The position numbers and the translations under genes are program-made. From Sulfurimonas sp. HSL1-2 (lineage in GTDB: Bacteria; Campylobacterota; Campylobacteria; Campylobacterales; Sulfurimonadaceae), in NCBI RefSeq assembly GCF_039645565.1, contig NZ_CP147914.1, forward strand, positions 496,001 to 560,000: a DNA stretch of 64,000 bases, given 5' to 3'. Below, piece after piece: positions 1 through 64,000 of this stretch (position 1 is its first letter; every line of letters starts with the position of its first letter). The notes beneath the pieces were generated by a model. That model was not told where the DNA came from and searched no databases. It worked only from the letters and a program-made list of their open reading frames with translations.

Positions 1-2
1 TC

Positions 3-458
3 TCCATCGCGATGGGCGCGATCTCGCTCTTCGCCATCGACGTCAACCTCGACGTCCTGGCGGCGCTGCTGACCCTGCTGGGCTATTCGCTCAACGACAC
101 GATCATCGTCTTCGACCGTATCCGCGAAGGGGTGACCGCGTCGAAGAGCATCGAGCTCGCCGACGTCATCAACGAGTCGGTCACGAAGACCCTCTCGCGT
201 ACGACGCTGACGTCACTGACGACCTTCTTCGTCGTCCTGACGCTCTTCATGTTCGGCGGGGAGATCATCCACGCCTTCGCCTTTACGCTGCTGGTGGGCA
301 TCATCGTGGGGACCTACTCCTCCATCTTTGTCGCCTCGCCGATTCTGATGTGGTTCGGCTTCAATGTCGGCAACTACCGTACGAAACTGGCCGAAGCGGC
401 CAGACGCCGCGCCGAAAAAGAGAAGATGCGGTCCATGTACGAACAGGGGACCGTTTAA
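3..458 (+). CDS. secF: Protein translocase subunit SecF, C-terminal part (5' end outside window)
   Basis: SecF works with SecD in the inner membrane and uses the proton motive force to help Sec-dependent export. The window opens inside the gene, in frame from base 3, and shows about the last 151 residues. The family hallmark [14 protein letters not shown] is present near residue 30 of this fragment. It is followed by [19 protein letters not shown] and [15 protein letters not shown], which match the last transmembrane helices of SecF. The tail is basic and cytoplasmic. The gene ends in TAA, and a hairpin with a short T run lies 90 bases downstream. Only the missing N-terminal part is uncertain. 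Confidence 0.93.
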
Positions 459-544
459 TTTGAAACGGCATCCGGAACAAAACAAGGGTACCGCTCGCAA
501 AGCGATGTTTCCTTGAAAGTCCCGTATGCCTACGCTTGGCGCTA

Positions 545-578
545 TGCCGCTAAAGCACAAAAATGCTTTCGGCATTTT
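545..578 (+). terminator. Hairpin with T run after secF
   Basis: TGCCGCTAAAGCA (545-557) pairs with TGCTTTCGGCA (564-574), and TTTT follows at 575-578. It looks like a Rho-independent terminator separating secF from the next gene, which has its own ribosome binding site (AAGGAG). The short T run leaves some doubt. Confidence 0.5.
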
Positions 579-624
579 CGTAGACCAGGGTTAATGGTAA
601 AATTAGCCCAAAAAGGAGCAATCT

Positions 625-963
625 ATGGATTGGGGTAAAGTAATCTACGTCTTTTTTACGCTGATGAGTCTGACGTCGACGGCGGGGTTCCTCTATGAAC
701 ACGGTCCCGTCTCCCTCTTCGTCGCGGCGAGCCTGAACCTCGTCTCGACGATCCTCAAGATCGGGGTGCGCAACCTGCTCTCGGCCGAACTGCTCGCCAG
801 TTCGCTCGTGGCGGACCTGCACCTGATCCCGGCGTTCATCTACCTTGTTGTCGTCGGCAACATGGACGTCGCGGTCGCCCTGACCATCGGCGCCCTGATC
901 GCCAACGTCTTCTCCATGGGCCTCGTCTATATCGAAAGCTCCAAAACGCGAGAAGAGTACTAA
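625..963 (+). CDS. DUF6394 family small inner-membrane protein
   Basis: A 112-residue protein made almost entirely of hydrophobic helices: about residues 5-22, 28-47, 60-78 and 82-102. The segment VSLFVAASLNLVSTILKIGV and the tail SSKTREEY fit the DUF6394 family, which I know from Sulfurimonas-like genomes between secF and leuS. Its function is unknown. AAGGAG lies about seven bases before the ATG. The gene sits between a secretion gene and leuS on the same strand, but the hairpin after secF suggests it is transcribed separately from secF. The family call rests on recall of sequence and context. Confidence 0.75.
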   Translation: MDWGKVIYVFFTLMSLTSTAGFLYEHGPVSLFVAASLNLVSTILKIGVRNLLSAELLASSLVADLHLIPAFIYLVVVGNMDVAVALTIGALIANVFSMGLVYIESSKTREEY

Positions 964-1028
964 TCCGGCGCCCGGCGCCGGTTCCCGAAATACAGTGAGG
1001 GGGCTGCGGCCCGCCTCGAGGAGTCACC

Positions 1029-3476
1029 TTGCAATACAACCCGTCCGAAATCGAAACCAAGTGGCAGGCGTTCTGGGATGCCGAGCGCAGCTTTGAACCC
1101 TCCGATGATCTCACGAAGCCGAAAAAGTATGTCCTGAGCATGTTCCCCTACCCGTCGGGGCGTATCCACATGGGCCACGTGCGCAACTACACCATCGGCG
1201 ACGCCTTCGCGCGCTACTACCGCCAGCAGGGCCTGAACGTCCTGCACCCCATCGGATGGGACAGCTTCGGGATGCCGGCGGAGAACGCGGCGATCAAGCA
1301 CGGGGTGCACCCGAAAAAGTGGACCTACGAGAACATCGACTACATGCGCAAAGAGCTCGCCACCCTGGGGCTCTCCTTCTCCAAGGAGCGCGAGTTCGCC
1401 ACTTCCGACCCGCTCTATACGAAGTTCGAGCAGGGCTTCATCATCGACCTCTTCGAGAAGGGGCTGCTCTACCGCAAGAAAGCCTTCCTCAACTGGTGTC
1501 CGCACGACCTCACGGTCCTGGCCAACGAGCAGGTCGTCGACGGCTGCTGCTGGCGCTGCGACACCCCCATCGTCAAGAAAGAGATGCACCAGTACTACCT
1601 GCGCATCACCGACTACGCCGACGAGCTGATCGACGACCTTAAACAGCTGGAAAAGGGGTGGCCGAAGCAGGTCCTCTCCATGCAGGAGAACTGGATCGGC
1701 CGCAGCAGCGGGCTCGAGTTCACCCTGCACCTCGAGGAGCACTCCAAGAAACTGCTGCGCGACCGGTTCAACGGATTCGACGTCTACACGACGCGCCCGG
1801 ACACGATCTACGGCGTCAGCTACACGGCCCTCGCGCCGGAGCATGAACTGGTCACCTACATGATCGAGAACGGCCTGCTCGACCCGGAAGTCGCCGCCGC
1901 GATCACGGTCATGAAGAACAGCAGCTCCATCGACCGCCAGAAAGAGAAGCACGGTGTCGCGCTGGGCATCAATGTCGTCCACCCGCTCACGGGAGCGATG
2001 GTGCCGGTCTGGGTCGCGAACTTCGTCCTGATGGATTACGGCTCCGGCGCGGTCATGGCCGTCCCGGCGCACGACGAGCGCGACTACGACTTCGCGACGA
2101 AGTACGGCCTGCCGGTCACGCCGGTCATCGCCCACCCCGACGAGGGGGTCGTCGAAGGCAAGGCGATGACGGAACCGGGCATGCTCTTCAACTCCGGCGA
2201 CTTCAGCGAGATGATGAGCGACGCGGCGAAAGAGGCGATCATCGCCCGTTTCGAAAACGACGGCATCGGCAAGCGCGTGACGAACTACCGCCTCAAGGAC
2301 TGGGGCATCAGCCGCCAGCGCTACTGGGGCGCCCCGATCCCGCTCATCCACTGCCCGGCCTGCGGGATCGTCCCGGAGAAAAAAGAGAACCTGCCGGTCG
2401 AACTCCCCGACGACGTCGAGATCACCGGCGAGGGGAACCCTCTGGAGCACCACCCCACGTGGAAACAGTGCAGCTGTCCCAAATGCGGCGGCGCGGCCGA
2501 GCGCGAAACGGACACGATGGACACCTTTATCCAGTCGTCGTGGTACTTCCTGCGCTACACGGCGGGACGCGCTACCTGGGAAAAAGAGGCCTTCGACAAG
2601 GAGGAGCTCGCCTACTGGATGAACGTCGACCATTACATCGGCGGGATCGAGCACGCCATTTTGCACCTGCTCTACAGCCGCTTCTTCACCAAAGCGCTGC
2701 GCGACCTCGGCTACGTCGACGTCAAGGAGCCCTTCGAGCGGCTGCTGACCCAGGGGATGGTCCTCAAAGACGGCGCGAAGATGAGCAAGTCCAAGGGCAA
2801 CACCGTCGACCCTGATGCCCTGATCGAGAAGTACGGCGCCGACACGGCCCGCCTCTTCATCCTCTTCGCCGCACCGCCGACCCAGGAGCTGGAGTGGAAC
2901 GACAGCGCCGTCGAGGGGGCCTACCGCTTCCTGCGCCGTTTCCACGACCGCAGCGAAAAAGCTGCGGCGACGGATACCCTGCCGGCAATCGACCACGCCG
3001 CTCTCTCCAAAGAGGAGAAGGCCGCGCGCAAGAAGGTCTATGAAGCGCTGGTGCGCGCCAACGACGTCTTCGGCGAACGCTACACCTTCAACACGATGAT
3101 CGCCGGGGTCATGGAGGCGATGAACGCCCTGAACGAGCAGGAGAACGCAGCGGTCTGGACGGAAGCGTACTGGGTTCTCACCTCATTGATGGAGCCCATC
3201 GTGCCGCACGTCTGCTGGGAGATCAGCGACCGCCTTTTCGGCCGCAAAAACCTGGGCGCACAGGTCGTCAAAGAAGAGGTCTTCGCCCTCGATACGATCA
3301 CGCTCGGCGTCTCCGTCAACGGCAAGAACCGCGGCCAGATCGACGTGGCGCCGGATGCGTCCAAAGAGGCGATGATCGAAGCCGCCAAGGCGATCATCCC
3401 GCAGTGGCTCGAGGGCAAGACGGTCGTCAAAGAGATCGTCGTGCCGAACAAGCTCGTCAACATCGTCGTCAAGTAA
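1029..3476 (+). CDS. leuS: Leucyl-tRNA synthetase
   Basis: Charges tRNA-Leu with leucine in the cytoplasm. The 815-residue length is normal for bacterial LeuRS. The class I HIGH signature is seen in [15 protein letters not shown] (about residues 40-55) and KMSKS in [15 protein letters not shown] (about residue 583). The editing CP1 domain lies between them. CPACG (about 440) and CPKCGG (about 480) suggest a zinc knuckle in the insert. The start is a TTG at 1029, chosen because GAGGAG at 1018-1023 is ideally spaced and the protein begins with [15 protein letters not shown] as in the family. lptE follows 10 bases later, so leuS-lptE-folC look like one transcript. Confidence 0.97.
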
Positions 3477-3486
3477 GGAAGAGATC

Positions 3487-4005
3487 ATGGGTGGAATGCA
3501 GCGTTTCGGTTCGGTACTGGTCGCCGCGGCGCTGCTGGCGGGGTGCGGCTACAAGCCGACGAGCCGGGCCGTCAAGCCGGTGCTGCAGGAGAGCGTCAGC
3601 ACGAAGGTCGTCATCTCCATGCAGGACCCGGACAACACCGTCTACATCAAAGACGCCCTCGATCAGGCCGTCGTCAACCGTTTCCGCACCCGCCTGACCG
3701 ACGAGGCGCACGCCAGCACCCACCTGACCATCTCCCTGCGCAATGTCGTCTTCACACCGGTGCAGTACGACACCAACGGCTACATCGTCGCCTACCGCGC
3801 CATCGTCACCCTCGACGTCGACCGTCAGCGTGGGGAAGAGACGCGCCGTTACAATGCGCGGGGAAGCTACATTTTTACCATCGAACCCAACGCCATCATC
3901 TCCGACCTCGTCCGTTTCGAGGCGATCAAGTACGGCTCGGAGAAGGCGCTCGACAGCTTTGTCGCCCAGGTCGCGGGCGAGGGGGCCTCTGCTGAAGTAC
4001 GCTGA
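3487..4005 (+). CDS. lptE: LPS-assembly lipoprotein LptE-like
   Basis: A 172-residue exported lipoprotein with a hydrophobic leader and the lipobox LLAGC (Cys20). LptE plugs the LptD barrel in the outer membrane and helps insert LPS. The mature part is a small alpha/beta domain (STKVVISMQDPDNTVYIKDA, then DQAVVNRFRTRLTDE), in keeping with LptE proteins of this phylum, which share little sequence. Its place between leuS and folC is the usual one for lptE in Campylobacterota and is the strongest support. The last codons overlap the likely folC start. The family call is good but rests partly on context. Confidence 0.72.
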   Translation: MGGMQRFGSVLVAAALLAGCGYKPTSRAVKPVLQESVSTKVVISMQDPDNTVYIKDALDQAVVNRFRTRLTDEAHASTHLTISLRNVVFTPVQYDTNGYIVAYRAIVTLDVDRQRGEETRRYNARGSYIFTIEPNAIISDLVRFEAIKYGSEKALDSFVAQVAGEGASAEVR

Positions 4006-5140
4006 CTTCCTCGACGCGAAACCGCTCTACTACGACAAGATCGACCTGGAGCGGATGCCGCGGGCCTGGGAACAGGTCAAATCCCGTGTCACGCTGCCGA
4101 AGATCATCCACCTCGTCGGCACCAACGGCAAGGGGACGACGGGGCGCTTCCTCGCCTCGGCCCTCCTGCATGCCGGTTACAGCGTCGGCCACTACACCTC
4201 CCCCCACATCCTGCGCTTCAATGAACGCCTCTGGCTGAACGGCAGCGATGCTACTGACGAACAGCTGCAAAGTGCCTTCGAGAAGGTGCTGGGGTGGCTG
4301 GATACGGAGACAGCCGGGGCGCTGAGCTACTTCGAGTTCACGACCCTGATGGCCGCGGCGCTCTATGAGCCCTGCGACTACGTCGTCATGGAAGCGGGCC
4401 TCGGCGGCGAGTTCGACGCGACCGCCGTCTTCCCCAAAACGCTCACCCTCGTCACCCCCATCGACCTCGACCACCAGGCCTTCCTGGGCGACACCATCGA
4501 ATCAATCGCCGCGACGAAACTGCGGGCGATGGGGCCGACGGTGATCCTGGGACTGCAGCCCCACGAGGTCGTCTACCGCGTTGCAGAAGCGATCGCCGCG
4601 GAGCGGGGCGCGACCCTGCTGCGCTGTGAACGGCTGTTAGACCAAGATGCTATAATGGCGCTTCAACAGACGGCCGGGCGTCTGGAGCTGCCGGAGTACC
4701 TCCGCGACAATCTCCTGCTCGCCGCCGCCGCGATGCACGTGCTCGGCGTCCCCTTCGACGCACAGAGCTTCAGCGCGCCGCTCTTCGGCCGCCTCTCGCG
4801 GATCGCCCCGAACGTCTGGCTCGACGTGGGCCACAACGTCCTCGCCGCCCGTGCCATCGCACGCGAGCTCGGGGCGCAGAAGGTCGTCCTCGTCTACAAC
4901 AGCTACGGCGACAAGGACTACGCATCCATCCTCGCCGCGCTCCGCGATAACATCGAGCGCGTCGAGCTGATCGAGGTGCAGAGCGAACGTGCCGCCGCCC
5001 GCGATGCGCTCGTCGGGGCGCTCGAAGCGCTGGATATCCCCTACCGTTCTTTCGAAGGGGTGCAGGCACAGAAAATGTACCTGGTCTTCGGCTCGTTCAG
5101 CGTGGCGGAGGCCTTTATAAAAATGACGGGATTGAAATGA
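3992..5140 (+). CDS. folC: Bifunctional folylpolyglutamate / dihydrofolate synthase (probable CTG start)
   Basis: Adds glutamates to folates. The P-loop VGTNGKGTTGRFL lies about 35 residues from the start, followed by the Mur-ligase-like motif MEAGLGGEFDATAVF and LDVGHNVLAARAI in the C-terminal domain. The body starts KYADFLDAKPLYYDKIDLER, as in related FolC proteins. No ATG or GTG fits. CTG at 3992 has GAGGGGG six bases upstream and gives the expected N-terminus. The nearest conventional alternative is TTG at 3959, which adds an arginine-rich stretch with no likeness to FolC. The frame stays open further upstream only because it shadows lptE. The gene overlaps the lptE end by 14 bases. The identity is secure; the start is not. 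Confidence 0.88.
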   Translation: MKYADFLDAKPLYYDKIDLERMPRAWEQVKSRVTLPKIIHLVGTNGKGTTGRFLASALLHAGYSVGHYTSPHILRFNERLWLNGSDATDEQLQSAFEKVLGWLDTETAGALSYFEFTTLMAAALYEPCDYVVMEAGLGGEFDATAVFPKTLTLVTPIDLDHQAFLGDTIESIAATKLRAMGPTVILGLQPHEVVYRVAEAIAAERGATLLRCERLLDQDAIMALQQTAGRLELPEYLRDNLLLAAAAMHVLGVPFDAQSFSAPLFGRLSRIAPNVWLDVGHNVLAARAIARELGAQKVVLVYNSYGDKDYASILAALRDNIERVELIEVQSERAAARDALVGALEALDIPYRSFEGVQAQKMYLVFGSFSVAEAFIKMTGLK

Positions 5141-5206
5141 ACCACACAGTGACGGCGCCCCTGCGCATAGCGCCGAAAACCTTCCGCAACGATACGGCAC
5201 GCTGAG

Positions 5207-8191
5207 ATGCAGGCCAAGCTCTACGCCTACCTGAAAAAGGGTGGCCTCCCCGACGTTCTCATCTGTGAAGACGCCGCCGAAGCGCAGCAGCTCCGCGACC
5301 TCTGCCGCTTCAAGGAGATCGACGCGGTTGTCCTCCCCGATTTCCGCGCGACCTGGCTTGATGACCTGCGCCCCTTCAGCGAAGAGCTGAGCCAGATGGC
5401 CGAGGCGCTGCGGCACTACTACGAGGCAGACAAGAAGCCCCTCGTCATCGCGCCGTTCAAGAGCCTGCTCTTCCCGCTGCCCAAAACGCACCTGCTGCGC
5501 ACGAAGCAGATCGCCTTCGGCGACCGCCTCGACCTAGGAGCCCTCAAGACGGAGCTGCTGCACTGGGGCTACAGCTTTGTCGACCTCGTGGAGGTGGAGG
5601 GGGAGGTCTCCTTCCGCGGCGACATCATCGACGTCTTCGCCCCCGGTACGGAAAGCCCCTACCGCATCTCCCTCTTCGACGACGAGATCGAGCAGATCAA
5701 GGCCTTCGAGGTGGAGACCCAGCGCACCGTCGGCGAGGAGCTGGAGGGCTTCGAGCTGCACAGCGCCCCCTACGCCTTTGACGAGGCCGGGTACGAGCGC
5801 ATCGTCGCCGCCGTCGAAGCCTCGACGAGCGACAGCTTCGTCAAGGACATCGACTCCCTGGGCTTCTGGTACCTGGGCGACGACGCCGAGAACTTCCTCG
5901 AGGGCAAAAAGGTCGCCGCCGTCAAACGCCTCGACGCGATGATAGGCGAGGCCTACACCCTCAACACCCCGCAGGTGCCGCAGGGCGTTTTCGAATCCGT
6001 CGCGGTGCTCCCCGAAGACGACCGGGTCAAGGCCCTCGCGGTCACCGACGTCAAAACCCTGCTGGAGGTCCACCCGAACAAGAAGGTGACCATCATCGCC
6101 AGCAGCGACGCGCAGCTGAAGCAGGCGGGCCTCTTTGACACGCGGGGGCTCACCGTCAAACGCTCCGGCGAGATCGTCAACCTCATAACCGACACCGAGC
6201 TCATCATCTCGCTGAACAAACCGGTGCGCAAAAAGCGCCGCCGCAAGAGCAGCCTGCTCCTCGACGACCTCAAGCCCGGCGACTACGTCGTCCACGAGGA
6301 TCACGGGGTCGGGATCTTCGAGGCCATCGAGCAGGCGGAGATCCTGGGCTCGGTGCGCGACTTCATTGCCATCCGCTACCAGGGCGACGAGCGGGTCCTG
6401 CTGCCGGTGGAGAACCTCGACGCCATCGACCGCTACATCGCGGGCGCCGGGGCGCCGCCGGTGCTCGACCGCCTGGGCAAGGGGAGCTTCGGACGCCTCA
6501 AGGAGACCGTGCGCAAACGCCTCTTCGAGATCGCCTCGGAGATCGTCAACACGGCCGCCCAGCGTGCGCTCATCAGCGCCCCCGTCATCGAGACCGATGC
6601 CAAAAAACTGGCGGCGTTCCAGGCGGAGGCGGGCTTCGAGTACACCGAGGACCAGGCGCGCTCCATCGCCGAGATCATCGCCGAGATCGGCAGCGGCCTC
6701 GTCATGGACCGGCTCCTCAGCGGGGACGTCGGCTTCGGCAAGACCGAGGTGGCGATGAACGCGATGTTCGCCGCGGCACAGGCGGGGTACCAGTCGGCCG
6801 TCATCGTGCCGACGACCCTGCTGAGCTCCCAGCACTTCGCCTCGCTCAAGGCGCGCTTCGCCGAGTATGACTTCCGCATCGCCAAGATCGACCGCTTCGT
6901 CACGCCGAAGGTGAAGAAGGCCGTCGAGGCGGGGCTGGCCGAGGGGACCATCGACATGGTCGTCGGCACCCACGCGCTCTTCGGCACGAAGTTCGCCAAG
7001 CTGGGCCTCGTCGTCATCGACGAAGAGCACAAGTTCGGGGTGAAGCAGAAAGAGAAGCTGAAAACCCTCTACGAGAAGACGCACCTGCTCACCATGAGCG
7101 CCACGCCGATCCCGCGCAGCCTCAACCAGGCACTCTCTTCCATCAAGACCCTCAGTACCCTCATGACCCCTCCGGGTGAACGGCAGGGGGTAAGGACCTT
7201 CGTCAAGGCCTACGACGAAAAGCTCGTCAAAGAGGTCATTTTGCGCGAGCTGCGCCGGGGTGGGCAGGTCTTTTACGTCTACAACTCCATCGACCACATG
7301 CCGATCAAGCTGGGCGAGCTCAAGGCCATCCTCCCGGACCTGCGCATTTTGATGCTCCACTCGCAGGTGGGCGCCGTCGAGACGGAGAAAGAGCTGCTCA
7401 AGTTCCAGGACGGCGAGTACGACCTCATGCTCGCGACTTCCATCATCGAGTCGGGCATCCACATGCCGCGGGTCAACACGATGATCATCGACGGGGCGGA
7501 CCGCTTCGGCATCGCCGACCTGCACCAGCTCCGCGGCCGCGTCGGCCGGGGCCATACGGAGGGGTATGCCTACTTCATCGTCGAGGACAAGGAGCTTATT
7601 ACCGAGGAGGCGAAGAAGCGCCTCATCGCCCTGGAGTCGAACTCCTTCCTCGGCAGCGGTTCCGTGCTGGCCTACCATGACCTCGAAATCCGGGGCGGGG
7701 GGAACCTCGTGGGCGACGCGCAGAGCGGCCACATCAAGAACATCGGCTACTCTCTCTACCTGCGGATGCTCGAGGACGCCATCAAGGAGCTGAGCAACAA
7801 GAAAGAGACGCCCAAGGCGAAGGTGGACCTCAAGCTCGCCGTCAGTGCCTACATCAGCGACGAGCTCGTCGCCGAGGACCGCCTGCGCCTGGAGCTCTAC
7901 CGCCGCCTCAGCCTCTGCGAGACCCCGACGGAGGTCTACGAGATCGAGGAGGAGGTCACGGAGCGCTTCGGACGCCCGGACGGCCCGACGAAGCAGTTTT
8001 TCGAGCTGATGGTCATCAAACTGATGGGGCTGGAGAAGCACATCAAGATGCTCAGCTCCTACGGCCAGAACATCACGGTAGAGTACCTGAGCGGCGCTAA
8101 AGAGTACGTCACCGCCGACAGCAAAGACGACGACGACATCATCAAGGCGGTCCTGCACTACCTGCGCACGGCGAAACCGAAGGTGCTGTAA
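5207..8191 (+). CDS. mfd: Transcription-repair coupling factor Mfd
   Basis: A 994-residue DNA translocase that pushes stalled RNA polymerase off damaged DNA and recruits UvrA. In order: UvrB-like N-terminal region (about 1-300); CarD-like RNA-polymerase-interacting domain with LKPGDYVVHEDHGVGIFEAI (about 350); RecG-like helicase with Walker A GDVGFGKTEVAMN (about 505), the DEEH box VVIDEEHKFG (about 605), SATPIPRSL, and motif VI QLRGRVGRG (about 775). A TRCF C-terminal domain ends the protein. It is shorter than the roughly 1150 residues of E. coli Mfd, which is usual in this phylum. It lies 66 bases after folC on the same strand. Confidence 0.97.
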   Translation: MQAKLYAYLKKGGLPDVLICEDAAEAQQLRDLCRFKEIDAVVLPDFRATWLDDLRPFSEELSQMAEALRHYYEADKKPLVIAPFKSLLFPLPKTHLLRTKQIAFGDRLDLGALKTELLHWGYSFVDLVEVEGEVSFRGDIIDVFAPGTESPYRISLFDDEIEQIKAFEVETQRTVGEELEGFELHSAPYAFDEAGYERIVAAVEASTSDSFVKDIDSLGFWYLGDDAENFLEGKKVAAVKRLDAMIGEAYTLNTPQVPQGVFESVAVLPEDDRVKALAVTDVKTLLEVHPNKKVTIIASSDAQLKQAGLFDTRGLTVKRSGEIVNLITDTELIISLNKPVRKKRRRKSSLLLDDLKPGDYVVHEDHGVGIFEAIEQAEILGSVRDFIAIRYQGDERVLLPVENLDAIDRYIAGAGAPPVLDRLGKGSFGRLKETVRKRLFEIASEIVNTAAQRALISAPVIETDAKKLAAFQAEAGFEYTEDQARSIAEIIAEIGSGLVMDRLLSGDVGFGKTEVAMNAMFAAAQAGYQSAVIVPTTLLSSQHFASLKARFAEYDFRIAKIDRFVTPKVKKAVEAGLAEGTIDMVVGTHALFGTKFAKLGLVVIDEEHKFGVKQKEKLKTLYEKTHLLTMSATPIPRSLNQALSSIKTLSTLMTPPGERQGVRTFVKAYDEKLVKEVILRELRRGGQVFYVYNSIDHMPIKLGELKAILPDLRILMLHSQVGAVETEKELLKFQDGEYDLMLATSIIESGIHMPRVNTMIIDGADRFGIADLHQLRGRVGRGHTEGYAYFIVEDKELITEEAKKRLIALESNSFLGSGSVLAYHDLEIRGGGNLVGDAQSGHIKNIGYSLYLRMLEDAIKELSNKKETPKAKVDLKLAVSAYISDELVAEDRLRLELYRRLSLCETPTEVYEIEEEVTERFGRPDGPTKQFFELMVIKLMGLEKHIKMLSSYGQNITVEYLSGAKEYVTADSKDDDDIIKAVLHYLRTAKPKVL

Positions 8192-8262
8192 AGCGGCCTG
8201 GATTCTCGGCGTAACAGAGTGTGATGCCGGGGAAAGTGTTGAAAGAGAGCTGAGAGGGCTGA

Positions 8263-8300
8263 CCGCCGGGGCCCCGGCGGCTGCGGGAGAAGCGGCAGCC
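8263..8300. terminator. GC-rich palindrome and stem-loop between convergent genes
   Basis: An 18-base perfect palindrome (CCGCCGGGGCCCCGGCGG, 8263-8280) is followed by a second stem, GGCTGC (8279-8284) with GCAGCC (8295-8300). It lies between the end of mfd and the end of the facing gene. A bidirectional transcription barrier is likely, although there is no T run. Confidence 0.4.
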
Positions 8301-8818
8301 TAGGCGATCTTGAGCGCACGCGCCTCTTCGTAGCTTTTGGACGCCGCGCGCAGGGGGGTTCTTTTGAGCTCGTCGTAGATGGTGTCGAGTTTCTCTTCGG
8401 AATCCATGCGCTTGAGCTCTTTCTTGTCCAGGTCGGCGGCCTCGACAAGCTCGTTCCAGACGGAGCTTTCGTCCAGCGAAAAGGCGTGGACGCTGATGCC
8501 CTCGTAGTCAAAGACGGCATCGCCGGCGATGTCGGTGAAGTAGAACGCCGTCAGGGTTTCGGGGGAGAAGAGGCCTTTGTAGCGTGCGAAGGCCGCTTCG
8601 AAGTCGTCGAAACTTTCCAGCTCCCCGGCGAAGAAGAGCATCTTATCGTCGTCCGCGACGGCAATGGCCTGCTTGAGGACGGTCAGGGGCTTCGTCTTGC
8701 CCTCGGTGACGACGAGCGCGCCGCGGTAGCCGTAACGGCCTGCTACGCCGAGTGCGCCTTTGAATGACGGCTGCCATTCGAGTTTGTTTTCATAGATGTA
8801 ATCGATCGGTGTTCCCAT
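8300..8818 (-). CDS. Unrecognised soluble protein
   Basis: I do not recognise this family. The protein has about 172 residues, no signal peptide and no membrane segment. Its alpha/beta pattern includes YRGALVVTEGKTKPLTVLKQ and DDDKMLFFAGELESFDDFE, suggesting a small domain with a repeated strand-helix layout, followed by an acidic helical tail. Two in-frame ATGs exist. I chose 8818 (MGTPIDYIYENK) because AGGAA is correctly spaced before it. The ATG at 8842 would add eight residues and has no ribosome binding site. The gene stands alone, convergent with mfd and followed upstream by selO on the same strand. Confidence 0.6.
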   Translation of the reverse strand: MGTPIDYIYENKLEWQPSFKGALGVAGRYGYRGALVVTEGKTKPLTVLKQAIAVADDDKMLFFAGELESFDDFEAAFARYKGLFSPETLTAFYFTDIAGDAVFDYEGISVHAFSLDESSVWNELVEAADLDKKELKRMDSEEKLDTIYDELKRTPLRAASKSYEEARALKIA

Positions 8819-9070
8819 GGGAGTTCCTATGTGTGAACCCATCGTAAAAAAGTCATGAATGAACGAAATATTATCTCTGCTTCCGCGTTCTGAAATCTTT
8901 GCAATGCAATTCGAGATGTGCTTCGTTCAAGTTGTGTGCGAGCACCGGAATAAGAGATAGCTGCCGTTACGCTTGTAAGAAGAACAAAACGAATGCATAT
9001 ACCGTGCTACGGCCGGAAGACGGCCGCGGAAAAGGCGGTGGCGCTGTTACACGCGCACTATTGCTTGCAT

Positions 9071-10804
9071 TTAAGAGGAACAGGTGACGTGGGAGATACC
9101 GGCGATCTCGAAGAACTCCGTGGGCTTTTTGCTGTAGTACTTTGCCGCTACTGCTTCGGACTGCTCGGCGTAGGGGTCGGTCATGACGGCCTGCAGCTCC
9201 TTGATGAGCGTATAGTCCCCGTCGGCGGCCTGCTGGTAGGCCGGGACGAGGAACCACTCCCTCAAGGTGTACTTGGGGTTGACGGATTTCATCCAGCGTG
9301 AGAGCTTTTCGCGGGATTCCGGCGACGCGGCGTTGATGTCGTCGGGGTTGGTCGCCTGTACGACACCCTTCCATTTTTCCAGCCATTCGCTCCAGCGCTC
9401 CAGCAGCGCGGCATCTTTGACCCCGTCACCGTAAAAGCTCTTCGTCAGCGGGGCGATATCTTCGGGCACGGATGAGAGTTCGCGGAAGAAGATGGTGTAA
9501 TCCACCCCGGTCTCGATCATCAGCGTCACCAGTTCGTTGAACAGTGCCGCATCCAGCTGATGCAGTCCCAGCTTTGACGCCCACATGGGTATCATTTTCC
9601 CCTGCATCGCTCTTGCAAATCTTAAAGTCAGCATGTCCAGCTCGTTCACGGCCTTTTCATCAGACGTCAGCAGCGGCTTCAGCGCGCTGCAGAACATGGC
9701 AAAGTTCGTCTCCGCCGCCTGGGGCTGGTTGAGGAAGGAGAAGTGGTCTCCTCCGCCCGTCCACGGCTGGTAGCGCGGGTCGAACATTTCGATGAATCCG
9801 AAGGGGCCGTAATCGAGGGTGAAGCCGCCGGCGGCAGTGTTGTCGCTGTTGAAGTTGCCCTGGCAGTACCCCACGCGTATCCACTCTGCCACCAGCGTGG
9901 TGAGACGGTCGCGGAACGCCGTTGCCAGCAGGAGCACCTTGTCCCGGAGGGGCAGCGCGGCATCGATCACATCTTTGTATTCGCGGTCGATGAGGTGCAG
10001 GACGATCTGCTCGAGCTCCTCCAACGCCTTGGGGTGCTCGTTCTTGCGCGCACGCCGGCCGAAAAGCTCGACCTGGCCCACCCGGATAAAAGAGGGGGCG
10101 ACCCGCGTCGTGATGGCCACGGCCTCCTCGAGCATGACTTCGGGGTTTCGCGAGTAGGAGCCGTTGTTGAACCACGGCCTTGCAACCGTCTCCGTCTGGG
10201 AGGTGTAGAGGCTCAGCGAGCGCGACGTTTTTACGCCCAGGGCGTGCATGTGCTCCTGCGCCAGAAACTCGCGGATGCTCGAACGCAGCACGGCGCGGCC
10301 GTCGGCACCCCGGCAGTAGGGTGTCCTGCCGCCGCCTTTGAGCTGCATCTCCCAGCGCTGCCCGTTGATGACCGCTTCGAGGATGGAGACCGCGCGGCCG
10401 TCGCCGTAGCCGTTGCCCGTACGGAAGGGGCACTGCTCATAGTACTCGGTCCCGTAGATGGAAAGCGCGTACCCAGTCGCCCAGCCCCGGCGGCGCAGCG
10501 GCTCCGGGAGCTGCGAACTGTCGCCTGTAAACATCCGCATAAACTCCTCCGAGGTCGCCAATGAGTCGCTAAAGCCCAGTTCGCGAAAAAAAGTCTCGCT
10601 GTGCGCGATGTACACGGGGGTTTCTATGGGCGTAGGGTTCACAGGCACATAATGCCCGCTGAAGACCTGCCGCGGCGCGTGGTCAACGCCGTCCGCCGTC
10701 GCTTCGGGGTCGGGGGTCAACGTGTCCATGAGCGAATAATCCGCCAGCGCTGCGAGATCGTCAAGGCTCTTTACCGCTGTAGGGTTGTCAAATGTTGCTT
10801 TCAT
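9071..10804 (-). CDS. selO: Protein adenylyltransferase SelO (YdiU family)
   Basis: A pseudokinase-fold enzyme that transfers AMP to Ser/Thr/Tyr side chains, linked to redox stress. The 577-residue protein carries the family blocks [56 protein letters not shown] and [15 protein letters not shown]. It ends in TCSS; the Cys sits at the third-from-last place, where eukaryotic SelO carries selenocysteine. I chose the ATG at 10804 (MKATFDNP) because AAGGAA precedes it at good spacing. An upstream ATG at 10840 would add a 12-residue basic leader without a ribosome site. It marks the left border of the accessory region. Confidence 0.93.
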
Positions 10805-10856
10805 ACATATATTCCTTTTGCCTTCACGTTGGGCATGCAAAAATGGTTCGGTTATC

Positions 10857-10892
10857 TCTTTAGAGGTGCCCTTTATTCAAAGGGGCATTTTT
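10857..10892 (+). repeat. 16-base motif shared with 33640-33655, forming a terminator-like hairpin
   Basis: TCTTTAGAGGTGCCCT at 10857-10872 is identical to 33640-33655. Here its last part folds: TGCCCTTT (10867-10874), loop ATTC, AAAGGGGCA (10879-10887, one bulged G), then TTTTT. It would end plus-strand transcription, yet no plus-strand gene precedes it. It is either a relic of a lost gene or an end of a vanished mobile element. Confidence 0.5.
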
Positions 10893-10955
10893 GCAGGCTA
10901 TTCTAAAAAAGGCTATTAATGAGGTTTTGTACAAAAGGTTCGGTGTTTTTTCTTT

Positions 10956-11023
10956 AAGGAGGAGGATTATTGAATTTAGTAGACGATATGACATTGGTCA
11001 TAATCGCTTTGCCTAACGTTTAA
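10956..11023 (+). other. Strong ribosome binding site before a 17-codon open frame
   Basis: AAGGAGGAGG (10956-10965) lies four bases before a TTG (10970) that opens a 17-codon frame (MNLVDDMTLVIIALPNV) ending in TAA at 11021-11023. The site is stronger than those of most genes here. It may be the beheaded start of a plus-strand gene at the left edge of the accessory island, or a tiny gene. The rest of 10893-11085 is AT-rich with nothing else I can support. Confidence 0.3.
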
Positions 11024-11085
11024 AATGATCGATCAAAAAGACATCTGCGGTTTATTGATTAGTTTTATTTGATTTGTTAGAAATT

Positions 11086-12213
11086 TTACTGGCAGTGACA
11101 CCAAGAAGTACCCTTCTTTTTCGTCCATCCTGTTTTGTTTGTAGTAAAAGTAATATCTTGTTTGTTCGAATTTAAAGTGTTACATAAAGTACATATCTTC
11201 TTGCATGACAATTGTTTAAAAGTGATTCCTGGTCTAGTTTTATATTTTCCATCACTACGAACGAATATCGTTTTATCATGGATGAAGGTCCTTAAACGAG
11301 TATATGCCTTTTGATTATGTTCAGAGCCATGATGTGGTGCTGTAATTATTGAACTAGCTGAAAGGTTTGGTATATTTTGGTTAAATGAAAAATCAGAATC
11401 TGCGCTAAATAAGACACTGGTGGTTCCATAGTTGTCAGTGGAATAAAAAACTAAACTTTCTCTATTTGCTTTACTGACGTACAAATACATTAATGCATTT
11501 AGTGGTGGGGATATTCTGACAATCTCTTGTGAGTTGACTGGTCTGAGATAAATTTCTCCACCGTATGCAGCCTTGTCTTTATTAAACTCAAACCATCTAA
11601 TTTTGGCCCCTGCATTATAGGCAAGCACTGCAAGTTCTTTTATCTTCTTTGCGGTGTCAATTGCATCTATGAAAAGCTCATATTGAGTTAAACTTTTAAA
11701 GTGATAATGGAATCCAAACGGGTAGTAATTAGTTATGTCAAACAATTCTGTTCTGTGTGCAGCTTCTTCCATTGCTTGAAAAAGTTGATCAACATCTAAA
11801 CTTGATTTATCTGTCTGGTTAGGATGTTTTTTTTGCTCTAAAAAGTCTACATCCGTTAAATCTTCTAAATTATTTTTCTCAAAGGCACCAATTTCAGCTA
11901 TATCGTTACTTAGCTCTATGATAAAACCTAATGGATTTTTTATCAAATCTTCTAAACGACTAGTCCATACACCTGGTAACCAAACTTCTTTGGCTTTGAG
12001 TCCAGATTCAAAATAACCAAGTAAACCATTGATATGATCTGCATCTGCATGTGTACAAACAACAACATCTAATTCATCAGTAACAATGGTTCGTGAAAAC
12101 TGTATTGGGAATCCTGTCCTTGCTCTTCCACCATCAACGAGAATTTTTACTCCAGACCTTTCTAAATAAAAAGCATCTCCTTGATTTACACCGATAGAAA
12201 TGAATTTGTCCAA
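11086..12213 (-). CDS. MBL-fold hydrolase, ComEC/Rec2-like, fourth gene of the defence operon
   Basis: A 375-residue cytoplasmic metallo-beta-lactamase-fold protein. The start resembles the soluble domain of ComEC: FISIGVNQGDAFYLE and ILVDGG. The metal-binding signature CTHADADHINGLLGYFE (HxHxDH type) lies at about 54-70, a metal-site acidic stretch FSADSDF near 275, and APHHGSEH near 290. The C-terminal tail has Cys pairs (CKKICTLC and SWCHCQ) that could bind zinc. It may be a nuclease or phosphodiesterase; the substrate is unknown. The only reasonable start is TTG at 12213. It follows the SIR2 gene by 81 bases on the same strand, shares its AT-rich composition, and is probably part of the same locus. 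Confidence 0.72.
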   Translation of the reverse strand: MDKFISIGVNQGDAFYLERSGVKILVDGGRARTGFPIQFSRTIVTDELDVVVCTHADADHINGLLGYFESGLKAKEVWLPGVWTSRLEDLIKNPLGFIIELSNDIAEIGAFEKNNLEDLTDVDFLEQKKHPNQTDKSSLDVDQLFQAMEEAAHRTELFDITNYYPFGFHYHFKSLTQYELFIDAIDTAKKIKELAVLAYNAGAKIRWFEFNKDKAAYGGEIYLRPVNSQEIVRISPPLNALMYLYVSKANRESLVFYSTDNYGTTSVLFSADSDFSFNQNIPNLSASSIITAPHHGSEHNQKAYTRLRTFIHDKTIFVRSDGKYKTRPGITFKQLSCKKICTLCNTLNSNKQDITFTTNKTGWTKKKGTSWCHCQ

Positions 12214-12253
12214 AATGAGTTACCCTGTATTTTTACGATTGAAATAAGCAATC

Positions 12254-12273
12254 AAAAACTGATCGTAGTTTTT
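12254..12273. terminator. AT-rich hairpin between the SIR2 and MBL genes
   Basis: AAAAACT (12254-12260) pairs with AGTTTTT (12267-12273) around a six-base loop, in the 81-base gap between the third and fourth operon genes. It may attenuate transcription into the MBL gene. The stem is weak and AT-rich. Confidence 0.3.
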
Positions 12274-12294
12274 TTAGTCTGCTTAATTTGCTAG

Positions 12295-13089
12295 CTATTG
12301 ACTAGTAAGCTTCGTCATAAATTCGATTAAGGCGGCACCAGGATCATCTATTTCTGATGAGATCATTGTAATTCCCCATTGTTTTAATATGTCTTCCTGA
12401 ATAGGATTTGGTTTAGAGGAAAAAACATATGATGTTGGTTGCACCCTGCCTTGGGCATTCTCTTTCCATAATTGAGAAAGCTTGAAGAATAATAATCGAA
12501 TATTTATATCTGACAGCCCATATCCAATGAATAAGACAGTTTTCCCAAGTACGTCTGACCTTAGCTTTATATCTAGAGGTGTTTCAAAATCCAAACGTTT
12601 GAAATAACTTGTTTCATCCAAAACTATTGAATTATCATCATCAAAATCACCATGAAACTTTACAATTTGAGTTGTTTGATCATTTGTTGTTGTTAGGTCA
12701 CTAACACCAATTATTTTGTGATAAGGCTTGCCATATTTTTCAAATGCATTTTCTAGCCATCTATCGTAATTTGTTGTATAAATCAGTGGAAAATTAGCAT
12801 TTACAATAATTTTGTGAATATCTGAATCTTCAATTTTTATAGCATCTGAGTGCCAATTCCTATCCATCCAACTTCTAAGTTTTCCCAAGCCACCTTGTTT
12901 GATTGTATAGTATTCGGCTAACGCATAATTGTCACCAAAAGTTGAATATATTTCGGGGTCATAATCCAATTGTTTAGCAATTTCGTTGATCAAGTCACCC
13001 CATGAAGGTAAGCCTAAGCCCATGGAAACACCAGCACCAACAAAGAGAATGATATTGTTTTGTTTGTATGCTTCGAATAATTGTTCCAT
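12295..13089 (-). CDS. SIR2-domain NADase effector, Kongming KomC-like
   Basis: A 264-residue single-domain SIR2 protein. The NAD-binding start is [20 protein letters not shown] (residues 14-33). [13 protein letters not shown] (about 103-115) and the catalytic-His region [11 protein letters not shown] (about 144) follow, then [17 protein letters not shown]. Defence SIR2 proteins consume NAD+ to stop phage growth. There is no second domain, so sensing must come from a partner. It starts two bases after the HAM1-like gene ends, which implies tight co-expression. In the Kongming antiphage system, a SIR2 protein pairs with a HAM1-like protein and is switched on by dITP. Assignment to that role is inferred from gene order and families. 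Confidence 0.85.
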
Positions 13090-13091
13090 GG

Positions 13092-13637
13092 TTAGTTGCC
13101 TTCCTTCAGGTACTTATTGAATTTGTCAAACGCTATTTTTCTCATAGAAATCTCATTCTTTTTATCGCCTAGTTCTGCAAAAGTCTGTTCTTCACCATCA
13201 GGTATAAAAACGCAATCCCATTGGAAGCGTCTTTCTCCTTTTGGCTCAGGAGAGATATTACCAATTATTTCACCATCAAAATAATGTATCTTTTTACCGT
13301 CGCAATAGCCTATGGTTGTTCTAGCAATAGCAGTTGTAGTATCTAAAGTTCCTAATAATTTTGAAAACCTATCAGCTTCTAATTTATCCCAGAAAATTTG
13401 CGTCAGTCCTCCAGGAAAACTATTTAAGCTGTCGAGATAAAGTCCTGTGTGTTCAACAAATACAGGTCTTCCCACCTTTTTAAATGCTTTTAGTAGTTTG
13501 TCTTTAACAAGTTTTTTCACATTATCAGTTTGTATTTCCTCAATTTTCAATTCTGTTGCAACTATTTCTGCTGCATCTATCATTTTTTTAACTTCTGCAA
13601 GTTTATTCAGGTTATTAGTGACAAATCTGATTTTCAT
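13092..13637 (-). CDS. HAM1/RdgB-like (non-canonical purine NTP pyrophosphatase fold) protein, Kongming KomB-like
   Basis: A 181-residue member of the ITPase/HAM1 fold: [15 protein letters not shown] at the N-terminus is the substrate P-loop-like motif, and a Gly-rich stretch [11 protein letters not shown] follows. Housekeeping members carry DDSGL or EDTxL. Here the stretch reads [11 protein letters not shown], so the acid after the first acid is His. The C-terminal SHR base-recognition motif reads SMR. Both changes suggest weak or absent hydrolysis and a sensing role, as proposed for KomB, which binds dITP and activates the SIR2 partner. Its ATG overlaps the deaminase TAA by one base. Confidence 0.83.
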
Positions 13638-14611
13638 TAAAGTCCTTTGATGAATGAATACTTCTTCTGAGTAGCCAACATTTTTTCTAATATGTCTTTT
13701 CGCATTGTTTCATCATGAAAGGACATATAATCATCATTGATAGTTTTGTTATGTAGTGCAGGGTTGTCAGAACATAGCACGAATGGAACATCGTTTTCGA
13801 GGAATTTGACAACTGGGTGATCATCTTCTTCTCTGACAGCACCAGTTAAACGGTTACTAATTGGGCATACTTCAATACAAACATCTCTTTCTTTTATATA
13901 TGCCATTAATTCTTGGTCTTTTTCTGCGGCTGTACCATGACCGATTCGGTCAGCCGTAAACGAATCTATAGCTTCAATAATATTGGCTACATTGCCAGTT
14001 TCTCCAGCATGTACCGTAATGTTGAAACCATATTTTTCTTTTGCATTTCTAAATAAACTACTAATATTCTTTGAAATTACAATATCCTCATTACCAGCAA
14101 GATCTAGCCCTAAGACTCCATTGGGCTTATCAAGCTTTTCATACGCCTTTATGAGTGTATGAAAGTTCTCTGCTGAATAATCACCTCTGGATATTGTCAT
14201 CAATAACCCTGCCTTTATATTGTATTTTTCAGAAGCCTGTTCGATTTCTTCTAAAAGCCACCGAAGGGCTAGTTCTGTACTGATGTTATTTAGAAATGAT
14301 AAGTAGACTACACTGTTTCTAATTTCAACAAATGAGACATTTTGCTGTTTCAGATTTTCGAATGCATTTTGAACCATGAGTTTTAGACTTTCCTTACTAT
14401 TAGGGATGAGTCTTAGTACGTCCCATGGTTTAAGATACTGTTCTAGACTTTCCATAGGAAATTCTCGTATTAAATCTCTGTGAATGTTGAAGTCCTGAGG
14501 GACTTCTATTGATTCTTCAATGATAATCTTCTGAATAGTAGATGTTGATACTAATCCATTTAAATGGACATGTAACTCACCCTTTTCAAGATTCGAAATA
14601 TAGTTTTGCAT
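13637..14611 (-). CDS. Adenosine deaminase family protein, Kongming KomA-like
   Basis: A 324-residue metal-dependent deaminase of the ADA family. Visible zinc and catalytic motifs are HVHLNG (residues 14-19), TVHAGETGN (about 201), RIGHGT (about 224), CPISNRLTG and [10 protein letters not shown], so the active site appears intact. In Kongming the first gene is such a deaminase, which turns dAMP into dIMP; phage kinases then raise it to the dITP signal. A housekeeping purine-salvage role is less likely, given the operon with SIR2 and HAM1-like genes and the AT-rich composition. It is the first gene of the operon, with GGAATTAA before the ATG. Confidence 0.88.
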
Positions 14612-14624
14612 TTAATTCCAATAG

Positions 14625-14662
14625 ATATAGCTTCTATATTATTAGTGAACATTCTATGTAAA
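14625..14662 (-). promoter_or_regulatory. Probable promoter and small inverted repeat of the defence operon
   Basis: On the minus strand, TTTACA (14662-14657) and TAATAT (14641-14636) are 15 bases apart, ahead of the deaminase ATG at 14611. The inverted repeat ATATAG-CTT-CTATAT (14625-14639) overlaps the -10 and might bind a repressor. No regulator gene is in the operon. Weak by sequence alone. Confidence 0.35.
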
Positions 14663-14749
14663 ACAACCTTTGATCATCAAAACAGTTAACATAGATTGAG
14701 TGTTGCTATGCAATATCTTCACTAGGAACGGCTTTAACCCGCAAAGCGA

Positions 14750-14855
14750 TACAATGCCGATTATGAAAAATCTCACAGTAGCAATGATCGACGACATTGT
14801 CGGGCGGCCGGGACGGTCGATGATCAGGCAGCACCTGCCGCGGCTCAAGAAATAG
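14750..14855 (+). pseudogene. ymdB 5' fragment, copy A (promoter plus 30 codons, then stop)
   Basis: A -10-like TACAAT (14750-14755), seven bases, then ATG at 14763 and 30 codons that match the start of the intact ymdB at 20429, including VGRPGR and QHLPRL. It ends in TAG right after the homologous part. At base level it is diverged from the intact copy (for example GDD-to-DDI changes), so it is not a recent exact duplication. It lies between the defence operon and the lipoprotein gene. Confidence 0.85.
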
Positions 14856-14871
14856 CGGTATCTCAAGCCGG

Positions 14872-15372
14872 TTACTGCTCCGGCATTATCCTCTCGTTCG
14901 CGTCGACCTGCTTCGTCTTTAGCTGCGCGGCACGCTCCTTGTCCACCTCAAAAAGCTTGTAACGGATATCCGGCCCCGGAATGGGGATGAATCCGTAGGG
15001 AACAAAGGTGACCCCTTCAAATACGGGGTAGGTCTCAAAGAAATTCGAACCGTTCACTTCTGCCGTGAAAGCAAGGCTTTCCAGGTGCGTGAAATAGGGG
15101 GAGGATGAATCGGAAACGCCGAGCTCGTGCGTTCCCGGCGGGATGGGAAAGGTAATGCGCTCGCCGCCGTGCAGATAAAAGGCATAGGCACCGTCCACCA
15201 TGATGCCGACACTATGCACCGAGAGGATGAGGTTCGATGACTTTGGGTAGCAAATAGTCACTGTAGCGACATCGCCTTTTCCGGCCAGCAGACGCTTGGC
15301 CATCGGCGACAGCGTTGGACTGCACCCTTGCAACAACAGAAGCGATATCACGGCGGCAATCACTGTTTTCAT
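14872..15372 (-). CDS. Small lipoprotein of unknown function
   Basis: A 166-residue exported lipoprotein: hydrophobic leader with lipobox LLQGC (Cys17). The mature part reads VATVTICYPKSSNLI, then VGIMVDGAYAFYLHGGERI and FPIPPGTHELGVSDS. This pattern of a named property, a set value and a PEGA/DUF2846-like beta-sandwich resembles DUF2846 lipoproteins, but I am not certain. It is cargo of the first ymdB-bounded module and ends only 16 bases from the ymdB fragment. It is on the same strand as the RDD-ankyrin gene, 31 bases after it, so the two are likely co-transcribed. Confidence 0.65.
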   Translation of the reverse strand: MKTVIAAVISLLLLQGCSPTLSPMAKRLLAGKGDVATVTICYPKSSNLILSVHSVGIMVDGAYAFYLHGGERITFPIPPGTHELGVSDSSSPYFTHLESLAFTAEVNGSNFFETYPVFEGVTFVPYGFIPIPGPDIRYKLFEVDKERAAQLKTKQVDANERIMPEQ

Positions 15373-15403
15373 ACTAAGAGTGAGTATAGCCAGTTTGGAT
15401 CGA

Positions 15404-17137
15404 TCACGGGTATTTAGCGATCAGTTCCTGCATACGCTCAAGGTTTTTCCCCTTGCAAGACGCTTGTATGCGGGTCAATGTGTCTCCGCCGAATTTGTCT
15501 TTGAGAGCAGGGTCGGCTCCATTGGACAGAAGTAATTCGACAAGTGCAAAGTTCCTACATTTCTTGGCGGCAATTGTCAGTGCCGTTGGGCCTCTAAGAT
15601 ATTGATAATTCACATCGTAACCGTGTTCCAGAAACATTTTGATGATCGGAATAGATCGGTCTCCATCGGTGACCGCGACATCAAAGGGAGTCATCCTGTG
15701 CAAATCCGCGTACATGTCTGCACCGTTGAGTAGTAGTTTTTTTACACTCTGTTCTTTGCGCAGTCGGACGGCATAAAACAGCGGTGTAAAGCTGTTGCCG
15801 TTGCGTACCTCAAGAATGGAACGGTCGCGAAGCAGTTCATCCAATACCTTTTCTTGATCGTTGGCAATGACGTAAAAAATGGAAGGTCCTCGTTTGAGAG
15901 AACGATCGTAGCGCAAGCGTGCCAACATCTTTTTGCGGGCTTCTTTTTTTCTGATAAGACGTTCTTCGTCATCTAGTTTAGCCTCCAGCGCTTTTTGTTC
16001 TTGCAGCAGTATCAGCTCCGGATGGTGTTCCTTGAAGGTTTCATACCATTGCTCATCTTCGTCTTCGAGAAAGAGCTGATGTTCGAATGATTCGAAATAT
16101 TTTTTGGCAAAGCTGTCATAGAGGATTTCAACATTGACGCTGTCATCGCACGGGCTATGGAGGCTCCGCGCTGAAAGTCCCGTAATATCTCTCTCGATCT
16201 CGTTGATCAAGTTCGTGTCGACGACATAAAAGCGGCTGCTTGAGTACGCTTCCTGCTCCTGGGCGAGATCAATTTTATCATTCGCGACATAGGCGTTTCG
16301 CGCATTTTTGTAGAAGGAGCGGCCTTCACCGGTACTTTCCGGATCGTGCAGTTTTTGGAGACGGTCGATACAGTTCTGGGCGAGTTCCGATTTGATGTCA
16401 TTGGCAAAAATGTCATATTCGTCTTCGGCATCGATGTAGCGCGGGACATAGACGTTCAGCGCATCGGCATAGAAGCGGATACGAGCATCGCCATAGTCGT
16501 TTGTGGGATAGGTCCGTTGGTATGATTGATCGTATAGCGCCTGTGCTTGTTGAGCCGCTCGCCACATGACGCTGGCAAAGAGCATGTAGTAGCCTGTGAT
16601 GATCAGTAAGCCCAGGATGGCGACAGTGCGCAAAAACATTCTGAAAATGCGTAGCGGCGGAGCACTGCTCTCAATCGTATCGAGGACGACAGTAAGGGCG
16701 ATCCGGTCATGCAAGGACCGTTTGTCCCGATCCAGAAATATCAGCAGTACCGGCAGGAGCGAGAGGCCAAGAAACAGGAGGATTGACGGGTTGCCGTGCG
16801 TAAGCTCGGAGACTTTGAGTGCAGCGGACACGTAAAGGAAATATCCCAGTACGATTGTTTCACGAATGGCCAATGTTCGAAAAGTCAGTGGCTCGGAATT
16901 ATCCCTCTCCAGGGTCAGGCCGAATAGTTTTTTCCCAAGGGTGCCCCGCAGGGGCGAAAGCGGGAGAAATACGCGGTAAAGCCAAGAGAAACCTATGAGG
17001 GCGTAGGGAAAGAGTGATACATACGACTTCGGCAGAAGTGGCAGAAAGAGTACGATGACCAGGCTTACCAGAAAGATGTCGGAGAGGAATGCGACAATTC
17101 TCGTGAGTGCGGTTGTAATAGAAATATTTTTAAACAT
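15404..17137 (-). CDS. RDD-family membrane protein with C-terminal ankyrin repeats
   Basis: 577 residues. The N-terminal 140 residues form an RDD domain: RIVAFLSDIFLVSLVIVLFL, then GTLGKKLFGLTLERDN and TLAIRETIVLGYFLYVSAAL, with four or five helices including one near 165-190. A charged, partly coiled-coil middle (about 200-420) carries LDDEERLIRKKEARKKMLAR. The end holds three ankyrin-like repeats: TPLFYAVRLRKEQSVKKLLL, TPFDVAV...MFLEHGYDVN and TALTIAA...LLLSNGADP. The joining of RDD and ankyrin parts is unusual. Its function is unknown; an envelope toxin-immunity or stress role would be a guess. It is the larger cargo gene of module A-B. Confidence 0.75.
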   Translation of the reverse strand: MFKNISITTALTRIVAFLSDIFLVSLVIVLFLPLLPKSYVSLFPYALIGFSWLYRVFLPLSPLRGTLGKKLFGLTLERDNSEPLTFRTLAIRETIVLGYFLYVSAALKVSELTHGNPSILLFLGLSLLPVLLIFLDRDKRSLHDRIALTVVLDTIESSAPPLRIFRMFLRTVAILGLLIITGYYMLFASVMWRAAQQAQALYDQSYQRTYPTNDYGDARIRFYADALNVYVPRYIDAEDEYDIFANDIKSELAQNCIDRLQKLHDPESTGEGRSFYKNARNAYVANDKIDLAQEQEAYSSSRFYVVDTNLINEIERDITGLSARSLHSPCDDSVNVEILYDSFAKKYFESFEHQLFLEDEDEQWYETFKEHHPELILLQEQKALEAKLDDEERLIRKKEARKKMLARLRYDRSLKRGPSIFYVIANDQEKVLDELLRDRSILEVRNGNSFTPLFYAVRLRKEQSVKKLLLNGADMYADLHRMTPFDVAVTDGDRSIPIIKMFLEHGYDVNYQYLRGPTALTIAAKKCRNFALVELLLSNGADPALKDKFGGDTLTRIQASCKGKNLERMQELIAKYP

Positions 17138-17255
17138 AAAAAAATTATATTGTTTTTATCATAAAAAACATTTATCGAATCTTTTGAAATCAGGGAATCG
17201 CGCAGGCGTATCCTGCAGGGAAAGCCAAACAACAGTTTTTTCAGTCCGATACAGC

Positions 17256-17358
17256 TACATTGCTACCCATGAATAGGTTGAAAGTAGCAATGATCGGTGA
17301 CGTCGTCGGGCGGCCGGGGCGGTTGATGATAAAACAGCACCTGCCGCGGCTACTGTAA
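17256..17358 (+). pseudogene. ymdB 5' fragment, copy B (promoter plus 29 codons, then stop)
   Basis: A -10-like TACATT (17256-17261), seven bases, ATG at 17269, then 29 codons matching the ymdB start (VAMIGDVVGRPGR and QHLPRL) and TAA at 17356-17358. The spacing from TACATT to ATG equals that in copy A and in the intact gene. It differs from both other copies at several bases. It separates the RDD-ankyrin module from the WD40-like module. Confidence 0.85.
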
Positions 17359-17393
17359 AGATCGCATATGCTTCAGTATGGTTGCGGTAGCAG

Positions 17394-20243
17394 CTATTTT
17401 GCCTCCAGCTGCCACAACGCAATCTCCCTGCCGATCGTGGCAATATGATTTTCGTCTATGAAGATGGCGCCTCTGATGTCCCCGCCGGTGAGAACCTCAT
17501 ACTGGACCTTGCTGCCCAGTTTCCATAGAAATACGCCAGATTGGCTTGACGCCATAAGATACCTGTGGTCTTTGCTCATTTCGAGGTGCTTGCACTGCAT
17601 ATAAAAATCGGCGTCAAGGGTCTCGACGATCGATTTTTTGTTCACATCCCAAAAACGGATGTTTTGCCCGTTGCAGACCATCAAATGATCAGAGTTCCTC
17701 GGATCGTGGGCGATGGCACCGATATCGCGGACCTGTTTGTCTTCGATGGTGTCCGAGTAGGTGAATTTCATATTTCCCGTACCACTTCCCTTTTTCTGCC
17801 AACGCTCCACATGCCCGTTGCTGCTGCCGATGTAAATCGTCGTACCATCCGGCGATTCCCCGACAGCGCTGATCCTCGGCGTAAAATATTTCTTCTCTTT
17901 TTCAATGAATTTCGGAGTCATCTCTATGATATTTTCATTCTCCGTATTGAAAAAATAGATGCTTTTGCCTGCCCCGGCCACCAGGGTTTTATTGTCTGAC
18001 AAAAAATGCATGAGGTTCTTGGCACCTTTGGGCAGACCGTCAAGTGTTTTCCGAAGTTTGTTTCCCTGAATATCCCAAAGGTATATTTTGTCCCTGCTCC
18101 CAACCGCCAGCGTTTTGCCGTCGGGTGACATCACGGGTTGGAAACTGTAAGCCATGTCCCGGGGGAGGGCTTTGGGAGGAAGCTTCCGTTCTTTGTCAAA
18201 TATTCTGGCGTCCTGACCGCTGACAAAAAAACTGCTGCCTCTATCGGAGTGTGCGAAACCGTATGGAGCATGGCGTGTCTCCATGATCACGTCGGTTTTT
18301 TGGGCCACGTCAAAAGCGCTGGCAATGGGTTGGGGGCCGTATTGGTACTCTTTGGTCGTCCGTTCTTTGACAAACGAAACGCTGTTTTCCTCCTGTTCGC
18401 CGCACAGGCGCTCTACATGCTTGCCGACCATATGGTTGATCCGGAGCTTGTGGTTGTTGAGGAGGATGTAGTCGATGCCTTGATACCTTTTCCTGTCAAA
18501 ATGGATGGCGTCATTCTTGTTCATAGTCACAAAACCGCTGCAGAGGTTTCCGCCGGGAACGCCTTCGTATGTCAGCTTCATGCCGCCCTGGGGCATCCCC
18601 TCGATACGGACGCTGCTGCCGAAAGCCGGAATGATCTTGTTCTCCTTATCGATCCATTTGCTGTCGATAATCCCGGCTTCAACGGCTTTACTGTTGGTCA
18701 GGTCGTGAGTAGGTCTGTTTTCAAAGACCTTGGCGTAATACTTGAGGATGCTGTCTTTCTGACTGATCCCGGCTCCCATGGCAGCTCTTGTGAAACCGGG
18801 CTTTTGTGCCGCCGTCTTCCGGACCGTCGTGGCGGCTTTGGGTTGTAAAAGCGCCGTCTGGTTGCAGTCGAAGAAGTGCTTGAGTTCTTCACTCTCTCCC
18901 TCCTGCTTCATCTTCATACCGATGGTTGTCGCCCACCAGAACATCGGCTGTACCACATAGGTGCCGAACGCCTCTTTGAGCCCCTCCTGTTCGATGTCAG
19001 TTTTCAGCAACTGAAGAAAAGGCGTTTCGTCTTTGATGCAGTCTTGCAGGCGGAGTACCTTCAGGCCCGTGCCGATATCGCCGTTCTGCTTCCCTATCGC
19101 CGCTCTGATCTCGTTGAGGTACGCCTGCATCTTCGTCTTGGTTCCGGGGGCTCTGCCGTAGCTGTTGATGTACGCCTGGGATGTGGCGAATACGGGCATC
19201 TTGTTATGTTTGGGCGCCGGTTTTTCAATAGCGACGTCGACGGGAGCAAGCGTCATCGCCGTGATATTGTTCTCACAGTATGCGCTGATCTCGTTGGGCA
19301 GAAAGTCGGTTTTCAGTGGGTAATAGTTTGAATAGGAAGTAATTGAAGATACCAGCTTTCGCTTTTCGTTCAGTCTGTCACCGCTCTTTTGATACAGATC
19401 CAGCCGCCGCTGGCACTGTTCGAGATAGACGATCTCCTGCTGCATCGCGTGCCGCTTTTTGGGACGGTCGTAATTGCGGAGTATCTCCTCTTTGAGATAG
19501 GCAAGTCTGAACAGCATCTCCTTGTTTTTGCGGGTAGTCTCCATATGGTCGATACTTTCATAAACATTACGCGGTATCGTATTTTCAGGCAGCTGCTTGA
19601 GCGATGTGAGGTCATAATCGCGTTTGTCGTCACCTTTCGGTTCGACGCTGTATACCGGCTTGTTCGCCAAAACACGGGCGCGGAGTTTGGCGTCATACTC
19701 GCGCATCCGTTTTGACGATTCCGATGACCCGTCCGTGCGGATGCGTCCCTCCACCCTGCGCAGTTTTTTCAGTGCTTTTTGTTCGCTTTCTGTCGGGGTG
19801 ATGATGGCTTCGAGGACATTGTCAAATGAATAATGGAGCTTGCAGGCACTCCCAATGTCGCTCACAATATGCCAAAGCCTCCAGTAGTCTAGATCGCTCT
19901 TTTCAAGATCTTCCATACTTTCGACATGCTGCATCCGGTATTTGAGTGCAAGTGTGTACGTATAGAGCATCGTCTTGTCGTCCTTGTTGAAGCAGTCGAA
20001 TGATTCTACGTATCGGGTCGCCTGATAGGGAAGCGTGTTGGCGAGATATAGTCCCAATGCGTTTGTAGTTTCTTTATGCGTTTTTTCTGCATGTTTTTCC
20101 GGCTTTGCCTCGGGTAGGGAATCCAGGCACTTCACCAGCGCCTGCTTCGAGATTTTTTCAGCGCGGTACGCCTCAAAGCATGTCTCGCGCTCCGCACTGT
20201 GGAGCAAAGCTGTCAGACAGAGTAATAGCAAAGTTTTTTTCAT
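17394..20243 (-). CDS. Large exported protein with a C-terminal WD40-like propeller
   Basis: About 949 residues starting at ATG 20243 (MKKTLLLLCLTALLHSAE), chosen because AGGAA precedes it and a signal peptide follows at once. The first 450 residues are charged and helical, without a family I know; several Cys (ETCFEAY, VKCLDSL, SACKLHY) suggest disulfides. From about 660 a beta-propeller is visible with SPDGKTLAVGSRDKIYLWDI, GESPDGTTIYIGSSNGHVER, CNGQNIRFWDVNKK and SGVFLWKLGSK. It is the only gene of module B-C, pointing away from ymdB. G+C is lower than in core genes. Function unknown. Confidence 0.75.
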   Translation of the reverse strand: MKKTLLLLCLTALLHSAERETCFEAYRAEKISKQALVKCLDSLPEAKPEKHAEKTHKETTNALGLYLANTLPYQATRYVESFDCFNKDDKTMLYTYTLALKYRMQHVESMEDLEKSDLDYWRLWHIVSDIGSACKLHYSFDNVLEAIITPTESEQKALKKLRRVEGRIRTDGSSESSKRMREYDAKLRARVLANKPVYSVEPKGDDKRDYDLTSLKQLPENTIPRNVYESIDHMETTRKNKEMLFRLAYLKEEILRNYDRPKKRHAMQQEIVYLEQCQRRLDLYQKSGDRLNEKRKLVSSITSYSNYYPLKTDFLPNEISAYCENNITAMTLAPVDVAIEKPAPKHNKMPVFATSQAYINSYGRAPGTKTKMQAYLNEIRAAIGKQNGDIGTGLKVLRLQDCIKDETPFLQLLKTDIEQEGLKEAFGTYVVQPMFWWATTIGMKMKQEGESEELKHFFDCNQTALLQPKAATTVRKTAAQKPGFTRAAMGAGISQKDSILKYYAKVFENRPTHDLTNSKAVEAGIIDSKWIDKENKIIPAFGSSVRIEGMPQGGMKLTYEGVPGGNLCSGFVTMNKNDAIHFDRKRYQGIDYILLNNHKLRINHMVGKHVERLCGEQEENSVSFVKERTTKEYQYGPQPIASAFDVAQKTDVIMETRHAPYGFAHSDRGSSFFVSGQDARIFDKERKLPPKALPRDMAYSFQPVMSPDGKTLAVGSRDKIYLWDIQGNKLRKTLDGLPKGAKNLMHFLSDNKTLVAGAGKSIYFFNTENENIIEMTPKFIEKEKKYFTPRISAVGESPDGTTIYIGSSNGHVERWQKKGSGTGNMKFTYSDTIEDKQVRDIGAIAHDPRNSDHLMVCNGQNIRFWDVNKKSIVETLDADFYMQCKHLEMSKDHRYLMASSQSGVFLWKLGSKVQYEVLTGGDIRGAIFIDENHIATIGREIALWQLEAK

Positions 20244-20399
20244 GATTGTTTCCTGGAATTTCATCGGTTGTCATATTGTAGATTAAATTTGGTTAAAAAA
20301 GATTTTTCAGTTTGCCGCGTGTCATGAACCCTTCTCCTTACATGGAAAAGCAGAAGCCCCTCTGTTACTTTCGTTTCCCAGCCGGCACTGCGCGTTCGG

Positions 20400-20421
20400 T
20401 TTAAAACGTTCAGGGTAGAAT
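20400..20421 (+). promoter_or_regulatory. Promoter of intact ymdB with very short leader
   Basis: TTTAA at 20400 and TAGAAT at 20416-20421 lie just ahead of the ATG at 20429, only seven bases after the -10 box. Copies A and B keep a TACAWT box at the same place, which supports it as functional. The transcript would have almost no leader. Confidence 0.5.
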
Positions 20422-20428
20422 AGCGTTT

Positions 20429-21247
20429 ATGAAAGCAATTACAGTAGCAATGATCGGTGACGTTGTCGGGCGGCCGGGTCGGTCGATGATCAAGCAGCAC
20501 CTGCCGCGGCTCAGGAAGGAGCACGGCATCGACTTCGTCGTGGCCAACTACGAGAACGCCAGCCACGGCTTCGGGCTGACCGCCAAGAACGCCGACGAGC
20601 TCTTCGGCGCAGGCGTGGACGTTATGACCGGGGGCAACCACAGCTTCGACAAGAAAGAGATCATCCCCCTTTTTGAAAAGCTGCCGCTCTTGCGTCCGCA
20701 CAACTACCCCGAGGCGATGCCGGGCAAGGGCACGGGCATGTACGAGGTGAACGGCGTCAAAGTGGGCGTGCTCAACGTCATGGGCTACTACGCCATGCCG
20801 ATGGTCGACAACCCCTTCATCTGCGCGCAGAAGAGCGTCGAGGCGCTGCGGCGCGAGGGGGCCGAAGTCATCCTTGTCGATATGCACGCCGAGGCGACGA
20901 GCGAGAAAAGGGCGCTGCTCATGATGCTGAAGGGCCACGTCAGCGCCATCATCGGCACCCATACCCACGTGGCGACGGACGATTTGCAGATCGACGGCGG
21001 CACGGGCTACGTCACGGACCTGGGCCTCAGCGGCTGCCGCGACAACGTCATCGGGATGGACCCCAAGATCCCGCTGCAGCGCTTCCTGACAGGCCTTCCC
21101 GGCCACTTCAACGTCCCGGAAAAATGTAAAAAGATTCTGCAGACGGCCGTGTTCGAGCTGGACGAGAAGGGGCGCTGCATGAGCGCCAGGAAGATCAAGA
21201 CCTTCGACGACGGGCGCGAGATCGTCACCGACGCCTGGGAAGTATAG
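20429..21247 (+). CDS. ymdB: YmdB-family metallophosphoesterase (TIGR00282)
   Basis: A 272-residue binuclear metal phosphodiesterase. The family is linked to 2',3'-cyclic nucleotide hydrolysis and post-transcriptional control in Bacillus. Motifs: MIGDVVGRPGR (metal ligand Asp), VVANYENASHGFGL (Glu-Asn), MTGGNHSFDKKE (GNH), then VLNVMGYY and IIGTHTHVATDD (GTHTH). Full family length. Its 5' end is the repeated landmark of the accessory region: two broken copies lie upstream at 14763 and 17269. The gene is intact, so insertions have preserved function. It converges on the alcohol dehydrogenase with a short stem-loop between. Confidence 0.93.
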   Translation: MKAITVAMIGDVVGRPGRSMIKQHLPRLRKEHGIDFVVANYENASHGFGLTAKNADELFGAGVDVMTGGNHSFDKKEIIPLFEKLPLLRPHNYPEAMPGKGTGMYEVNGVKVGVLNVMGYYAMPMVDNPFICAQKSVEALRREGAEVILVDMHAEATSEKRALLMMLKGHVSAIIGTHTHVATDDLQIDGGTGYVTDLGLSGCRDNVIGMDPKIPLQRFLTGLPGHFNVPEKCKKILQTAVFELDEKGRCMSARKIKTFDDGREIVTDAWEV

Positions 21248-21254
21248 AAAGGCG

Positions 21255-21270
21255 GGCGCTTTAGAGCGCC
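21255..21270. terminator. Stem-loop between convergent ymdB and alcohol dehydrogenase
   Basis: GGCGCT (21255-21260), loop TTAG, AGCGCC (21265-21270). It overlaps the end of the facing gene. There is no T run; a weak bidirectional terminator at best. Confidence 0.35.
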
Positions 21271-22409
21271 AGTTTGAGGATCGTTCCGAGAACGTCCTCG
21301 GTGTAGGTGTCGGCCAGGCCGAACATCTTGGCATTTGCCGCGGCGTTTTCGACGATGGCGTCGATGTCACTCTCTTTGATCGAGAACTGCGACAGCTTTG
21401 TCGGCGTGCCGACCTTGTCGAACCACTGTTCCAGCGCTTCGATCCCCTCCATGGCACTCTCTTTTCCGAAAAGATTCTTTGCAAACCGTTCGAACTGCGC
21501 TTCGTTCTGCTTATGGTACCACTTCATCCACGCGGGCATGATGACCGAGAGGCCCGCGCCGTGGGCCACGTTGAAAAGGGCCGAGAGGCTGTGCTCGATC
21601 ATGTGGTTGGGGAAGCTGTAGCCCGCGACGCCGAGGGTAGTCGTGCCGTTGAGCGCCTGCGTCGCCGCCCAGGCGAACTCGCCGCGCGCATTGTAGTCGT
21701 CCGGGTCGGCCAGAAGCGTCTCTGTCGTGGTCATGACGGTGGAGATGTTCGCCTCGATGTACTTGGCGATGATGTCGGGATGATACGAGGCGGTAAAGTA
21801 CCCCTCGATGGAGTGGGCGATGATGTCCGCGGCGGAGTAGACGAGGTACTCTTTGGAGACGGACTTCTGCAGCTCCGGGTTGACGACGGAGACTTTCGGG
21901 TAGACGTGGGGCGAGGCGATGGAGAACTTCTGCTGCGTCTTCTCGTTGGTGACGACGGCGTAGGTGTTCATCTCGCTCCCCGTCGCGGCGAGGGTGATGA
22001 TGTCAAAGACCGGCAGCGCTTTTGCAATAACGCTTTTGCCGATGAAGAAGTCCCAGACGTCACCGTCGTAGAGGCTGCCCGCCGCGATGGCCTTGGAGCT
22101 GTCAAGGACCGAACCGCCGCCGACGCTGAGAATGGCCCCGACGCCTTCGGCTTTGGCCGCCTCGACCCCCTCGTACACCTTCGAGAGCAGCGGGTTGCTG
22201 ACGATGCCGCCCAGTTCGACGTACTCGATGCCGTTCGCTTTGAGGCTGGCGGCGACGGTGTCGAAGAGACCGTCATTTTTGATGCGGTCGCTGCCGAAGG
22301 TGAGCAGCACCTTCGTGATGCCCGCCGCGGCGATGTGGTCGCCGATGGCTTTTTCCTTGTCTCTTCCGAATTCGATCTTGGTGGGGTTATGATAGGTAAA
22401 ATTTGTCAT
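21261..22409 (-). CDS. Iron-containing alcohol dehydrogenase
   Basis: A 382-residue NAD(P)-dependent group III alcohol dehydrogenase, nearest in style to butanol dehydrogenase/YqhD. NAD-binding GAILSVGGGSVLDSSKAIA is near residue 100, TLAATGSEMNTYAVV near 145. Metal ligands sit in AADIIAHSIEGYF, PNHMIEHSLSALFNVAHG and the second histidine of that stretch. The substrate cannot be told from sequence. It stands alone; AGGAGAAC precedes the ATG. Common in Campylobacterota as a detoxifier of aldehydes, but this is not shown here. Confidence 0.92.
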   Translation of the reverse strand: MTNFTYHNPTKIEFGRDKEKAIGDHIAAAGITKVLLTFGSDRIKNDGLFDTVAASLKANGIEYVELGGIVSNPLLSKVYEGVEAAKAEGVGAILSVGGGSVLDSSKAIAAGSLYDGDVWDFFIGKSVIAKALPVFDIITLAATGSEMNTYAVVTNEKTQQKFSIASPHVYPKVSVVNPELQKSVSKEYLVYSAADIIAHSIEGYFTASYHPDIIAKYIEANISTVMTTTETLLADPDDYNARGEFAWAATQALNGTTTLGVAGYSFPNHMIEHSLSALFNVAHGAGLSVIMPAWMKWYHKQNEAQFERFAKNLFGKESAMEGIEALEQWFDKVGTPTKLSQFSIKESDIDAIVENAAANAKMFGLADTYTEDVLGTILKLAL

Positions 22410-22652
22410 CTTGTTCTCCTGGATTCTTTTGGACCATTATAGGGGGATTTGCGTTTACACACTTGACCGATCCTATAGTGTAATTGCCTGATAGTATAAA
22501 TCCATCGGTTTGTGCAGAACGAGAGGCCGTTACGTGAAAAGCGTGTTGTTTTTGAAACGGAAGCGCGGTAAATAAGGTGCATAAATTTTGGGCGCGTACC
22601 GGGCCGCAGACCCTCTTGCCATCGATTACAATAACGCAAAAAAAGAGGCGGC

Positions 22653-23369
22653 GTGAAACGGATCTGCATCATCAAAACGGGATCGACGTTCGGGACGACA
22701 CGGAGCGCGTACAATGATTTTGAAGACTGGATCATCGCCAAGCTGGAGCTGCCGCAATCGCGCCCCTTTACGGTGAACGTCCAGGGGGGCGACGCCCTGC
22801 CGGACCCGGCGCGGTGCGACGGTGTGATCGTCACCGGGTCGCACGCCATGGTCACCGACGAGGAGGCCTGGAGCAAACAGACGGCAGCGTGGCTGGCGGA
22901 AGCAGTGGCGCGGGGCATCCCGATGCTGGCGATCTGCTACGGACACCAGCTCCTGGCCAAGGCCCTGGGCGGCGTTTCAGGCTATCACCGTAACGGGATG
23001 GAAATAGGGACGGTCGCCATTGATCTGACCGACAGTGCCAGCGACGACCGCCTCTTCTGCGACCTGCCGAAGCGTTTTGATGCCCATACCATCCACTCCC
23101 AGACTATAGTCACCCTGCCCGAAGGCGCCGTGCGGCTCGCGTTCAACACCCACGATGAAAACCACGCCTTCAGGATGGGGCCGTGCGCCTGGGGGGTGCA
23201 GTTCCACCCCGAGTTCGACAGGGCCGTCATGCGCTCCTATATCGAAGAGGTTTCCAAATCCGAACCGTTCGGGGAAGAGAAGCGGGCGGCACTGCTTGAA
23301 GCGGCGCGCGAAACCGCCGAAGCGACGGCGATCCTGAAGCGGTTTGAGAAGCTCGTCTGCGAAGGGTGA
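22653..23369 (+). CDS. Class I glutamine amidotransferase, GMP-synthase-like
   Basis: 238 residues with a complete triad: nucleophile Cys in LAICYGHQLLAKALGG (about residue 95), His and Glu in WGVQFHPEFDRAV (about 180). The N-terminal VIVTGSHAMVTDEEAW follows the GuaA-like GATase-1 layout. No synthase domain is attached, so the acceptor of the ammonia is unknown; some such enzymes hydrolyse gamma-glutamyl compounds. The start at 22653 follows a GAGGCGGC site. It is a single gene between the alcohol dehydrogenase and a cytochrome. Confidence 0.88.
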   Translation: MKRICIIKTGSTFGTTRSAYNDFEDWIIAKLELPQSRPFTVNVQGGDALPDPARCDGVIVTGSHAMVTDEEAWSKQTAAWLAEAVARGIPMLAICYGHQLLAKALGGVSGYHRNGMEIGTVAIDLTDSASDDRLFCDLPKRFDAHTIHSQTIVTLPEGAVRLAFNTHDENHAFRMGPCAWGVQFHPEFDRAVMRSYIEEVSKSEPFGEEKRAALLEAARETAEATAILKRFEKLVCEG

Positions 23370-23427
23370 CGCCCAAGGCGGACACCCGTTTATAAAATCC
23401 CCCCTTTTTTCGTCCCAAAACGTAAAG

Positions 23428-23458
23428 TTGAACTTGACAAAAAAGAAAAAATTATAAT
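23428..23458 (+). promoter_or_regulatory. Probable promoter of the multiheme cytochrome gene
   Basis: TTGAAC (23428-23433) and TATAAT (23453-23458) lie in an A-rich stretch 60 bases ahead of the gene; spacing is 19. A second -10-like TAGAAT is at 23479. Campylobacterota promoters depend mainly on the -10, so the TATAAT is the more reliable element. Confidence 0.4.
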
Positions 23459-23515
23459 AACTCTGTGATAGATCTGCGGTAGAATCGTTTAAAAATTCCG
23501 TCGGAGTGATAAAAA

Positions 23516-25870
23516 ATGTTTCGAATGATGACCGCTGCACTCCTGCTCGGCACGGCGGCGCTGGCCTACAACGCCCAGCCCCCGTTCGCGCAGGACAGAC
23601 TGATACCGACCACGATCGAACAACAGGGCAAAAAAGTTGACGCGTTCAACCCTTTTAACAAATACAACGTCTTCATCAACTATGAGCTCGGCATGCACTG
23701 CGCCGGGTTCGACGAGAGCTACTGCTGCATCATCCCGCCCTACAACAGCATCCAGGCGCAGGGGGTCATCACCGGCAAGGACGGAAAGTCTCCCTATTTC
23801 ATCCGCAAGGATAACGAGATCCAGCTCTACTACTACGTGGATGACAACAGCTACTCCGAGGGGAACAAGATGCGCTACTGGGGCGTCAAGAAGGACGTCA
23901 ACGGCAACGGCCGCACCGACGACAACAACGACAATCTCCCCAACTATGTCTGGAAGCACCTCTACATCTACGAGGACAGCCTGGGGACGATCCCGAAGGG
24001 CGCGACCAAGGCGGACCGCAAGTACCTCGGCCTCGATATGCCCATCAAGACCGACCACGGCCCGACGAACAAGCCGCTGTACGGCGGCTACCTCGACTTT
24101 GCCGACGAGCACGGCGACAACGTCGTCATGACCGAGACGCTCATCCCCGAGCTGCAGGACGTCAAACTCAAACTCAGCGCCGAGTACACCTGGGACGCCC
24201 TGGGGCTGCCGCTGACGGCCTTTACGGACACGGAGCGCAAAGGGACCATCCGCGGCGTCGACGACCGCACCTTCCAGCCCTACCAGGTCTCCAAAGTGCG
24301 CGTCCACGACAAGCACGGCAAGGCGATTCTCGATGACGAGAAGAGGGTCTACGAGTTTATGGGCACCAACCCCATCGACATCCCCAACTGCCAGGTCTGC
24401 CACTCCCGCCAGGGCGTCGCCGCCGTCAAGTCCCGCGAAGAGGGGGTATGGCAGAGCGACACCGAGTACGACTACTGGATCGGCTACCACCCCGACGTCA
24501 CCGAGTACATGGCGCGGCTGGCCGAGGGGCTCATCAACATCCTCGCCCTGCACGACAAGCACCACGGCACGGACTTCCTGCGCGACTACAAGACCGACAC
24601 GCCGAATTTCCGCCTGGGGACCGTCAGCTCCGTCAACTGTACCGACTGCCACGGCGACAACATCTCCGGCAACCTCAAGACGCCGCGTGACGGGGTCACG
24701 AGTTACAAGGCAGTCCATGCGAAGCCGCTGGCCGAAGCGGTGCACGGCTTCCACATGAAAGCGGCCCCGGTGCCCGACGGCGCCGACCGTCCGGCGAACT
24801 GCCAGGTCTGCCACCCGACGCACGGGCAGGACAAGAGCATGAACGACGCCGATATGCTCTTCCGCCTCACCGATGCCTACGGCCGCAACATGGTGGGGGA
24901 CAAAGACCTCCGCATCGCCGGGGGCGGCTGCTACAACGGCCGTGACGCCCACACGAACCCCGATGTCAAACCGCCGTTCTTCCTCAACAGCGTCGGCCGC
25001 TATTACCTCGAAGAGGTGAGCATGAAGGACGAAAAGGGCAAGAAGGTCGAGAAGATGCGCGGGCTCTACTGTACGCACTGCCACAATGCGCTGTCGCAGG
25101 AGCTCTATGCCTACGACGCCATCAAAGACCCCAAGTACCAGTCGGGCAAGACCCTGCGCAACCGCGACCTCAAAACGGTCGTCAAGGCGCTGGCGGGCGG
25201 CAGCATGAAGAAGTTCGCCGCGATGGCGGACCCGAAAGTGGCGGAGACGGAGGCCTACTACACCGAGCATAAGGGTGCGGTGCTCTCCACGGTGAAAGGG
25301 ACGAAAAAAGACGGCAGCCCGATTCTCGGCGAGTGGGATGACCCGAAAGGCAAAGCGGTCGGCTACGACGCCGTGAGCGGCGGCTCCGACTGGTGGCTGG
25401 CCTCGGGCGAACCGCACTGCGCCGACTGCCACGCGGCGCCCTTTGTCGAGGACGAGGGCGGGGACTACTTCCCGATGGACCAGAACAAGAAGTACGCCCT
25501 CTACCGCCACTCGAAAGGGCACGGCAAGCTCTCCTGCCAGAGCTGCCACGAGTCGACGCACGGCCTCTACCCGACCCGCTTCGACGGCACCCGCAGCATC
25601 GACCAGACGACCCACGACCAGGCCATGCAGTACAGCCCCGACGGCGAATACGCCGGCCCGGTCACCTGCAGCGCCTGCCATACGGTCAACAAAGAGGGCG
25701 TCCCGACGTCACTTGCGGGCACGGAGTACGAGCACGACTACTGGGCGTCGGTCACCCTGATGCACTTCATGCGCCAGAAGAACTTCGACATGCTCCTGCC
25801 TATCCACGAACTGCTGGAGCGCTACCCCTACAAACGCTCGAAGCAGATCGTCGAGGAGAGCTGGAAGTAA
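23516..25870 (+). CDS. Periplasmic multiheme c-type cytochrome, seven CXXCH sites
   Basis: 784 residues with a signal peptide (MFRMMTAALLLGTAALA). Seven heme sites are visible: CQVCH (292), CTDCH (375), CQVCH (429), CTHCH (519), CADCH (635), CQSCH (674), CSACH (718). The first 290 residues have no heme site but hold a Cys cluster (MHCAGFDESYCC, about 61-72). This long heme-free N-terminal domain is unlike NrfA or octaheme nitrite/tetrathionate reductases that I know. It probably moves electrons or reduces a sulfur or nitrogen compound in the periplasm. No partner quinol oxidase is next to it. Inverted repeats CCAGGG/CCCTGG follow the stop. Confidence 0.88.
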   Translation: MFRMMTAALLLGTAALAYNAQPPFAQDRLIPTTIEQQGKKVDAFNPFNKYNVFINYELGMHCAGFDESYCCIIPPYNSIQAQGVITGKDGKSPYFIRKDNEIQLYYYVDDNSYSEGNKMRYWGVKKDVNGNGRTDDNNDNLPNYVWKHLYIYEDSLGTIPKGATKADRKYLGLDMPIKTDHGPTNKPLYGGYLDFADEHGDNVVMTETLIPELQDVKLKLSAEYTWDALGLPLTAFTDTERKGTIRGVDDRTFQPYQVSKVRVHDKHGKAILDDEKRVYEFMGTNPIDIPNCQVCHSRQGVAAVKSREEGVWQSDTEYDYWIGYHPDVTEYMARLAEGLINILALHDKHHGTDFLRDYKTDTPNFRLGTVSSVNCTDCHGDNISGNLKTPRDGVTSYKAVHAKPLAEAVHGFHMKAAPVPDGADRPANCQVCHPTHGQDKSMNDADMLFRLTDAYGRNMVGDKDLRIAGGGCYNGRDAHTNPDVKPPFFLNSVGRYYLEEVSMKDEKGKKVEKMRGLYCTHCHNALSQELYAYDAIKDPKYQSGKTLRNRDLKTVVKALAGGSMKKFAAMADPKVAETEAYYTEHKGAVLSTVKGTKKDGSPILGEWDDPKGKAVGYDAVSGGSDWWLASGEPHCADCHAAPFVEDEGGDYFPMDQNKKYALYRHSKGHGKLSCQSCHESTHGLYPTRFDGTRSIDQTTHDQAMQYSPDGEYAGPVTCSACHTVNKEGVPTSLAGTEYEHDYWASVTLMHFMRQKNFDMLLPIHELLERYPYKRSKQIVEESWK

Positions 25871-25940
25871 TTGCCAGGGCTTGGCGGCCCGGCAAACCCT
25901 GGGCGATCACCGCTGATATGATCAGTATTGCTTGAAGATT

Positions 25941-26453
25941 TTACGGGGTACACACTTCGCGCGTTTGTGCATCTTCAAACTGTATGCGTGATACTTTCTG
26001 TTTATTGACCCATCCGACGCTCTGGTCAAGGGGGCTGACCACTTTGTAGTCATCCGCTGTCTCTTCCAGAATCCGGACATGAGAACCCGGGCGCACATCC
26101 CCAATTATATTCCCCTTCCCAAGGCTTGAAGGTTTTGTCCAGAGGTGTATCATAATGTCTGCAGAGTTGATCCATTGCGATGTTTCGCCAACCTCCCGTG
26201 CGAGTCTTTCGGCGGAATGCAGGACGACGAATTTCACACAATTGCCGCTCCGGCCGGATTTTGAATGCGCGACTTTGTTCGATGATTGATCGGGGTGTTG
26301 TACCTTCCGGTGCATAGACTGTTGGTATTCATCCGTTTTAATATACGCCTTATACTCTTCAAACGTCATTGTTTTTATTTTTTCAGAGACCTCATAGGGG
26401 GATAAAGCGAAAAGTAGTGTAGTACCCAGTGTCAGAAATAACAACGCCTTCAT
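25941..26453 (-). CDS. Exported SH3-like domain protein
   Basis: 170 residues with a signal peptide (MKALLFLTLGTTLLFALS). After it comes TMTFEEYKAYIKTDEYQ, which is nearly repeated in the exported protein at 45348-45932 (NMSFEEYKVYKETDEYK). The C-terminal half is a bacterial SH3 domain: VRPGSHVRILEETADDYKVV and VGWVNKQKV. SH3b domains often bind peptidoglycan. Cys pair (NCVKF and EVCTP) may form a disulfide. It stands alone and converges on the cytochrome gene. Function unknown. Confidence 0.72.
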   Translation of the reverse strand: MKALLFLTLGTTLLFALSPYEVSEKIKTMTFEEYKAYIKTDEYQQSMHRKVQHPDQSSNKVAHSKSGRSGNCVKFVVLHSAERLAREVGETSQWINSADIMIHLWTKPSSLGKGNIIGDVRPGSHVRILEETADDYKVVSPLDQSVGWVNKQKVSRIQFEDAQTREVCTP

Positions 26454-26686
26454 ATTCTTTTCCTTTCACGATTGATCTTTCCCGACAAGATGCGCTTCTG
26501 TCCGGGTCGCCATAGATCCGCGGAGTCCCCAAAGAGTGGCACTGCGCTTTTCAAGTGTAACAAAATTGTGTATTTTTAACAATTTTACGCCATCTTCTTC
26601 AGGCGATGATATGTTTTCCATTCAGATTTATGGATAGTCTGTCCCGTGTATAATGCGTGAAGAGAATGCTGTCAATGGAGAGATTC

Positions 26687-27340
26687 ATGGTACCGTTACC
26701 CGATGCGAATACCCTCTACAGCGCTCTGGACGCGCTGAACCTGCTCGAAGGGAAACCGCCGATGTGGTGGCCGGATTACGGCACCTTCGCCGTTGTCGTC
26801 GGGGCGGTGCTGACGCAGAACAGCCAGTGGACGCGGGTGGAACAGTCGCTTGCCAACCTGGATACGGCGGGGGCGCTCAGCGCCGAAGCGATTGCAGACG
26901 CCGATCCCGGCGAGCTGATGGAGTTGATCCGCCCCAGCGGGCTTTTCAAGAACAAGGCGAGGGTGCTGCAGGCGCTTTCGGCGGCGCTGCTGGAAGCCTA
27001 CGGCGACTTTGAGACCTTCCGCAATGAGGTCAGCAGGGAGTGGCTGCTGGAGCAGAAGGGAATAGGCCCAGAGACGGCGGATTCCATTCTCTGTTACGCC
27101 TGCGGGCGCGACGCGATGGTCGTGGATGCCTACACGGCGAGGCTGCTGCGGGCCTTCGGGTTCGAGCATGAGAGTTACGACGACCTGCAGGCGTGGTGCG
27201 TTGAGGGGATAGCAGGGCGTTTCGAGGCGCAGGAACTGCCCTCGATCTACGCCCTTTTCCACGGGATGATCGTCGAGTACGTCAAGCGGTACAAGAAGGG
27301 GAGAGAGGTGGACGTGGAGGCGCTAGCGCCCCTGCTGTAA
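26687..27340 (+). CDS. magIII: 3-methyladenine DNA glycosylase, MagIII type (HhH-GPD)
   Basis: 217 residues from ATG 26687, chosen because GGAGAG is correctly placed before it; several other in-frame starts exist just upstream to 26657. The helix-hairpin-helix EQKGIGPETADSILCYACG and catalytic VVDAYTARLL (Asp) match Helicobacter pylori MagIII, as do FAVVVGAVLTQNSQW and IRPSGLFKNKA. It removes 3-alkyladenine from DNA. It lacks the C-terminal iron-sulfur Cys set of endonuclease III, as MagIII does. Its last 18 bases overlap the facing gene. Confidence 0.9.
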   Translation: MVPLPDANTLYSALDALNLLEGKPPMWWPDYGTFAVVVGAVLTQNSQWTRVEQSLANLDTAGALSAEAIADADPGELMELIRPSGLFKNKARVLQALSAALLEAYGDFETFRNEVSREWLLEQKGIGPETADSILCYACGRDAMVVDAYTARLLRAFGFEHESYDDLQAWCVEGIAGRFEAQELPSIYALFHGMIVEYVKRYKKGREVDVEALAPLL

Positions 27341-27613
27341 GCTACCCTGTGATTTTTCTATCTGCTGCTGATGGAGCTGATGCGGTGTAAGCCTGGCGGA
27401 GGGGGAGAAGAGCAGGGCGTAGGCGAGCATCAGCATCGGGATGCCGATGCCGATAATCCCGGCCAGCCACATCTGCCCTTTGTGCGGCGGTTTCGGCGGC
27501 CCCTTCTCCCCGGCGCGGATGAGCAGGTACATCACGGCGATCGCGATCAGCGTGGCGAAGAAGACGGTGACGAAGACGACCATAGCGGCCCTGGTAACGG
27601 GATCATCCAACAT
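27323..27613 (-). CDS. Small two-helix membrane protein
   Basis: 96 residues with two transmembrane helices: AAMVVFVTVFFATLIAIAVM (9-28) and LAGIIGIGIPMLMLAYALLF (50-69). Between them is GEKGPPKPPHKGQ and after them a Gln-rich tail. I do not know the family. It could have been taken as an artefact of the magIII end, but the hydrophobic pattern and a 250-base stretch not shared with magIII argue for a real gene. Confidence 0.6.
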   Translation of the reverse strand: MLDDPVTRAAMVVFVTVFFATLIAIAVMYLLIRAGEKGPPKPPHKGQMWLAGIIGIGIPMLMLAYALLFSPSARLTPHQLHQQQIEKSQGSLQQGR

Positions 27614-27715
27614 TCTATAACTTTAGCCCAATCGTGAAGCGTTTGTCAAAGGATGCGAAGCGAACCGGGGCCGGAAATGCGCTATGATAGTGCAAAATCT
27701 GCCAAGGTCGGATGC

Positions 27716-28285
27716 ATGGCGAACCATAAAAGCTACCTCGGACGCTACGAACGGGATGCGCAGGGGCGCTACATCATCGATGTGGCGGCAGAGCGGCCCG
27801 AAGCGCTCTATAACTATTTCGACAAGCATGCCGACTACCTGCGCCGGGACCTTGACCAGGAATTGACGGACTACCTGACGTCGTCCGCCAAAGAGCTGCC
27901 GGGGACACCGCTGGTCATCCGCTTTACCTTTTCGGAAGAGGAAGCGGAAGAGAAGTACACCCGCATCCGTAGCAGCATCGGCACGTTTTTCCAGTACATG
28001 GCCGAGCTGGAGCGGGAGACGACGGCGGAGATGCTGCGCAAGGCGGGGCTGCTTTTCGCCGTTGGTGTGGCCATCATGTTCCTGGCCGTCTGGGTACGGC
28101 AGTGGATCGGGGAGAGCCCCTCCGTCGTGGGGGAGGTCTTTGCCGAGGGACTCACCGTGGCCGCCTGGGTGTCGCTCTGGGAAGGGGTGGCCCTTGTGCT
28201 GCTGGAGTGGCGTCCCCACCGCAGACGGGTACGGCGCTACGAACGGCTGGAGGCGGCGGAGGTCCAGTTCCGCAGCAAGGCGTGA
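27716..28285 (+). CDS. Inner-membrane protein with cytoplasmic N-terminal domain
   Basis: 189 residues from ATG 27716, which follows AAGGTCGG; another start at 27677 would add 13 residues. The N-terminal 100 residues are soluble (YEIDVAAERPEAL-like pattern; LVIRFTFSEEEAEEKYTRIR), followed by helices at about 115-132 and 148-170 and a basic tail RPHRRRVRRYERL. I do not recognise the family with certainty. It lies 37 bases ahead of the symporter gene, on the same strand, and may share its transcript. Confidence 0.65.
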   Translation: MANHKSYLGRYERDAQGRYIIDVAAERPEALYNYFDKHADYLRRDLDQELTDYLTSSAKELPGTPLVIRFTFSEEEAEEKYTRIRSSIGTFFQYMAELERETTAEMLRKAGLLFAVGVAIMFLAVWVRQWIGESPSVVGEVFAEGLTVAAWVSLWEGVALVLLEWRPHRRRVRRYERLEAAEVQFRSKA

Positions 28286-28321
28286 GTGTGAGACGATTTC
28301 AAGGTGTAATCAGGAGGTTTG

Positions 28322-29656
28322 ATGGAGTGGTTTGAACAGGCGGTCGCAGCGGCGGCGGGTTTTATCTGGGGGGCGCCGGTCCTCATACTGCTGGTCGGTA
28401 CGGGGCTGTTCCTGACCGTCAGGCTGCGGGGGCTCCAGTTCCGGGCGCTGGGCCACGCCTTCAAACTGATCTGGCACCGCAACGATGAGTGCGAGGGGGA
28501 TATCTCCCACTTCGCCGCGCTGATGACGGCCCTGGCCGCGACGGTAGGCATCGGGAACATTGTCGGGGTCGCGACGGCGATCGCGCTGGGCGGTCCCGGG
28601 GCGGTCTTCTGGATGTGGGTCATCGGGCTTATCGGCATGGCGACCAAATACTCCGAAGCGGTCCTGGCGGTCAAGTACCGCGTCAAGGGGAGCAACGGCA
28701 TGAAGGGCGGGCCGATGTACTACATCTCCGAAGGTGCCGGGCTGCCGTGGCTGGGCGCGGCCTTCGCCGTGTTTACGGCGGTGGCGGCCTTCGGCATCGG
28801 GAACATGGTGCAGTCCAACGCCGTGGCATCGGCGCTGCAGGGGCAGTTCGCGCTTCCCGCCTGGGTGACCGGGATCGTCCTGACAATTCTTTCGGGGGTC
28901 GTCATCCTCGGCGGCATCAAGTCCATCGCCCGCTTTACGAGCGTCCTGGTCCCCTTTATGATTGCCGGCTACGTGCTGGGGGCGCTCGCCATCATCGTGC
29001 TGAACCTTGACAAGGTACCGGGGGCGTTCGGGCTCATCTTTACCCATGCCGTCACGCCGATTGCCGCGGGGGGCGGCTTCGTCGGGGCGACGGTGGCGGC
29101 CGCGATCCGCTACGGGGTCGCACGGGGCGTCTTCTCGAACGAATCGGGCCTCGGCTCCGCGCCCATCGCCGCGGCGGCGGCCAAGACGGATTCGCCGACG
29201 CGCCAGGCGCTGGTGAGCATGACGCAGACCTTCATCGACACCCTGGTCGTCTGTACGATGACGGCCCTGGTCATCCTCATGGCGCCGCAGTGGCACGAAG
29301 GGGTGGCGGCAGGGGAGCTGACGATGGTGAGCTTCACCCACTTCCTGGGCGTTGCCGGGACGGTGATCGTGACGGCGGCGACGGTGCTCTTCGCCTACTC
29401 GACGCTGATCGGGTGGGGCTACTACGGCGAAAAGGCGATCGAGTACCTCTTCGGCGAGGGGCATATCCGCTACTACCGCGTCGTCTTCGTCCTGATGATC
29501 TTTGTCGGGGCGGTGTTGAAGCTGGAGCTGGTCTGGAACATCTCCGACCTCTTCAACGGGCTGATGATCATCCCGAACCTGATCGGCCTTCTGCTGCTGC
29601 ATAAGGTGATCGTGGGCGAGACCGAGCGCTATTTCGGCGGAAGTAAAACGGAGTAG
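28322..29656 (+). CDS. Alanine/glycine:cation symporter (AgcS family)
   Basis: A 444-residue inner-membrane transporter, sodium-coupled in known members. Family blocks: ATVGIGNIVGVATAIALGGP (about 78-97), YSEAVLAVKYR, GMKGGPMYYISEG, and GVARGVFSNESGLGSAPIA. About ten helices. The ATG at 28322 is set by AGGAGG at 28312-28317; the TTG just before is too close to that site. It precedes the antiporter gene by seven bases, so the two are co-transcribed. Its likely substrates are alanine or glycine. Confidence 0.92.
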   Translation: MEWFEQAVAAAAGFIWGAPVLILLVGTGLFLTVRLRGLQFRALGHAFKLIWHRNDECEGDISHFAALMTALAATVGIGNIVGVATAIALGGPGAVFWMWVIGLIGMATKYSEAVLAVKYRVKGSNGMKGGPMYYISEGAGLPWLGAAFAVFTAVAAFGIGNMVQSNAVASALQGQFALPAWVTGIVLTILSGVVILGGIKSIARFTSVLVPFMIAGYVLGALAIIVLNLDKVPGAFGLIFTHAVTPIAAGGGFVGATVAAAIRYGVARGVFSNESGLGSAPIAAAAAKTDSPTRQALVSMTQTFIDTLVVCTMTALVILMAPQWHEGVAAGELTMVSFTHFLGVAGTVIVTAATVLFAYSTLIGWGYYGEKAIEYLFGEGHIRYYRVVFVLMIFVGAVLKLELVWNISDLFNGLMIIPNLIGLLLLHKVIVGETERYFGGSKTE

Positions 29657-29663
29657 GGTCAAA

Positions 29664-30875
29664 ATGCAGACGCTCTTCTGGATCGGATTGCTCTTCGCGG
29701 TCGGGTACGCCGCCGGACTGCTGAGCGAACGTTTCAGGCTGCCGAAGGTGACGGGCTACCTGCTGACCGGGCTGCTGCTCAGTCCTTCCGTCAGCGGGAT
29801 TCTTCCGCTCTCCTTCATGGAGGGGAGCCGCGAGATCGTCCATTTTGCACTGGCGGTGATCGCCTTTATGATCGGCGGTTCGCTGAAGCTCGACAAGATC
29901 CGGAAACTGGAAAAGAGCATCATCGCGATCATGCTGGGGGAGTCGGAACTGGCCTTCCTGACCGTCTGGGCCGGTATGGTCTTCGGTCTGACTTTCCTGC
30001 TGCCCGGGAAGGGGGAGGATGTCGTGATGATCACGGCGCTTTTCCTCGGGGCCATCAGTGCCGCGACGGCCCCGGCCGCCGTGTTGGCGGTGATCCACCA
30101 GTTCCGTGCCCGCGGACCGCTGACGCTGACCATCCTGGGGGTCGTGGCGACGGATGACGCGGTGGCGCTCATTAACTTTTCCATCGTGCTCGGCATCGCT
30201 TCGACCCTGATGGGGTTGACCGACGCACCGCTCTTCGTCTCATTGATCTCCCCCTTTGTCGGCATCGCCGTTTCGCTGGCCTGCGGTATCGCCGCGGGGT
30301 GGCTTCAGGGGCTGCACCTGCGCTATGTCGCCTCGGAGAGTGCCCTGGTGATTTCGTCGGCGGCGGTACTGCTGCTGCTTTACGGCAGCATGGACACCTT
30401 CGGCTTCGACGGCCTGCTGGCCGCCATGGCCTACGGGATGACGCTGGTCAACAGCAGCGCCCGGAGTGATGTACTCTTCCTGACCATCAGGCACCATTTC
30501 GAAGAGATGATCTTCGTGCTCTTTTTCCTCATTTCCGGGGCGACGATGGAGCTGGAGGTGATGGCGCAGGTGTGGCCGGTCGCGCTGCTCTATGTGGGGC
30601 TGCGCCTGATGGGAAAGGTTGCGGGGAGCCGGGTCGGTGCGCGCCTCTCGGGGGCGCCCGAAGCGGTGCGGATGCATATCGGCCCGGCGCTGATGCCTCA
30701 GGCGGGGGTGGCGCTGGGGCTCGCGCTGATCCTTTACCACCACCCCGAGTTCGGCGCCATCGGGACGACGGTGCTCAATACGGTGATTGCCGCCACGGTG
30801 GTGAATGAACTGGTCGGCCCGTTGCTGCTGAAGCAGATGCTGGTACGCGCAGGCGAAGTGGAGGAGAAAAGATGA
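29664..30875 (+). CDS. Cation:proton antiporter, CPA2 (KefB/NhaS-like)
   Basis: A 403-residue membrane protein with about twelve helices. It begins LLFAVGYAAGLLSERFRLP, has VTGYLLTGLLLSPSVSGILP (typical of CPA2) and the ion-site helix VVATDDAVALINFSIV with a paired Asp. It probably exchanges K+ or Na+ for protons. There is no TrkA-N regulatory domain; the CBS protein encoded four bases into its end may serve as the regulator. ATGA overlap with that gene supports co-translation. Confidence 0.88.
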   Translation: MQTLFWIGLLFAVGYAAGLLSERFRLPKVTGYLLTGLLLSPSVSGILPLSFMEGSREIVHFALAVIAFMIGGSLKLDKIRKLEKSIIAIMLGESELAFLTVWAGMVFGLTFLLPGKGEDVVMITALFLGAISAATAPAAVLAVIHQFRARGPLTLTILGVVATDDAVALINFSIVLGIASTLMGLTDAPLFVSLISPFVGIAVSLACGIAAGWLQGLHLRYVASESALVISSAAVLLLLYGSMDTFGFDGLLAAMAYGMTLVNSSARSDVLFLTIRHHFEEMIFVLFFLISGATMELEVMAQVWPVALLYVGLRLMGKVAGSRVGARLSGAPEAVRMHIGPALMPQAGVALGLALILYHHPEFGAIGTTVLNTVIAATVVNELVGPLLLKQMLVRAGEVEEKR

Positions 30876-31327
30876 AAACAGTGACAGTAGGAATGTTCCT
30901 GGAGCGCTCAAAGACGCCATACGGTGCCGTGACGGTGCATAAAGAGGCGACGCTGCGGGAAATCCTCGACACGATGCTGCGGCACGGGGAGGAGCGGGCG
31001 GTCTTCGTCGTCGACGATGACGGCGCCCTGTCTGGCGTGGTCTCCCTCGGTGCCCTGGCCCGCCACGTCATGCACGAGGGGATCGCCCCGCAGAACGGCT
31101 TTTCGCCCGCCACCGATATCCTCCACTACCTGACGGCGGAAAACGCCGCGGACATCATGGAGACGGAAGTGGTCTGCTGCAGCCCGGATGAACCGCTGGA
31201 AGATGTACGGCAGAAGATGCTGGGCCGGAAGGTCTACAAAGTCCTCCCGGTGGTGGATGCCTCCTACCGCATTGTCGGGGCGTTGAACCTGATCGCACTT
31301 CTGGAAGCCTCCCTGGCGGAGGAGTGA
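30872..31327 (+). CDS. CBS-domain pair protein, likely antiporter regulator
   Basis: 151 residues holding two CBS motifs: TLREILDTMLRHGEERAVFV ... ALSGVVSLGALAR (15-65), and ENAADIMETEVVCCSPDEPL ... VVDASYRIVGALNLIALLEA (90-147). CBS pairs bind adenine nucleotides and switch partner proteins. The start ATG overlaps the antiporter stop (ATGA), so control of that antiporter is a fair inference. It converges on the histidine kinase with only four bases between. Confidence 0.87.
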   Translation: MKTVTVGMFLERSKTPYGAVTVHKEATLREILDTMLRHGEERAVFVVDDDGALSGVVSLGALARHVMHEGIAPQNGFSPATDILHYLTAENAADIMETEVVCCSPDEPLEDVRQKMLGRKVYKVLPVVDASYRIVGALNLIALLEASLAEE

Positions 31328-31331
31328 AGCG

Positions 31332-32576
31332 TCAGGCGGCCGAAGGAGCGAAGCGGATGCAGAAGCGGTGCATTCCTTCGCGGTAGTCGTAGACGAGGGT
31401 GAAGCCGTGGGCCCTCATGACGGTGTCGGTGATGGAGAGGCCGAGCCCGAGTCCGCCGGCGGGGTTGGCACTGGAGAAGGGCTGCATAATGGTGTTCAGC
31501 GGCACTTCCAGCGGCGCACCCGCGTTGGCGATGCAGATCCCCTCGCGGTCGGCGGTGACGGTGACCGGGGGTGCGCTGCTGTATTTCAGCGCATTGTCGA
31601 GGAGGTTGCACAGGGCGCTGACGAAGAGGGGGGCGTCGGCGTCGATGCTGACACCCGGGTCGGCGGTGATACGCAGTGCCTGGCGCCGCTCCGCGGAGAG
31701 GTAGAGCTGGTTCACGGCCGTTTCCAGCAGGGTAGCGACGTTTTGCGGCATGCGGTCGAGCCCGATGCTCTGGAGCTTTTCGACCTGGGCGACGCCGTTG
31801 ATGAGGTCGTCCATCCGGCTGAAAAGACGGTTGAGGTAAGCGGTCTGTTCGTTTTCTTCCATCATTGCCAGGGAGAGTTTGCCCTTGGTCAGCGGGGTTT
31901 TCAGCTCATGCATGACGTTGCGCAGAAAGAGCTGGCGTGACGCGCGCAGCTGCCGGAGCTGCTCCAGGGCGTCGTTGAATTCGTTGGCGATTGCCGCGAT
32001 CTCGTCGCGGCGCGTGCTGGAGGTGTCGATATCGAGGTCACCGCGTCCGAAGCGGCGGATCTGGGTATGCAGATCGCGCAGCGGCAGCAGGCTGCGGCGC
32101 AGCAGGACATAGAGGGTGACGAGCCCCGCCAGCAGGAACACGAAGATCAGCTGCAGGCCGCCGAAGTTTTCGGCGGGCCGTTCATCTTTGACAAGAAAGG
32201 GGTCGCGACGGAGGGTGGAGAGGAAGTAGTAGCTCCCGCCTGCCTCGTAGAGCCGCAGCGGCAGTCGCTCCCGGTGTTCCCGTGCGTCGTGGTCGTCCGC
32301 GTTACGGGGCGGCTGCAGCTCCCTGGCGTTTTTGGGCAGGGCGTCGGGGGTGAGCAGCGCAAACTGCGCCTCTGCGAGCGCGGCGGTGCGTTCGGCACGG
32401 TCCGTACTGCGGAGGTGGTGCAGCAGACGTGCCAGTTCCATCCCCCGCAGGATCTCCCGGCGTGTTTCCATATGCGAAGCGGTGACGTGGAACAGGGCGA
32501 AGAGCAGCGCCAGCGTGACCAGTGCGAGCAGGAAGAAGAGGTTGAGCTTGAAAAAGATGGAACTGCGGCGGGGCAT
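31332..32576 (-). CDS. Sensor histidine kinase, CpxA/ArsS-like
   Basis: 414 residues. Helix one FFKLNLFFLLALVTLALLF (9-27), periplasmic sensor about 30-140, helix two LIFVFLLAGLVTLYVLL, a HAMP domain, then the H-box RNVMHELKTPLTKGKLSL, the N-box LCNLLDNALKYS and GGLGLGLSITD. It phosphorylates the regulator encoded just upstream. The ATG at 32576 follows GGAG at good spacing; a GTG at 32582 that overlaps the regulator stop is the alternative. Together with the CpxP-like protein, it appears to watch envelope stress or pH. Confidence 0.88.
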   Translation of the reverse strand: MPRRSSIFFKLNLFFLLALVTLALLFALFHVTASHMETRREILRGMELARLLHHLRSTDRAERTAALAEAQFALLTPDALPKNARELQPPRNADDHDAREHRERLPLRLYEAGGSYYFLSTLRRDPFLVKDERPAENFGGLQLIFVFLLAGLVTLYVLLRRSLLPLRDLHTQIRRFGRGDLDIDTSSTRRDEIAAIANEFNDALEQLRQLRASRQLFLRNVMHELKTPLTKGKLSLAMMEENEQTAYLNRLFSRMDDLINGVAQVEKLQSIGLDRMPQNVATLLETAVNQLYLSAERRQALRITADPGVSIDADAPLFVSALCNLLDNALKYSSAPPVTVTADREGICIANAGAPLEVPLNTIMQPFSSANPAGGLGLGLSITDTVMRAHGFTLVYDYREGMHRFCIRFAPSAA

Positions 32577-32578
32577 GG

Positions 32579-33244
32579 TCACTCCGTGAACTTGTAGCCG
32601 ACGCCGCGGACGGAGTGGATGAAGGCGGGGTGTTTCGGGTCCGCTTCGATCTTGCGGCGGATGCGGCCGATGAGCACGTCGATGCTGCGTTCCGTGCTCT
32701 CCCAGCCGATGGCGTCGACGTTGTTGGCGATGAAGTCGCGGGAGACGACTTCGCCTTTGTGTTTGATGAGGAGGGCAAGGAGTTCATACTCGGCGACGGT
32801 GAGCGAGAGGGGTTCGCCCTCCTTGTCGATGCGCATGCGCGCGGTATCGACCGAAAAACGGGAAGATTGACGGGTGACGGTGCCTGCGTAGCGCCGCAGG
32901 TGGCTCTGGATGCGGGCGACGAGTTCGCGCGGTTCGTAGGGTTTGGGCAGGTAATCGTCCGCCCCGTACTCGAGGGCGATGACTTTGTCGCTGAGGTCGT
33001 GCCGGGCGGAGGAGATGATGATGGGGATGTCGCTGCGTTCGCGAAGACGCCGGCACACCTCGAGCCCGTCGATCTGCGGCAGGGTCAGGTCGAGCAGCAC
33101 GGCATCGTAGGATTCGATGCCGAGCGATGCCAGGGCGCTTTCGGGGTGGGTGTAGGAGACGACCTCCATGCCGTACTGCCCGAGGTAGCGTTCGAGCAGT
33201 GCGGTGATCTCGGTATCATCTTCGATTAACAGGATTTTTGCCAT
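32579..33244 (-). CDS. OmpR-family response regulator, CpxR-like
   Basis: 221 residues. Receiver domain: acidic pair in LLIEDDTEITALLERYL, phospho-accepting Asp in DAVLLDLTLPQIDG, Ser/Thr in IIISSARHD, Lys in DDYLPKPYEPRELVARIQ. The winged-helix DNA-binding domain has LTVAEYELLALLIKHKGEVV and VLIGRIRRKIEADPKHP. It lies between the CpxP-like gene (3 bases) and the kinase (overlapping). The GTAAA-N5-GTAAA pair at 33724-33738 is a likely target. Known Cpx regulators bind this very sequence, so the resemblance is more than layout. Confidence 0.9.
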   Translation of the reverse strand: MAKILLIEDDTEITALLERYLGQYGMEVVSYTHPESALASLGIESYDAVLLDLTLPQIDGLEVCRRLRERSDIPIIISSARHDLSDKVIALEYGADDYLPKPYEPRELVARIQSHLRRYAGTVTRQSSRFSVDTARMRIDKEGEPLSLTVAEYELLALLIKHKGEVVSRDFIANNVDAIGWESTERSIDVLIGRIRRKIEADPKHPAFIHSVRGVGYKFTE

Positions 33245-33247
33245 TGC

Positions 33248-33589
33248 CTAGTCGTATTTTGGTCTCTTCATAGGCATTTTATCACGATCGCACCGTTTAT
33301 CCATACGCTGTTTCATACGGTCGCTGCGCGCGGCGATGTAGGCTTTCTTCTGGTCGTCGGTGAGGACGGCGAGGATGCGGTCGTTCGTTTTGTCGCGCAG
33401 GTCGTCCATCTGGTCTTTCAGTTTGAACCGTTCGTTGCGCGCCTCTATGCGGATGGTCTTGAGCTGCGCTTTCTGTGCCGATGTCAGGTCAAGGGAATTG
33501 AGAAGCATGCGGCTGTCGCCGTGCGGTCCTGCGAAAGCGGCAGTGCCGGCGGCTGCGAGCAGCGCTCCGATGAGAAGTGTCCGTTTCAT
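33248..33589 (-). CDS. Spy/CpxP-like periplasmic protein
   Basis: 113 residues with a signal peptide (MKRTLLIGALLAAAGTAAFA). Two LTxxQ-type motifs, LTSAQKAQL and LTDDQKKAY, in a long basic and acidic helix identify the CpxP/Spy group, which shields misfolded periplasmic proteins and dampens its own kinase. It is the first gene of the three-gene module with regulator and kinase. The upstream 364 bases carry candidate regulator boxes. Confidence 0.82.
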   Translation of the reverse strand: MKRTLLIGALLAAAGTAAFAGPHGDSRMLLNSLDLTSAQKAQLKTIRIEARNERFKLKDQMDDLRDKTNDRILAVLTDDQKKAYIAARSDRMKQRMDKRCDRDKMPMKRPKYD

Positions 33590-33613
33590 GGTCTATCCTT
33601 TGGAAGGGGATTA

Positions 33614-33655
33614 AGGGCACCTCTAAAGACCGTGCAGGATCTTTAGAGGTGCCCT
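33614..33655. repeat. 16-base inverted repeat, arm shared with 10857-10872
   Basis: AGGGCACCTCTAAAGA (33614-33629) and TCTTTAGAGGTGCCCT (33640-33655) are perfect inverted copies around ten bases. The right arm is identical to 10857-10872. This looks like two facing ends of a small mobile element with nearly nothing left between, or a strong hairpin in the promoter region of the CpxP-like gene. A further 7-bp hairpin follows at 33657-33676. Confidence 0.6.
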
Positions 33656-33673
33656 AAAAGAGGAAACATCCTC

Positions 33674-33738
33674 TTTACGTTTACCATGATAGGACGTCAA
33701 TGTAAGCGCTCGCACAACAGGGTGTAAACCGGTGTAAA
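33674..33738. promoter_or_regulatory. CpxR-box-like repeats upstream of the CpxP-like gene
   Basis: GTAAA (33724-33728), five bases, GTAAA (33734-33738) is an exact match to the GTAAA-N5-GTAAA box known for CpxR. A second, reversed pair TTTAC (33674-33678) and TTTAC (33680-33684) is closer to the gene. The gene-free stretch 33590-33953 holds these boxes, the inverted repeats and one terminator-like palindrome; I see nothing else in it. Confidence 0.5.
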
Positions 33739-33896
33739 CGGATGAAATATGATTGCTGTGCCGCAGGCGCGATACGAGCTTCGGCGCGCTGAAGCGCATG
33801 AAGTTAAATAGTGTCTGTCGTTGAGCGTTCGTTGAAAGCCATCCCGGAGGCAGAAAGCCGGGAGGGATGAGCGATTCGCGAAACGACGATTTTTGT

Positions 33897-33918
33897 GCTA
33901 CTTTTTTAAAAAAGTGGC
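33897..33918 (-). terminator. Palindrome after the radical SAM gene
   Basis: GCTACTTTTTT (33897-33907) faces AAAAAAGTGGC (33908-33918) with one G-T pair. It lies 36 bases past the stop of the minus-strand radical SAM gene and probably ends its transcript. Confidence 0.45.
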
Positions 33919-33953
33919 AAGGGTCTGTGGTTGGAGTTCGCGTAGTAGGTGGA

Positions 33954-35468
33954 TCAGACCCGCATCGATTGTCGTTTTGTCGATGCGCTTCCCTGTACGG
34001 CTTCCCCGCCGCTGCTCTCCTCTGAGGCGTAGGCGCGCAGAAAGGGTGGGAGGCGCTTGCCGTGGCTCTTGGCGAAATCCGCGGCCATCGCGCGGCCGAC
34101 GTCTTCTTTGTCGAATAGTTTTACGTCGACGAGGTAGTCGAAGAGCAGTCGGGCCATCCGCTCCTGGGCGATCTTCCATGTTGCCGCGGTTTCACCGTAG
34201 ACCCAGCTGCTGAAATCAGAGAACCCGTCAAAAACCTTCCCTTCGGGCCAGAGCAGGGCGACGCTGCGTGTAAAGTTGCCGCTGTTGTAGAGGATGTCCC
34301 AATAGCGGGCGAAACGCTTCATCTTCTGGATCGCTTCGAAGGAGACATGGGCCGTCTTGAGGACGTCGTAAGGAGGGGTGTCGGCGTAGACCATGCCGAA
34401 GGGGTCGTCGTGGCGGGCCATCGTCGTGCCGGAGAGCTTCTTGAGGATGCCGATCTGGATCTCCCCGCTGCTCCAGGAGACGAGGGTGTCGAGCCCGCGG
34501 GCGAAGCTCTCCAGCGTTTCGCCGGGGAGGCCGACGATAAGGTCGAGATGCAGGTGGGCGCGGGTATGTTCCTCGAGGAAGCGTAGGTTCTCCTCTATTT
34601 TTGCGAGCCGCAGGGGGCGGTGGATATTGTCGGCGATTTCGGGGTTGAGGGTCTGGATGCCGACTTCGAGCTGCAGGGCGGCCGGGGCAAACCGCGCGAT
34701 CCGGCCCCGCAGCGCTTCGGGGAAGTGGTCGGGGATCACTTCGAAGTGCAGGAAGTACGGCTCATCCTTGGCGAGGAAGAAGTCGAGGATCCTGTTCGCG
34801 TAGGCGAGCTTGAGGTTGAAGGTACGGTCGATGAACTTGAAGCTGCGCACCCCGCGCTGCCACAGCTTCTCGAACTCCGCAGTCATGACGTCGATGTCGA
34901 AGTAGCGCATCTTGTCGTCGATGGCCGAGAGGCAGAATTCGCAGAGGTAGGGGCAGCCCCGCGACGTCTCCAGGTAGACGTAGCGGTTTTGGATGTCGTT
35001 GCTGTCGTAGTCGTCATAGGGGAGGGCGATGGCGGCGAGGTCGACTGTCGGTGCCTTGATGAAACGGTCATTCCGTTCCATGCCAGCGAGCAGGTCGCGG
35101 CAGAGTTCGTAGAAGGCGATTTCCCCTTCGCCGCTGATGATGTAGTCAGCATGTGAGAAATCGACCCGGTGGGGGAGGTGCGACGCCTCCGGTCCGCCCA
35201 GGACGATGACGGTTTCCGGGGAGACCTTCTTGAGGATGCCGATGAGCTCCGCGACGTCGCCGGCGTTCCAGATGTAGGTGCTGATGCCGACGATCCAAGG
35301 CTGCTCGGCGAGGATGCGTTCGGCGATCTGCTGGATGTTCTCGTTGATGACGAATTCGCGGATGACGCTGCGCTCCCGCAGTTCGCGCAGATTGGCGTAG
35401 AGATAGCGCAGCGCCAGAGAAGCGTGGCTGTAACGTGCGTTGAAGGTGGCGAGAACGATGGTATGCAT
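33954..35468 (-). CDS. B12-binding domain radical SAM protein (DUF4080-type)
   Basis: 504 residues from ATG 35468 (MHTIVLATFNARYSH); an in-frame start 27 bases upstream lacks a ribosome site. The N-terminal 120 residues form a cobalamin-binding fold (VGISTYIWNAGDVAELIGIL, VLGGPEASHLP). The radical SAM cluster is in SRGCPYLCEFCLSA (CxxxCxxC). IVGLPGETLESFARGLD is the usual SAM-barrel GxPGE element. A DUF4080 C-terminal domain includes FARYWDILYNSGNF. The substrate is unknown; B12 radical SAM enzymes commonly methylate. A single gene. Confidence 0.88.
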   Translation of the reverse strand: MHTIVLATFNARYSHASLALRYLYANLRELRERSVIREFVINENIQQIAERILAEQPWIVGISTYIWNAGDVAELIGILKKVSPETVIVLGGPEASHLPHRVDFSHADYIISGEGEIAFYELCRDLLAGMERNDRFIKAPTVDLAAIALPYDDYDSNDIQNRYVYLETSRGCPYLCEFCLSAIDDKMRYFDIDVMTAEFEKLWQRGVRSFKFIDRTFNLKLAYANRILDFFLAKDEPYFLHFEVIPDHFPEALRGRIARFAPAALQLEVGIQTLNPEIADNIHRPLRLAKIEENLRFLEEHTRAHLHLDLIVGLPGETLESFARGLDTLVSWSSGEIQIGILKKLSGTTMARHDDPFGMVYADTPPYDVLKTAHVSFEAIQKMKRFARYWDILYNSGNFTRSVALLWPEGKVFDGFSDFSSWVYGETAATWKIAQERMARLLFDYLVDVKLFDKEDVGRAMAADFAKSHGKRLPPFLRAYASEESSGGEAVQGSASTKRQSMRV

Positions 35469-35548
35469 AACGGCATTGTAGCGTGTCTGCGGCAAGCTGA
35501 TTCTAAAAGGGGCGTGGCTATAATCAACGCAAAAAAAGGAGCGTACGC

Positions 35549-35692
35549 ATGCGCATTACGGTTTTTCTTGCTTTGGCACTTTCAGTCATGGCGGCATTCG
35601 GAGGCTGCTCATCCGCACAGATCAACGAGACGGCGGACAGCATCGGTTCGGACATCAAAAATTTCGGTGAAAAGGTGACCGAGCAGCACTAA
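35549..35692 (+). CDS. Entericidin-like small lipoprotein
   Basis: A 47-residue protein with signal peptide and lipobox AFGGC (Cys20). The short mature part reads SSAQINETADSIGSDIKNF and ends EKVTEQH, an amphipathic helix like entericidins A/B, which are bacteriolytic or membrane-active lipoproteins. AGGAG lies about eight bases before the ATG at 35549. It is divergent from the radical SAM gene and convergent with dnaX. The small size makes the family name tentative. Confidence 0.7.
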   Translation: MRITVFLALALSVMAAFGGCSSAQINETADSIGSDIKNFGEKVTEQH

Positions 35693-35704
35693 GCTGCCGG
35701 CGGC

Positions 35705-37525
35705 CTAGACTTTATTCTGGATCGTGATCTTCGTCGCTTCGAAGAGTTCGGTCGCTTTCTGGATCATCGGTTCGTCGAGAATGGCGTTGCCGTCGATCTC
35801 CCGGGTGCTCAGGTCCGGCTCGCAGTTCCCCGTGACGCAGCTGCCCGAACCCGTCTCGATCTCTTCGGTCATGGAGGCGCTCTGGGGTGCCTCTTCCGCA
35901 GCACTGTAGCTCTCCATATAGGCGGGGCGTTCTTCCATATCATCTTCTACCGCTGACATAGTGTTCCCTGAACCATAACCGGTTTCGGGCATCGGTGCTT
36001 CGTTTACCGGTTCGGAAACCGGTTCAGGCTTTGGGGCAGCCTCCACTTCCGGTTTCGAGCAGGGGTTGTGCTTTATTTTTGTCTCGAACCCGAACACCTC
36101 CCGCACCAGCTGTTTGATCACCGGGAAACCGTGCTTGAGCTTGGCGCGGCAGTTGTCGTCGGCGCAGCTCTCCCAGGTGAGGGTGTCGTCGCCGTAGGCG
36201 ATGAAGGTGATCTGTTCACGGAAACATTTGCCGAGATCCGCGCTGCGGTCCTCGATGCGTTCACAGAGCGCTTCGAACTTCGCAAGCGCGGGGTCGGGTG
36301 CCGGGGCGGTAATAGGCTCCGGTTCGGGCGCGGCCGGTACTTCCGGTGCGCTTTCGATCCCTGTGGCCGGTGCTGCGGTAGCGGTGGGGGCCGCCGGGGC
36401 AGCGGCGGGGATGGCAGGTGCTGCGTGGGCATAAGCGACGCTGTCGGGGCGGCCGACCTGGGCCTCGAGGGATTCGATCATCTGGTCGATCTCTTTGACC
36501 TTCAGCGCCTCGATCATCTTGAAGAAGATCAGCCCCAGGACGAAGCTCCCTTCGGCGTTGATGGCGAAGAGGGACTTCGCCTCGCTGAGGATGCGGAAGA
36601 ACCGCTCCAGCAGCAGCGGGGAGAATCGGGCGTCGTCATGGTCGTAGAGCCGCTCTTTGAGCCAGGAGGTCAGTTCGTCGACGACCATCTCCGCCTCGTA
36701 GGCCTCCAGCTCCCGGAGCGTGTCGACGAGCCGTGCGCGGTCCTTGGAAAAGATGACGCCGAAGAGCGACTCGAAAAACTGCGGGTCGATGAGGCCCAGC
36801 ATCTCCGTGACGGTGGAGACGTCGACGTGGTGCTTGGAGTAGATGATGGCCTGGTCGAGCAGGGTGAGGGTGTCGCGCAGGCTCCCCGAACCGCTGCGGG
36901 CCAGGATCTGCAGGGCATCGGGTTCATAGGTGATGTTCTCGAGGTTGAGGATGTGGCGCAGGTGCGCGCTGACATCCTGGTTCGAGATTTTCTTGAAACG
37001 GAAGTGCTGGGTCCGGCTGAGAATAGTCGCGGGGAGTTTCAGCGGGTCGGTCGTTGCGAGGATGAACTTGACGAAGGGCGGGGGCTCTTCGAGGGTCTTG
37101 AGCAGGGCGTTGAACGCCTCCTTGGTGAGCATGTGCACTTCGTCGATGATGAAGATCTTGAACTTCGCGCTGGCGGGCTGGTACTTGGTGTGCTCGATGA
37201 GGTCGCGGATATCGTCAATCTTGCGGCTGGAGGCGGCGTCCATCTCGATGATGTCCATGTGGCGCCCCTCGTTGGCGGAGAGGCAGTGTTCGCACTGTTC
37301 GCAGGGGTGCGAGGTCGGCCCGTTTTCACACATCAGCGCCTTGGCGAAAATCCGCGCCGTCGAGGTCTTGCCCGAACCGCGCAGGCCGGAGAAGAGGTAG
37401 GCGTGCGAGAGGCGTTTCGAGTCCAGGGCCAGGGAGAGCGTCTGTGCGATCGTCTCCTGCCCGATGAGGTCTTCAAAACGGCGGGGACGGTACTTCAGTG
37501 CCAGGACTTGCGAGCGCTCGTTCAC
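35705..37525 (-). CDS. dnaX: DNA polymerase III subunit gamma/tau
   Basis: The clamp-loader ATPase, 606 residues. Walker A is GLRGSGKTSTARIFAKAL (about 44-61), followed by a zinc module CENGPTSHPCEQCEHC, the Walker B region IIDEVHMLTKEAFNALLK and the SRC-like motif ILSRTQHFRFK. The end is Ala/Pro/Glu-rich (about 365-415, and again 500-560), linking to the polymerase-binding tail. I see no programmed frameshift signal, so a single full-length product is assumed. Its start is 85 bases upstream from the end of murI. Confidence 0.96.
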   Translation of the reverse strand: MNERSQVLALKYRPRRFEDLIGQETIAQTLSLALDSKRLSHAYLFSGLRGSGKTSTARIFAKALMCENGPTSHPCEQCEHCLSANEGRHMDIIEMDAASSRKIDDIRDLIEHTKYQPASAKFKIFIIDEVHMLTKEAFNALLKTLEEPPPFVKFILATTDPLKLPATILSRTQHFRFKKISNQDVSAHLRHILNLENITYEPDALQILARSGSGSLRDTLTLLDQAIIYSKHHVDVSTVTEMLGLIDPQFFESLFGVIFSKDRARLVDTLRELEAYEAEMVVDELTSWLKERLYDHDDARFSPLLLERFFRILSEAKSLFAINAEGSFVLGLIFFKMIEALKVKEIDQMIESLEAQVGRPDSVAYAHAAPAIPAAAPAAPTATAAPATGIESAPEVPAAPEPEPITAPAPDPALAKFEALCERIEDRSADLGKCFREQITFIAYGDDTLTWESCADDNCRAKLKHGFPVIKQLVREVFGFETKIKHNPCSKPEVEAAPKPEPVSEPVNEAPMPETGYGSGNTMSAVEDDMEERPAYMESYSAAEEAPQSASMTEEIETGSGSCVTGNCEPDLSTREIDGNAILDEPMIQKATELFEATKITIQNKV

Positions 37526-37608
37526 AGCGGATTCCTTTGTTGCATAATTGGGTTTGAGTTTAACACACGATGGTTGAAGCGGGGGTTATCTATGGCAATT
37601 AGACGGGG

Positions 37609-38361
37609 TTACGCGGTCGGGAGGCCGAGCCACTGTGCGGCAACCTTCCGCAGCCCGTCGGGGTTTTCCGAGGCGAAGAATTTCATCTCGGTATTCGCGG
37701 CACCCTCTTTGATGCCGTAATGGGCTTCGAGGTACTCCACGATCGCTTCGCCGGAGTGGATCATCAGCGCTTTGTCCCCGAAATAGCTGGAGATCGCCCC
37801 GGCGATCAGGGGGAAGTGGGTGCAGCCGAGGATGACGGCATCCGGGGCTTTGCATCCGGCGAAGTAGTGGTGCATCGTGCTTTCAAGCACTTCGCCCTCG
37901 AAGAGCCCCTCCTCGACGATGGGGACGAAGAGCCCCGTCGCCTTGGCTTCGACGTTGCGGTAGCCGTGGTTCTGCAGAAGCTGCTGGTAGGCCCCGGAGC
38001 CGACGGTCGCCTTCGTACCGAGCACCAGCACCTCCGCATCGCTGTCGCCCAGCGCGTTCTTCGCGGCAAGGATGCCGGGTTCGACGACGCCGACGACGTC
38101 AAAGGGGGCCTGGGCGCGCATCTCCTCCAGGGCGTAGGCACTGACGGTGTTGCAGGCGACGATGAGCAGGTCGATGTCGAAGTTTTTGAAAAATTCTACC
38201 GCTTCGAGGGCGTAGCGGATAATGGTGTTGCGGTCCTTGACCCCGTAGGGGACGCGGGCGGTATCGCCGTAGTAGACGATCTCGTCGAAGAGGCGGTGCT
38301 CCAGCAGGGATTTGACGACGGTCAGGCCGCCGATACCGCTGTCGAAAACACCGACGCGCAC
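37609..38361 (-). CDS. murI: Glutamate racemase
   Basis: 250 residues. Makes D-glutamate for peptidoglycan. The two catalytic cysteines are in LIVACNTVSAYALEE (about 70) and AVILGCTHFPLIAGA (about 180). The N-terminus RVGVFDSGIGGLTVVKSLLE and YGDTARVPYGVKDRNTI are family signatures. It starts four bases after the end of rho, so rho and murI are co-transcribed, as in relatives. Confidence 0.96.
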   Translation of the reverse strand: MRVGVFDSGIGGLTVVKSLLEHRLFDEIVYYGDTARVPYGVKDRNTIIRYALEAVEFFKNFDIDLLIVACNTVSAYALEEMRAQAPFDVVGVVEPGILAAKNALGDSDAEVLVLGTKATVGSGAYQQLLQNHGYRNVEAKATGLFVPIVEEGLFEGEVLESTMHHYFAGCKAPDAVILGCTHFPLIAGAISSYFGDKALMIHSGEAIVEYLEAHYGIKEGAANTEMKFFASENPDGLRKVAAQWLGLPTA

Positions 38362-38365
38362 CGGT

Positions 38366-39688
38366 TTAGCCCTCGTTCATCATGGAGAGGAATTCGTCGT
38401 TGGACTTGGTCTTCTGCATTTTGGTGTAGAGGAAGCGGAGCGCCTCGACCTCGTCTTCTTGCTTGTGCAGCATGGAGCGGAGGATAAAGACCTTCTGCAG
38501 GACGTCCGGACCGACGAGGAGCTCCTCTTTGCGGGTACCGGACTTGAGGATGTCGATCGCCGGGAAGATACGGCGGTCGGAGATCTTGCGGCTGAGCACG
38601 ACCTCGGAGTTACCCGTCCCCTTGAACTCTTCGAAGATGACCTCGTCCATGCGGCTTCCCGTTTCGATCAGGGCCGTGGCGATGATGGTGAGGGAGCCGC
38701 CGTTCTCGATGTTACGGGCGGCACCGAAGAAGCGCTTCGGTTTGTGCAGGGCGTTGGCGTCGACACCCCCCGAGAGGACCTTACCCGAGCTAGGTGTAAC
38801 GGTGTTGTAGGCGCGGGCGAGGCGGGTGATGGAGTCGAGCAGGATGACGACGTTCTTGCCGATCTCGACACGGCGCTTGGCGCGCTCGATGACCATCTCG
38901 GCAACCTTGACGTGGTTCTTCGCCGGCATGTCGAAGGTGGAGGAGTAGACCTCGCCCTTGACGGAGCGCTCCATGTCGGTAACCTCTTCGGGACGTTCGT
39001 CGACGAGCAGGACCATCAGCTCCACTTCCGGGTGGTTGTGGGTGATGCCGTGGGCGATCTCTTTCATGAGCTCCGTTTTACCCGAACGCGGCGGGGCGAC
39101 GATGAGGCCGCGCTGCCCTTTACCGATGGGAGAGAAGAGGTCCATCATCCGTCCGGTGAGGTGGGTCGGCTGGTATTCAAGCTTGAGCTGTTCGCTGGCA
39201 TAGAGGGGTGTGAGGTTTTCGAAGAGCGGGCGTTTTTTGCTCTCTTCGGGCGGCACGTAGTTGATCGCCTCGATCTTGAGCAGGGCATAGTAGCGCTCCT
39301 GGTCCTTGGGCGCACGGACCTGGCCGGTGACGACGTCCCCGTTACGAAGCGCAAAGCGCTTGATCTGGGTGCTGGAGACATAGGCGTCGTTGAGGGAGTC
39401 GCTGAAGCTCTTGTCCACGGAGCGGAGGAAGCCGTAGCCGTCCTGCATGACCTCGAGGATACCGGTGAAGAGGATGAAGCCTCCCTGGGCCGTCTGGGCT
39501 TTGAGGATCTCGAAGATGATGTCCTGGCGTTTGAGCTCGTTGGGGCTCTCGACGCCGAGCTCTTCGGCCATGGCGACCAGTTCGTCGATCGTCTTCTCTC
39601 TCAGGTCCTCTACGGTGTAGCCTTCGACGGGCTTGTGGGTCCTGTTTTTACTGTTTCGTGAATTGTTGCTGCGCGAAGTATCGCTCAT
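38366..39688 (-). CDS. rho: Transcription termination factor Rho
   Basis: 440 residues. The N-terminal Rho domain (about 15-60) and the RNA-binding fold [20 protein letters not shown] (about 75) are followed by the ATPase: Walker [16 protein letters not shown], Walker [14 protein letters not shown], and the Q/R-loop region [20 protein letters not shown]. It ends Rho-dependent transcripts. The N-terminal 20 residues are polar ([11 protein letters not shown]). Promoter and 5' leader lie in 39689-39871, which is AT-rich. Confidence 0.97.
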
Positions 39689-39871
39689 GAAGGTATTCCT
39701 CTATGTCTGCTGTGTGGATTTTTCTAAGTGAAGAAATCGAGGTCGTTAATATGAAAGATTTCCCGTATTTTATACTATTTGCTTTTTACTTGTCAACAAG
39801 TAACGCGCTTTTTACCATCGCGGCGGTACAATGGCATCACTACTAATAGAGAGAGGAAGGAAGAGCTATTG

Positions 39872-40462
39872 ATGAGAGCCTACCTTGAAAACGAGATTTC
39901 CGCTTCCATTGAGACCAAACAGAAGATTTTGAACGACGACGCCCTGCTGAACACGATCGCAGCAGCGGCCACGGCCTGTGTCGAGGCGTATCGCCGCGGC
40001 AACAAAACCCTGCTCGCCGGCAACGGCGGCAGCGCGGCGGATGCCCAGCATATCGCGGCGGAACTGGTCGGCCGCTACGGCTTCGACCGCCCCTCCATCC
40101 CGTCGCTGGCCCTTACCACCGATACGTCGAACCTGACAGCGATCGGCAACGACTACGGCTACGACAAGGTCTTTTCCCGCCAGCTCGAAGGCATGGGCGT
40201 GGAAGGCGACATCTTCTTCGGCATCTCCACTTCGGGCAACTCCCAGAACATCGTCAATGCCTTTGAGAGCGCCAAGGCGAAGGGGATCACGACCGTCGCC
40301 CTCGTCGGCCGTGACGGCGGCAAGATGGGGCAGATGGCCGACATCGCCATCATCGTCCCTTCCAACGCGACACCGCGTATCCAGGAGTCGCATATCCTGA
40401 TCGGGCACATCATCTGTGACGTGATCGAGAAAGAGCTTTTCGGCGACGGCGTCGGAGCATAG
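39872..40462 (+). CDS. gmhA: Phosphoheptose isomerase
   Basis: 196 residues. Turns sedoheptulose 7-phosphate into D-glycero-D-manno-heptose 7-phosphate for LPS core. The SIS fold shows GNGGSAADAQHIAAELVGRY and FGISTSGNSQNIVNAFESAK. ATG at 39872 (MRAYLENEI) follows AGGAAGAG. An in-frame longer start at 39779 would add a non-family leader. It pairs with gmhB 120 bases downstream. Confidence 0.95.
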   Translation: MRAYLENEISASIETKQKILNDDALLNTIAAAATACVEAYRRGNKTLLAGNGGSAADAQHIAAELVGRYGFDRPSIPSLALTTDTSNLTAIGNDYGYDKVFSRQLEGMGVEGDIFFGISTSGNSQNIVNAFESAKAKGITTVALVGRDGGKMGQMADIAIIVPSNATPRIQESHILIGHIICDVIEKELFGDGVGA

Positions 40463-40583
40463 GCAAACAGACGATGCGTATGTCTGAGAATTTACAAAGA
40501 GCGCAAGGCGCGAGGGCACGCCGCCGAGGCGAACTCAGCGTTGGCGTAGCTGTCCGGACTTAGTTCGGATGGCGTTTTCATCC

Positions 40584-41090
40584 ATGGGAAAACCGGCCCT
40601 CTTCCTCGACCGCGACGGCGTGATCAACGTCGATACGGACTACCTTTACCGCATCGAGGATTTCGAATTCATCGACGGCATTTTCGAGCTCTGCGCCGCC
40701 TACCAGGCGCGGGGCTACATGATCGTCGTCGTCACCAACCAGTCCGGCATCGCCCGCGGGCGCTACAGCGAAGCGGATTTTGACCGTCTGACAGCGTGGA
40801 TGGTGCAGGAGTTCGGCAAACACGGTGTCAGGATCGCCGGCGTCTACTACTGTCCGCACCATCCGGAGGTGACGGGGGCCTGCGCATGCCGCAAACCCGA
40901 ACCCGGTATGCTGCTTCAGGCCGCCCGGGAGCTGGGAATCGACCTGGCGCATTCGGTGATGGTCGGCGACAAGGAGCGCGACATCGTCGCGGCCCACCGT
41001 GCCGGAGTGCGGGAAACCTACCTGTTCGATGCCGAAGCGCAGACGACCGAAGCATCGCGCATTATCAAATCATTAAGGGAGCTGCTATGA
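40584..41090 (+). CDS. gmhB: D-glycero-beta-D-manno-heptose 1,7-bisphosphate 7-phosphatase
   Basis: 168 residues; removes the 7-phosphate in LPS heptose synthesis. HAD motifs: LFLDRDGVINVD, VVVTNQSGIARG, and MVGDKERDI. The Zn-binding CPHHPEVTGACACRKP lies around residues 95-110. I prefer the ATG at 40584 (MGKPALFLDRDG) because it fits family N-termini; an ATG at 40569 is possible. The TGA overlaps the start of the next gene (ATGA), hence co-translation. Confidence 0.93.
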   Translation: MGKPALFLDRDGVINVDTDYLYRIEDFEFIDGIFELCAAYQARGYMIVVVTNQSGIARGRYSEADFDRLTAWMVQEFGKHGVRIAGVYYCPHHPEVTGACACRKPEPGMLLQAARELGIDLAHSVMVGDKERDIVAAHRAGVRETYLFDAEAQTTEASRIIKSLRELL

Positions 41091-41581
41091 AGATCCTCAA
41101 TACCGGCGGGACGTTCAACAAACGTTACGATCCCATCCTCGGGGCGCTCGAGGTCCCCTTTGACAATGAAGCGGTCGAGGATATCGTCGAGAGCTTCGCC
41201 TACAATGTCGAGATCGCCGGGATGCTCTACAAAGATTCGCTGGAGATGACCGATGAGGACCGCGAGCAGCTCATCAATATCATCGACGTCGACGACGAGG
41301 AGGTCTACGTCATCGTCCACGGTACCGACACGATGGACCTGACGGCCAAAGCCCTGGCGGAGTGGATGGAGGAGGATGAAGAGGAGCGGGTCATCGTCCT
41401 CACCGGCGCCATGGTCCCCTTCAGCATCGACAAAACCGAAGCGAGCGTCAACCTGGGGATGGCGCTGGGCTTTGCGGCGACAGAGCCCGCCCCCGGGGTC
41501 TATATCTGCATGAGCGGGATCATCGCGCCCTACGACCGCATCCGCAAAAACCGTGGAGAGGGGATTTTCGAGATTGTCTAA
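41087..41581 (+). CDS. Half-size asparaginase-like protein
   Basis: 164 residues that match only the N-terminal domain of L-asparaginases (full size about 330). NTGGTFNKRY carries the first catalytic Thr; YVIVHGTDTMDLTAKAL carries the second Thr-Asp pair; VLTGAMVPF holds the family strand. It may act as a dimer or do something else; family members of this size are common in Campylobacterota. It overlaps gmhB (ATGA) and the end of ccoI's start region, suggesting one transcript from gmhA to ccoS. Confidence 0.8.
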   Translation: MKILNTGGTFNKRYDPILGALEVPFDNEAVEDIVESFAYNVEIAGMLYKDSLEMTDEDREQLINIIDVDDEEVYVIVHGTDTMDLTAKALAEWMEEDEEERVIVLTGAMVPFSIDKTEASVNLGMALGFAATEPAPGVYICMSGIIAPYDRIRKNRGEGIFEIV

Positions 41582-44000
41582 CGTCAAGTGCGACCACTGC
41601 CATCTGCAGTTCGATGAATCGGTGATGATCAAGGAGGGGGATCTCCACTTCTGCTGCAAAGGGTGCCAGGGGATCTACCATCTGCTCAAAGACGAGGGGC
41701 TGGAGCGCTTCTACGACAAGCTCGGTGAGGAGACCCTCGTCCCGCCGACGGAGCAGTTCGAGGACAGCGGCAACTTCAATTCGCCGGCTTTCTACGACCG
41801 CTACGTTAAGACGGACAGCGAAGGCTTCAGCGAGGTGTCGCTCATTATCGAGGGGATACACTGCTCCGCCTGTGTCTGGCTCAATGAAAAGGCCCTGCAC
41901 AAGATGGAGGGCGTCGTCGAGGCGCATATCAACCATACGAACAACAAGGCGCGTATCATCTGGGACGACGAGGTGGTCAAACTCTCCCAGATCATCGACA
42001 TGATCCGCGCCATCGGCTACGATGCCTTCCCGTACGATCCGCAGATCCAGGAAGCACGGGCGGAGAAGGAGCGCAAGGATTACTACCTCCGCATCGCCGT
42101 CGCCGTCTTTGCGATGATGAACATCATGACCATAGCCGTGGCGCAATATGCCGGCTTCTTTACCGGGATGACGCAGGGGATCAAGAACATCCTCAACGTC
42201 GCCGAGTGGATCCTCTCGACGCCCGTGCTCTTCTACAGCGGCTGGGTCTTCTTCCGGGGGGCCTACTACGGCATCCGCACCCGGTCGGTCAACATGGACA
42301 TCCTCGTCGCGACCGGGGCGTCGCTGACCTACCTCTACTCCATCTATATCACCCTCTTTGAGCTGGGCGAAGCCTATTTCGACTCGGTGACGATGATCAT
42401 CACCTTCGTCCTCGTCGGCAAGTTCCTGGAGGTGCTCAGCAAAAAAAGCGCCGCGGATACCCTCGACGTCCTCTCCAAGCATGTACCGGGGGAGGTGACC
42501 CTGCTCAAGGACGGTACCCAGGTGAACGTCGGGGTCAGCGAGGTCGTCGTCGGCGACGTCATCCTGCTCAAAGCGGGGGAGAAGGCGGGCATCGATGGAG
42601 AGATCCTTCAAGGCGAGGGGAGTTTCGACGAATCAAGCCTGACGGGAGAGAGCGATCCCATCTATAAGCGCGAGGGCGACAGCGTCGTCAGCGGCACGAC
42701 GAGCATCGACGCCGTCGTCCAGTACAGAGCGACGAAGGATTTCGAACACTCGACCCTGTCGAACATCCTGACGATGCTCGAACGCTCCATGGCCAAAAAG
42801 CCGCGGATAGAGCAGCTGGCCAACCGTCTCTCCGAGTACTTTTCCAGTGTCATTTTGCTGATGGCTTTCGGCACTTTCCTTGTCTGGTGGTTCTGGCCGC
42901 ACCCGTTCAATATCGCTTTCATGGTCGGTATCTCCGTCATTGTCATCGCCTGCCCCTGTGCCCTGGCGCTGGCGACACCGGTGGCAACTCTCGTGGGACT
43001 CGGGCAGGGGGCGAAGCGGGGGATCCTCTTCAAAGAGGCCGCTCAGCTCGAGACCCTGGCGCAGACAGACACCCTGGTACTTGACAAAACGGGCACCATT
43101 ACCGAGGGGCGTCCGCAGGTCGTCGATGTGCAGTGGTACGGTACGGAGGAGGAGCAGCAGCGCTACGGCCTGAAGCTCCAGGCACTGCTCAATGCTTCCA
43201 AACACCCGGTCGCCGTCGGCGTTTCCGAATACCTCAATGCCGAAGCGGCACCGGCCGCACTCCCCATCCTCGATGAGGTGCGCCAGATCGCAGCCAAGGG
43301 GATGGTCGCGCGCTGCGAGGAGCAGATGCTCAGCGGCGGCAATGCCGCCCTGATGCGAGAGCAGGGGATCGCTCCCGCGGACGAGAGCGCACATACGCTC
43401 TTCTACTTTGCCGTCGGCGAGACGCTGGTCGCCCGTTTTGAATTGGCGGACAAGCCCCGTCCCGACGCGGCAGAGGCGATCCGCGCGCTGACCCATGCCG
43501 GCATCGACGTCATCATGCTGACAGGTGACCATGAACGCTCCGCGCGAAAGATCGCGGAAGCAGTCGGTATCGAGCACTACCATGCGGAGTTGACCCCCGA
43601 GGCGAAGGCCGCCATGGTTGCCCAGATGCAGAGCGAGGGGCATAAGGTCGTCATGGCAGGGGACGGTGTCAACGACATCCTCGCACTGGCCCAGGCGGAG
43701 ATCGGCATTGCGATGGGCAACGGCAGCGACATCGCCATCGACGTCAGCGACGTGGTCCTGATGAACGATTCTCTCACCTCCCTCGAAGAGGCGTTCAGGA
43801 TCGGCCGCGCGACCTACGGCCTGGTCAAGCAGAACCTCGCTCTTTCGCTCGTGTATAATGCGATTACCGTACCGCTGGCGATGGCAGGATACATCATTCC
43901 GCTGGTCGCCGCGATATCGATGTCGCTGAGTTCCCTGCTGGTCGTGGGCAACTCGATGCGCATCGCCTACAGCTGGAAGCGCGCGGCGAAACGCCGCTGA
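41574..44000 (+). CDS. ccoI: Copper-translocating P-type ATPase, CcoI type
   Basis: About 808 residues. N-terminal metal domain CDHCHLQFDE ... FCCKGCQGIYHLL, then a heavy-metal-associated domain with GIHCSACVW. Eight helices with the copper-site IACPCALALATP, phosphorylation DKTGTITEG, and the hinge GDGVNDILALAQAEIGIAMG. CcoI (FixI) supplies copper to cbb3-type cytochrome oxidase, and the next gene is ccoS, which supports this over export of toxic copper. TTG at 41574 is the preferred start (SNVKCDHCH); GTG at 41553 lacks a ribosome site. It overlaps the asparaginase-like gene by eight bases. Confidence 0.9.
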   Translation: MSNVKCDHCHLQFDESVMIKEGDLHFCCKGCQGIYHLLKDEGLERFYDKLGEETLVPPTEQFEDSGNFNSPAFYDRYVKTDSEGFSEVSLIIEGIHCSACVWLNEKALHKMEGVVEAHINHTNNKARIIWDDEVVKLSQIIDMIRAIGYDAFPYDPQIQEARAEKERKDYYLRIAVAVFAMMNIMTIAVAQYAGFFTGMTQGIKNILNVAEWILSTPVLFYSGWVFFRGAYYGIRTRSVNMDILVATGASLTYLYSIYITLFELGEAYFDSVTMIITFVLVGKFLEVLSKKSAADTLDVLSKHVPGEVTLLKDGTQVNVGVSEVVVGDVILLKAGEKAGIDGEILQGEGSFDESSLTGESDPIYKREGDSVVSGTTSIDAVVQYRATKDFEHSTLSNILTMLERSMAKKPRIEQLANRLSEYFSSVILLMAFGTFLVWWFWPHPFNIAFMVGISVIVIACPCALALATPVATLVGLGQGAKRGILFKEAAQLETLAQTDTLVLDKTGTITEGRPQVVDVQWYGTEEEQQRYGLKLQALLNASKHPVAVGVSEYLNAEAAPAALPILDEVRQIAAKGMVARCEEQMLSGGNAALMREQGIAPADESAHTLFYFAVGETLVARFELADKPRPDAAEAIRALTHAGIDVIMLTGDHERSARKIAEAVGIEHYHAELTPEAKAAMVAQMQSEGHKVVMAGDGVNDILALAQAEIGIAMGNGSDIAIDVSDVVLMNDSLTSLEEAFRIGRATYGLVKQNLALSLVYNAITVPLAMAGYIIPLVAAISMSLSSLLVVGNSMRIAYSWKRAAKRR

Positions 44001-44012
44001 AAAGGAGAGAGT

Positions 44013-44237
44013 ATGGACAGTTGGGTAATTATCATGATGCTGGCCGTCTCGGTTTTCCTGGGGTCACTGGCACTGCTGGGGATCATGTGGGCCATCCGGA
44101 CAGGCCAGTTCGACGACAAAGAGAAGTTTCTCAACCAGGTGCAGTACGACGGCGAGGACGAACTCAACGATGCCGCGAAACAGGCGGAGAAGAAAAAAGC
44201 GATGAAAAAGAAAAAAGAGGCCTACCGGCCGGAATAG
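44013..44237 (+). CDS. ccoS: Cytochrome oxidase maturation protein CcoS
   Basis: 74 residues: one helix at 3-27 (SWVIIMMLAVSVFLGSLALL) followed by WAIRTGQFDDKE, the CcoS family signature, and a Lys-rich tail (KQAEKKKAMKKKK). It helps put cofactors into cbb3 oxidase. AAGGAGAGAG precedes the ATG, 12 bases after ccoI. Confidence 0.9.
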   Translation: MDSWVIIMMLAVSVFLGSLALLGIMWAIRTGQFDDKEKFLNQVQYDGEDELNDAAKQAEKKKAMKKKKEAYRPE

Positions 44238-44348
44238 CCCGCCTATCACCATCTTCCGCCCCTCTCTCCCCAAAACCTTCTGCATGCTTTCATGATTTTT
44301 TCACACCGCATCATTACCATACCTGTCAAACAAAACAGGAGTTAAACA

Positions 44349-44882
44349 ATGAAAAAAATGGTAATGGCTGCGGCGATCGCGGCGGTGATGGCGACAAGCG
44401 GTATGGCGGCAAAGGGAACGGCTGCGGCAGTGACGGAGGAGCAGCTGGAGACACTGGTGTTTATCTACCAGGAGGAGAAAGTCGCCCGCGATACGTACAT
44501 TACGCTGGGGAATATGTATACGAACCAAGCGGTGTTTGCCAATATCCAGGCGTCGGAGCAGGAGCATATCGATCAGGCAAAGGTGCTGTGCGAGCGTTAC
44601 GGCGCCGATATCTCCGGCATCGACGAAACGGAGGTGGGCGTGTTTGACATCCCGGTACTCCAGGAGCTCTATGACACGCTGGTTGCGCAGGGAACCCAAT
44701 CCGAGCTGAGCGCATTGATGGTCGGCGAATACATTGAGATCACCGACATCGATGACCTTGAAGCGGCCGAAGAGGGGATGCCTTCGGACGTCGTCAACAC
44801 CTTTGAAAACCTCAAGGCGGGTTCGCTGAACCACCTGGCGGGCTTCCGCGACGCCATCGACGCCTATAACAGCCGCAAGTAG
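44349..44882 (+). CDS. DUF2202 ferritin-like exported protein
   Basis: 177 residues with a signal peptide ending about residue 20. The body is an all-helical ferritin-like domain with VFIYQEEKVARDTYITLG, FANIQASEQEHIDQAKVL and LKAGSLNHLAGFRDAI; E, E and H positions could bind two metals. DUF2202 proteins are common in Campylobacterota and marine bacteria, function unknown. CAGGAGTTAAAC precedes the ATG. Confidence 0.85.
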   Translation: MKKMVMAAAIAAVMATSGMAAKGTAAAVTEEQLETLVFIYQEEKVARDTYITLGNMYTNQAVFANIQASEQEHIDQAKVLCERYGADISGIDETEVGVFDIPVLQELYDTLVAQGTQSELSALMVGEYIEITDIDDLEAAEEGMPSDVVNTFENLKAGSLNHLAGFRDAIDAYNSRK

Positions 44883-44884
44883 CC

Positions 44885-45298
44885 GTGCGGCTCTTCTTAC
44901 TCGCAGCAGCCTTCGCCGGCCTCTTGTCCGCCGGCGTGCTGCAGCTTTTTAGCCCCGTTGATGCCGTTACCACCTCATGGACGAAGCTTCCTACCGATAC
45001 GGAGATGCAGACCTACGCGCTCTCGATCGCATTCAAAGACCCCCATTTCCGTGAACGTTTGGACGGTTGCCATACGCGTGAAGAAGATAGGAACGAAGTC
45101 GAACGTGCCGTTGCCGAAAAACTCAAAGCGCGCCCAAAGCGGTCTGTGAGCAATTTTTCCGTTCGATCATTGGGAAAAGAGCATTGCAGCACCAAATTCC
45201 TCGAAGACGGAAAGCAACGAATGCTCTACGTCCGCAAAATCGGAGACATTTGGAAAATCGACAACAGGGCAGGACGGTCAACTCCGAAACCAATGTGA
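44885..45298 (+). CDS. Small exported protein of unknown function
   Basis: 137 residues starting at GTG 44885, two bases after the DUF2202 gene stop. The signal-anchor LFLLAAAFAGLLSAGVLQLF (3-22) is followed by a polar domain with two Cys (LDGCHT and KEHCST) and basic KLKARPKRSVSNF. No family recognised. There is no clear ribosome site, so translation may be coupled to the gene before. It converges on the next gene with a 49-base gap. Confidence 0.55.
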   Translation: MRLFLLAAAFAGLLSAGVLQLFSPVDAVTTSWTKLPTDTEMQTYALSIAFKDPHFRERLDGCHTREEDRNEVERAVAEKLKARPKRSVSNFSVRSLGKEHCSTKFLEDGKQRMLYVRKIGDIWKIDNRAGRSTPKPM

Positions 45299-45347
45299 CC
45301 GGTTTCGGCGAAATGATCTTGGGGGCAGAAAAACGCGATAGCGCTTT

Positions 45348-45932
45348 TTATCTTTTCTTCTTTCTCTTTTTCTGGATGTTTTTACTCCACTGTTCATCCA
45401 TGACTTCGATACGCTTGATATAAGTCGATTTGTTATCGATATTCTTTTGATTGTCAGGATCGAGTTTGTGTCTCAGCGGCCACCATTCTGCTGAAGCGAT
45501 TGCCTGATTCTTGTCCGATCTCATCAGCATGATAGTAATAGCATCGACACCCTGGCCCTCTTCCTGGATTGCTTTATCCAAGAGCCGATCCATAAAGGGT
45601 TCAACGTCTGTTTTATCAGGTAAGTTTTTATCTTTCAGAGTAGCATCAATCACGAGATGTTTATATTCAAGCTTTTTTGCAGCACCTTTTTTTTGTTTTT
45701 TCCCTTTGGGGATGATCTTTTCGATATCTTTTGACGACGTGATTTTGATTCTAGGCATACGGAGTATGGCTGAATCCGTAAAAGACTTTCTTGCTTCTTT
45801 GTACTCGTCCGTTTCTTTGTAGACTTTGTACTCTTCAAAGCTCATATTGGCAATCTTTTTAGATGCTTCATCCCAGGTGATGGCATACAGTGAGGGGAAT
45901 AAGAGAAGAAACGTAATCGTGAGTTTGAGCAT
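45348..45932 (-). CDS. Exported protein sharing an N-terminal motif with the SH3-like protein
   Basis: 194 residues from ATG 45932 (MLKLTITFLLLFPSLYAI), with AGGTGA before it. The signal peptide is followed by KIANMSFEEYKVYKETDEYK, closely like KIKTMTFEEYKAYIKTDEYQ at 25941-26453. The remainder is basic (KKGAAKKLEYK and a tail KNIQKKRKKKR) and contains a VIDATLKDKNL ... FMDRLLDKAIQEEGQG stretch. I do not know the family. The shared lead suggests a common region following the signal peptide. Confidence 0.65.
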   Translation of the reverse strand: MLKLTITFLLLFPSLYAITWDEASKKIANMSFEEYKVYKETDEYKEARKSFTDSAILRMPRIKITSSKDIEKIIPKGKKQKKGAAKKLEYKHLVIDATLKDKNLPDKTDVEPFMDRLLDKAIQEEGQGVDAITIMLMRSDKNQAIASAEWWPLRHKLDPDNQKNIDNKSTYIKRIEVMDEQWSKNIQKKRKKKR

Positions 45933-46187
45933 GACGGTCACCTTTTTTTTGATTATGTGTAGAAATAAGATATCGAAATATTTATAAAATTCCAAATTAG
46001 CAGTGTGCCTGTCCTTTGATTGAATAAATGGTTTTTGGAAGGTTTTATGGGCAGGAGATCAGCAGTTCATCCAGAGAGATGCGAATGCCAAACATCTGTA
46101 ACGGCATTAAGATGGTTACATTGACTACAGAAGTTTAATTGCGATATATAATATATGCATAGGGTATTAGCGTAAAGGGGGGGACAT

Positions 46188-48491
46188 ATGCGGCGCAAAA
46201 TTCAAAAATTGGTATTGGTCGCGGCGACGGTGCTTTTCAGCGCCTGCGGGGGCGGCGGGGGAGGAGGCTCTTCGCCCGTTTACTATTCAATTTCGGGTAC
46301 AGTGAGCGGCGATATAGTGGAAGGTGTTTCGATTGCCCTGGGGGGGAGTGCATCTTCGGCTACGCTGACGGATGCATCCGGAAGCTATCGCTTCTCGGGT
46401 TTGGAAAACGGGAATTACAGTTTGACACCGAGCAAGGCCGGGTATACGTTTACGCCGTCGCAAGCGAGTGTGACGCTCAGTGATGCAAACAAAAGCGGTG
46501 TGGATTTTGTATCTTCGCTGGTGACTTACAACATTGGCGGGAGCATTTCGACGTCTTTAGGCGATCCCCTCATCAATGCGACGGTATATTTGCAGGGCGA
46601 TCAAAACAGTACATCTACGACGGATGTATTGGGTCATTACAGCTTCTCCGGGTTAGTGAGCGGTACGTATACGTTGACGCCAAGTATGAGCGGTTTTCTG
46701 TTTACGCCTGCGAGCAGGGCGGTAAACATTACAGATGCCGACGTCTTGGACAACAACTTCACTGGGTCGGAAATGAATTGGACCCTCAGGGCTTTTGGCA
46801 ATACGTTGCGCGGCGTCGCCTGGTCGGGGGCGGTGTTTTCGGCGGTGGGGACCGACAATATTGCACTCACATCAATAGATGGCGTAGAATGGACGCCGCA
46901 CCCGCAGAGTATCGACGTGGATTTCTCCAATGCCGTCTGGACGGGAACGCAGTTTGCTGCCGTAGACTATGGCTCTTCTGTTCTGACGTCGTCTGACGGC
47001 GAAAATTGGGCTGCGTACCCGACAGGTGCAACCGTATCGCTTCGCGATATCGCATGGTCCGGAACGACATATGTCGCGGTAGGTTATAGCAGCAGTATCG
47101 CCGGGCTGGGGATGATACTGACATCGGCTGACGGCGTCAGCTGGACATCGCAGATTGCGCCGATATCGTTAAATGCCGTCACATGGTCCGGATCGCAATT
47201 TGTGGCGGTCGGCGGTTACCCGGGGCTGATATTGACTTCGACGAACGGCACGGCGTGGACACAGCAGGTCATACCTGTGCCCTGTGCTCTTTTTGCCGTT
47301 GAGTGGTCTGAGTCCCTTTCTTTGTTTGTTGCAGGTGGAAACAACGGCTCCTCAGTGACACCGGAAGGTGTGATTTTGACATCACCTGACGGCGCGGCCT
47401 GGACTGCCCGGGATGCGAATACCTCCTCTTCCTTTGAAGATCTGGTATGGTCCGGAACACAGTTTGTAGCCGTCGGAGACGGTGTGTTTACCTCCGTGGA
47501 CGGTGTGGTTTGGACCCAGAAACTAGCGCAGACGTTTGCAAGACTTCATGGCGTCACCTGGACCGGAACAGCGTATGCGGCAGTGGGGGACAACGGAGGG
47601 ATTTTGACCTCCCCGGATGCGGCAGACTGGACCGTTCGGCGGGAAGGTGCATGGCAGAGACTCAATGCAGCCGCCTGGAACGGCTCGCAATTTTTGGCGG
47701 TCGGTTTTGACAACATTGTACAGACGTCACCGGACGGCGTGAGCTGGACGGTGCGGGACTCAATGGTTGGGACGTTGTCGGCATTTTCCGAAGCGCTGTA
47801 CGATGTTGTGTGGTCTGGCGACAAATACGTTGCTGTCGGCGGTGCGCAGGATGCCGTCGGCAGAATTGTCACCTCGGCTGACGGTGTCTCGTGGACGCCG
47901 CAGGTTTCGGGAACGACAAATCTGCTCAACGGTGTGGCATGGACGGGAACTCAGTTTGTGGCTGTGGGTGGCAGTACGGGACTAGGAACGATCTTGACGT
48001 CGCCCAACGGCGTAGACTGGACCATTCGGACATCCGGGGCCACCACCATTCTCAATGACGTGGCGTGGTCGGGAACAAGGCTTGTGGCAGTCGGCAGCAA
48101 TACGGTACTGACTTCTGAAGACGGCATTACGTGGACGCCACGGTCTCTAGCGGCTGCTGACCTGCTTTTCCGTATTGCGTGGTCCGGTGCACAATTCGTG
48201 GCCGTGGGGTTGGACGGTGCCATACAGACGTCCCCCGATGGCCTGGTGTGGACAGCGCAGGTATCCGGTACGACGGCTTCTTTGCAGAGTGTTACCTGGG
48301 TGGATGACCATTTTATTGTTGTCGGGTCAATCGGCGGAGAATCGGATGGAACGATTCTGACGTCACCGGATGGTATCGTGTGGACTGAACAGACGCCTGC
48401 GACTACCAATGGCGGGATATACGATGTTGCGTGCAGTGATACTGGATGTGTGGCAGTAGGTACAACAGGGCAGATACAGACAGCGCCGTAA
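46188..48491 (+). CDS. Lipoprotein with two CarboxypepD_reg domains and a 14-unit propeller repeat
   Basis: 767 residues. Lipobox LFSAC with a Gly-rich linker (GGGGGGGSS). Two beta-sandwich carboxypeptidase-regulatory-like domains follow (about 32-105 and 114-195; SGSYRFSGLENGNYSLTPSK and LGHYSFSGLVSGTYTLTPS). From about 200 come 14 units of type VxWSGxQFVAVGxxG with TSxDGxxWT, about 40 residues each. Fourteen equals two seven-bladed propellers. It is probably held on the outer membrane and displays an adhesion or binding surface. Its base composition is less GC-rich than in core genes. Confidence 0.8.
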   Translation: MRRKIQKLVLVAATVLFSACGGGGGGGSSPVYYSISGTVSGDIVEGVSIALGGSASSATLTDASGSYRFSGLENGNYSLTPSKAGYTFTPSQASVTLSDANKSGVDFVSSLVTYNIGGSISTSLGDPLINATVYLQGDQNSTSTTDVLGHYSFSGLVSGTYTLTPSMSGFLFTPASRAVNITDADVLDNNFTGSEMNWTLRAFGNTLRGVAWSGAVFSAVGTDNIALTSIDGVEWTPHPQSIDVDFSNAVWTGTQFAAVDYGSSVLTSSDGENWAAYPTGATVSLRDIAWSGTTYVAVGYSSSIAGLGMILTSADGVSWTSQIAPISLNAVTWSGSQFVAVGGYPGLILTSTNGTAWTQQVIPVPCALFAVEWSESLSLFVAGGNNGSSVTPEGVILTSPDGAAWTARDANTSSSFEDLVWSGTQFVAVGDGVFTSVDGVVWTQKLAQTFARLHGVTWTGTAYAAVGDNGGILTSPDAADWTVRREGAWQRLNAAAWNGSQFLAVGFDNIVQTSPDGVSWTVRDSMVGTLSAFSEALYDVVWSGDKYVAVGGAQDAVGRIVTSADGVSWTPQVSGTTNLLNGVAWTGTQFVAVGGSTGLGTILTSPNGVDWTIRTSGATTILNDVAWSGTRLVAVGSNTVLTSEDGITWTPRSLAAADLLFRIAWSGAQFVAVGLDGAIQTSPDGLVWTAQVSGTTASLQSVTWVDDHFIVVGSIGGESDGTILTSPDGIVWTEQTPATTNGGIYDVACSDTGCVAVGTTGQIQTAP

Positions 48492-48523
48492 GAGAATCAG
48501 TATTGGATGGTTGAATAAATGGA

Positions 48524-48600
48524 TGGCACGCCCGGAGGGATTCGAACCCCCGACTCCTGGTACCGGAAACCAGTGCTCTATCCAGCTGAGCTACGGACGC
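48524..48600 (-). tRNA. tRNA-Arg (anticodon CCG)
   Basis: 77 bases with encoded CCA. Read from 48600: acceptor GCGTCCG pairs with CGGGCGT (G-U first pair), D arm AGCTGGATA, anticodon stem CTGGT/ACCAG with loop TTCCGGT (CCG), T loop TTCGAAT. It decodes CGG. Confidence 0.95.
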
Positions 48601-48687
48601 ATCGTTTGTGAAGCGCGAAATTATAACTTACAATCTTTAAAGCGCGCCATAGATTCTATGGCGTTCTTCCGTCGCTCCCCGTATTGT

Positions 48688-49326
48688 TCAGACCACCGAC
48701 AAAAACTGTATCATCTGCCCTTCCACACGGAGACGGATGGGGCTCTCTTTCTGCTTCTGCCATGCGTTTTGAAGGGCGATGAGCAGGGAGAGGTCAGGGC
48801 GCTTCTGTGTGATGACGGGTTTGAAGAACTCCGCTTCTTCGAAGACGGGGGCGTGCTCCTTTTTGTCGAAGCCCATCGCCTCCAGTCCCCTCGGGTGGGA
48901 GAGCCCCAGCGCGACGGCTATGGGATGGAGGCTCTCCTCATCTTTCAACTCGATGGCGTCGTCGTAGATGCAGTAGGCCTCAACGGGATTTTGAAGGTAG
49001 CATTGGTAAATGGCTGCCAGGTCGATGATGTAGAAGAGATCGTCTGCGACACGAAGCAGCTTCTCATTGTTATTGCTTTCGCCCCCGAGGATGAGCGGGA
49101 CAAGGTCACTGCCCTGTTGGTGCAGCAGGGCCTTGCCTGTGGCGACCATCCATTCGACGAGGGGCAGTGTTTCGGTATCGGTACTGCTGCCGATGACGAT
49201 GACGCTCTCTTTCTCGTTTTGGAGAAGCGAGACGCCTTTGCCCCGGGTTTCGATGACGGGAGGGAGCGGATCGACCCCGAAGGCTTTGAGGTGGTCCAGC
49301 ATAAAGGCTTTGGCTTTTTCGAACAT
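48688..49326 (-). CDS. Unrecognised conserved-looking cytoplasmic protein
   Basis: 212 residues, no signal peptide or membrane helix. It includes KESVIVIGSSTDTETLPLVE and DDLFYIIDLAAIYQCYL. The alternation of strands and helices suggests an alpha/beta fold, but I do not recognise the family. The gene lies between two tRNA-Arg genes on the same strand; the upstream 300 bases hold a tRNA relic. Codon use is like that of core genes. Confidence 0.6.
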   Translation of the reverse strand: MFEKAKAFMLDHLKAFGVDPLPPVIETRGKGVSLLQNEKESVIVIGSSTDTETLPLVEWMVATGKALLHQQGSDLVPLILGGESNNNEKLLRVADDLFYIIDLAAIYQCYLQNPVEAYCIYDDAIELKDEESLHPIAVALGLSHPRGLEAMGFDKKEHAPVFEEAEFFKPVITQKRPDLSLLIALQNAWQKQKESPIRLRVEGQMIQFLSVV

Positions 49327-49457
49327 CGGTTCTCCGGAGTTTTGGTTGCGCTATTGTACCCCAAACGGCTGCAAAGGGGATACGGGACGATGCCAAATAA
49401 AAAGTCAGATTATTTTGAACGTGGTTAGGAAATTGAGTCGGCGGGAATTAAATAAAC

Positions 49458-49506
49458 GGTGCGCCGCAGCGATACGAATACCCGACTCCCGGTACCGGAA
49501 ATCTGG
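49458..49506 (-). pseudogene. Decayed tRNA-Arg 3' half
   Basis: Read on the minus strand, CCAGATTTCCGGTACCGG is like the anticodon arm of the tRNA-Arg(CCG) and is followed by a T-arm-like GGGTATTCGTATC and GCGGCGCACC. There is no matching 5' half. It resembles the 3' ends of both flanking tRNA-Arg genes with many changes. It may be an old attachment site. The stretch 49327-49720 holds only this relic; I see no gene. Confidence 0.65.
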
Positions 49507-49720
49507 CATCAACATTTCTTGGTCCGGAACGTGCCGACATGCAAGAAAAAGCACCCCGATCGCAGGTGCTGTTGATCGTCGTAGATTTTCTGAAACGTTA
49601 TGAAATAACTTGCTTTAGCCAAATCAAGATCGGTATGACACATGACGTATGTGTTGGATACTTGGAAAATCGTTTAACAGTAGTAAGAATGTTTGTGTGG
49701 ATTGTATTCTTGAAAGTAAA

Positions 49721-49797
49721 TGGTGCGCCCGGAGCGATTCGAACGCCCGACCGCTGGTACCGCAAACCAGTGCTCTATCCAGCTGAGCTACGAGCGC
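49721..49797 (-). tRNA. tRNA-Arg (anticodon GCG)
   Basis: 77 bases with encoded CCA. From 49797: acceptor GCGCTCG with CGGGCGC, D arm AGCTGGATA, anticodon stem CTGGT/ACCAG with loop TTGCGGT (GCG), T loop TTCGAAT. It reads CGC. In most bacteria CGY is read by an ACG anticodon; GCG is less usual. Confidence 0.93.
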
Positions 49798-49853
49798 ACA
49801 CCAGTTATCCGTTAAGGAGGCTGAAATTATAGCTGTAAAAGCTTAGAGTTTTT

Positions 49854-50180
49854 TTAAAACTCCTGCTTTTTAGCCAATTCTGTCAAAAAAGACTCCATAT
49901 CGTATTTGCTGCGGTATTCCGGCGTCATGATATGGATGAGAACGTCGCCGAGGTCGACGACGATCCACTCGCCGCTTTCGTCCACCTGGTTGAAGTGCTC
50001 GCCCGGCTTCAGATCCTTTTTCAGGTAGTCGAGGAGGGCGTGGGTATGGCGTTCCCCCAGAGAGGTCGCGATAATGACGTACTCGACGAAATAGTCCCGT
50101 TCGCGAAGGTCGAAGAGCTCAATCGCTTCTGCCTTGTTGCGGTCGAGCACGTCAATAATCTTTTCTAGTCGTTTTTGCAC
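49854..50180 (-). CDS. rsfS: Ribosomal silencing factor RsfS (YbeB)
   Basis: 108 residues. Binds L14 on the large ribosomal subunit and blocks subunit joining when nutrients are scarce. Family features: AEAIELFDLRERDYFVEYVI, TSLGERHTHALLDYL, GEWIVVDLGDVLIHIMTPE. Its start overlaps the end of nadD by 16 bases, the usual pairing. Confidence 0.94.
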   Translation of the reverse strand: MQKRLEKIIDVLDRNKAEAIELFDLRERDYFVEYVIIATSLGERHTHALLDYLKKDLKPGEHFNQVDESGEWIVVDLGDVLIHIMTPEYRSKYDMESFLTELAKKQEF

Positions 50181-50710
50181 TGAATTTCCTTGTAATAGTT
50201 TTCTATCTCTTCCCGGACGCTGTCGGGAATGAGATGGGTTTTCTCCAATGAGCGGAGCTCGGTCGAACTGATGTCGACATCGACGTCCAGCCGCAGGTAG
50301 TGTTCGGGGACTTCGCTGCCCTTCCGGCTGGCAACGACCCAGGTGACCATGCGGTCCAGCTCATCGAATGCATGCCATTTCGTGAGCGCGTCCAGGTTGT
50401 CCGCGCCGATGATGAGGTAGATGTCCGTATCGATTTCTCTGAAATGGCGGACGGTCTCAATCGACGGTACGGGCCGGCCCTGATCGATTTCGAATGCGCT
50501 GACCCGGACGCGTTCTCTGGAAGCGAAAATACGCTCAAGCCACTGCAGACGAAGTTCCGGGGGGGCATGGGTGCCGCGCTTGAACGGATTGACATAGGCC
50601 GGAACGATATAAAGCGTTTCGATCGGCAGGGTATCCAGTACCCGTGAAACGACAGCGGCGTGTCCGGCATGGGGAGGATCGAAAGAACCGCCGAAAATCG
50701 CTATCGCCAT
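50165..50710 (-). CDS. nadD: Nicotinate-nucleotide adenylyltransferase
   Basis: 181 residues. Makes nicotinic acid adenine dinucleotide in NAD synthesis. Nucleotidyltransferase motifs: IFGGSFDPPHAGHAAVV at the N-terminus and DISSTELRSLEK near 155. IYLIIGADNLDALTKWH is a family block. It overlaps rsfS and is divergent from pgk, with promoters of both in 50711-50790. Confidence 0.95.
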   Translation of the reverse strand: MAIAIFGGSFDPPHAGHAAVVSRVLDTLPIETLYIVPAYVNPFKRGTHAPPELRLQWLERIFASRERVRVSAFEIDQGRPVPSIETVRHFREIDTDIYLIIGADNLDALTKWHAFDELDRMVTWVVASRKGSEVPEHYLRLDVDVDISSTELRSLEKTHLIPDSVREEIENYYKEIQCKND

Positions 50711-50790
50711 GGCCCCGCTTTTTAACGAAATTATATCTAAGCTTGGGTAAAATCACGCACAATAATAACTCTAGTGAAGGATGACACTGC

Positions 50791-51989
50791 ATGGAGCTTC
50801 TCAATATCAAAGATCTGGACCTGCAGGACAAAAAAGTATTTATCCGCTGTGATTTCAACGTCCCGCTCGATTCGTTCGGAAACATCTCCGATGATCGCCG
50901 TATCCGCTCGGCGATTGCAACGATCAATTACTGCCTGGATAAAGACTGTGCCGTGATCCTTGCATCACACATGGGACGTCCGAAGGGCGAGGTCGATCCG
51001 AAATACTCCCTTGAGCCGGTACGCCTGCGTCTGCAGCAGCTGCTCAAGCGCAGTGTCACCCTGGCCAAAGATGTCGTCGGTGAGGATGCCCTGGCCAAAG
51101 CGGCTGCGCTGCCGCGCCATGAAGTCCTTCTGCTGGAAAACCTCCGCTTTGAAAAGGGTGAAACGAAAAATGACGATATCCTTGCCGAGAAACTAGCGGG
51201 GATGGCGGAGTTCTACATCAACGACGCGTTCGGCGTCAGCCACCGCGCCCATGCCTCGGTGGAGGCGATCACCAAGCATTTTGACGAGAAGCACAAGGCG
51301 GCGGGCTTCCTGCTGCAAAAAGAGATCCGTTTCTTCGGTACGCTGATCAAGCAGCCGGTCCGCCCCTTCGCGGCGATCGTCGGCGGGAGCAAGGTCTCGG
51401 GCAAGCTCGAAGCACTGATCAACCTGCTGCCGCGCGTCGACAAGATCATCATCGGCGGGGGGATGGCCTTCACCTTCCTCAAGCAGCTCGGTTACGACGT
51501 CGGAAACTCCCTGGTCGAAGACGACCTGCTCGATGAGGCGCAGAAGATCATGGACGAAGCACGCCGCCGCAAGGTGAAGTTCTACCTGCCGGTTGACGTT
51601 GTCGCCGCGCAGACCTTCTCCGCGGATGCCACCAGCAAACTCGTTTCCGCCCAGGAGATCCCGCAAGGCTGGATGGGCCTCGATATCGGGCCGGCGACGG
51701 TGCGTCTCTACCGCGAAGTCCTCAACGACGTCCAGACGGTGCTCTGGAACGGTCCGATGGGAGTCTACGAGATGGAGCGTTTTGCCCGCGGTTCCAGCAA
51801 GATCGCCCACTTTGTCGCCGACTCCTATGCGACGACCGTCGTCGGCGGGGGGGATACGGCGGACCTGGTCCAGCGTATCGGCCTTGACGAAGAGATGACC
51901 TTTATCTCCACAGGGGGTGGGGCGTCCCTGGAGCTGCTTGAGGGCAAAGTCCTTCCGGGCGTCAAGCCGCTCGTGATCAAGGCACACGA

Positions 51990-51993
<4 letters not shown>
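50791..51993 (+). CDS. pgk: Phosphoglycerate kinase
   Basis: 400 residues. Glycolytic/gluconeogenic kinase. Seen are [20 protein letters not shown] (substrate arm), [35 protein letters not shown], and nucleotide-binding [11 protein letters not shown]. It has the usual length. The stop overlaps the tpiA start. ATG 50791 follows a weak ribosome site. Confidence 0.97.
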
Positions 51994-53529
<1,536 letters not shown>

Positions 53530-53539
53530 GCATTTCCAA

Positions 53540-53558
53540 AGAGCGTTTGACACGCTCT
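53540..53558 (+). terminator. Stem-loop after fabI
   Basis: AGAGCGT (53540-53546), loop TTGAC, ACGCTCT (53552-53558), ten bases after the fabI stop. No T run follows (ATACATTATAA), so termination strength is uncertain. Confidence 0.45.
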
Positions 53559-53607
53559 ATACATTATAAGGGCAAGCGTTTTCTACAGCGCATGCTCCTC
53601 TTCCATT

Positions 53608-54102
53608 CTATTTTCCTATCGCAGGCATCTTTTCAAGCTTTTCCGAATGCAGTGGTTCGGTCCGGTTTTTCTCTTTGTTGTCCAGATACCGTCCCCATTT
53701 ATCAAAATAGTATTGCAGCGTGAAACTTTTCTCGGGGTCGGTCTCAGGCTCTGCTGCTGTATCAGTCGTCTCATCGGCTTTGGCAGTTTCAGCGCTCGGT
53801 TCGGTCTCAACGGCTGTGTCTTCGGTTACCTTTGACACCTCCGCTTCCTCAACCGGTGCCGCGTCGGAAGATGCGTCTTGTTCAGGAGCCGTCTCAGGCT
53901 GTGTATTCTCTTCCCACTCGGTTGCCTCCCAATGTTCGTAACTGCGCTGCAGAAAGCCTTTTTTGTCAGGGTCAATCTTGCCTGTAGGGGTAATGGCATT
54001 GAGCTCCGTATTTTGAGAGGGGGAGCTTGTGTCTATGTCAGAAGCAGCCGCTGTTACATGAAGGATACAACCTGCCACTATTATGGGCATAAAAAGTTTC
54101 AT
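53608..54102 (-). CDS. Acidic exported protein of unknown function
   Basis: 164 residues from ATG 54102 (MKLFMPIIVAGCILHVTAAA), following AGGTAAC; an upstream start at 54129 adds nine polar residues. After the signal peptide comes GFLQRSYEHWEATEWEENTQ, then a Glu/Thr/Ala-rich low-complexity stretch, then SFTLQYYFDKWGRYLDNKEK. The two aromatic patches (YEHW and YYFDKWGRY) resemble each other and may be a repeated binding motif. I do not know the family. Confidence 0.6.
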   Translation of the reverse strand: MKLFMPIIVAGCILHVTAAASDIDTSSPSQNTELNAITPTGKIDPDKKGFLQRSYEHWEATEWEENTQPETAPEQDASSDAAPVEEAEVSKVTEDTAVETEPSAETAKADETTDTAAEPETDPEKSFTLQYYFDKWGRYLDNKEKNRTEPLHSEKLEKMPAIGK

Positions 54103-54276
54103 ACCTGTTACCTTTGAGTTTTCTTGCATAGTATAGTTATATTAAACATAATCGAAGCTTTGGGAGAATAATAGACTTTTTTAATATTATCACAAAGCTA
54201 TCAAGCCCGCTGTACAGGGGGTTTGCGGGGTGTGAAAATTTCTTTTGAATTACAGAATTTTTTAAGATTTGTGTGT

Positions 54277-54333
54277 TAGAATGGACGGCGACGAAACTTA
54301 AACATAGGTCAAGCTTAACTTGAAGGAGAATGA
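54277..54333 (+). promoter_or_regulatory. Porin promoter and leader
   Basis: The -10-like TAGAAT (54277-54282) lies in an AT-rich stretch, 52 bases before the ATG. A small inverted repeat TCAAG/CTTGA sits just before AGGAGA and could stabilise or regulate the leader of this highly expressed gene. Confidence 0.45.
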
Positions 54334-55659
54334 ATGAAGTTAGTCAAAATGAGCCTGGCAGCTGCAATGCTGATGGGTGTTAGTGCGTTTGCGGTTGACA
54401 ATGTAAAGATCAGCGGTGACGCTCAGATTGTGTATGGCACATGGGATGCTGATACATTTGGTTATAACGGATTTATCGGTAAAGACGGTGAACTGTTCGA
54501 TAAAGACTCTTCTGCAGCAGACGCTGCAATGCACCTGAACGTCAGTGCAGACCTGCTCCCGGGTATTTCTGCTGGTGCATCTTATACGATGGTCTCTACC
54601 CTCGGTCTTGAAAACAACTTCGTTTCCAACGTATGGGCTTCTTCTCACACGACAAAGAACCTTACAACGAATGGTAACAACTATGCTGGACCGCTTGGTG
54701 GAGCAAAAGTTGAGAACTCCAGCTGGTTCAACGAAGCGTGGGCAGCCATTACACTTGGTAAGACCACTGCAAAAGTCGGCCGTATGGCTCTTGACACTCC
54801 GCTGGCGTTTACAGAAACATGGTCTGTTGAGCAGAATACGTTCGAAGCGGCAGTCCTCCTGAACCAGGACCTCCCGGATACAACACTTGTTGCTGCATAC
54901 GTCGGTAACGGTAACGGTACAGAGTGGTTCGGCGACAGCCCGCTTTTTGGACCGGGTACAAGTACGAGTGATGTTTACCAAACTGGTCTGGCATACACAG
55001 GTATTGTCAACGCTAACGGTGCATTTACAACATACGGTACAGACGGTGCATACGCATTCGGTATCGTAAACAACTCCGTTAAACCGCTGACAGTTCAGGC
55101 GTGGTACTACGATGTTACTCGTATGGCACAGGCTTACTGGATTCAGGCTGACCTGAATATGGAAGGTATCCTTCTCGGTGCACAGTATACAAATGTTGAT
55201 GCAGGTGATTTCGTATCTGGACTGGAAGACAATACTGCTTACGCTGTAATGGCCGGTTTCGCAACTGACGCCTTCACGATCAAAGCTTCTTACTCATCTG
55301 TTGATGATGCAGCAGGTGTCGGTGCCGGTTGGAATACAGCGACAAACTGGTCAACTGCACAGTCCAAACTGTACACAGAAGCATGGTGGAACTACGGCTA
55401 TATTGCTATGCCGGATGCAACATCCTTCAACATCACGGGTGAAGCTTCCCTGAGCGGTTTCGACCTGGGCGCTTACTATACAAGCGTTTCCAACGACACG
55501 ATGACAACACATGAAGTCAACGAGCTGACAATCACTGCCGGCACACAGCTTCTGGGTGCACTCGATGCAACACTGGCCTACATCAACACTGATGCAAAAG
55601 ACCAGAACAACGGTGACGCATACAACTCTGTTCAGGCTTACCTGACACTGAACTTCTAA
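54334..55659 (+). CDS. Major outer-membrane porin, Campylobacter MOMP-like
   Basis: 441 residues with a signal peptide ending near VSAFA (about 20). The mature part is beta-barrel, with alternating strands, many Gly/Thr/Asn and aromatic girdles, and ends in LTLNF, a C-terminal Phe as in porins. EAWAAITLGKTTAKVGRMAL and TLAYINTDAKDQ are in the style of Campylobacterota MOMPs and OprD-like porins. Codons avoid the GC-rich choices of neighbours, typical of a highly expressed gene. A clear terminator follows. Confidence 0.82.
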   Translation: MKLVKMSLAAAMLMGVSAFAVDNVKISGDAQIVYGTWDADTFGYNGFIGKDGELFDKDSSAADAAMHLNVSADLLPGISAGASYTMVSTLGLENNFVSNVWASSHTTKNLTTNGNNYAGPLGGAKVENSSWFNEAWAAITLGKTTAKVGRMALDTPLAFTETWSVEQNTFEAAVLLNQDLPDTTLVAAYVGNGNGTEWFGDSPLFGPGTSTSDVYQTGLAYTGIVNANGAFTTYGTDGAYAFGIVNNSVKPLTVQAWYYDVTRMAQAYWIQADLNMEGILLGAQYTNVDAGDFVSGLEDNTAYAVMAGFATDAFTIKASYSSVDDAAGVGAGWNTATNWSTAQSKLYTEAWWNYGYIAMPDATSFNITGEASLSGFDLGAYYTSVSNDTMTTHEVNELTITAGTQLLGALDATLAYINTDAKDQNNGDAYNSVQAYLTLNF

Positions 55660-55674
55660 TTCTAGAAGTTCTTC

Positions 55675-55715
55675 TTCCGCCTCCGGGCGGAACCCTTTCT
55701 TTTCTTTTTTCTTTT
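55675..55715 (+). terminator. Rho-independent terminator of the porin gene
   Basis: TTCCGCC (55675-55681), loop TCCG, GGCGGAA (55686-55692), then a T-rich run (CCCTTTCTTTTCTTTTTT) to about 55715. A standard intrinsic terminator. Confidence 0.8.
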
Positions 55716-55753
55716 CCCGCTATAATTTTTCAACCCAATAAAAAGTACACGCT

Positions 55754-56716
55754 TTGAACCTACTCTTGCGTAAGGCAGGTTACCTGCTGCTGATGCTGAT
55801 GCTTATTACGATCATCTCTTTTATGGCCATTCATGCGGCCCCCAACAGTTTTCTGAGCGGCGGTGAGCTCAACCCCAATATGTCCGCCGAAGCGATCGAA
55901 CGACTCAAGGCCGTTTACGGACTGGACAAGCCGCTGTGGCAGCAGTATACGGACTGGATTGCCAACATGACACAGCTCGATTTCGGCATCTCCTTTGTCA
56001 GCGGACAAGATGTGACCGCCGAGATCATGAAGCGCCTCCCGATCACCCTGGGGATCAATATTGTCTCTTTATTGCTTGTTTTCGCCCTGTCGCTCTGGCT
56101 GGGCATCAAAGCGGCAATGCGTTTTGAGCAAAAAACCGACCACGCGATCCGGCAGCTTTCACTGGTCTCTTTTGCGATGCCCTCGTTCTACCTTGCGCTG
56201 CTGATGATCCTGCTCTTCAGTGTTGAACTGCAGTGGCTTCCGATCACGGGGTTGCACAGTATCGGCGGGCCGGAGGAGGGGGCCGCCTACTGGCTGGATA
56301 TGGCATGGCACCTGATCCTCCCCGTCTTTGTTATGGTCTTCCTGGCCCTGGGTTCGATGACGGTATATGTGCGTTCCCTGACGCTCGAGATCCTCAAAAG
56401 CGACTACTACTTTTTCGCAAAGGCAAGGGACCTGCCGGAACGGATACTCTTCCGGCGTTACATCCTGCCCAATCTGATGCCCCCCGTCATTACACTTCTG
56501 GGACTATCGTTGCCGGGGCTTATCGGGGGGAGCGTCATCCTGGAACAGATCTTCGGGATCGAGGGGATGGGACAGCTTTTTTACCTGAGTGCCCTTAGTC
56601 GGGATTATCCCGTCATTATGGGGATACTGATGATTACGGCATTCCTGACGCTGCTGGGGAATATGCTGGCCGATATGCTTCTGTTGAAGCTGAACCCTTA
56701 TGCTAAGCGGGGCTGA
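55754..56716 (+). CDS. Lone DppB/OppB-type ABC transporter permease
   Basis: 320 residues from TTG 55754. First helix LLLMLMLITIISFMAIHAAP; binding-protein-dependent permease pattern with TLGINIVSLLLVFALSLWLG, and the EAA loop AKARDLPERILFRRYILPNL. The next permease, ATPases and binding protein of a peptide/nickel transporter are not adjacent, so it works with genes elsewhere or is a remnant. It ends at 56716, close to nusA, which is on the other strand. Confidence 0.88.
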   Translation: MNLLLRKAGYLLLMLMLITIISFMAIHAAPNSFLSGGELNPNMSAEAIERLKAVYGLDKPLWQQYTDWIANMTQLDFGISFVSGQDVTAEIMKRLPITLGINIVSLLLVFALSLWLGIKAAMRFEQKTDHAIRQLSLVSFAMPSFYLALLMILLFSVELQWLPITGLHSIGGPEEGAAYWLDMAWHLILPVFVMVFLALGSMTVYVRSLTLEILKSDYYFFAKARDLPERILFRRYILPNLMPPVITLLGLSLPGLIGGSVILEQIFGIEGMGQLFYLSALSRDYPVIMGILMITAFLTLLGNMLADMLLLKLNPYAKRG

Positions 56717-56797
56717 TAAGATGTATTGTAGGTGATTCGAAAACAGGTGGATGTGTAGAAACACACCTCTGAGGTGGGAGGTGTGCCGGAAAAGCGC

Positions 56798-57949
56798 TTA
56801 TTCGCCGAAAAGCGCTTCGAGGGAGGAGAGGTCCTCTTTTTTCTCTTCGGCAGGCATGCCCTCTTCGGCGGTCGTCGTGCTACCACCCTGCTCGACGAGC
56901 TCGATGGCGTAGCCGGTGAGCATGGAGGCGAGGCGGATGTTGATACCACTTTTGCCGATCGCTTTGGATTTCTGGTCGCTCGGGAGGGTGACGATCGCTT
57001 TTGCTTCGCTCTCTTCATCTTCCGGGTCGCCTTCGATCGTAACGGAGCTGATGATCGCCGGGCTCATCGCGCGGGCGATGAAGAGTTCCGGTACGGAGGT
57101 GTACTCGACACAGTCGATGTTTTCGCCCAGCAGTTCGTCGCTGACGGCGTTGATGCGGACCCCTTTGACCCCGACGGTCGCGCCGACCGGGTCCACCTGC
57201 GGATGGGTCGAGAGGAGGGCGATCTTGGCACGCTCGCCCGGGATACGCGCACACTTCTCGACGATGACGAGCTTGTCGTTGATCTCGGGAACCTCGAGAC
57301 GGAGCAGCTCTTCGAGGAATTTCGGAGAGGTGCGCGAGAGTTCGATGGAGATGCCGTTGATCTTGTCGATGTTGACGCGGCGTACGACGGCGTTAACGAC
57401 GTCGCCGACCTTGAAGTGCTCACCCTTGATGCGGCTCTTCATCGGCAGCACGGCCTTGACCTCTTCCATATCGATATAGGTGTTTTGCTTGCCGTCGACG
57501 CGGGTGACGCGCCCGGAGACGATGGTGCCGATCTTCTCTTTGTACTTGTTGTACAGTTCGTTCTCGACCATGCGCTGGATATGGAACTCGATTTCGCGGA
57601 ACAGGGTTGCGGCCGCCGTACGGCCGTGGGATTCAATGTCATGCTCGATCTGGAATTCGTCACCGACTTCGACGTCCGGATCGACCTCGGCTTTGGCACG
57701 TGTCAGGCCGACATAGGCAGCCGCCTCTTCGCCCTCGAGGCGTTCGTCGTCATCTTCGACAACGGTAATGGTCTGGTAGACGCGGATGCTTTTTGTCTCC
57801 GGGTCGATTTCCGCATCGTAGGCGAACTCCGGGTTGACCAGGCGCTTGGCCGTCTGGATAAATGCCGCTTTGACCGCTTCTTTCACGTTTTCGGAGGAGA
57901 GCCCTTTTTCGTGTGCGATCGATTCAATAATGTCCAGAATATTTTCCAT
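56798..57949 (-). CDS. nusA: Transcription elongation/termination factor NusA
   Basis: 383 residues. N-terminal RNA-polymerase-binding domain (about 1-125), S1 domain (IGTIVSGRVTRVDGKQNTYI), two KH domains (GVKGVRINAVSDELLGENID and KAIGKSGINIRLASMLTGY). No C-terminal acidic repeats of the enterobacterial kind; this is usual outside gammaproteobacteria. It pauses RNA polymerase and works with Nus factors. The tail is acidic (SSLEALFGE). Confidence 0.95.
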   Translation of the reverse strand: MENILDIIESIAHEKGLSSENVKEAVKAAFIQTAKRLVNPEFAYDAEIDPETKSIRVYQTITVVEDDDERLEGEEAAAYVGLTRAKAEVDPDVEVGDEFQIEHDIESHGRTAAATLFREIEFHIQRMVENELYNKYKEKIGTIVSGRVTRVDGKQNTYIDMEEVKAVLPMKSRIKGEHFKVGDVVNAVVRRVNIDKINGISIELSRTSPKFLEELLRLEVPEINDKLVIVEKCARIPGERAKIALLSTHPQVDPVGATVGVKGVRINAVSDELLGENIDCVEYTSVPELFIARAMSPAIISSVTIEGDPEDEESEAKAIVTLPSDQKSKAIGKSGINIRLASMLTGYAIELVEQGGSTTTAEEGMPAEEKKEDLSSLEALFGE

Positions 57950-58139
57950 AACTATCCCTGTGTGTATTCGCTAGTCGTTCCATAAAAAAATGTGGGGGTG
58001 ATTGTTTTTTATAGAAGGGTAGTATTATACCCAAAAAAGACTAAAGTTGCTACTAGGCATGCAACTTAATGCATGCTTAATTAAACGCGGGCTATAATCG
58101 CGTTACTATTAAAAGCGCTGATATGAGGCGGGAGAAAGG

Positions 58140-58388
58140 ATGAGTATGGAGCTTAAAATCGCTCGCAGCCACACCGATAAGAAACCGAAGAAAGTTGATG
58201 TTGAAAAGATCGAGAGCATGGTCGAAAAAGAGGGATCAGTAATTCTCTATTTCGACCGTGAAAACTCGCACAAGGACCTGCTGGCACTGCAGGAACACTT
58301 TGAGAATGAAGGCAAGAGCGTCTATATGCGCGAAGTACGTTTCGGACTCGCCGACAACGAATATATGTACGAAGTGCATATCCTCTAA
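58140..58388 (+). CDS. HP0268-like small protein
   Basis: 82 residues. YFDRENSHKDLLALQEHFE and REVRFGLADNEYMYEVHIL match Helicobacter pylori HP0268, reported as a small nuclease with nicking and RNase activity. In H. pylori it also precedes miaB, as here. It has no membrane segment. GGGAGAAAGG precedes the ATG. Upstream 57950-58139 is AT-rich and probably contains both its promoter and that of nusA. Confidence 0.85.
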   Translation: MSMELKIARSHTDKKPKKVDVEKIESMVEKEGSVILYFDRENSHKDLLALQEHFENEGKSVYMREVRFGLADNEYMYEVHIL

Positions 58389-58415
58389 GCCCGCCCGGGC
58401 CCCCAAAGCATTCCT

Positions 58416-59717
58416 GTGAAAAAACTCTTTATCGAAACCCTCGGCTGCGCCATGAACGTCCGCGACAGCGAACATATGATCGCCGAGCTGTCGCAGAAAG
58501 AGGATTATGCCCTCTGTGACAGCGCCGAAGAGGCCGACCTGATCCTGATCAACACCTGTTCCGTCCGCGAAAAGCCGGTCCATAAGCTCTTCTCCGAACT
58601 GGGCGCGTTCAACAAAAAGAAAAAGGCCGATGCGAAAATCGGCGTCTGCGGCTGTACCGCGTCGCACCTGGGTGAGGAGATCATCAAAAAAGCGCCCTAC
58701 GTCAACTTCGTCCTGGGCGCGCGCAACGTCTCCAAGATCACCGATGTACTGCACCGCGACAAGGCCGTCGAGACGGAAATAGACTATGACGAGTCCCAGT
58801 TCGCTTTCAGCGAGTTCCGCAGTTCGCCGTGGAAAGCGTTCATCAACATCTCCATCGGCTGCGACAAGCAGTGCACCTTCTGTATCGTGCCCAAAACGCG
58901 CGGTGACGAGATCTCCATTCCGGCCGATCTGATCGTCAGGGAGGCGGAGAAGGCGGCGGCCACCGGCGCCAGAGAGATCTTCCTGCTGGGGCAGAACGTC
59001 AACAACTACGGCCGCCGTTTCTCCGGTGAGCATGAAAAGATCAACTTCACGGAGCTGCTGCGCCGCGTCAGCGCCGTCGAGGGGATCGAGCGGATCCGTT
59101 TCACCTCGCCGCACCCTTTCCACATGGATGACGAGTTTATCGGCGAGTTTGCTGCCAACCCGAAGATCTGCAAGTCCATCCACGTTCCTCTGCAGAGCGG
59201 ATCGACGTCGATTCTCAAGGCGATGAAGCGCGGGTACACCAAAGAGTGGTTCCTCAACCGTATCGAGAAGCTCCGCACAATGGTGCCGGACGTCAGTATC
59301 AGTACGGACGTCATCGTCGCTTTCCCCGGCGAGAGCGACGCGGATTTCGAGGAGACGATGGATGTCGTCCGGAAGTCGGGCTTTGAACAGATGTTCAGTT
59401 TCAAATACTCCCCGCGCCCGCTGACCGAAGCGGCGGAGTATGCGGACGTCGTCGATCCGGAGGTTGCCTCGGAGCGCCTGATGCGCCTGCAGAGCATGCA
59501 TGATGCGATGCTCGACGAAAAGTGCAAAGATTATTTGGGCAGAACCTTTACTGTCTATTTCGAAGAGCTGCGCAGCGACGGATACGTGGCGGGACGCAGC
59601 GACAATAACATCCTGATCAAAGTCAAGGGGAGCGAGGAGCTGCTGGGGCAGTTTGCGGATGTACGCATCACCCAGACCTACCGCATGGGCCAGGTTGGGG
59701 AGCTGGTCGGCGCATAA
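58416..59717 (+). CDS. miaB: tRNA-2-methylthio-N6-dimethylallyladenosine synthase MiaB
   Basis: 433 residues. Adds a methylthio group to i6A37 of tRNAs. N-terminal cluster cysteines [27 protein letters not shown] and GVCGCTAS; radical SAM cluster [21 protein letters not shown]-terminal TRAM domain ([20 protein letters not shown]). GTG start at 58416. It lies 27 bases after the HP0268-like gene and is followed by the acyltransferase after one base. Confidence 0.96.
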
Positions 59718-59718
59718 G

Positions 59719-60372
59719 ATGGCAGCGAAAAAGAAGCGACAGTCGTTCAAAAAAGCGCTGCTTCAGAAGCTGGGCCTCTGGCTCATCCCCCCGGTCGGCG
59801 CCCTGCTGATCCGCGTGATCTTCCATACGTCGAAAAAACGTTTCAACCTCCCGGCTCACGTCCCCGAAGACCCCGTCATTTTCGCGTTCTGGCACGGGGA
59901 TCTGCTGCTGATGCCCTACCTCTACTACCGCTTCCGCGAAACCCCCAACGCCAATGTCCTTATCTCGGACCATTTCGACGGCCGGATCATTGCACAGGTG
60001 ATGCGTTTCTTCCGGCTGGGAACGATCCACGGCTCCTCCAACCGCAATGCCGCCAAGGTGCTGATCGCAGCGATGCGGACGCTCAAAGCGGGGGCGGATA
60101 TCGGGATCACGCCCGACGGCCCCCGCGGACCGCGCTATGAAGTGGCCGACGGGATCGTTGCCATGGCGCAGAAAACCGGGGCACAAGTGATTGTTTTCAG
60201 CTGTGTGCCGAGCCGCTGCTGGCGGCTGAAGAGCTGGGACCGCTTTGTGATTCCCAAACCCTTCGGCCGGCTGACGTTTTATGCTTCCGAACCGATCGAT
60301 CTGAAAGGGCTGGGGATGGATACGGCCAAAGAGATGGTAAAATCAAAGCTGATGGAACACGCGCTGGAGTAG
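59719..60372 (+). CDS. DUF374-family lysophospholipid/lipid A acyltransferase-like
   Basis: 217 residues from ATG 59719 (MAAKKKRQSFKK), one base after miaB's TAA. A signal-anchor-like helix is near 18-35 (LWLIPPVGALLIRVIF). FAFWHGDLLLMP is an HxxxxD-like acyltransferase site; GITPDGPRGPRYEVADGIVA is the DUF374 motif. The family is near LpxL-type lipid A acyltransferases. The gene order HP0268-miaB-DUF374 is the same as in Helicobacter. Confidence 0.88.
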   Translation: MAAKKKRQSFKKALLQKLGLWLIPPVGALLIRVIFHTSKKRFNLPAHVPEDPVIFAFWHGDLLLMPYLYYRFRETPNANVLISDHFDGRIIAQVMRFFRLGTIHGSSNRNAAKVLIAAMRTLKAGADIGITPDGPRGPRYEVADGIVAMAQKTGAQVIVFSCVPSRCWRLKSWDRFVIPKPFGRLTFYASEPIDLKGLGMDTAKEMVKSKLMEHALE

Positions 60373-60376
60373 AAAA

Positions 60377-61225
60377 ATGACCAAAGCCGACCTCGGCCGA
60401 TACCGCCTTGACTTCCTTGACTATCTGCTGGATATCCGGGGCTATTCGGACCTGACGGTCAAGAGCTACGACGAAGCGCTGCGGGAGGCGCTTCCAAAGG
60501 TGGAGTGGACGGTGGAGTCCGGTGTCGCGGTCATCGACCTGATGCCCTTTCGTCTGCTGATCGCTTCGCAGAGACCCAGGACGATCGCCAAAAAGCTCAG
60601 CGCCTGGCGCAGTTACGTCGCCTACCTCAAAAAACAGGGGCTTTCCGTCGAACTCCGTTCGGATGAGAGCATCAAAGTCCCCAAGACCCTCCCCAAGCCC
60701 GTTTCCCACACCCATATTATGGAAGCGTTAGCCGTGGCCGAGCCGACCGAGCGGATGGTTGTAACGCTGCTCTATACCCTCGGGCTGCGCCTCTCAGAGC
60801 TCTACGGACTCCGGCTTGACCGGATCGGCCGGGAGTGGGTCCGCATCCGGGGGAAGGGCGACAAGGTCCGAGACGTGCCGCTGACGCAGGCGGCTGGCGA
60901 GGTAATTGCAATGCATCAAAAAGCGTGTTCCCCGCGCACATTCCTTTGCGAGTGTAACGGCAGGCGTTTAAGCGAAAATAGTTTAAGATACCTCGTCAAC
61001 AGGGCATTTGCGCGGGTCGGCCTGAAGGTGACCCCGCATCAGTTACGCCATGCGTATGCGACTGAACTGCTCAATCATGATGCCCGGATTGCCGACGTCA
61101 GCGAACTGCTGGGCCATGCGTCGATGGCAACGACGCAGATCTATACGAAGCTGGGCAGCGCCCTGAAAATGAAGCATTACCGGACGGCCCATCCGCTATG
61201 CAAGGAGACCGATGGCACTGGCTGA
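60377..61225 (+). CDS. xerH: Tyrosine recombinase, XerH type
   Basis: 282 residues. Catalytic residues of the lambda-integrase family: Arg in YTLGLRLSELYGL, Lys near IRGKGDKVRDVP, HQLRHAYATELL (His-Arg), His in LLGHASMATT and nucleophile Tyr in TQIYTKLG. XerH resolves chromosome dimers at dif sites in Campylobacterota, alone rather than with a XerC/D pair. Its place behind miaB and DUF374 fits the housekeeping enzyme, not a phage integrase. I did not find a dif site in the window. The stop overlaps the next gene by 14 bases. Confidence 0.9.
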   Translation: MTKADLGRYRLDFLDYLLDIRGYSDLTVKSYDEALREALPKVEWTVESGVAVIDLMPFRLLIASQRPRTIAKKLSAWRSYVAYLKKQGLSVELRSDESIKVPKTLPKPVSHTHIMEALAVAEPTERMVVTLLYTLGLRLSELYGLRLDRIGREWVRIRGKGDKVRDVPLTQAAGEVIAMHQKACSPRTFLCECNGRRLSENSLRYLVNRAFARVGLKVTPHQLRHAYATELLNHDARIADVSELLGHASMATTQIYTKLGSALKMKHYRTAHPLCKETDGTG

Positions 61226-61997
61226 TTTTTTCGCCCGTTTTTATGACAAGGTCTTCATCGGCCTCTATGAGCACGAAAGCACCTTGCAAGTCGGTGTCGT
61301 GACGCAGACGAGGCGCGGAGAGATCCAGGTGCGGCAGCGCGTCTTTTTTACCGGACTGGACGAAGAGGCGCTCGCGTTTTTGCAGGAGCAGGTCGAGCGT
61401 ACGCCCTATAACTATATCGCCGTGCTGACCGACAGCGACCGCTGCGGTGCACTGCCGACCTGTTCGCTCTCCAAGGCGAAAGAGATGGCGCCGATCGTGG
61501 AGCGGAGCCGGACGCTCTGCATCGACGAAGAGTGGATGAACTACTGCGATGAAGAGGTGCTCTACGGGATCCAGGAGCGCTACACGGAGCTGGCCCCCGA
61601 TGCCATCTATACGCCCTTTGCCGTCTTGCATGCCTATTTTGAAGCAACGATGGCGGGGGCGCATGCGCTTTATGTGCTGATAACGCCGGGAGGGATGAGT
61701 CTGGCAGTCGTCAAAGAGAGCCATCTGCGGTTTGCAGAGCAGTACCGCTGCGACGGGAACGGTTCCGCCGTACCGATGGTGGAGAAAATTGCGACGACGC
61801 TCGATACCTATTACGGCAAGCCGTGCTGCCGCGGTGAGTTTGTCGAGGCCGTCTATATCCTCGATGCCGCCGGGTCGGGCGAGGAGCTTGCCGCGGCACT
61901 GGAAGAGACCCTGCTGGTGGAAGCGCAGAGCCGTACGGTTGATGCCGCTGCACTCTGTGCCCAAACGTCTATGAAGGAGAACGGCTATGGATTATAG
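61212..61997 (+). CDS. PilM-like pilus/secretion alignment protein (tentative)
   Basis: 261 residues, cytoplasmic. I do not recognise it outright. Pattern of strands (FIGLYEHESTLQVGVVTQT, ALYVLITPGGMSLAVVKESH) fits an actin-like fold as in PilM or GspL. MVEKIATTLDTYYGKP with two Cys follows. Position directly before a PilN-like and a PilO-like gene supports the reading. It overlaps the end of xerH and the start of the next gene, so translation is coupled. Confidence 0.5.
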   Translation: MALADFFARFYDKVFIGLYEHESTLQVGVVTQTRRGEIQVRQRVFFTGLDEEALAFLQEQVERTPYNYIAVLTDSDRCGALPTCSLSKAKEMAPIVERSRTLCIDEEWMNYCDEEVLYGIQERYTELAPDAIYTPFAVLHAYFEATMAGAHALYVLITPGGMSLAVVKESHLRFAEQYRCDGNGSAVPMVEKIATTLDTYYGKPCCRGEFVEAVYILDAAGSGEELAAALEETLLVEAQSRTVDAAALCAQTSMKENGYGL

Positions 61998-62484
61998 TTT
62001 TATTGATCAGGCAGCTAAAAGCCCCTTTTCAGCCGCCGTACGCCGTGTATGGGTCGGCGGGGGCATCCTCGTCGGTCTCCTGCTGGCGGCATCGGCGGGA
62101 CTGCACCTGGTCAACGGGGAACTGCGCACCTCGGTGCAAAAAGAGCGCAACGCGCAGGAGACGATCCAGCTTCAGACGGCGCAACTGCGCGAACAGCATA
62201 CGCAGTTTTCGCAGAAACAGGAGCTGTGGCAGCAGACCATTGCTTCGGATCAGCTCCTGGCCGATCAGCTTTACGATCTGCTCGACCTTATTCCCGACGA
62301 CGCGGTATTGACGCATTTCGCGTATGACGGGGCGGGGATCCTTTTCGAAGGGACAAGCCGCCGTTTCAGCACCCTGAAGGCGGATCTTGAACGGGCCCTT
62401 TCGGGACGCTATGTCCTCGCTTCTGCGACGTCCAAATCCGGAACGTTCAGCCTGCGATTCAGCGTAACGGGAGGGCTGCAGTGA
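61987..62484 (+). CDS. PilN-like membrane protein
   Basis: 165 residues with one N-terminal helix (WVGGGILVGLLLAASAGLHL, about 22-41), a coiled coil (about 50-85, with many Gln and Glu: QKERNAQETIQLQTAQLREQ) and a ferredoxin-like C-terminal domain (about 95-160). This is the design of PilN/GspL C-terminal parts. It overlaps both neighbours. The role in a pilus or competence machine is inferred. Confidence 0.6.
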   Translation: MDYSFIDQAAKSPFSAAVRRVWVGGGILVGLLLAASAGLHLVNGELRTSVQKERNAQETIQLQTAQLREQHTQFSQKQELWQQTIASDQLLADQLYDLLDLIPDDAVLTHFAYDGAGILFEGTSRRFSTLKADLERALSGRYVLASATSKSGTFSLRFSVTGGLQ

Positions 62485-62993
62485 TGCTCAGACGCCAGAA
62501 TACGGGTTTTGAACTGACCCTTTCGCTTTTCGCCGTCATTTTTCTGATCCTTGGGGTGACGGTCTGGCTGCTGATCCCGGAGGCAAAAGCCTATCTGCAG
62601 CTGCAGGATGACGTGCAGAGCGCAGTTGAGCGCAGCGACAGGCTGCAGATGGAATACGACCGGCTTTATGAGACGAAAGAGCAGCTGGCGATGGAAGATG
62701 CACGGCTCTCGGAGCGTTTTGAAAATAGTATCGATGCCGCGCAGCTGAAGGCGTGGATTGCGACGGTTCTGAAAGAGGCACCGCTGACGGTGACGGCTTC
62801 CGCGGATGGCTTCGAGGTCTCCGCACGGCTGAAAACGCCGCTGGCATTTTATGCACTGATCGACCGTCTCGATACCGCACCCTGGGTCCTGAAAGTCGGT
62901 TCCTCCCTCTCCATGCAGGCAGAGGGTAATGAGGTCCGGGTTATCTTTTCGCTTCACCTGCTGCAGCAGCCAGTTTCTCCCGCACTGCAGTAA
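62481..62993 (+). CDS. PilO-like membrane protein
   Basis: 170 residues: N-terminal helix (LTLSLFAVIFLILGVTVWLL, 13-32), a coiled coil (about 40-80) and a small alpha/beta domain (LTVTASADGFEVSARLKTPL and NEVRVIFSLHLLQ). Same plan as PilO. ATGA-type overlap with the gene before. Its last 53 bases overlap the 3' end of tilS, which runs the other way. Confidence 0.6.
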   Translation: MMLRRQNTGFELTLSLFAVIFLILGVTVWLLIPEAKAYLQLQDDVQSAVERSDRLQMEYDRLYETKEQLAMEDARLSERFENSIDAAQLKAWIATVLKEAPLTVTASADGFEVSARLKTPLAFYALIDRLDTAPWVLKVGSSLSMQAEGNEVRVIFSLHLLQQPVSPALQ

Positions 62994-63954
62994 AATGATC
63001 CGGGTGGGCATAAAGATAGGGGCGGACGGCTGCCCCGATGCCTAGTACCCGGCATGATTCCCGGAATGATTTGGGCATGCTGGTGTCTGCTATCGGCGTC
63101 ACGATGGTGCAGCGCGGCGTGATGCTCAGGGCATAGCGGCGTCCCAGCACCAGGCTGTCTTCGGAAAGCATCCGCTCTTTTTCCCCCTGTCTTAGCAGAT
63201 ATCCCTGCCGCTTCAGCCAGCGGTCAACGGCACGCATGAGTGCCGAACGCTCCAGCGGCCCGATCAACATCAAGAAGTCCAAATCAATGACAGGTACGGG
63301 CAGCGGCGGCAGGGCCGCGGCATCGCGGTTGAGAAATTCAAGGGAGTTTCGGATGCCGCTGCGGTACTGTTCAAGCAGCGGTGCGGCATGCTGCGTACGG
63401 AAACGGTTACGCGTGTGGCGCGGGTCGCGGTTGGAAGCGTCTTCAAAGTAGCGGTATCCGCGCGAATCCAGCCAGGCCCGAAGCTCGTTTTTGCTGGTAC
63501 CCAGCAGGGGACGGACCAGCCGGTAGCCATCCCGGCCAGTGACAGGTGCCACTCCCAGCAGTTCGGGGAGCCCGGCACCTTTGCACAGCTGCATCAGCAG
63601 CCACTCCAGCCGGTCGTCGAGCTGGTGTGCCGTCAGCAGGACATCATAACCGTGTGCCTCCATCAAAGTGTCGAAGAAGCCGTAGCGGATGCGGCGGGCC
63701 TCCGCTTCGAAGTTTTCGAGGATCTCGCCGCTGTCATAAACGTAGCACTGTTTGCCGTACTGTGCAGCGAGCGCACGGGCATGGGCGGCCTCTGCATCGC
63801 TCTGTTCGCGGGTATGGTAGTTGACGTGGGCGATATCGAAAGGGATCTTTTCGTGCAGCAGCAGGTAAAAGAGGGCGGTGGAATCAATACCGGCGGAGAA
63901 CGCCAGCAGATTTTTCCCCTTCGCTAGGAGCGGAAGGGTTTGGGCATCAAGCAT
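62941..63954 (-). CDS. tilS: tRNA(Ile)-lysidine synthase
   Basis: 337 residues. Converts C34 of tRNA-Ile(CAU) to lysidine so that it reads AUA. The PP-loop reads LLAFSAGIDSTALFYLL (SGGxDS type, with Ala for Gly). VLLTAHQLDDRLEWLLMQL and NRDPRHTRNRFRTQ are family blocks. It shares 53 bases with the end of the PilO-like gene. Its ATG overlaps the end of the upstream gene by eight bases. Confidence 0.93.
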   Translation of the reverse strand: MLDAQTLPLLAKGKNLLAFSAGIDSTALFYLLLHEKIPFDIAHVNYHTREQSDAEAAHARALAAQYGKQCYVYDSGEILENFEAEARRIRYGFFDTLMEAHGYDVLLTAHQLDDRLEWLLMQLCKGAGLPELLGVAPVTGRDGYRLVRPLLGTSKNELRAWLDSRGYRYFEDASNRDPRHTRNRFRTQHAAPLLEQYRSGIRNSLEFLNRDAAALPPLPVPVIDLDFLMLIGPLERSALMRAVDRWLKRQGYLLRQGEKERMLSEDSLVLGRRYALSITPRCTIVTPIADTSMPKSFRESCRVLGIGAAVRPYLYAHPDHFTAVREKLAAAAGEAKR

Positions 63955-64000
63955 GGCCCGTAACGGTCGCCGTCAGTGTCTCACCGACAAGTTCAGTGAT
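63947..64000 (-). CDS. C-terminal end of an upstream gene, probably rimO (partial)
   Basis: On the minus strand the window ends inside a frame that reads ITELVGETLTATVTGHA and then TGA at 63949-63947, overlapping the tilS start. The tail fits a TRAM domain end as in RimO, and rimO often precedes tilS in this phylum. Seventeen residues are too few for certainty. Confidence 0.45.
   Translation of the reverse strand: MTELVGETLTATVTGHA

Follow-up and report, generated by a model that had tools for sequence, protein, structure and literature searches.

Kongming, the described system closest to the locus considered here, is published as KomABC: KomA, together with a phage kinase and the host NDK, gives rise to dITP, KomB binds dITP and KomC depletes NAD+ (PMC12948488; PMC12774641). 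The three genes are sufficient in E. coli, and one of these studies uses KomABC only (PMC12774641). Nucleases of the metallo-beta-lactamase (MBL) fold are known from gated nuclease-protease pairs, among them HamM, the Avs1 MBL, LmuA, the DRT MBL and CanC, which have been acquired by Hachiman, AVAST, Lamassu and DRT or are paired with a caspase (PMC12799240). The nuclease domain of ComEC, to which such proteins are likened, is a Mn2+-dependent DNase with an H-x-D-x-D-H motif, residues of this kind being required for activity (PMC12455585).

In the window (the whole stretch of 64,000 nucleotides that was analysed), a Kongming operon is followed on the same strand by a gene for an MBL-fold protein. 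The features are as follows, in window coordinates.

11086 to 12213, minus strand: MBL gene, an intact open reading frame of 375 codons (375 aa) with a TTG start and no internal stop.
12214 to 12294, minus strand: KomC-MBL gap of 81 bp, in which promoter-like and terminator-like sites were sought and neither was found.
12295 to 13089, minus strand: KomC, a SIR2-domain NADase of 264 aa (Pfam SIR2_2, 6.8e-26), with His146 kept.
13092 to 13637, minus strand: KomB, a HAM1-like dITP-sensor protein of 181 aa that matches solved KomB (8zsg).
13637 to 14611, minus strand: KomA, an adenosine-deaminase-family protein of 324 aa (Pfam A_deaminase, 1.2e-53), with the Zn-site residues kept.
About 11021 to 14635, no strand: exchanged segment, outside which same-genus DNA is shared on both sides (edges alignment-based and approximate).
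14651 to 14680, minus strand: promoter-like site TTGATG-18-TAGAAT, a consensus match with a -10 region preserved across four genomes of the same genus.

Judged by their sequences, the three genes upstream of the MBL gene are a true three-gene Kongming set, as the original prediction of a Kongming-like locus had it. The likeness covers gene order and the homology of all three genes, and KomB and KomC align nearly whole length with solved chains. KomC matches solved KomC (8zsf) over residues 1-259 with an E-value of 5.8e-115, and its His146, which the H146N KomC entry replaces, is invariant when homologues from Vibrio, Pantoea and Chelatococcus are aligned with it. KomB matches 8zsg over residues 1-180 (E 6.2e-80), its VEHTGLY sequence being identical. 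KomA, which lies next to KomB, is 52% identical to the homologue found beside KomBC on a Vibrio plasmid and retains the metal-ligand motifs HVH, HAGE, GHG and SDN. At the thresholds used, no other genome among 397 of the host phylum yielded a KomC, apart from one distant SIR2 match at 29% identity, and a search of 228 genomes of the host family did not find it either. KomB-KomC pairs without an adjacent KomA, 52-58% identical to the proteins here, are widespread on large Pantoea plasmids (L013, L014 and about 95 plasmid records). A second solved SIR2 and HAM1-like pair (278 and 181 aa; PDB 9v0g and relatives) has only a remote relationship to KomB and KomC and may be another HAM1-SIR2 system.

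The fourth protein had been described from its sequence as ComEC-like, with HADADH, APHHGSEH and a Cys-rich tail, and this description is upheld by the family alignment, the predicted structure and the ComEC profile matches. The two motifs occupy residues 55-60 and 292-299 and contribute to a metal site made up of H55, D57, D59, H60, D272, H294 and H295; Ser297 is replaced by Ala in some relatives. The protein thus carries HxDxDH, a downstream Asp and PHHGS like the ComEC domain, with H-x-D-x-D-H in ComEC style rather than H-x-H-x-D-H. Its Pfam MBL match is sub-threshold (19.8 bits against a cut-off of 22.7), and the PADLOC and NCBIfam models for defence MBLs (Avs1a, LmuA and RT-associated MBL) match only the first 65-80 residues or so, far under family level; the Avs1a model NF041809, for example, reaches 43.8 bits against a cut-off of 420 and covers residues 10-71 only. 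By PDB profile it matches solved ComEC nuclease domains (9ic4, E 2.9e-11). An AlphaFold2 model built with 19 family sequences has a pLDDT of 79 and a pTM of 0.84, with confidence lowest within an acidic, poorly ordered insert at about residues 84-175 (pLDDT below 50 at 111-124, 127-137 and 164-174). VIA-align ranks 9ic4 first for this model (Z 22.0, 2.7 A, 236 residues aligned), followed by phosphorylcholine esterase (Z about 20) and by RNase Z/J types (about 16). We assign the MBL fold because family alignment, predicted structure and profile matches to ComEC agree, and the predicted overall fold is of the ComEC type. The protein differs from ComEC in that it is free-standing, without membrane or OB domain, and in the acidic insert and the CxxC...CxC tail (Cys341, 344, 372 and 374) that its family adds. 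Its predicted activity is that of a ComEC-type, probably Mn2+-dependent DNase.

It could be argued that the MBL protein limits Kongming toxicity by hydrolysing a nucleotide, be it dITP, dIMP or another, since some MBL-fold enzymes, such as Apyc1, degrade signalling nucleotides. However, Apyc1 is only a weak match here, motifs and fold are nearest the ComEC nuclease and not Apyc1 or nucleotidases, relatives occur in methylase/helicase systems without a known nucleotide signal, and E. coli, Vibrio and phage-borne Kongming manage without an MBL gene. Such an off switch, one of three roles that had been offered for the gene, has gained no positive evidence and we consider it very improbable.

The relatives of the MBL protein are one distinct, previously unnamed family, defined by a ComEC-type metal site, the acidic insert and a four-cysteine, zinc-ribbon-like tail. 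Twenty-five loci that carry them were compared, 19 of which were obtained by scanning 84,980 species genomes. All seven metal-site residues are kept in 22/22 sequences compared and the tail is complete in 19/22; the insert, present in all members compared, is variable in length (85-150 residues) and poorly conserved. The residues of the metal site, and with few exceptions those of the cysteine tail, are retained by relatives in different phyla, so the motifs are not due to chance. The nearest relatives are about 37-41% identical (Polyangiaceae about 41%, Kiloniellaceae about 39%), and the protein groups with them with 100/100 support in a tree that carries a long-branch warning. At the thresholds used, no other full-length homologue was found in 397 genomes of the host phylum. 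Six weak matches there proved to be other MBL families, two of them adjoining a protease gene. Phage genomes and a single-sequence search of viral contigs returned no relative; profile searches returned two viral contigs.

Members of the family are embedded within multigene defence operons in 11 records. Eight of these (L008, L009, L026, L029, L030, L032, L033 and L035, three being from Roseomonas mucosa) have the MBL gene flanked by a DUF1156 methylase and an SNF2/HKD helicase, and DUF499 is present wherever the contig extends far enough; one is a BREX operon with the MBL gene between PglX and PglZ, in which PADLOC models confirm BrxC, PglX, PglZ, BrxD and BrxHI, and two are operons of the order ResIII, methylase, MBL, UvrD. 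The DUF499/DUF1156 methylase/HKD helicase operons resemble type 2 BREX-related systems (PMC12839542), although these hosts are without Kongming genes, unlike the cassette described here. In the main text of that report neither "MBL" nor "lactamase" occurs, and it is possible that the Cys-tailed MBL is an undescribed component of BREX-related systems. Given these contexts, the most natural view of the MBL gene is that of a mobile accessory to defence loci, and the family provides a small, recognisable nuclease that recurs in BREX-type operons. The remaining relatives have varied neighbours, including HNH, KAP NTPase, Hsp70-like and phosphorothioation-associated methylase genes. Beside the two nearest relatives (L016 and L031) lie mostly unnamed proteins, a CcrM-like methylase-type open reading frame and a PknB-like kinase, with no common partner. 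In a Pseudomonas locus (L018:101-1453, minus strand, and 2196-3707, plus strand), the MBL gene directly follows an Hsp70-like gene and an unrelated SIR2 gene lies nearby. This SIR2 protein was rejected as a KomC, as it is 28% identical, 450 aa long and unaccompanied by KomA or KomB.

Is the MBL gene then a regular part of Kongming? Kongming loci were surveyed in E. coli, plasmids, phage and viral contigs and one phylum, and this locus is the only one in that survey to combine Kongming with the MBL gene. Among 5,426 E. coli genomes, 80 have a Kongming match, and in 72 one place covers at least 80% of a query made of KomABC and about 1.2 kb downstream. The MBL gene is absent from the E. coli Kongming loci, the Vibrio plasmid operon and five Kongming loci on viral contigs (temperate phage), whereas this cassette has it as a fourth gene. 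When every MBL of the family served as a tblastn query on 18 records of loci with Kongming or KomBC genes, some of them overlapping, no match was obtained, and KomA and KomB were found in 0/25 loci that carry MBL relatives. On this survey, the proposal of a fourth Kongming component in general is rejected; the family occurs mostly away from sets of deaminase, HAM1 and SIR2 genes, which counts against that proposal.

At this locus, by contrast with Kongming elsewhere, the four genes form one unit. Comparison of the selO-ymdB interval among four same-genus genomes (this window, L070, L071 and L072) delimits an unshared segment from about 65 bp beyond the MBL stop to about 25 bp ahead of the KomA start, which therefore encloses exactly KomA, KomB, KomC and the MBL gene. 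The GC content of the MBL gene is 34.5%, compared with 33.7-35.0% for the Kom genes and 61% for selO, and its synonymous codon usage lies at a distance of 0.16-0.21 from the Kom genes and 0.56 from selO; position 81 bases after the SIR2 gene, shared strand and shared composition are all as first proposed. Because the swapped segment is exactly KomABC plus MBL and codon usage matches, the MBL gene either arrived with the Kongming unit or was added to it. Neither KomC nor a full-length MBL homologue was found in the other genomes searched in the phylum, yet the two genes stand side by side here; the likeliest explanation is a single acquisition, or else that the MBL gene joined the unit before transfer. 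These observations support the conclusion that the MBL gene and KomABC are carried together in one exchanged cassette.

Perhaps the MBL hydrolase is simply carried along and leaves phage unaffected, as might be suspected from its occurrence with Kongming in one genome only and from its having no close homologue by which selection could be measured. However, its frame is intact and all metal ligands and tail cysteines are kept at about 37-41% identity to the nearest relatives, the family lies repeatedly within defence operons and the cassette boundaries enclose just these four genes, so that the passenger role, also among those first offered, is less likely; we deem it improbable.

The main rival is that the MBL protein acts independently, as a DNase that defends by itself, answers to a trigger of its own and happens to share a cassette and a transcript with KomABC without any mechanistic link to them. 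It is suggested by the many relatives that stand alone, about half being outside any recognised defence operon with neighbours different each time, and by the junction with KomC: the Kom genes abut or overlap one another, whereas the MBL gene is set off by the 81-bp gap and begins with TTG, and may be separately regulated. An RNA element or terminator in the gap was considered and rejected, the RNA fold being ordinary (z -0.92) and a terminator-like match absent. The exchange of exactly four genes and the 11 operon-embedded family members speak against independent action, and although possible, it strikes us as rather unlikely.

A more appealing scenario, to which we give a rough probability of just under one half (about 0.48), is that the MBL protein is a ComEC-type DNase that joined a complete Kongming operon as a modular accessory effector and moved with it as a four-gene cassette. 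This DNase-effector reading, the best supported of the three roles offered, draws on the ComEC-nearest fold, the ComEC-style motif, the metal site kept throughout the family, the relatives in defence operons, co-exchange and codon usage. KomA would make dIMP, dITP would bind KomB and KomC would destroy NAD+, while the MBL protein would most likely degrade DNA, giving a second or backup effector beside NAD+ depletion. Plausibly, the acidic insert would keep the enzyme inactive until infection. As for the opening of such a gate, a host protease, KomBC binding or DNA might each be imagined as a matter of pure inference. The gated MBL pairs are alike in that a ComEC-like MBL nuclease has been acquired repeatedly by unrelated defence systems and carries poorly ordered insertions in the MBL fold, but differ in that the MBL protein here has a distinctive Cys tail and matches the Avs1a and LmuA models with its N-terminal 65-80 residues only. 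A trypsin-like or caspase protease gene was sought in the four-gene cassette and none was found, so that the protein does not belong to a nuclease-protease pair; the same phylum does hold probable pairs, which served as controls (MBL and caspase in L004, MBL and trypsin in L006). Since the protease of the known gated nucleases is missing, another activation route would have to exist. Against a second effector stand this missing protease gene, the other Kongming loci without the MBL gene, the sufficiency of KomABC in E. coli, the looser gap with its TTG start and several stand-alone relatives. If the DNase-effector reading is true, Kongming, like Hachiman, AVAST and Lamassu, can gain a ComEC-type nuclease as an extra effector. 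It is tempting, though doubtful, to extend it to the whole family: these ComEC-type DNases with acidic insert and Cys tail would be an effector module that comes without a protease and is interchangeable among unrelated defence systems (BREX, BREX-related, methylase/UvrD and nucleotide-signalling NADase systems), which would here yield a dual-effector Kongming (NAD+ depletion and DNA degradation), possibly switched by the same dITP/KomBC state.

The cassette lies in an interval between selO and ymdB (window 10983-14880) that is an exchange slot for defence cassettes, as four genomes carry four different low-GC cassettes in one orientation. The other three consist of an AAA ATPase with an HNH protein (Septu-like), a ThsB-type TIR with a caspase and an unnamed protein, and a TIR/patatin/STAND set. 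The cassettes begin just after a conserved block with the promoter-like site at 14651-14680, which is kept although the cassettes downstream differ and is a candidate promoter for them. The slot is a natural unit here: four genes and one resident promoter-like site. On its right flank lie fragments resembling the 5' end of ymdB (window about 14720-14850), and on the left flank in relatives are fragments resembling the 3' end of mfd (L071, about 370-450), as if insertions had duplicated the ends of neighbouring genes. Further along, RDD-ankyrin and WD40-repeat genes at window 15404-20264 make up another block that looks accessory and has an intermediate GC content; two same-genus genomes have the RDD-ankyrin gene at this position, and a third (G288) lacks it.
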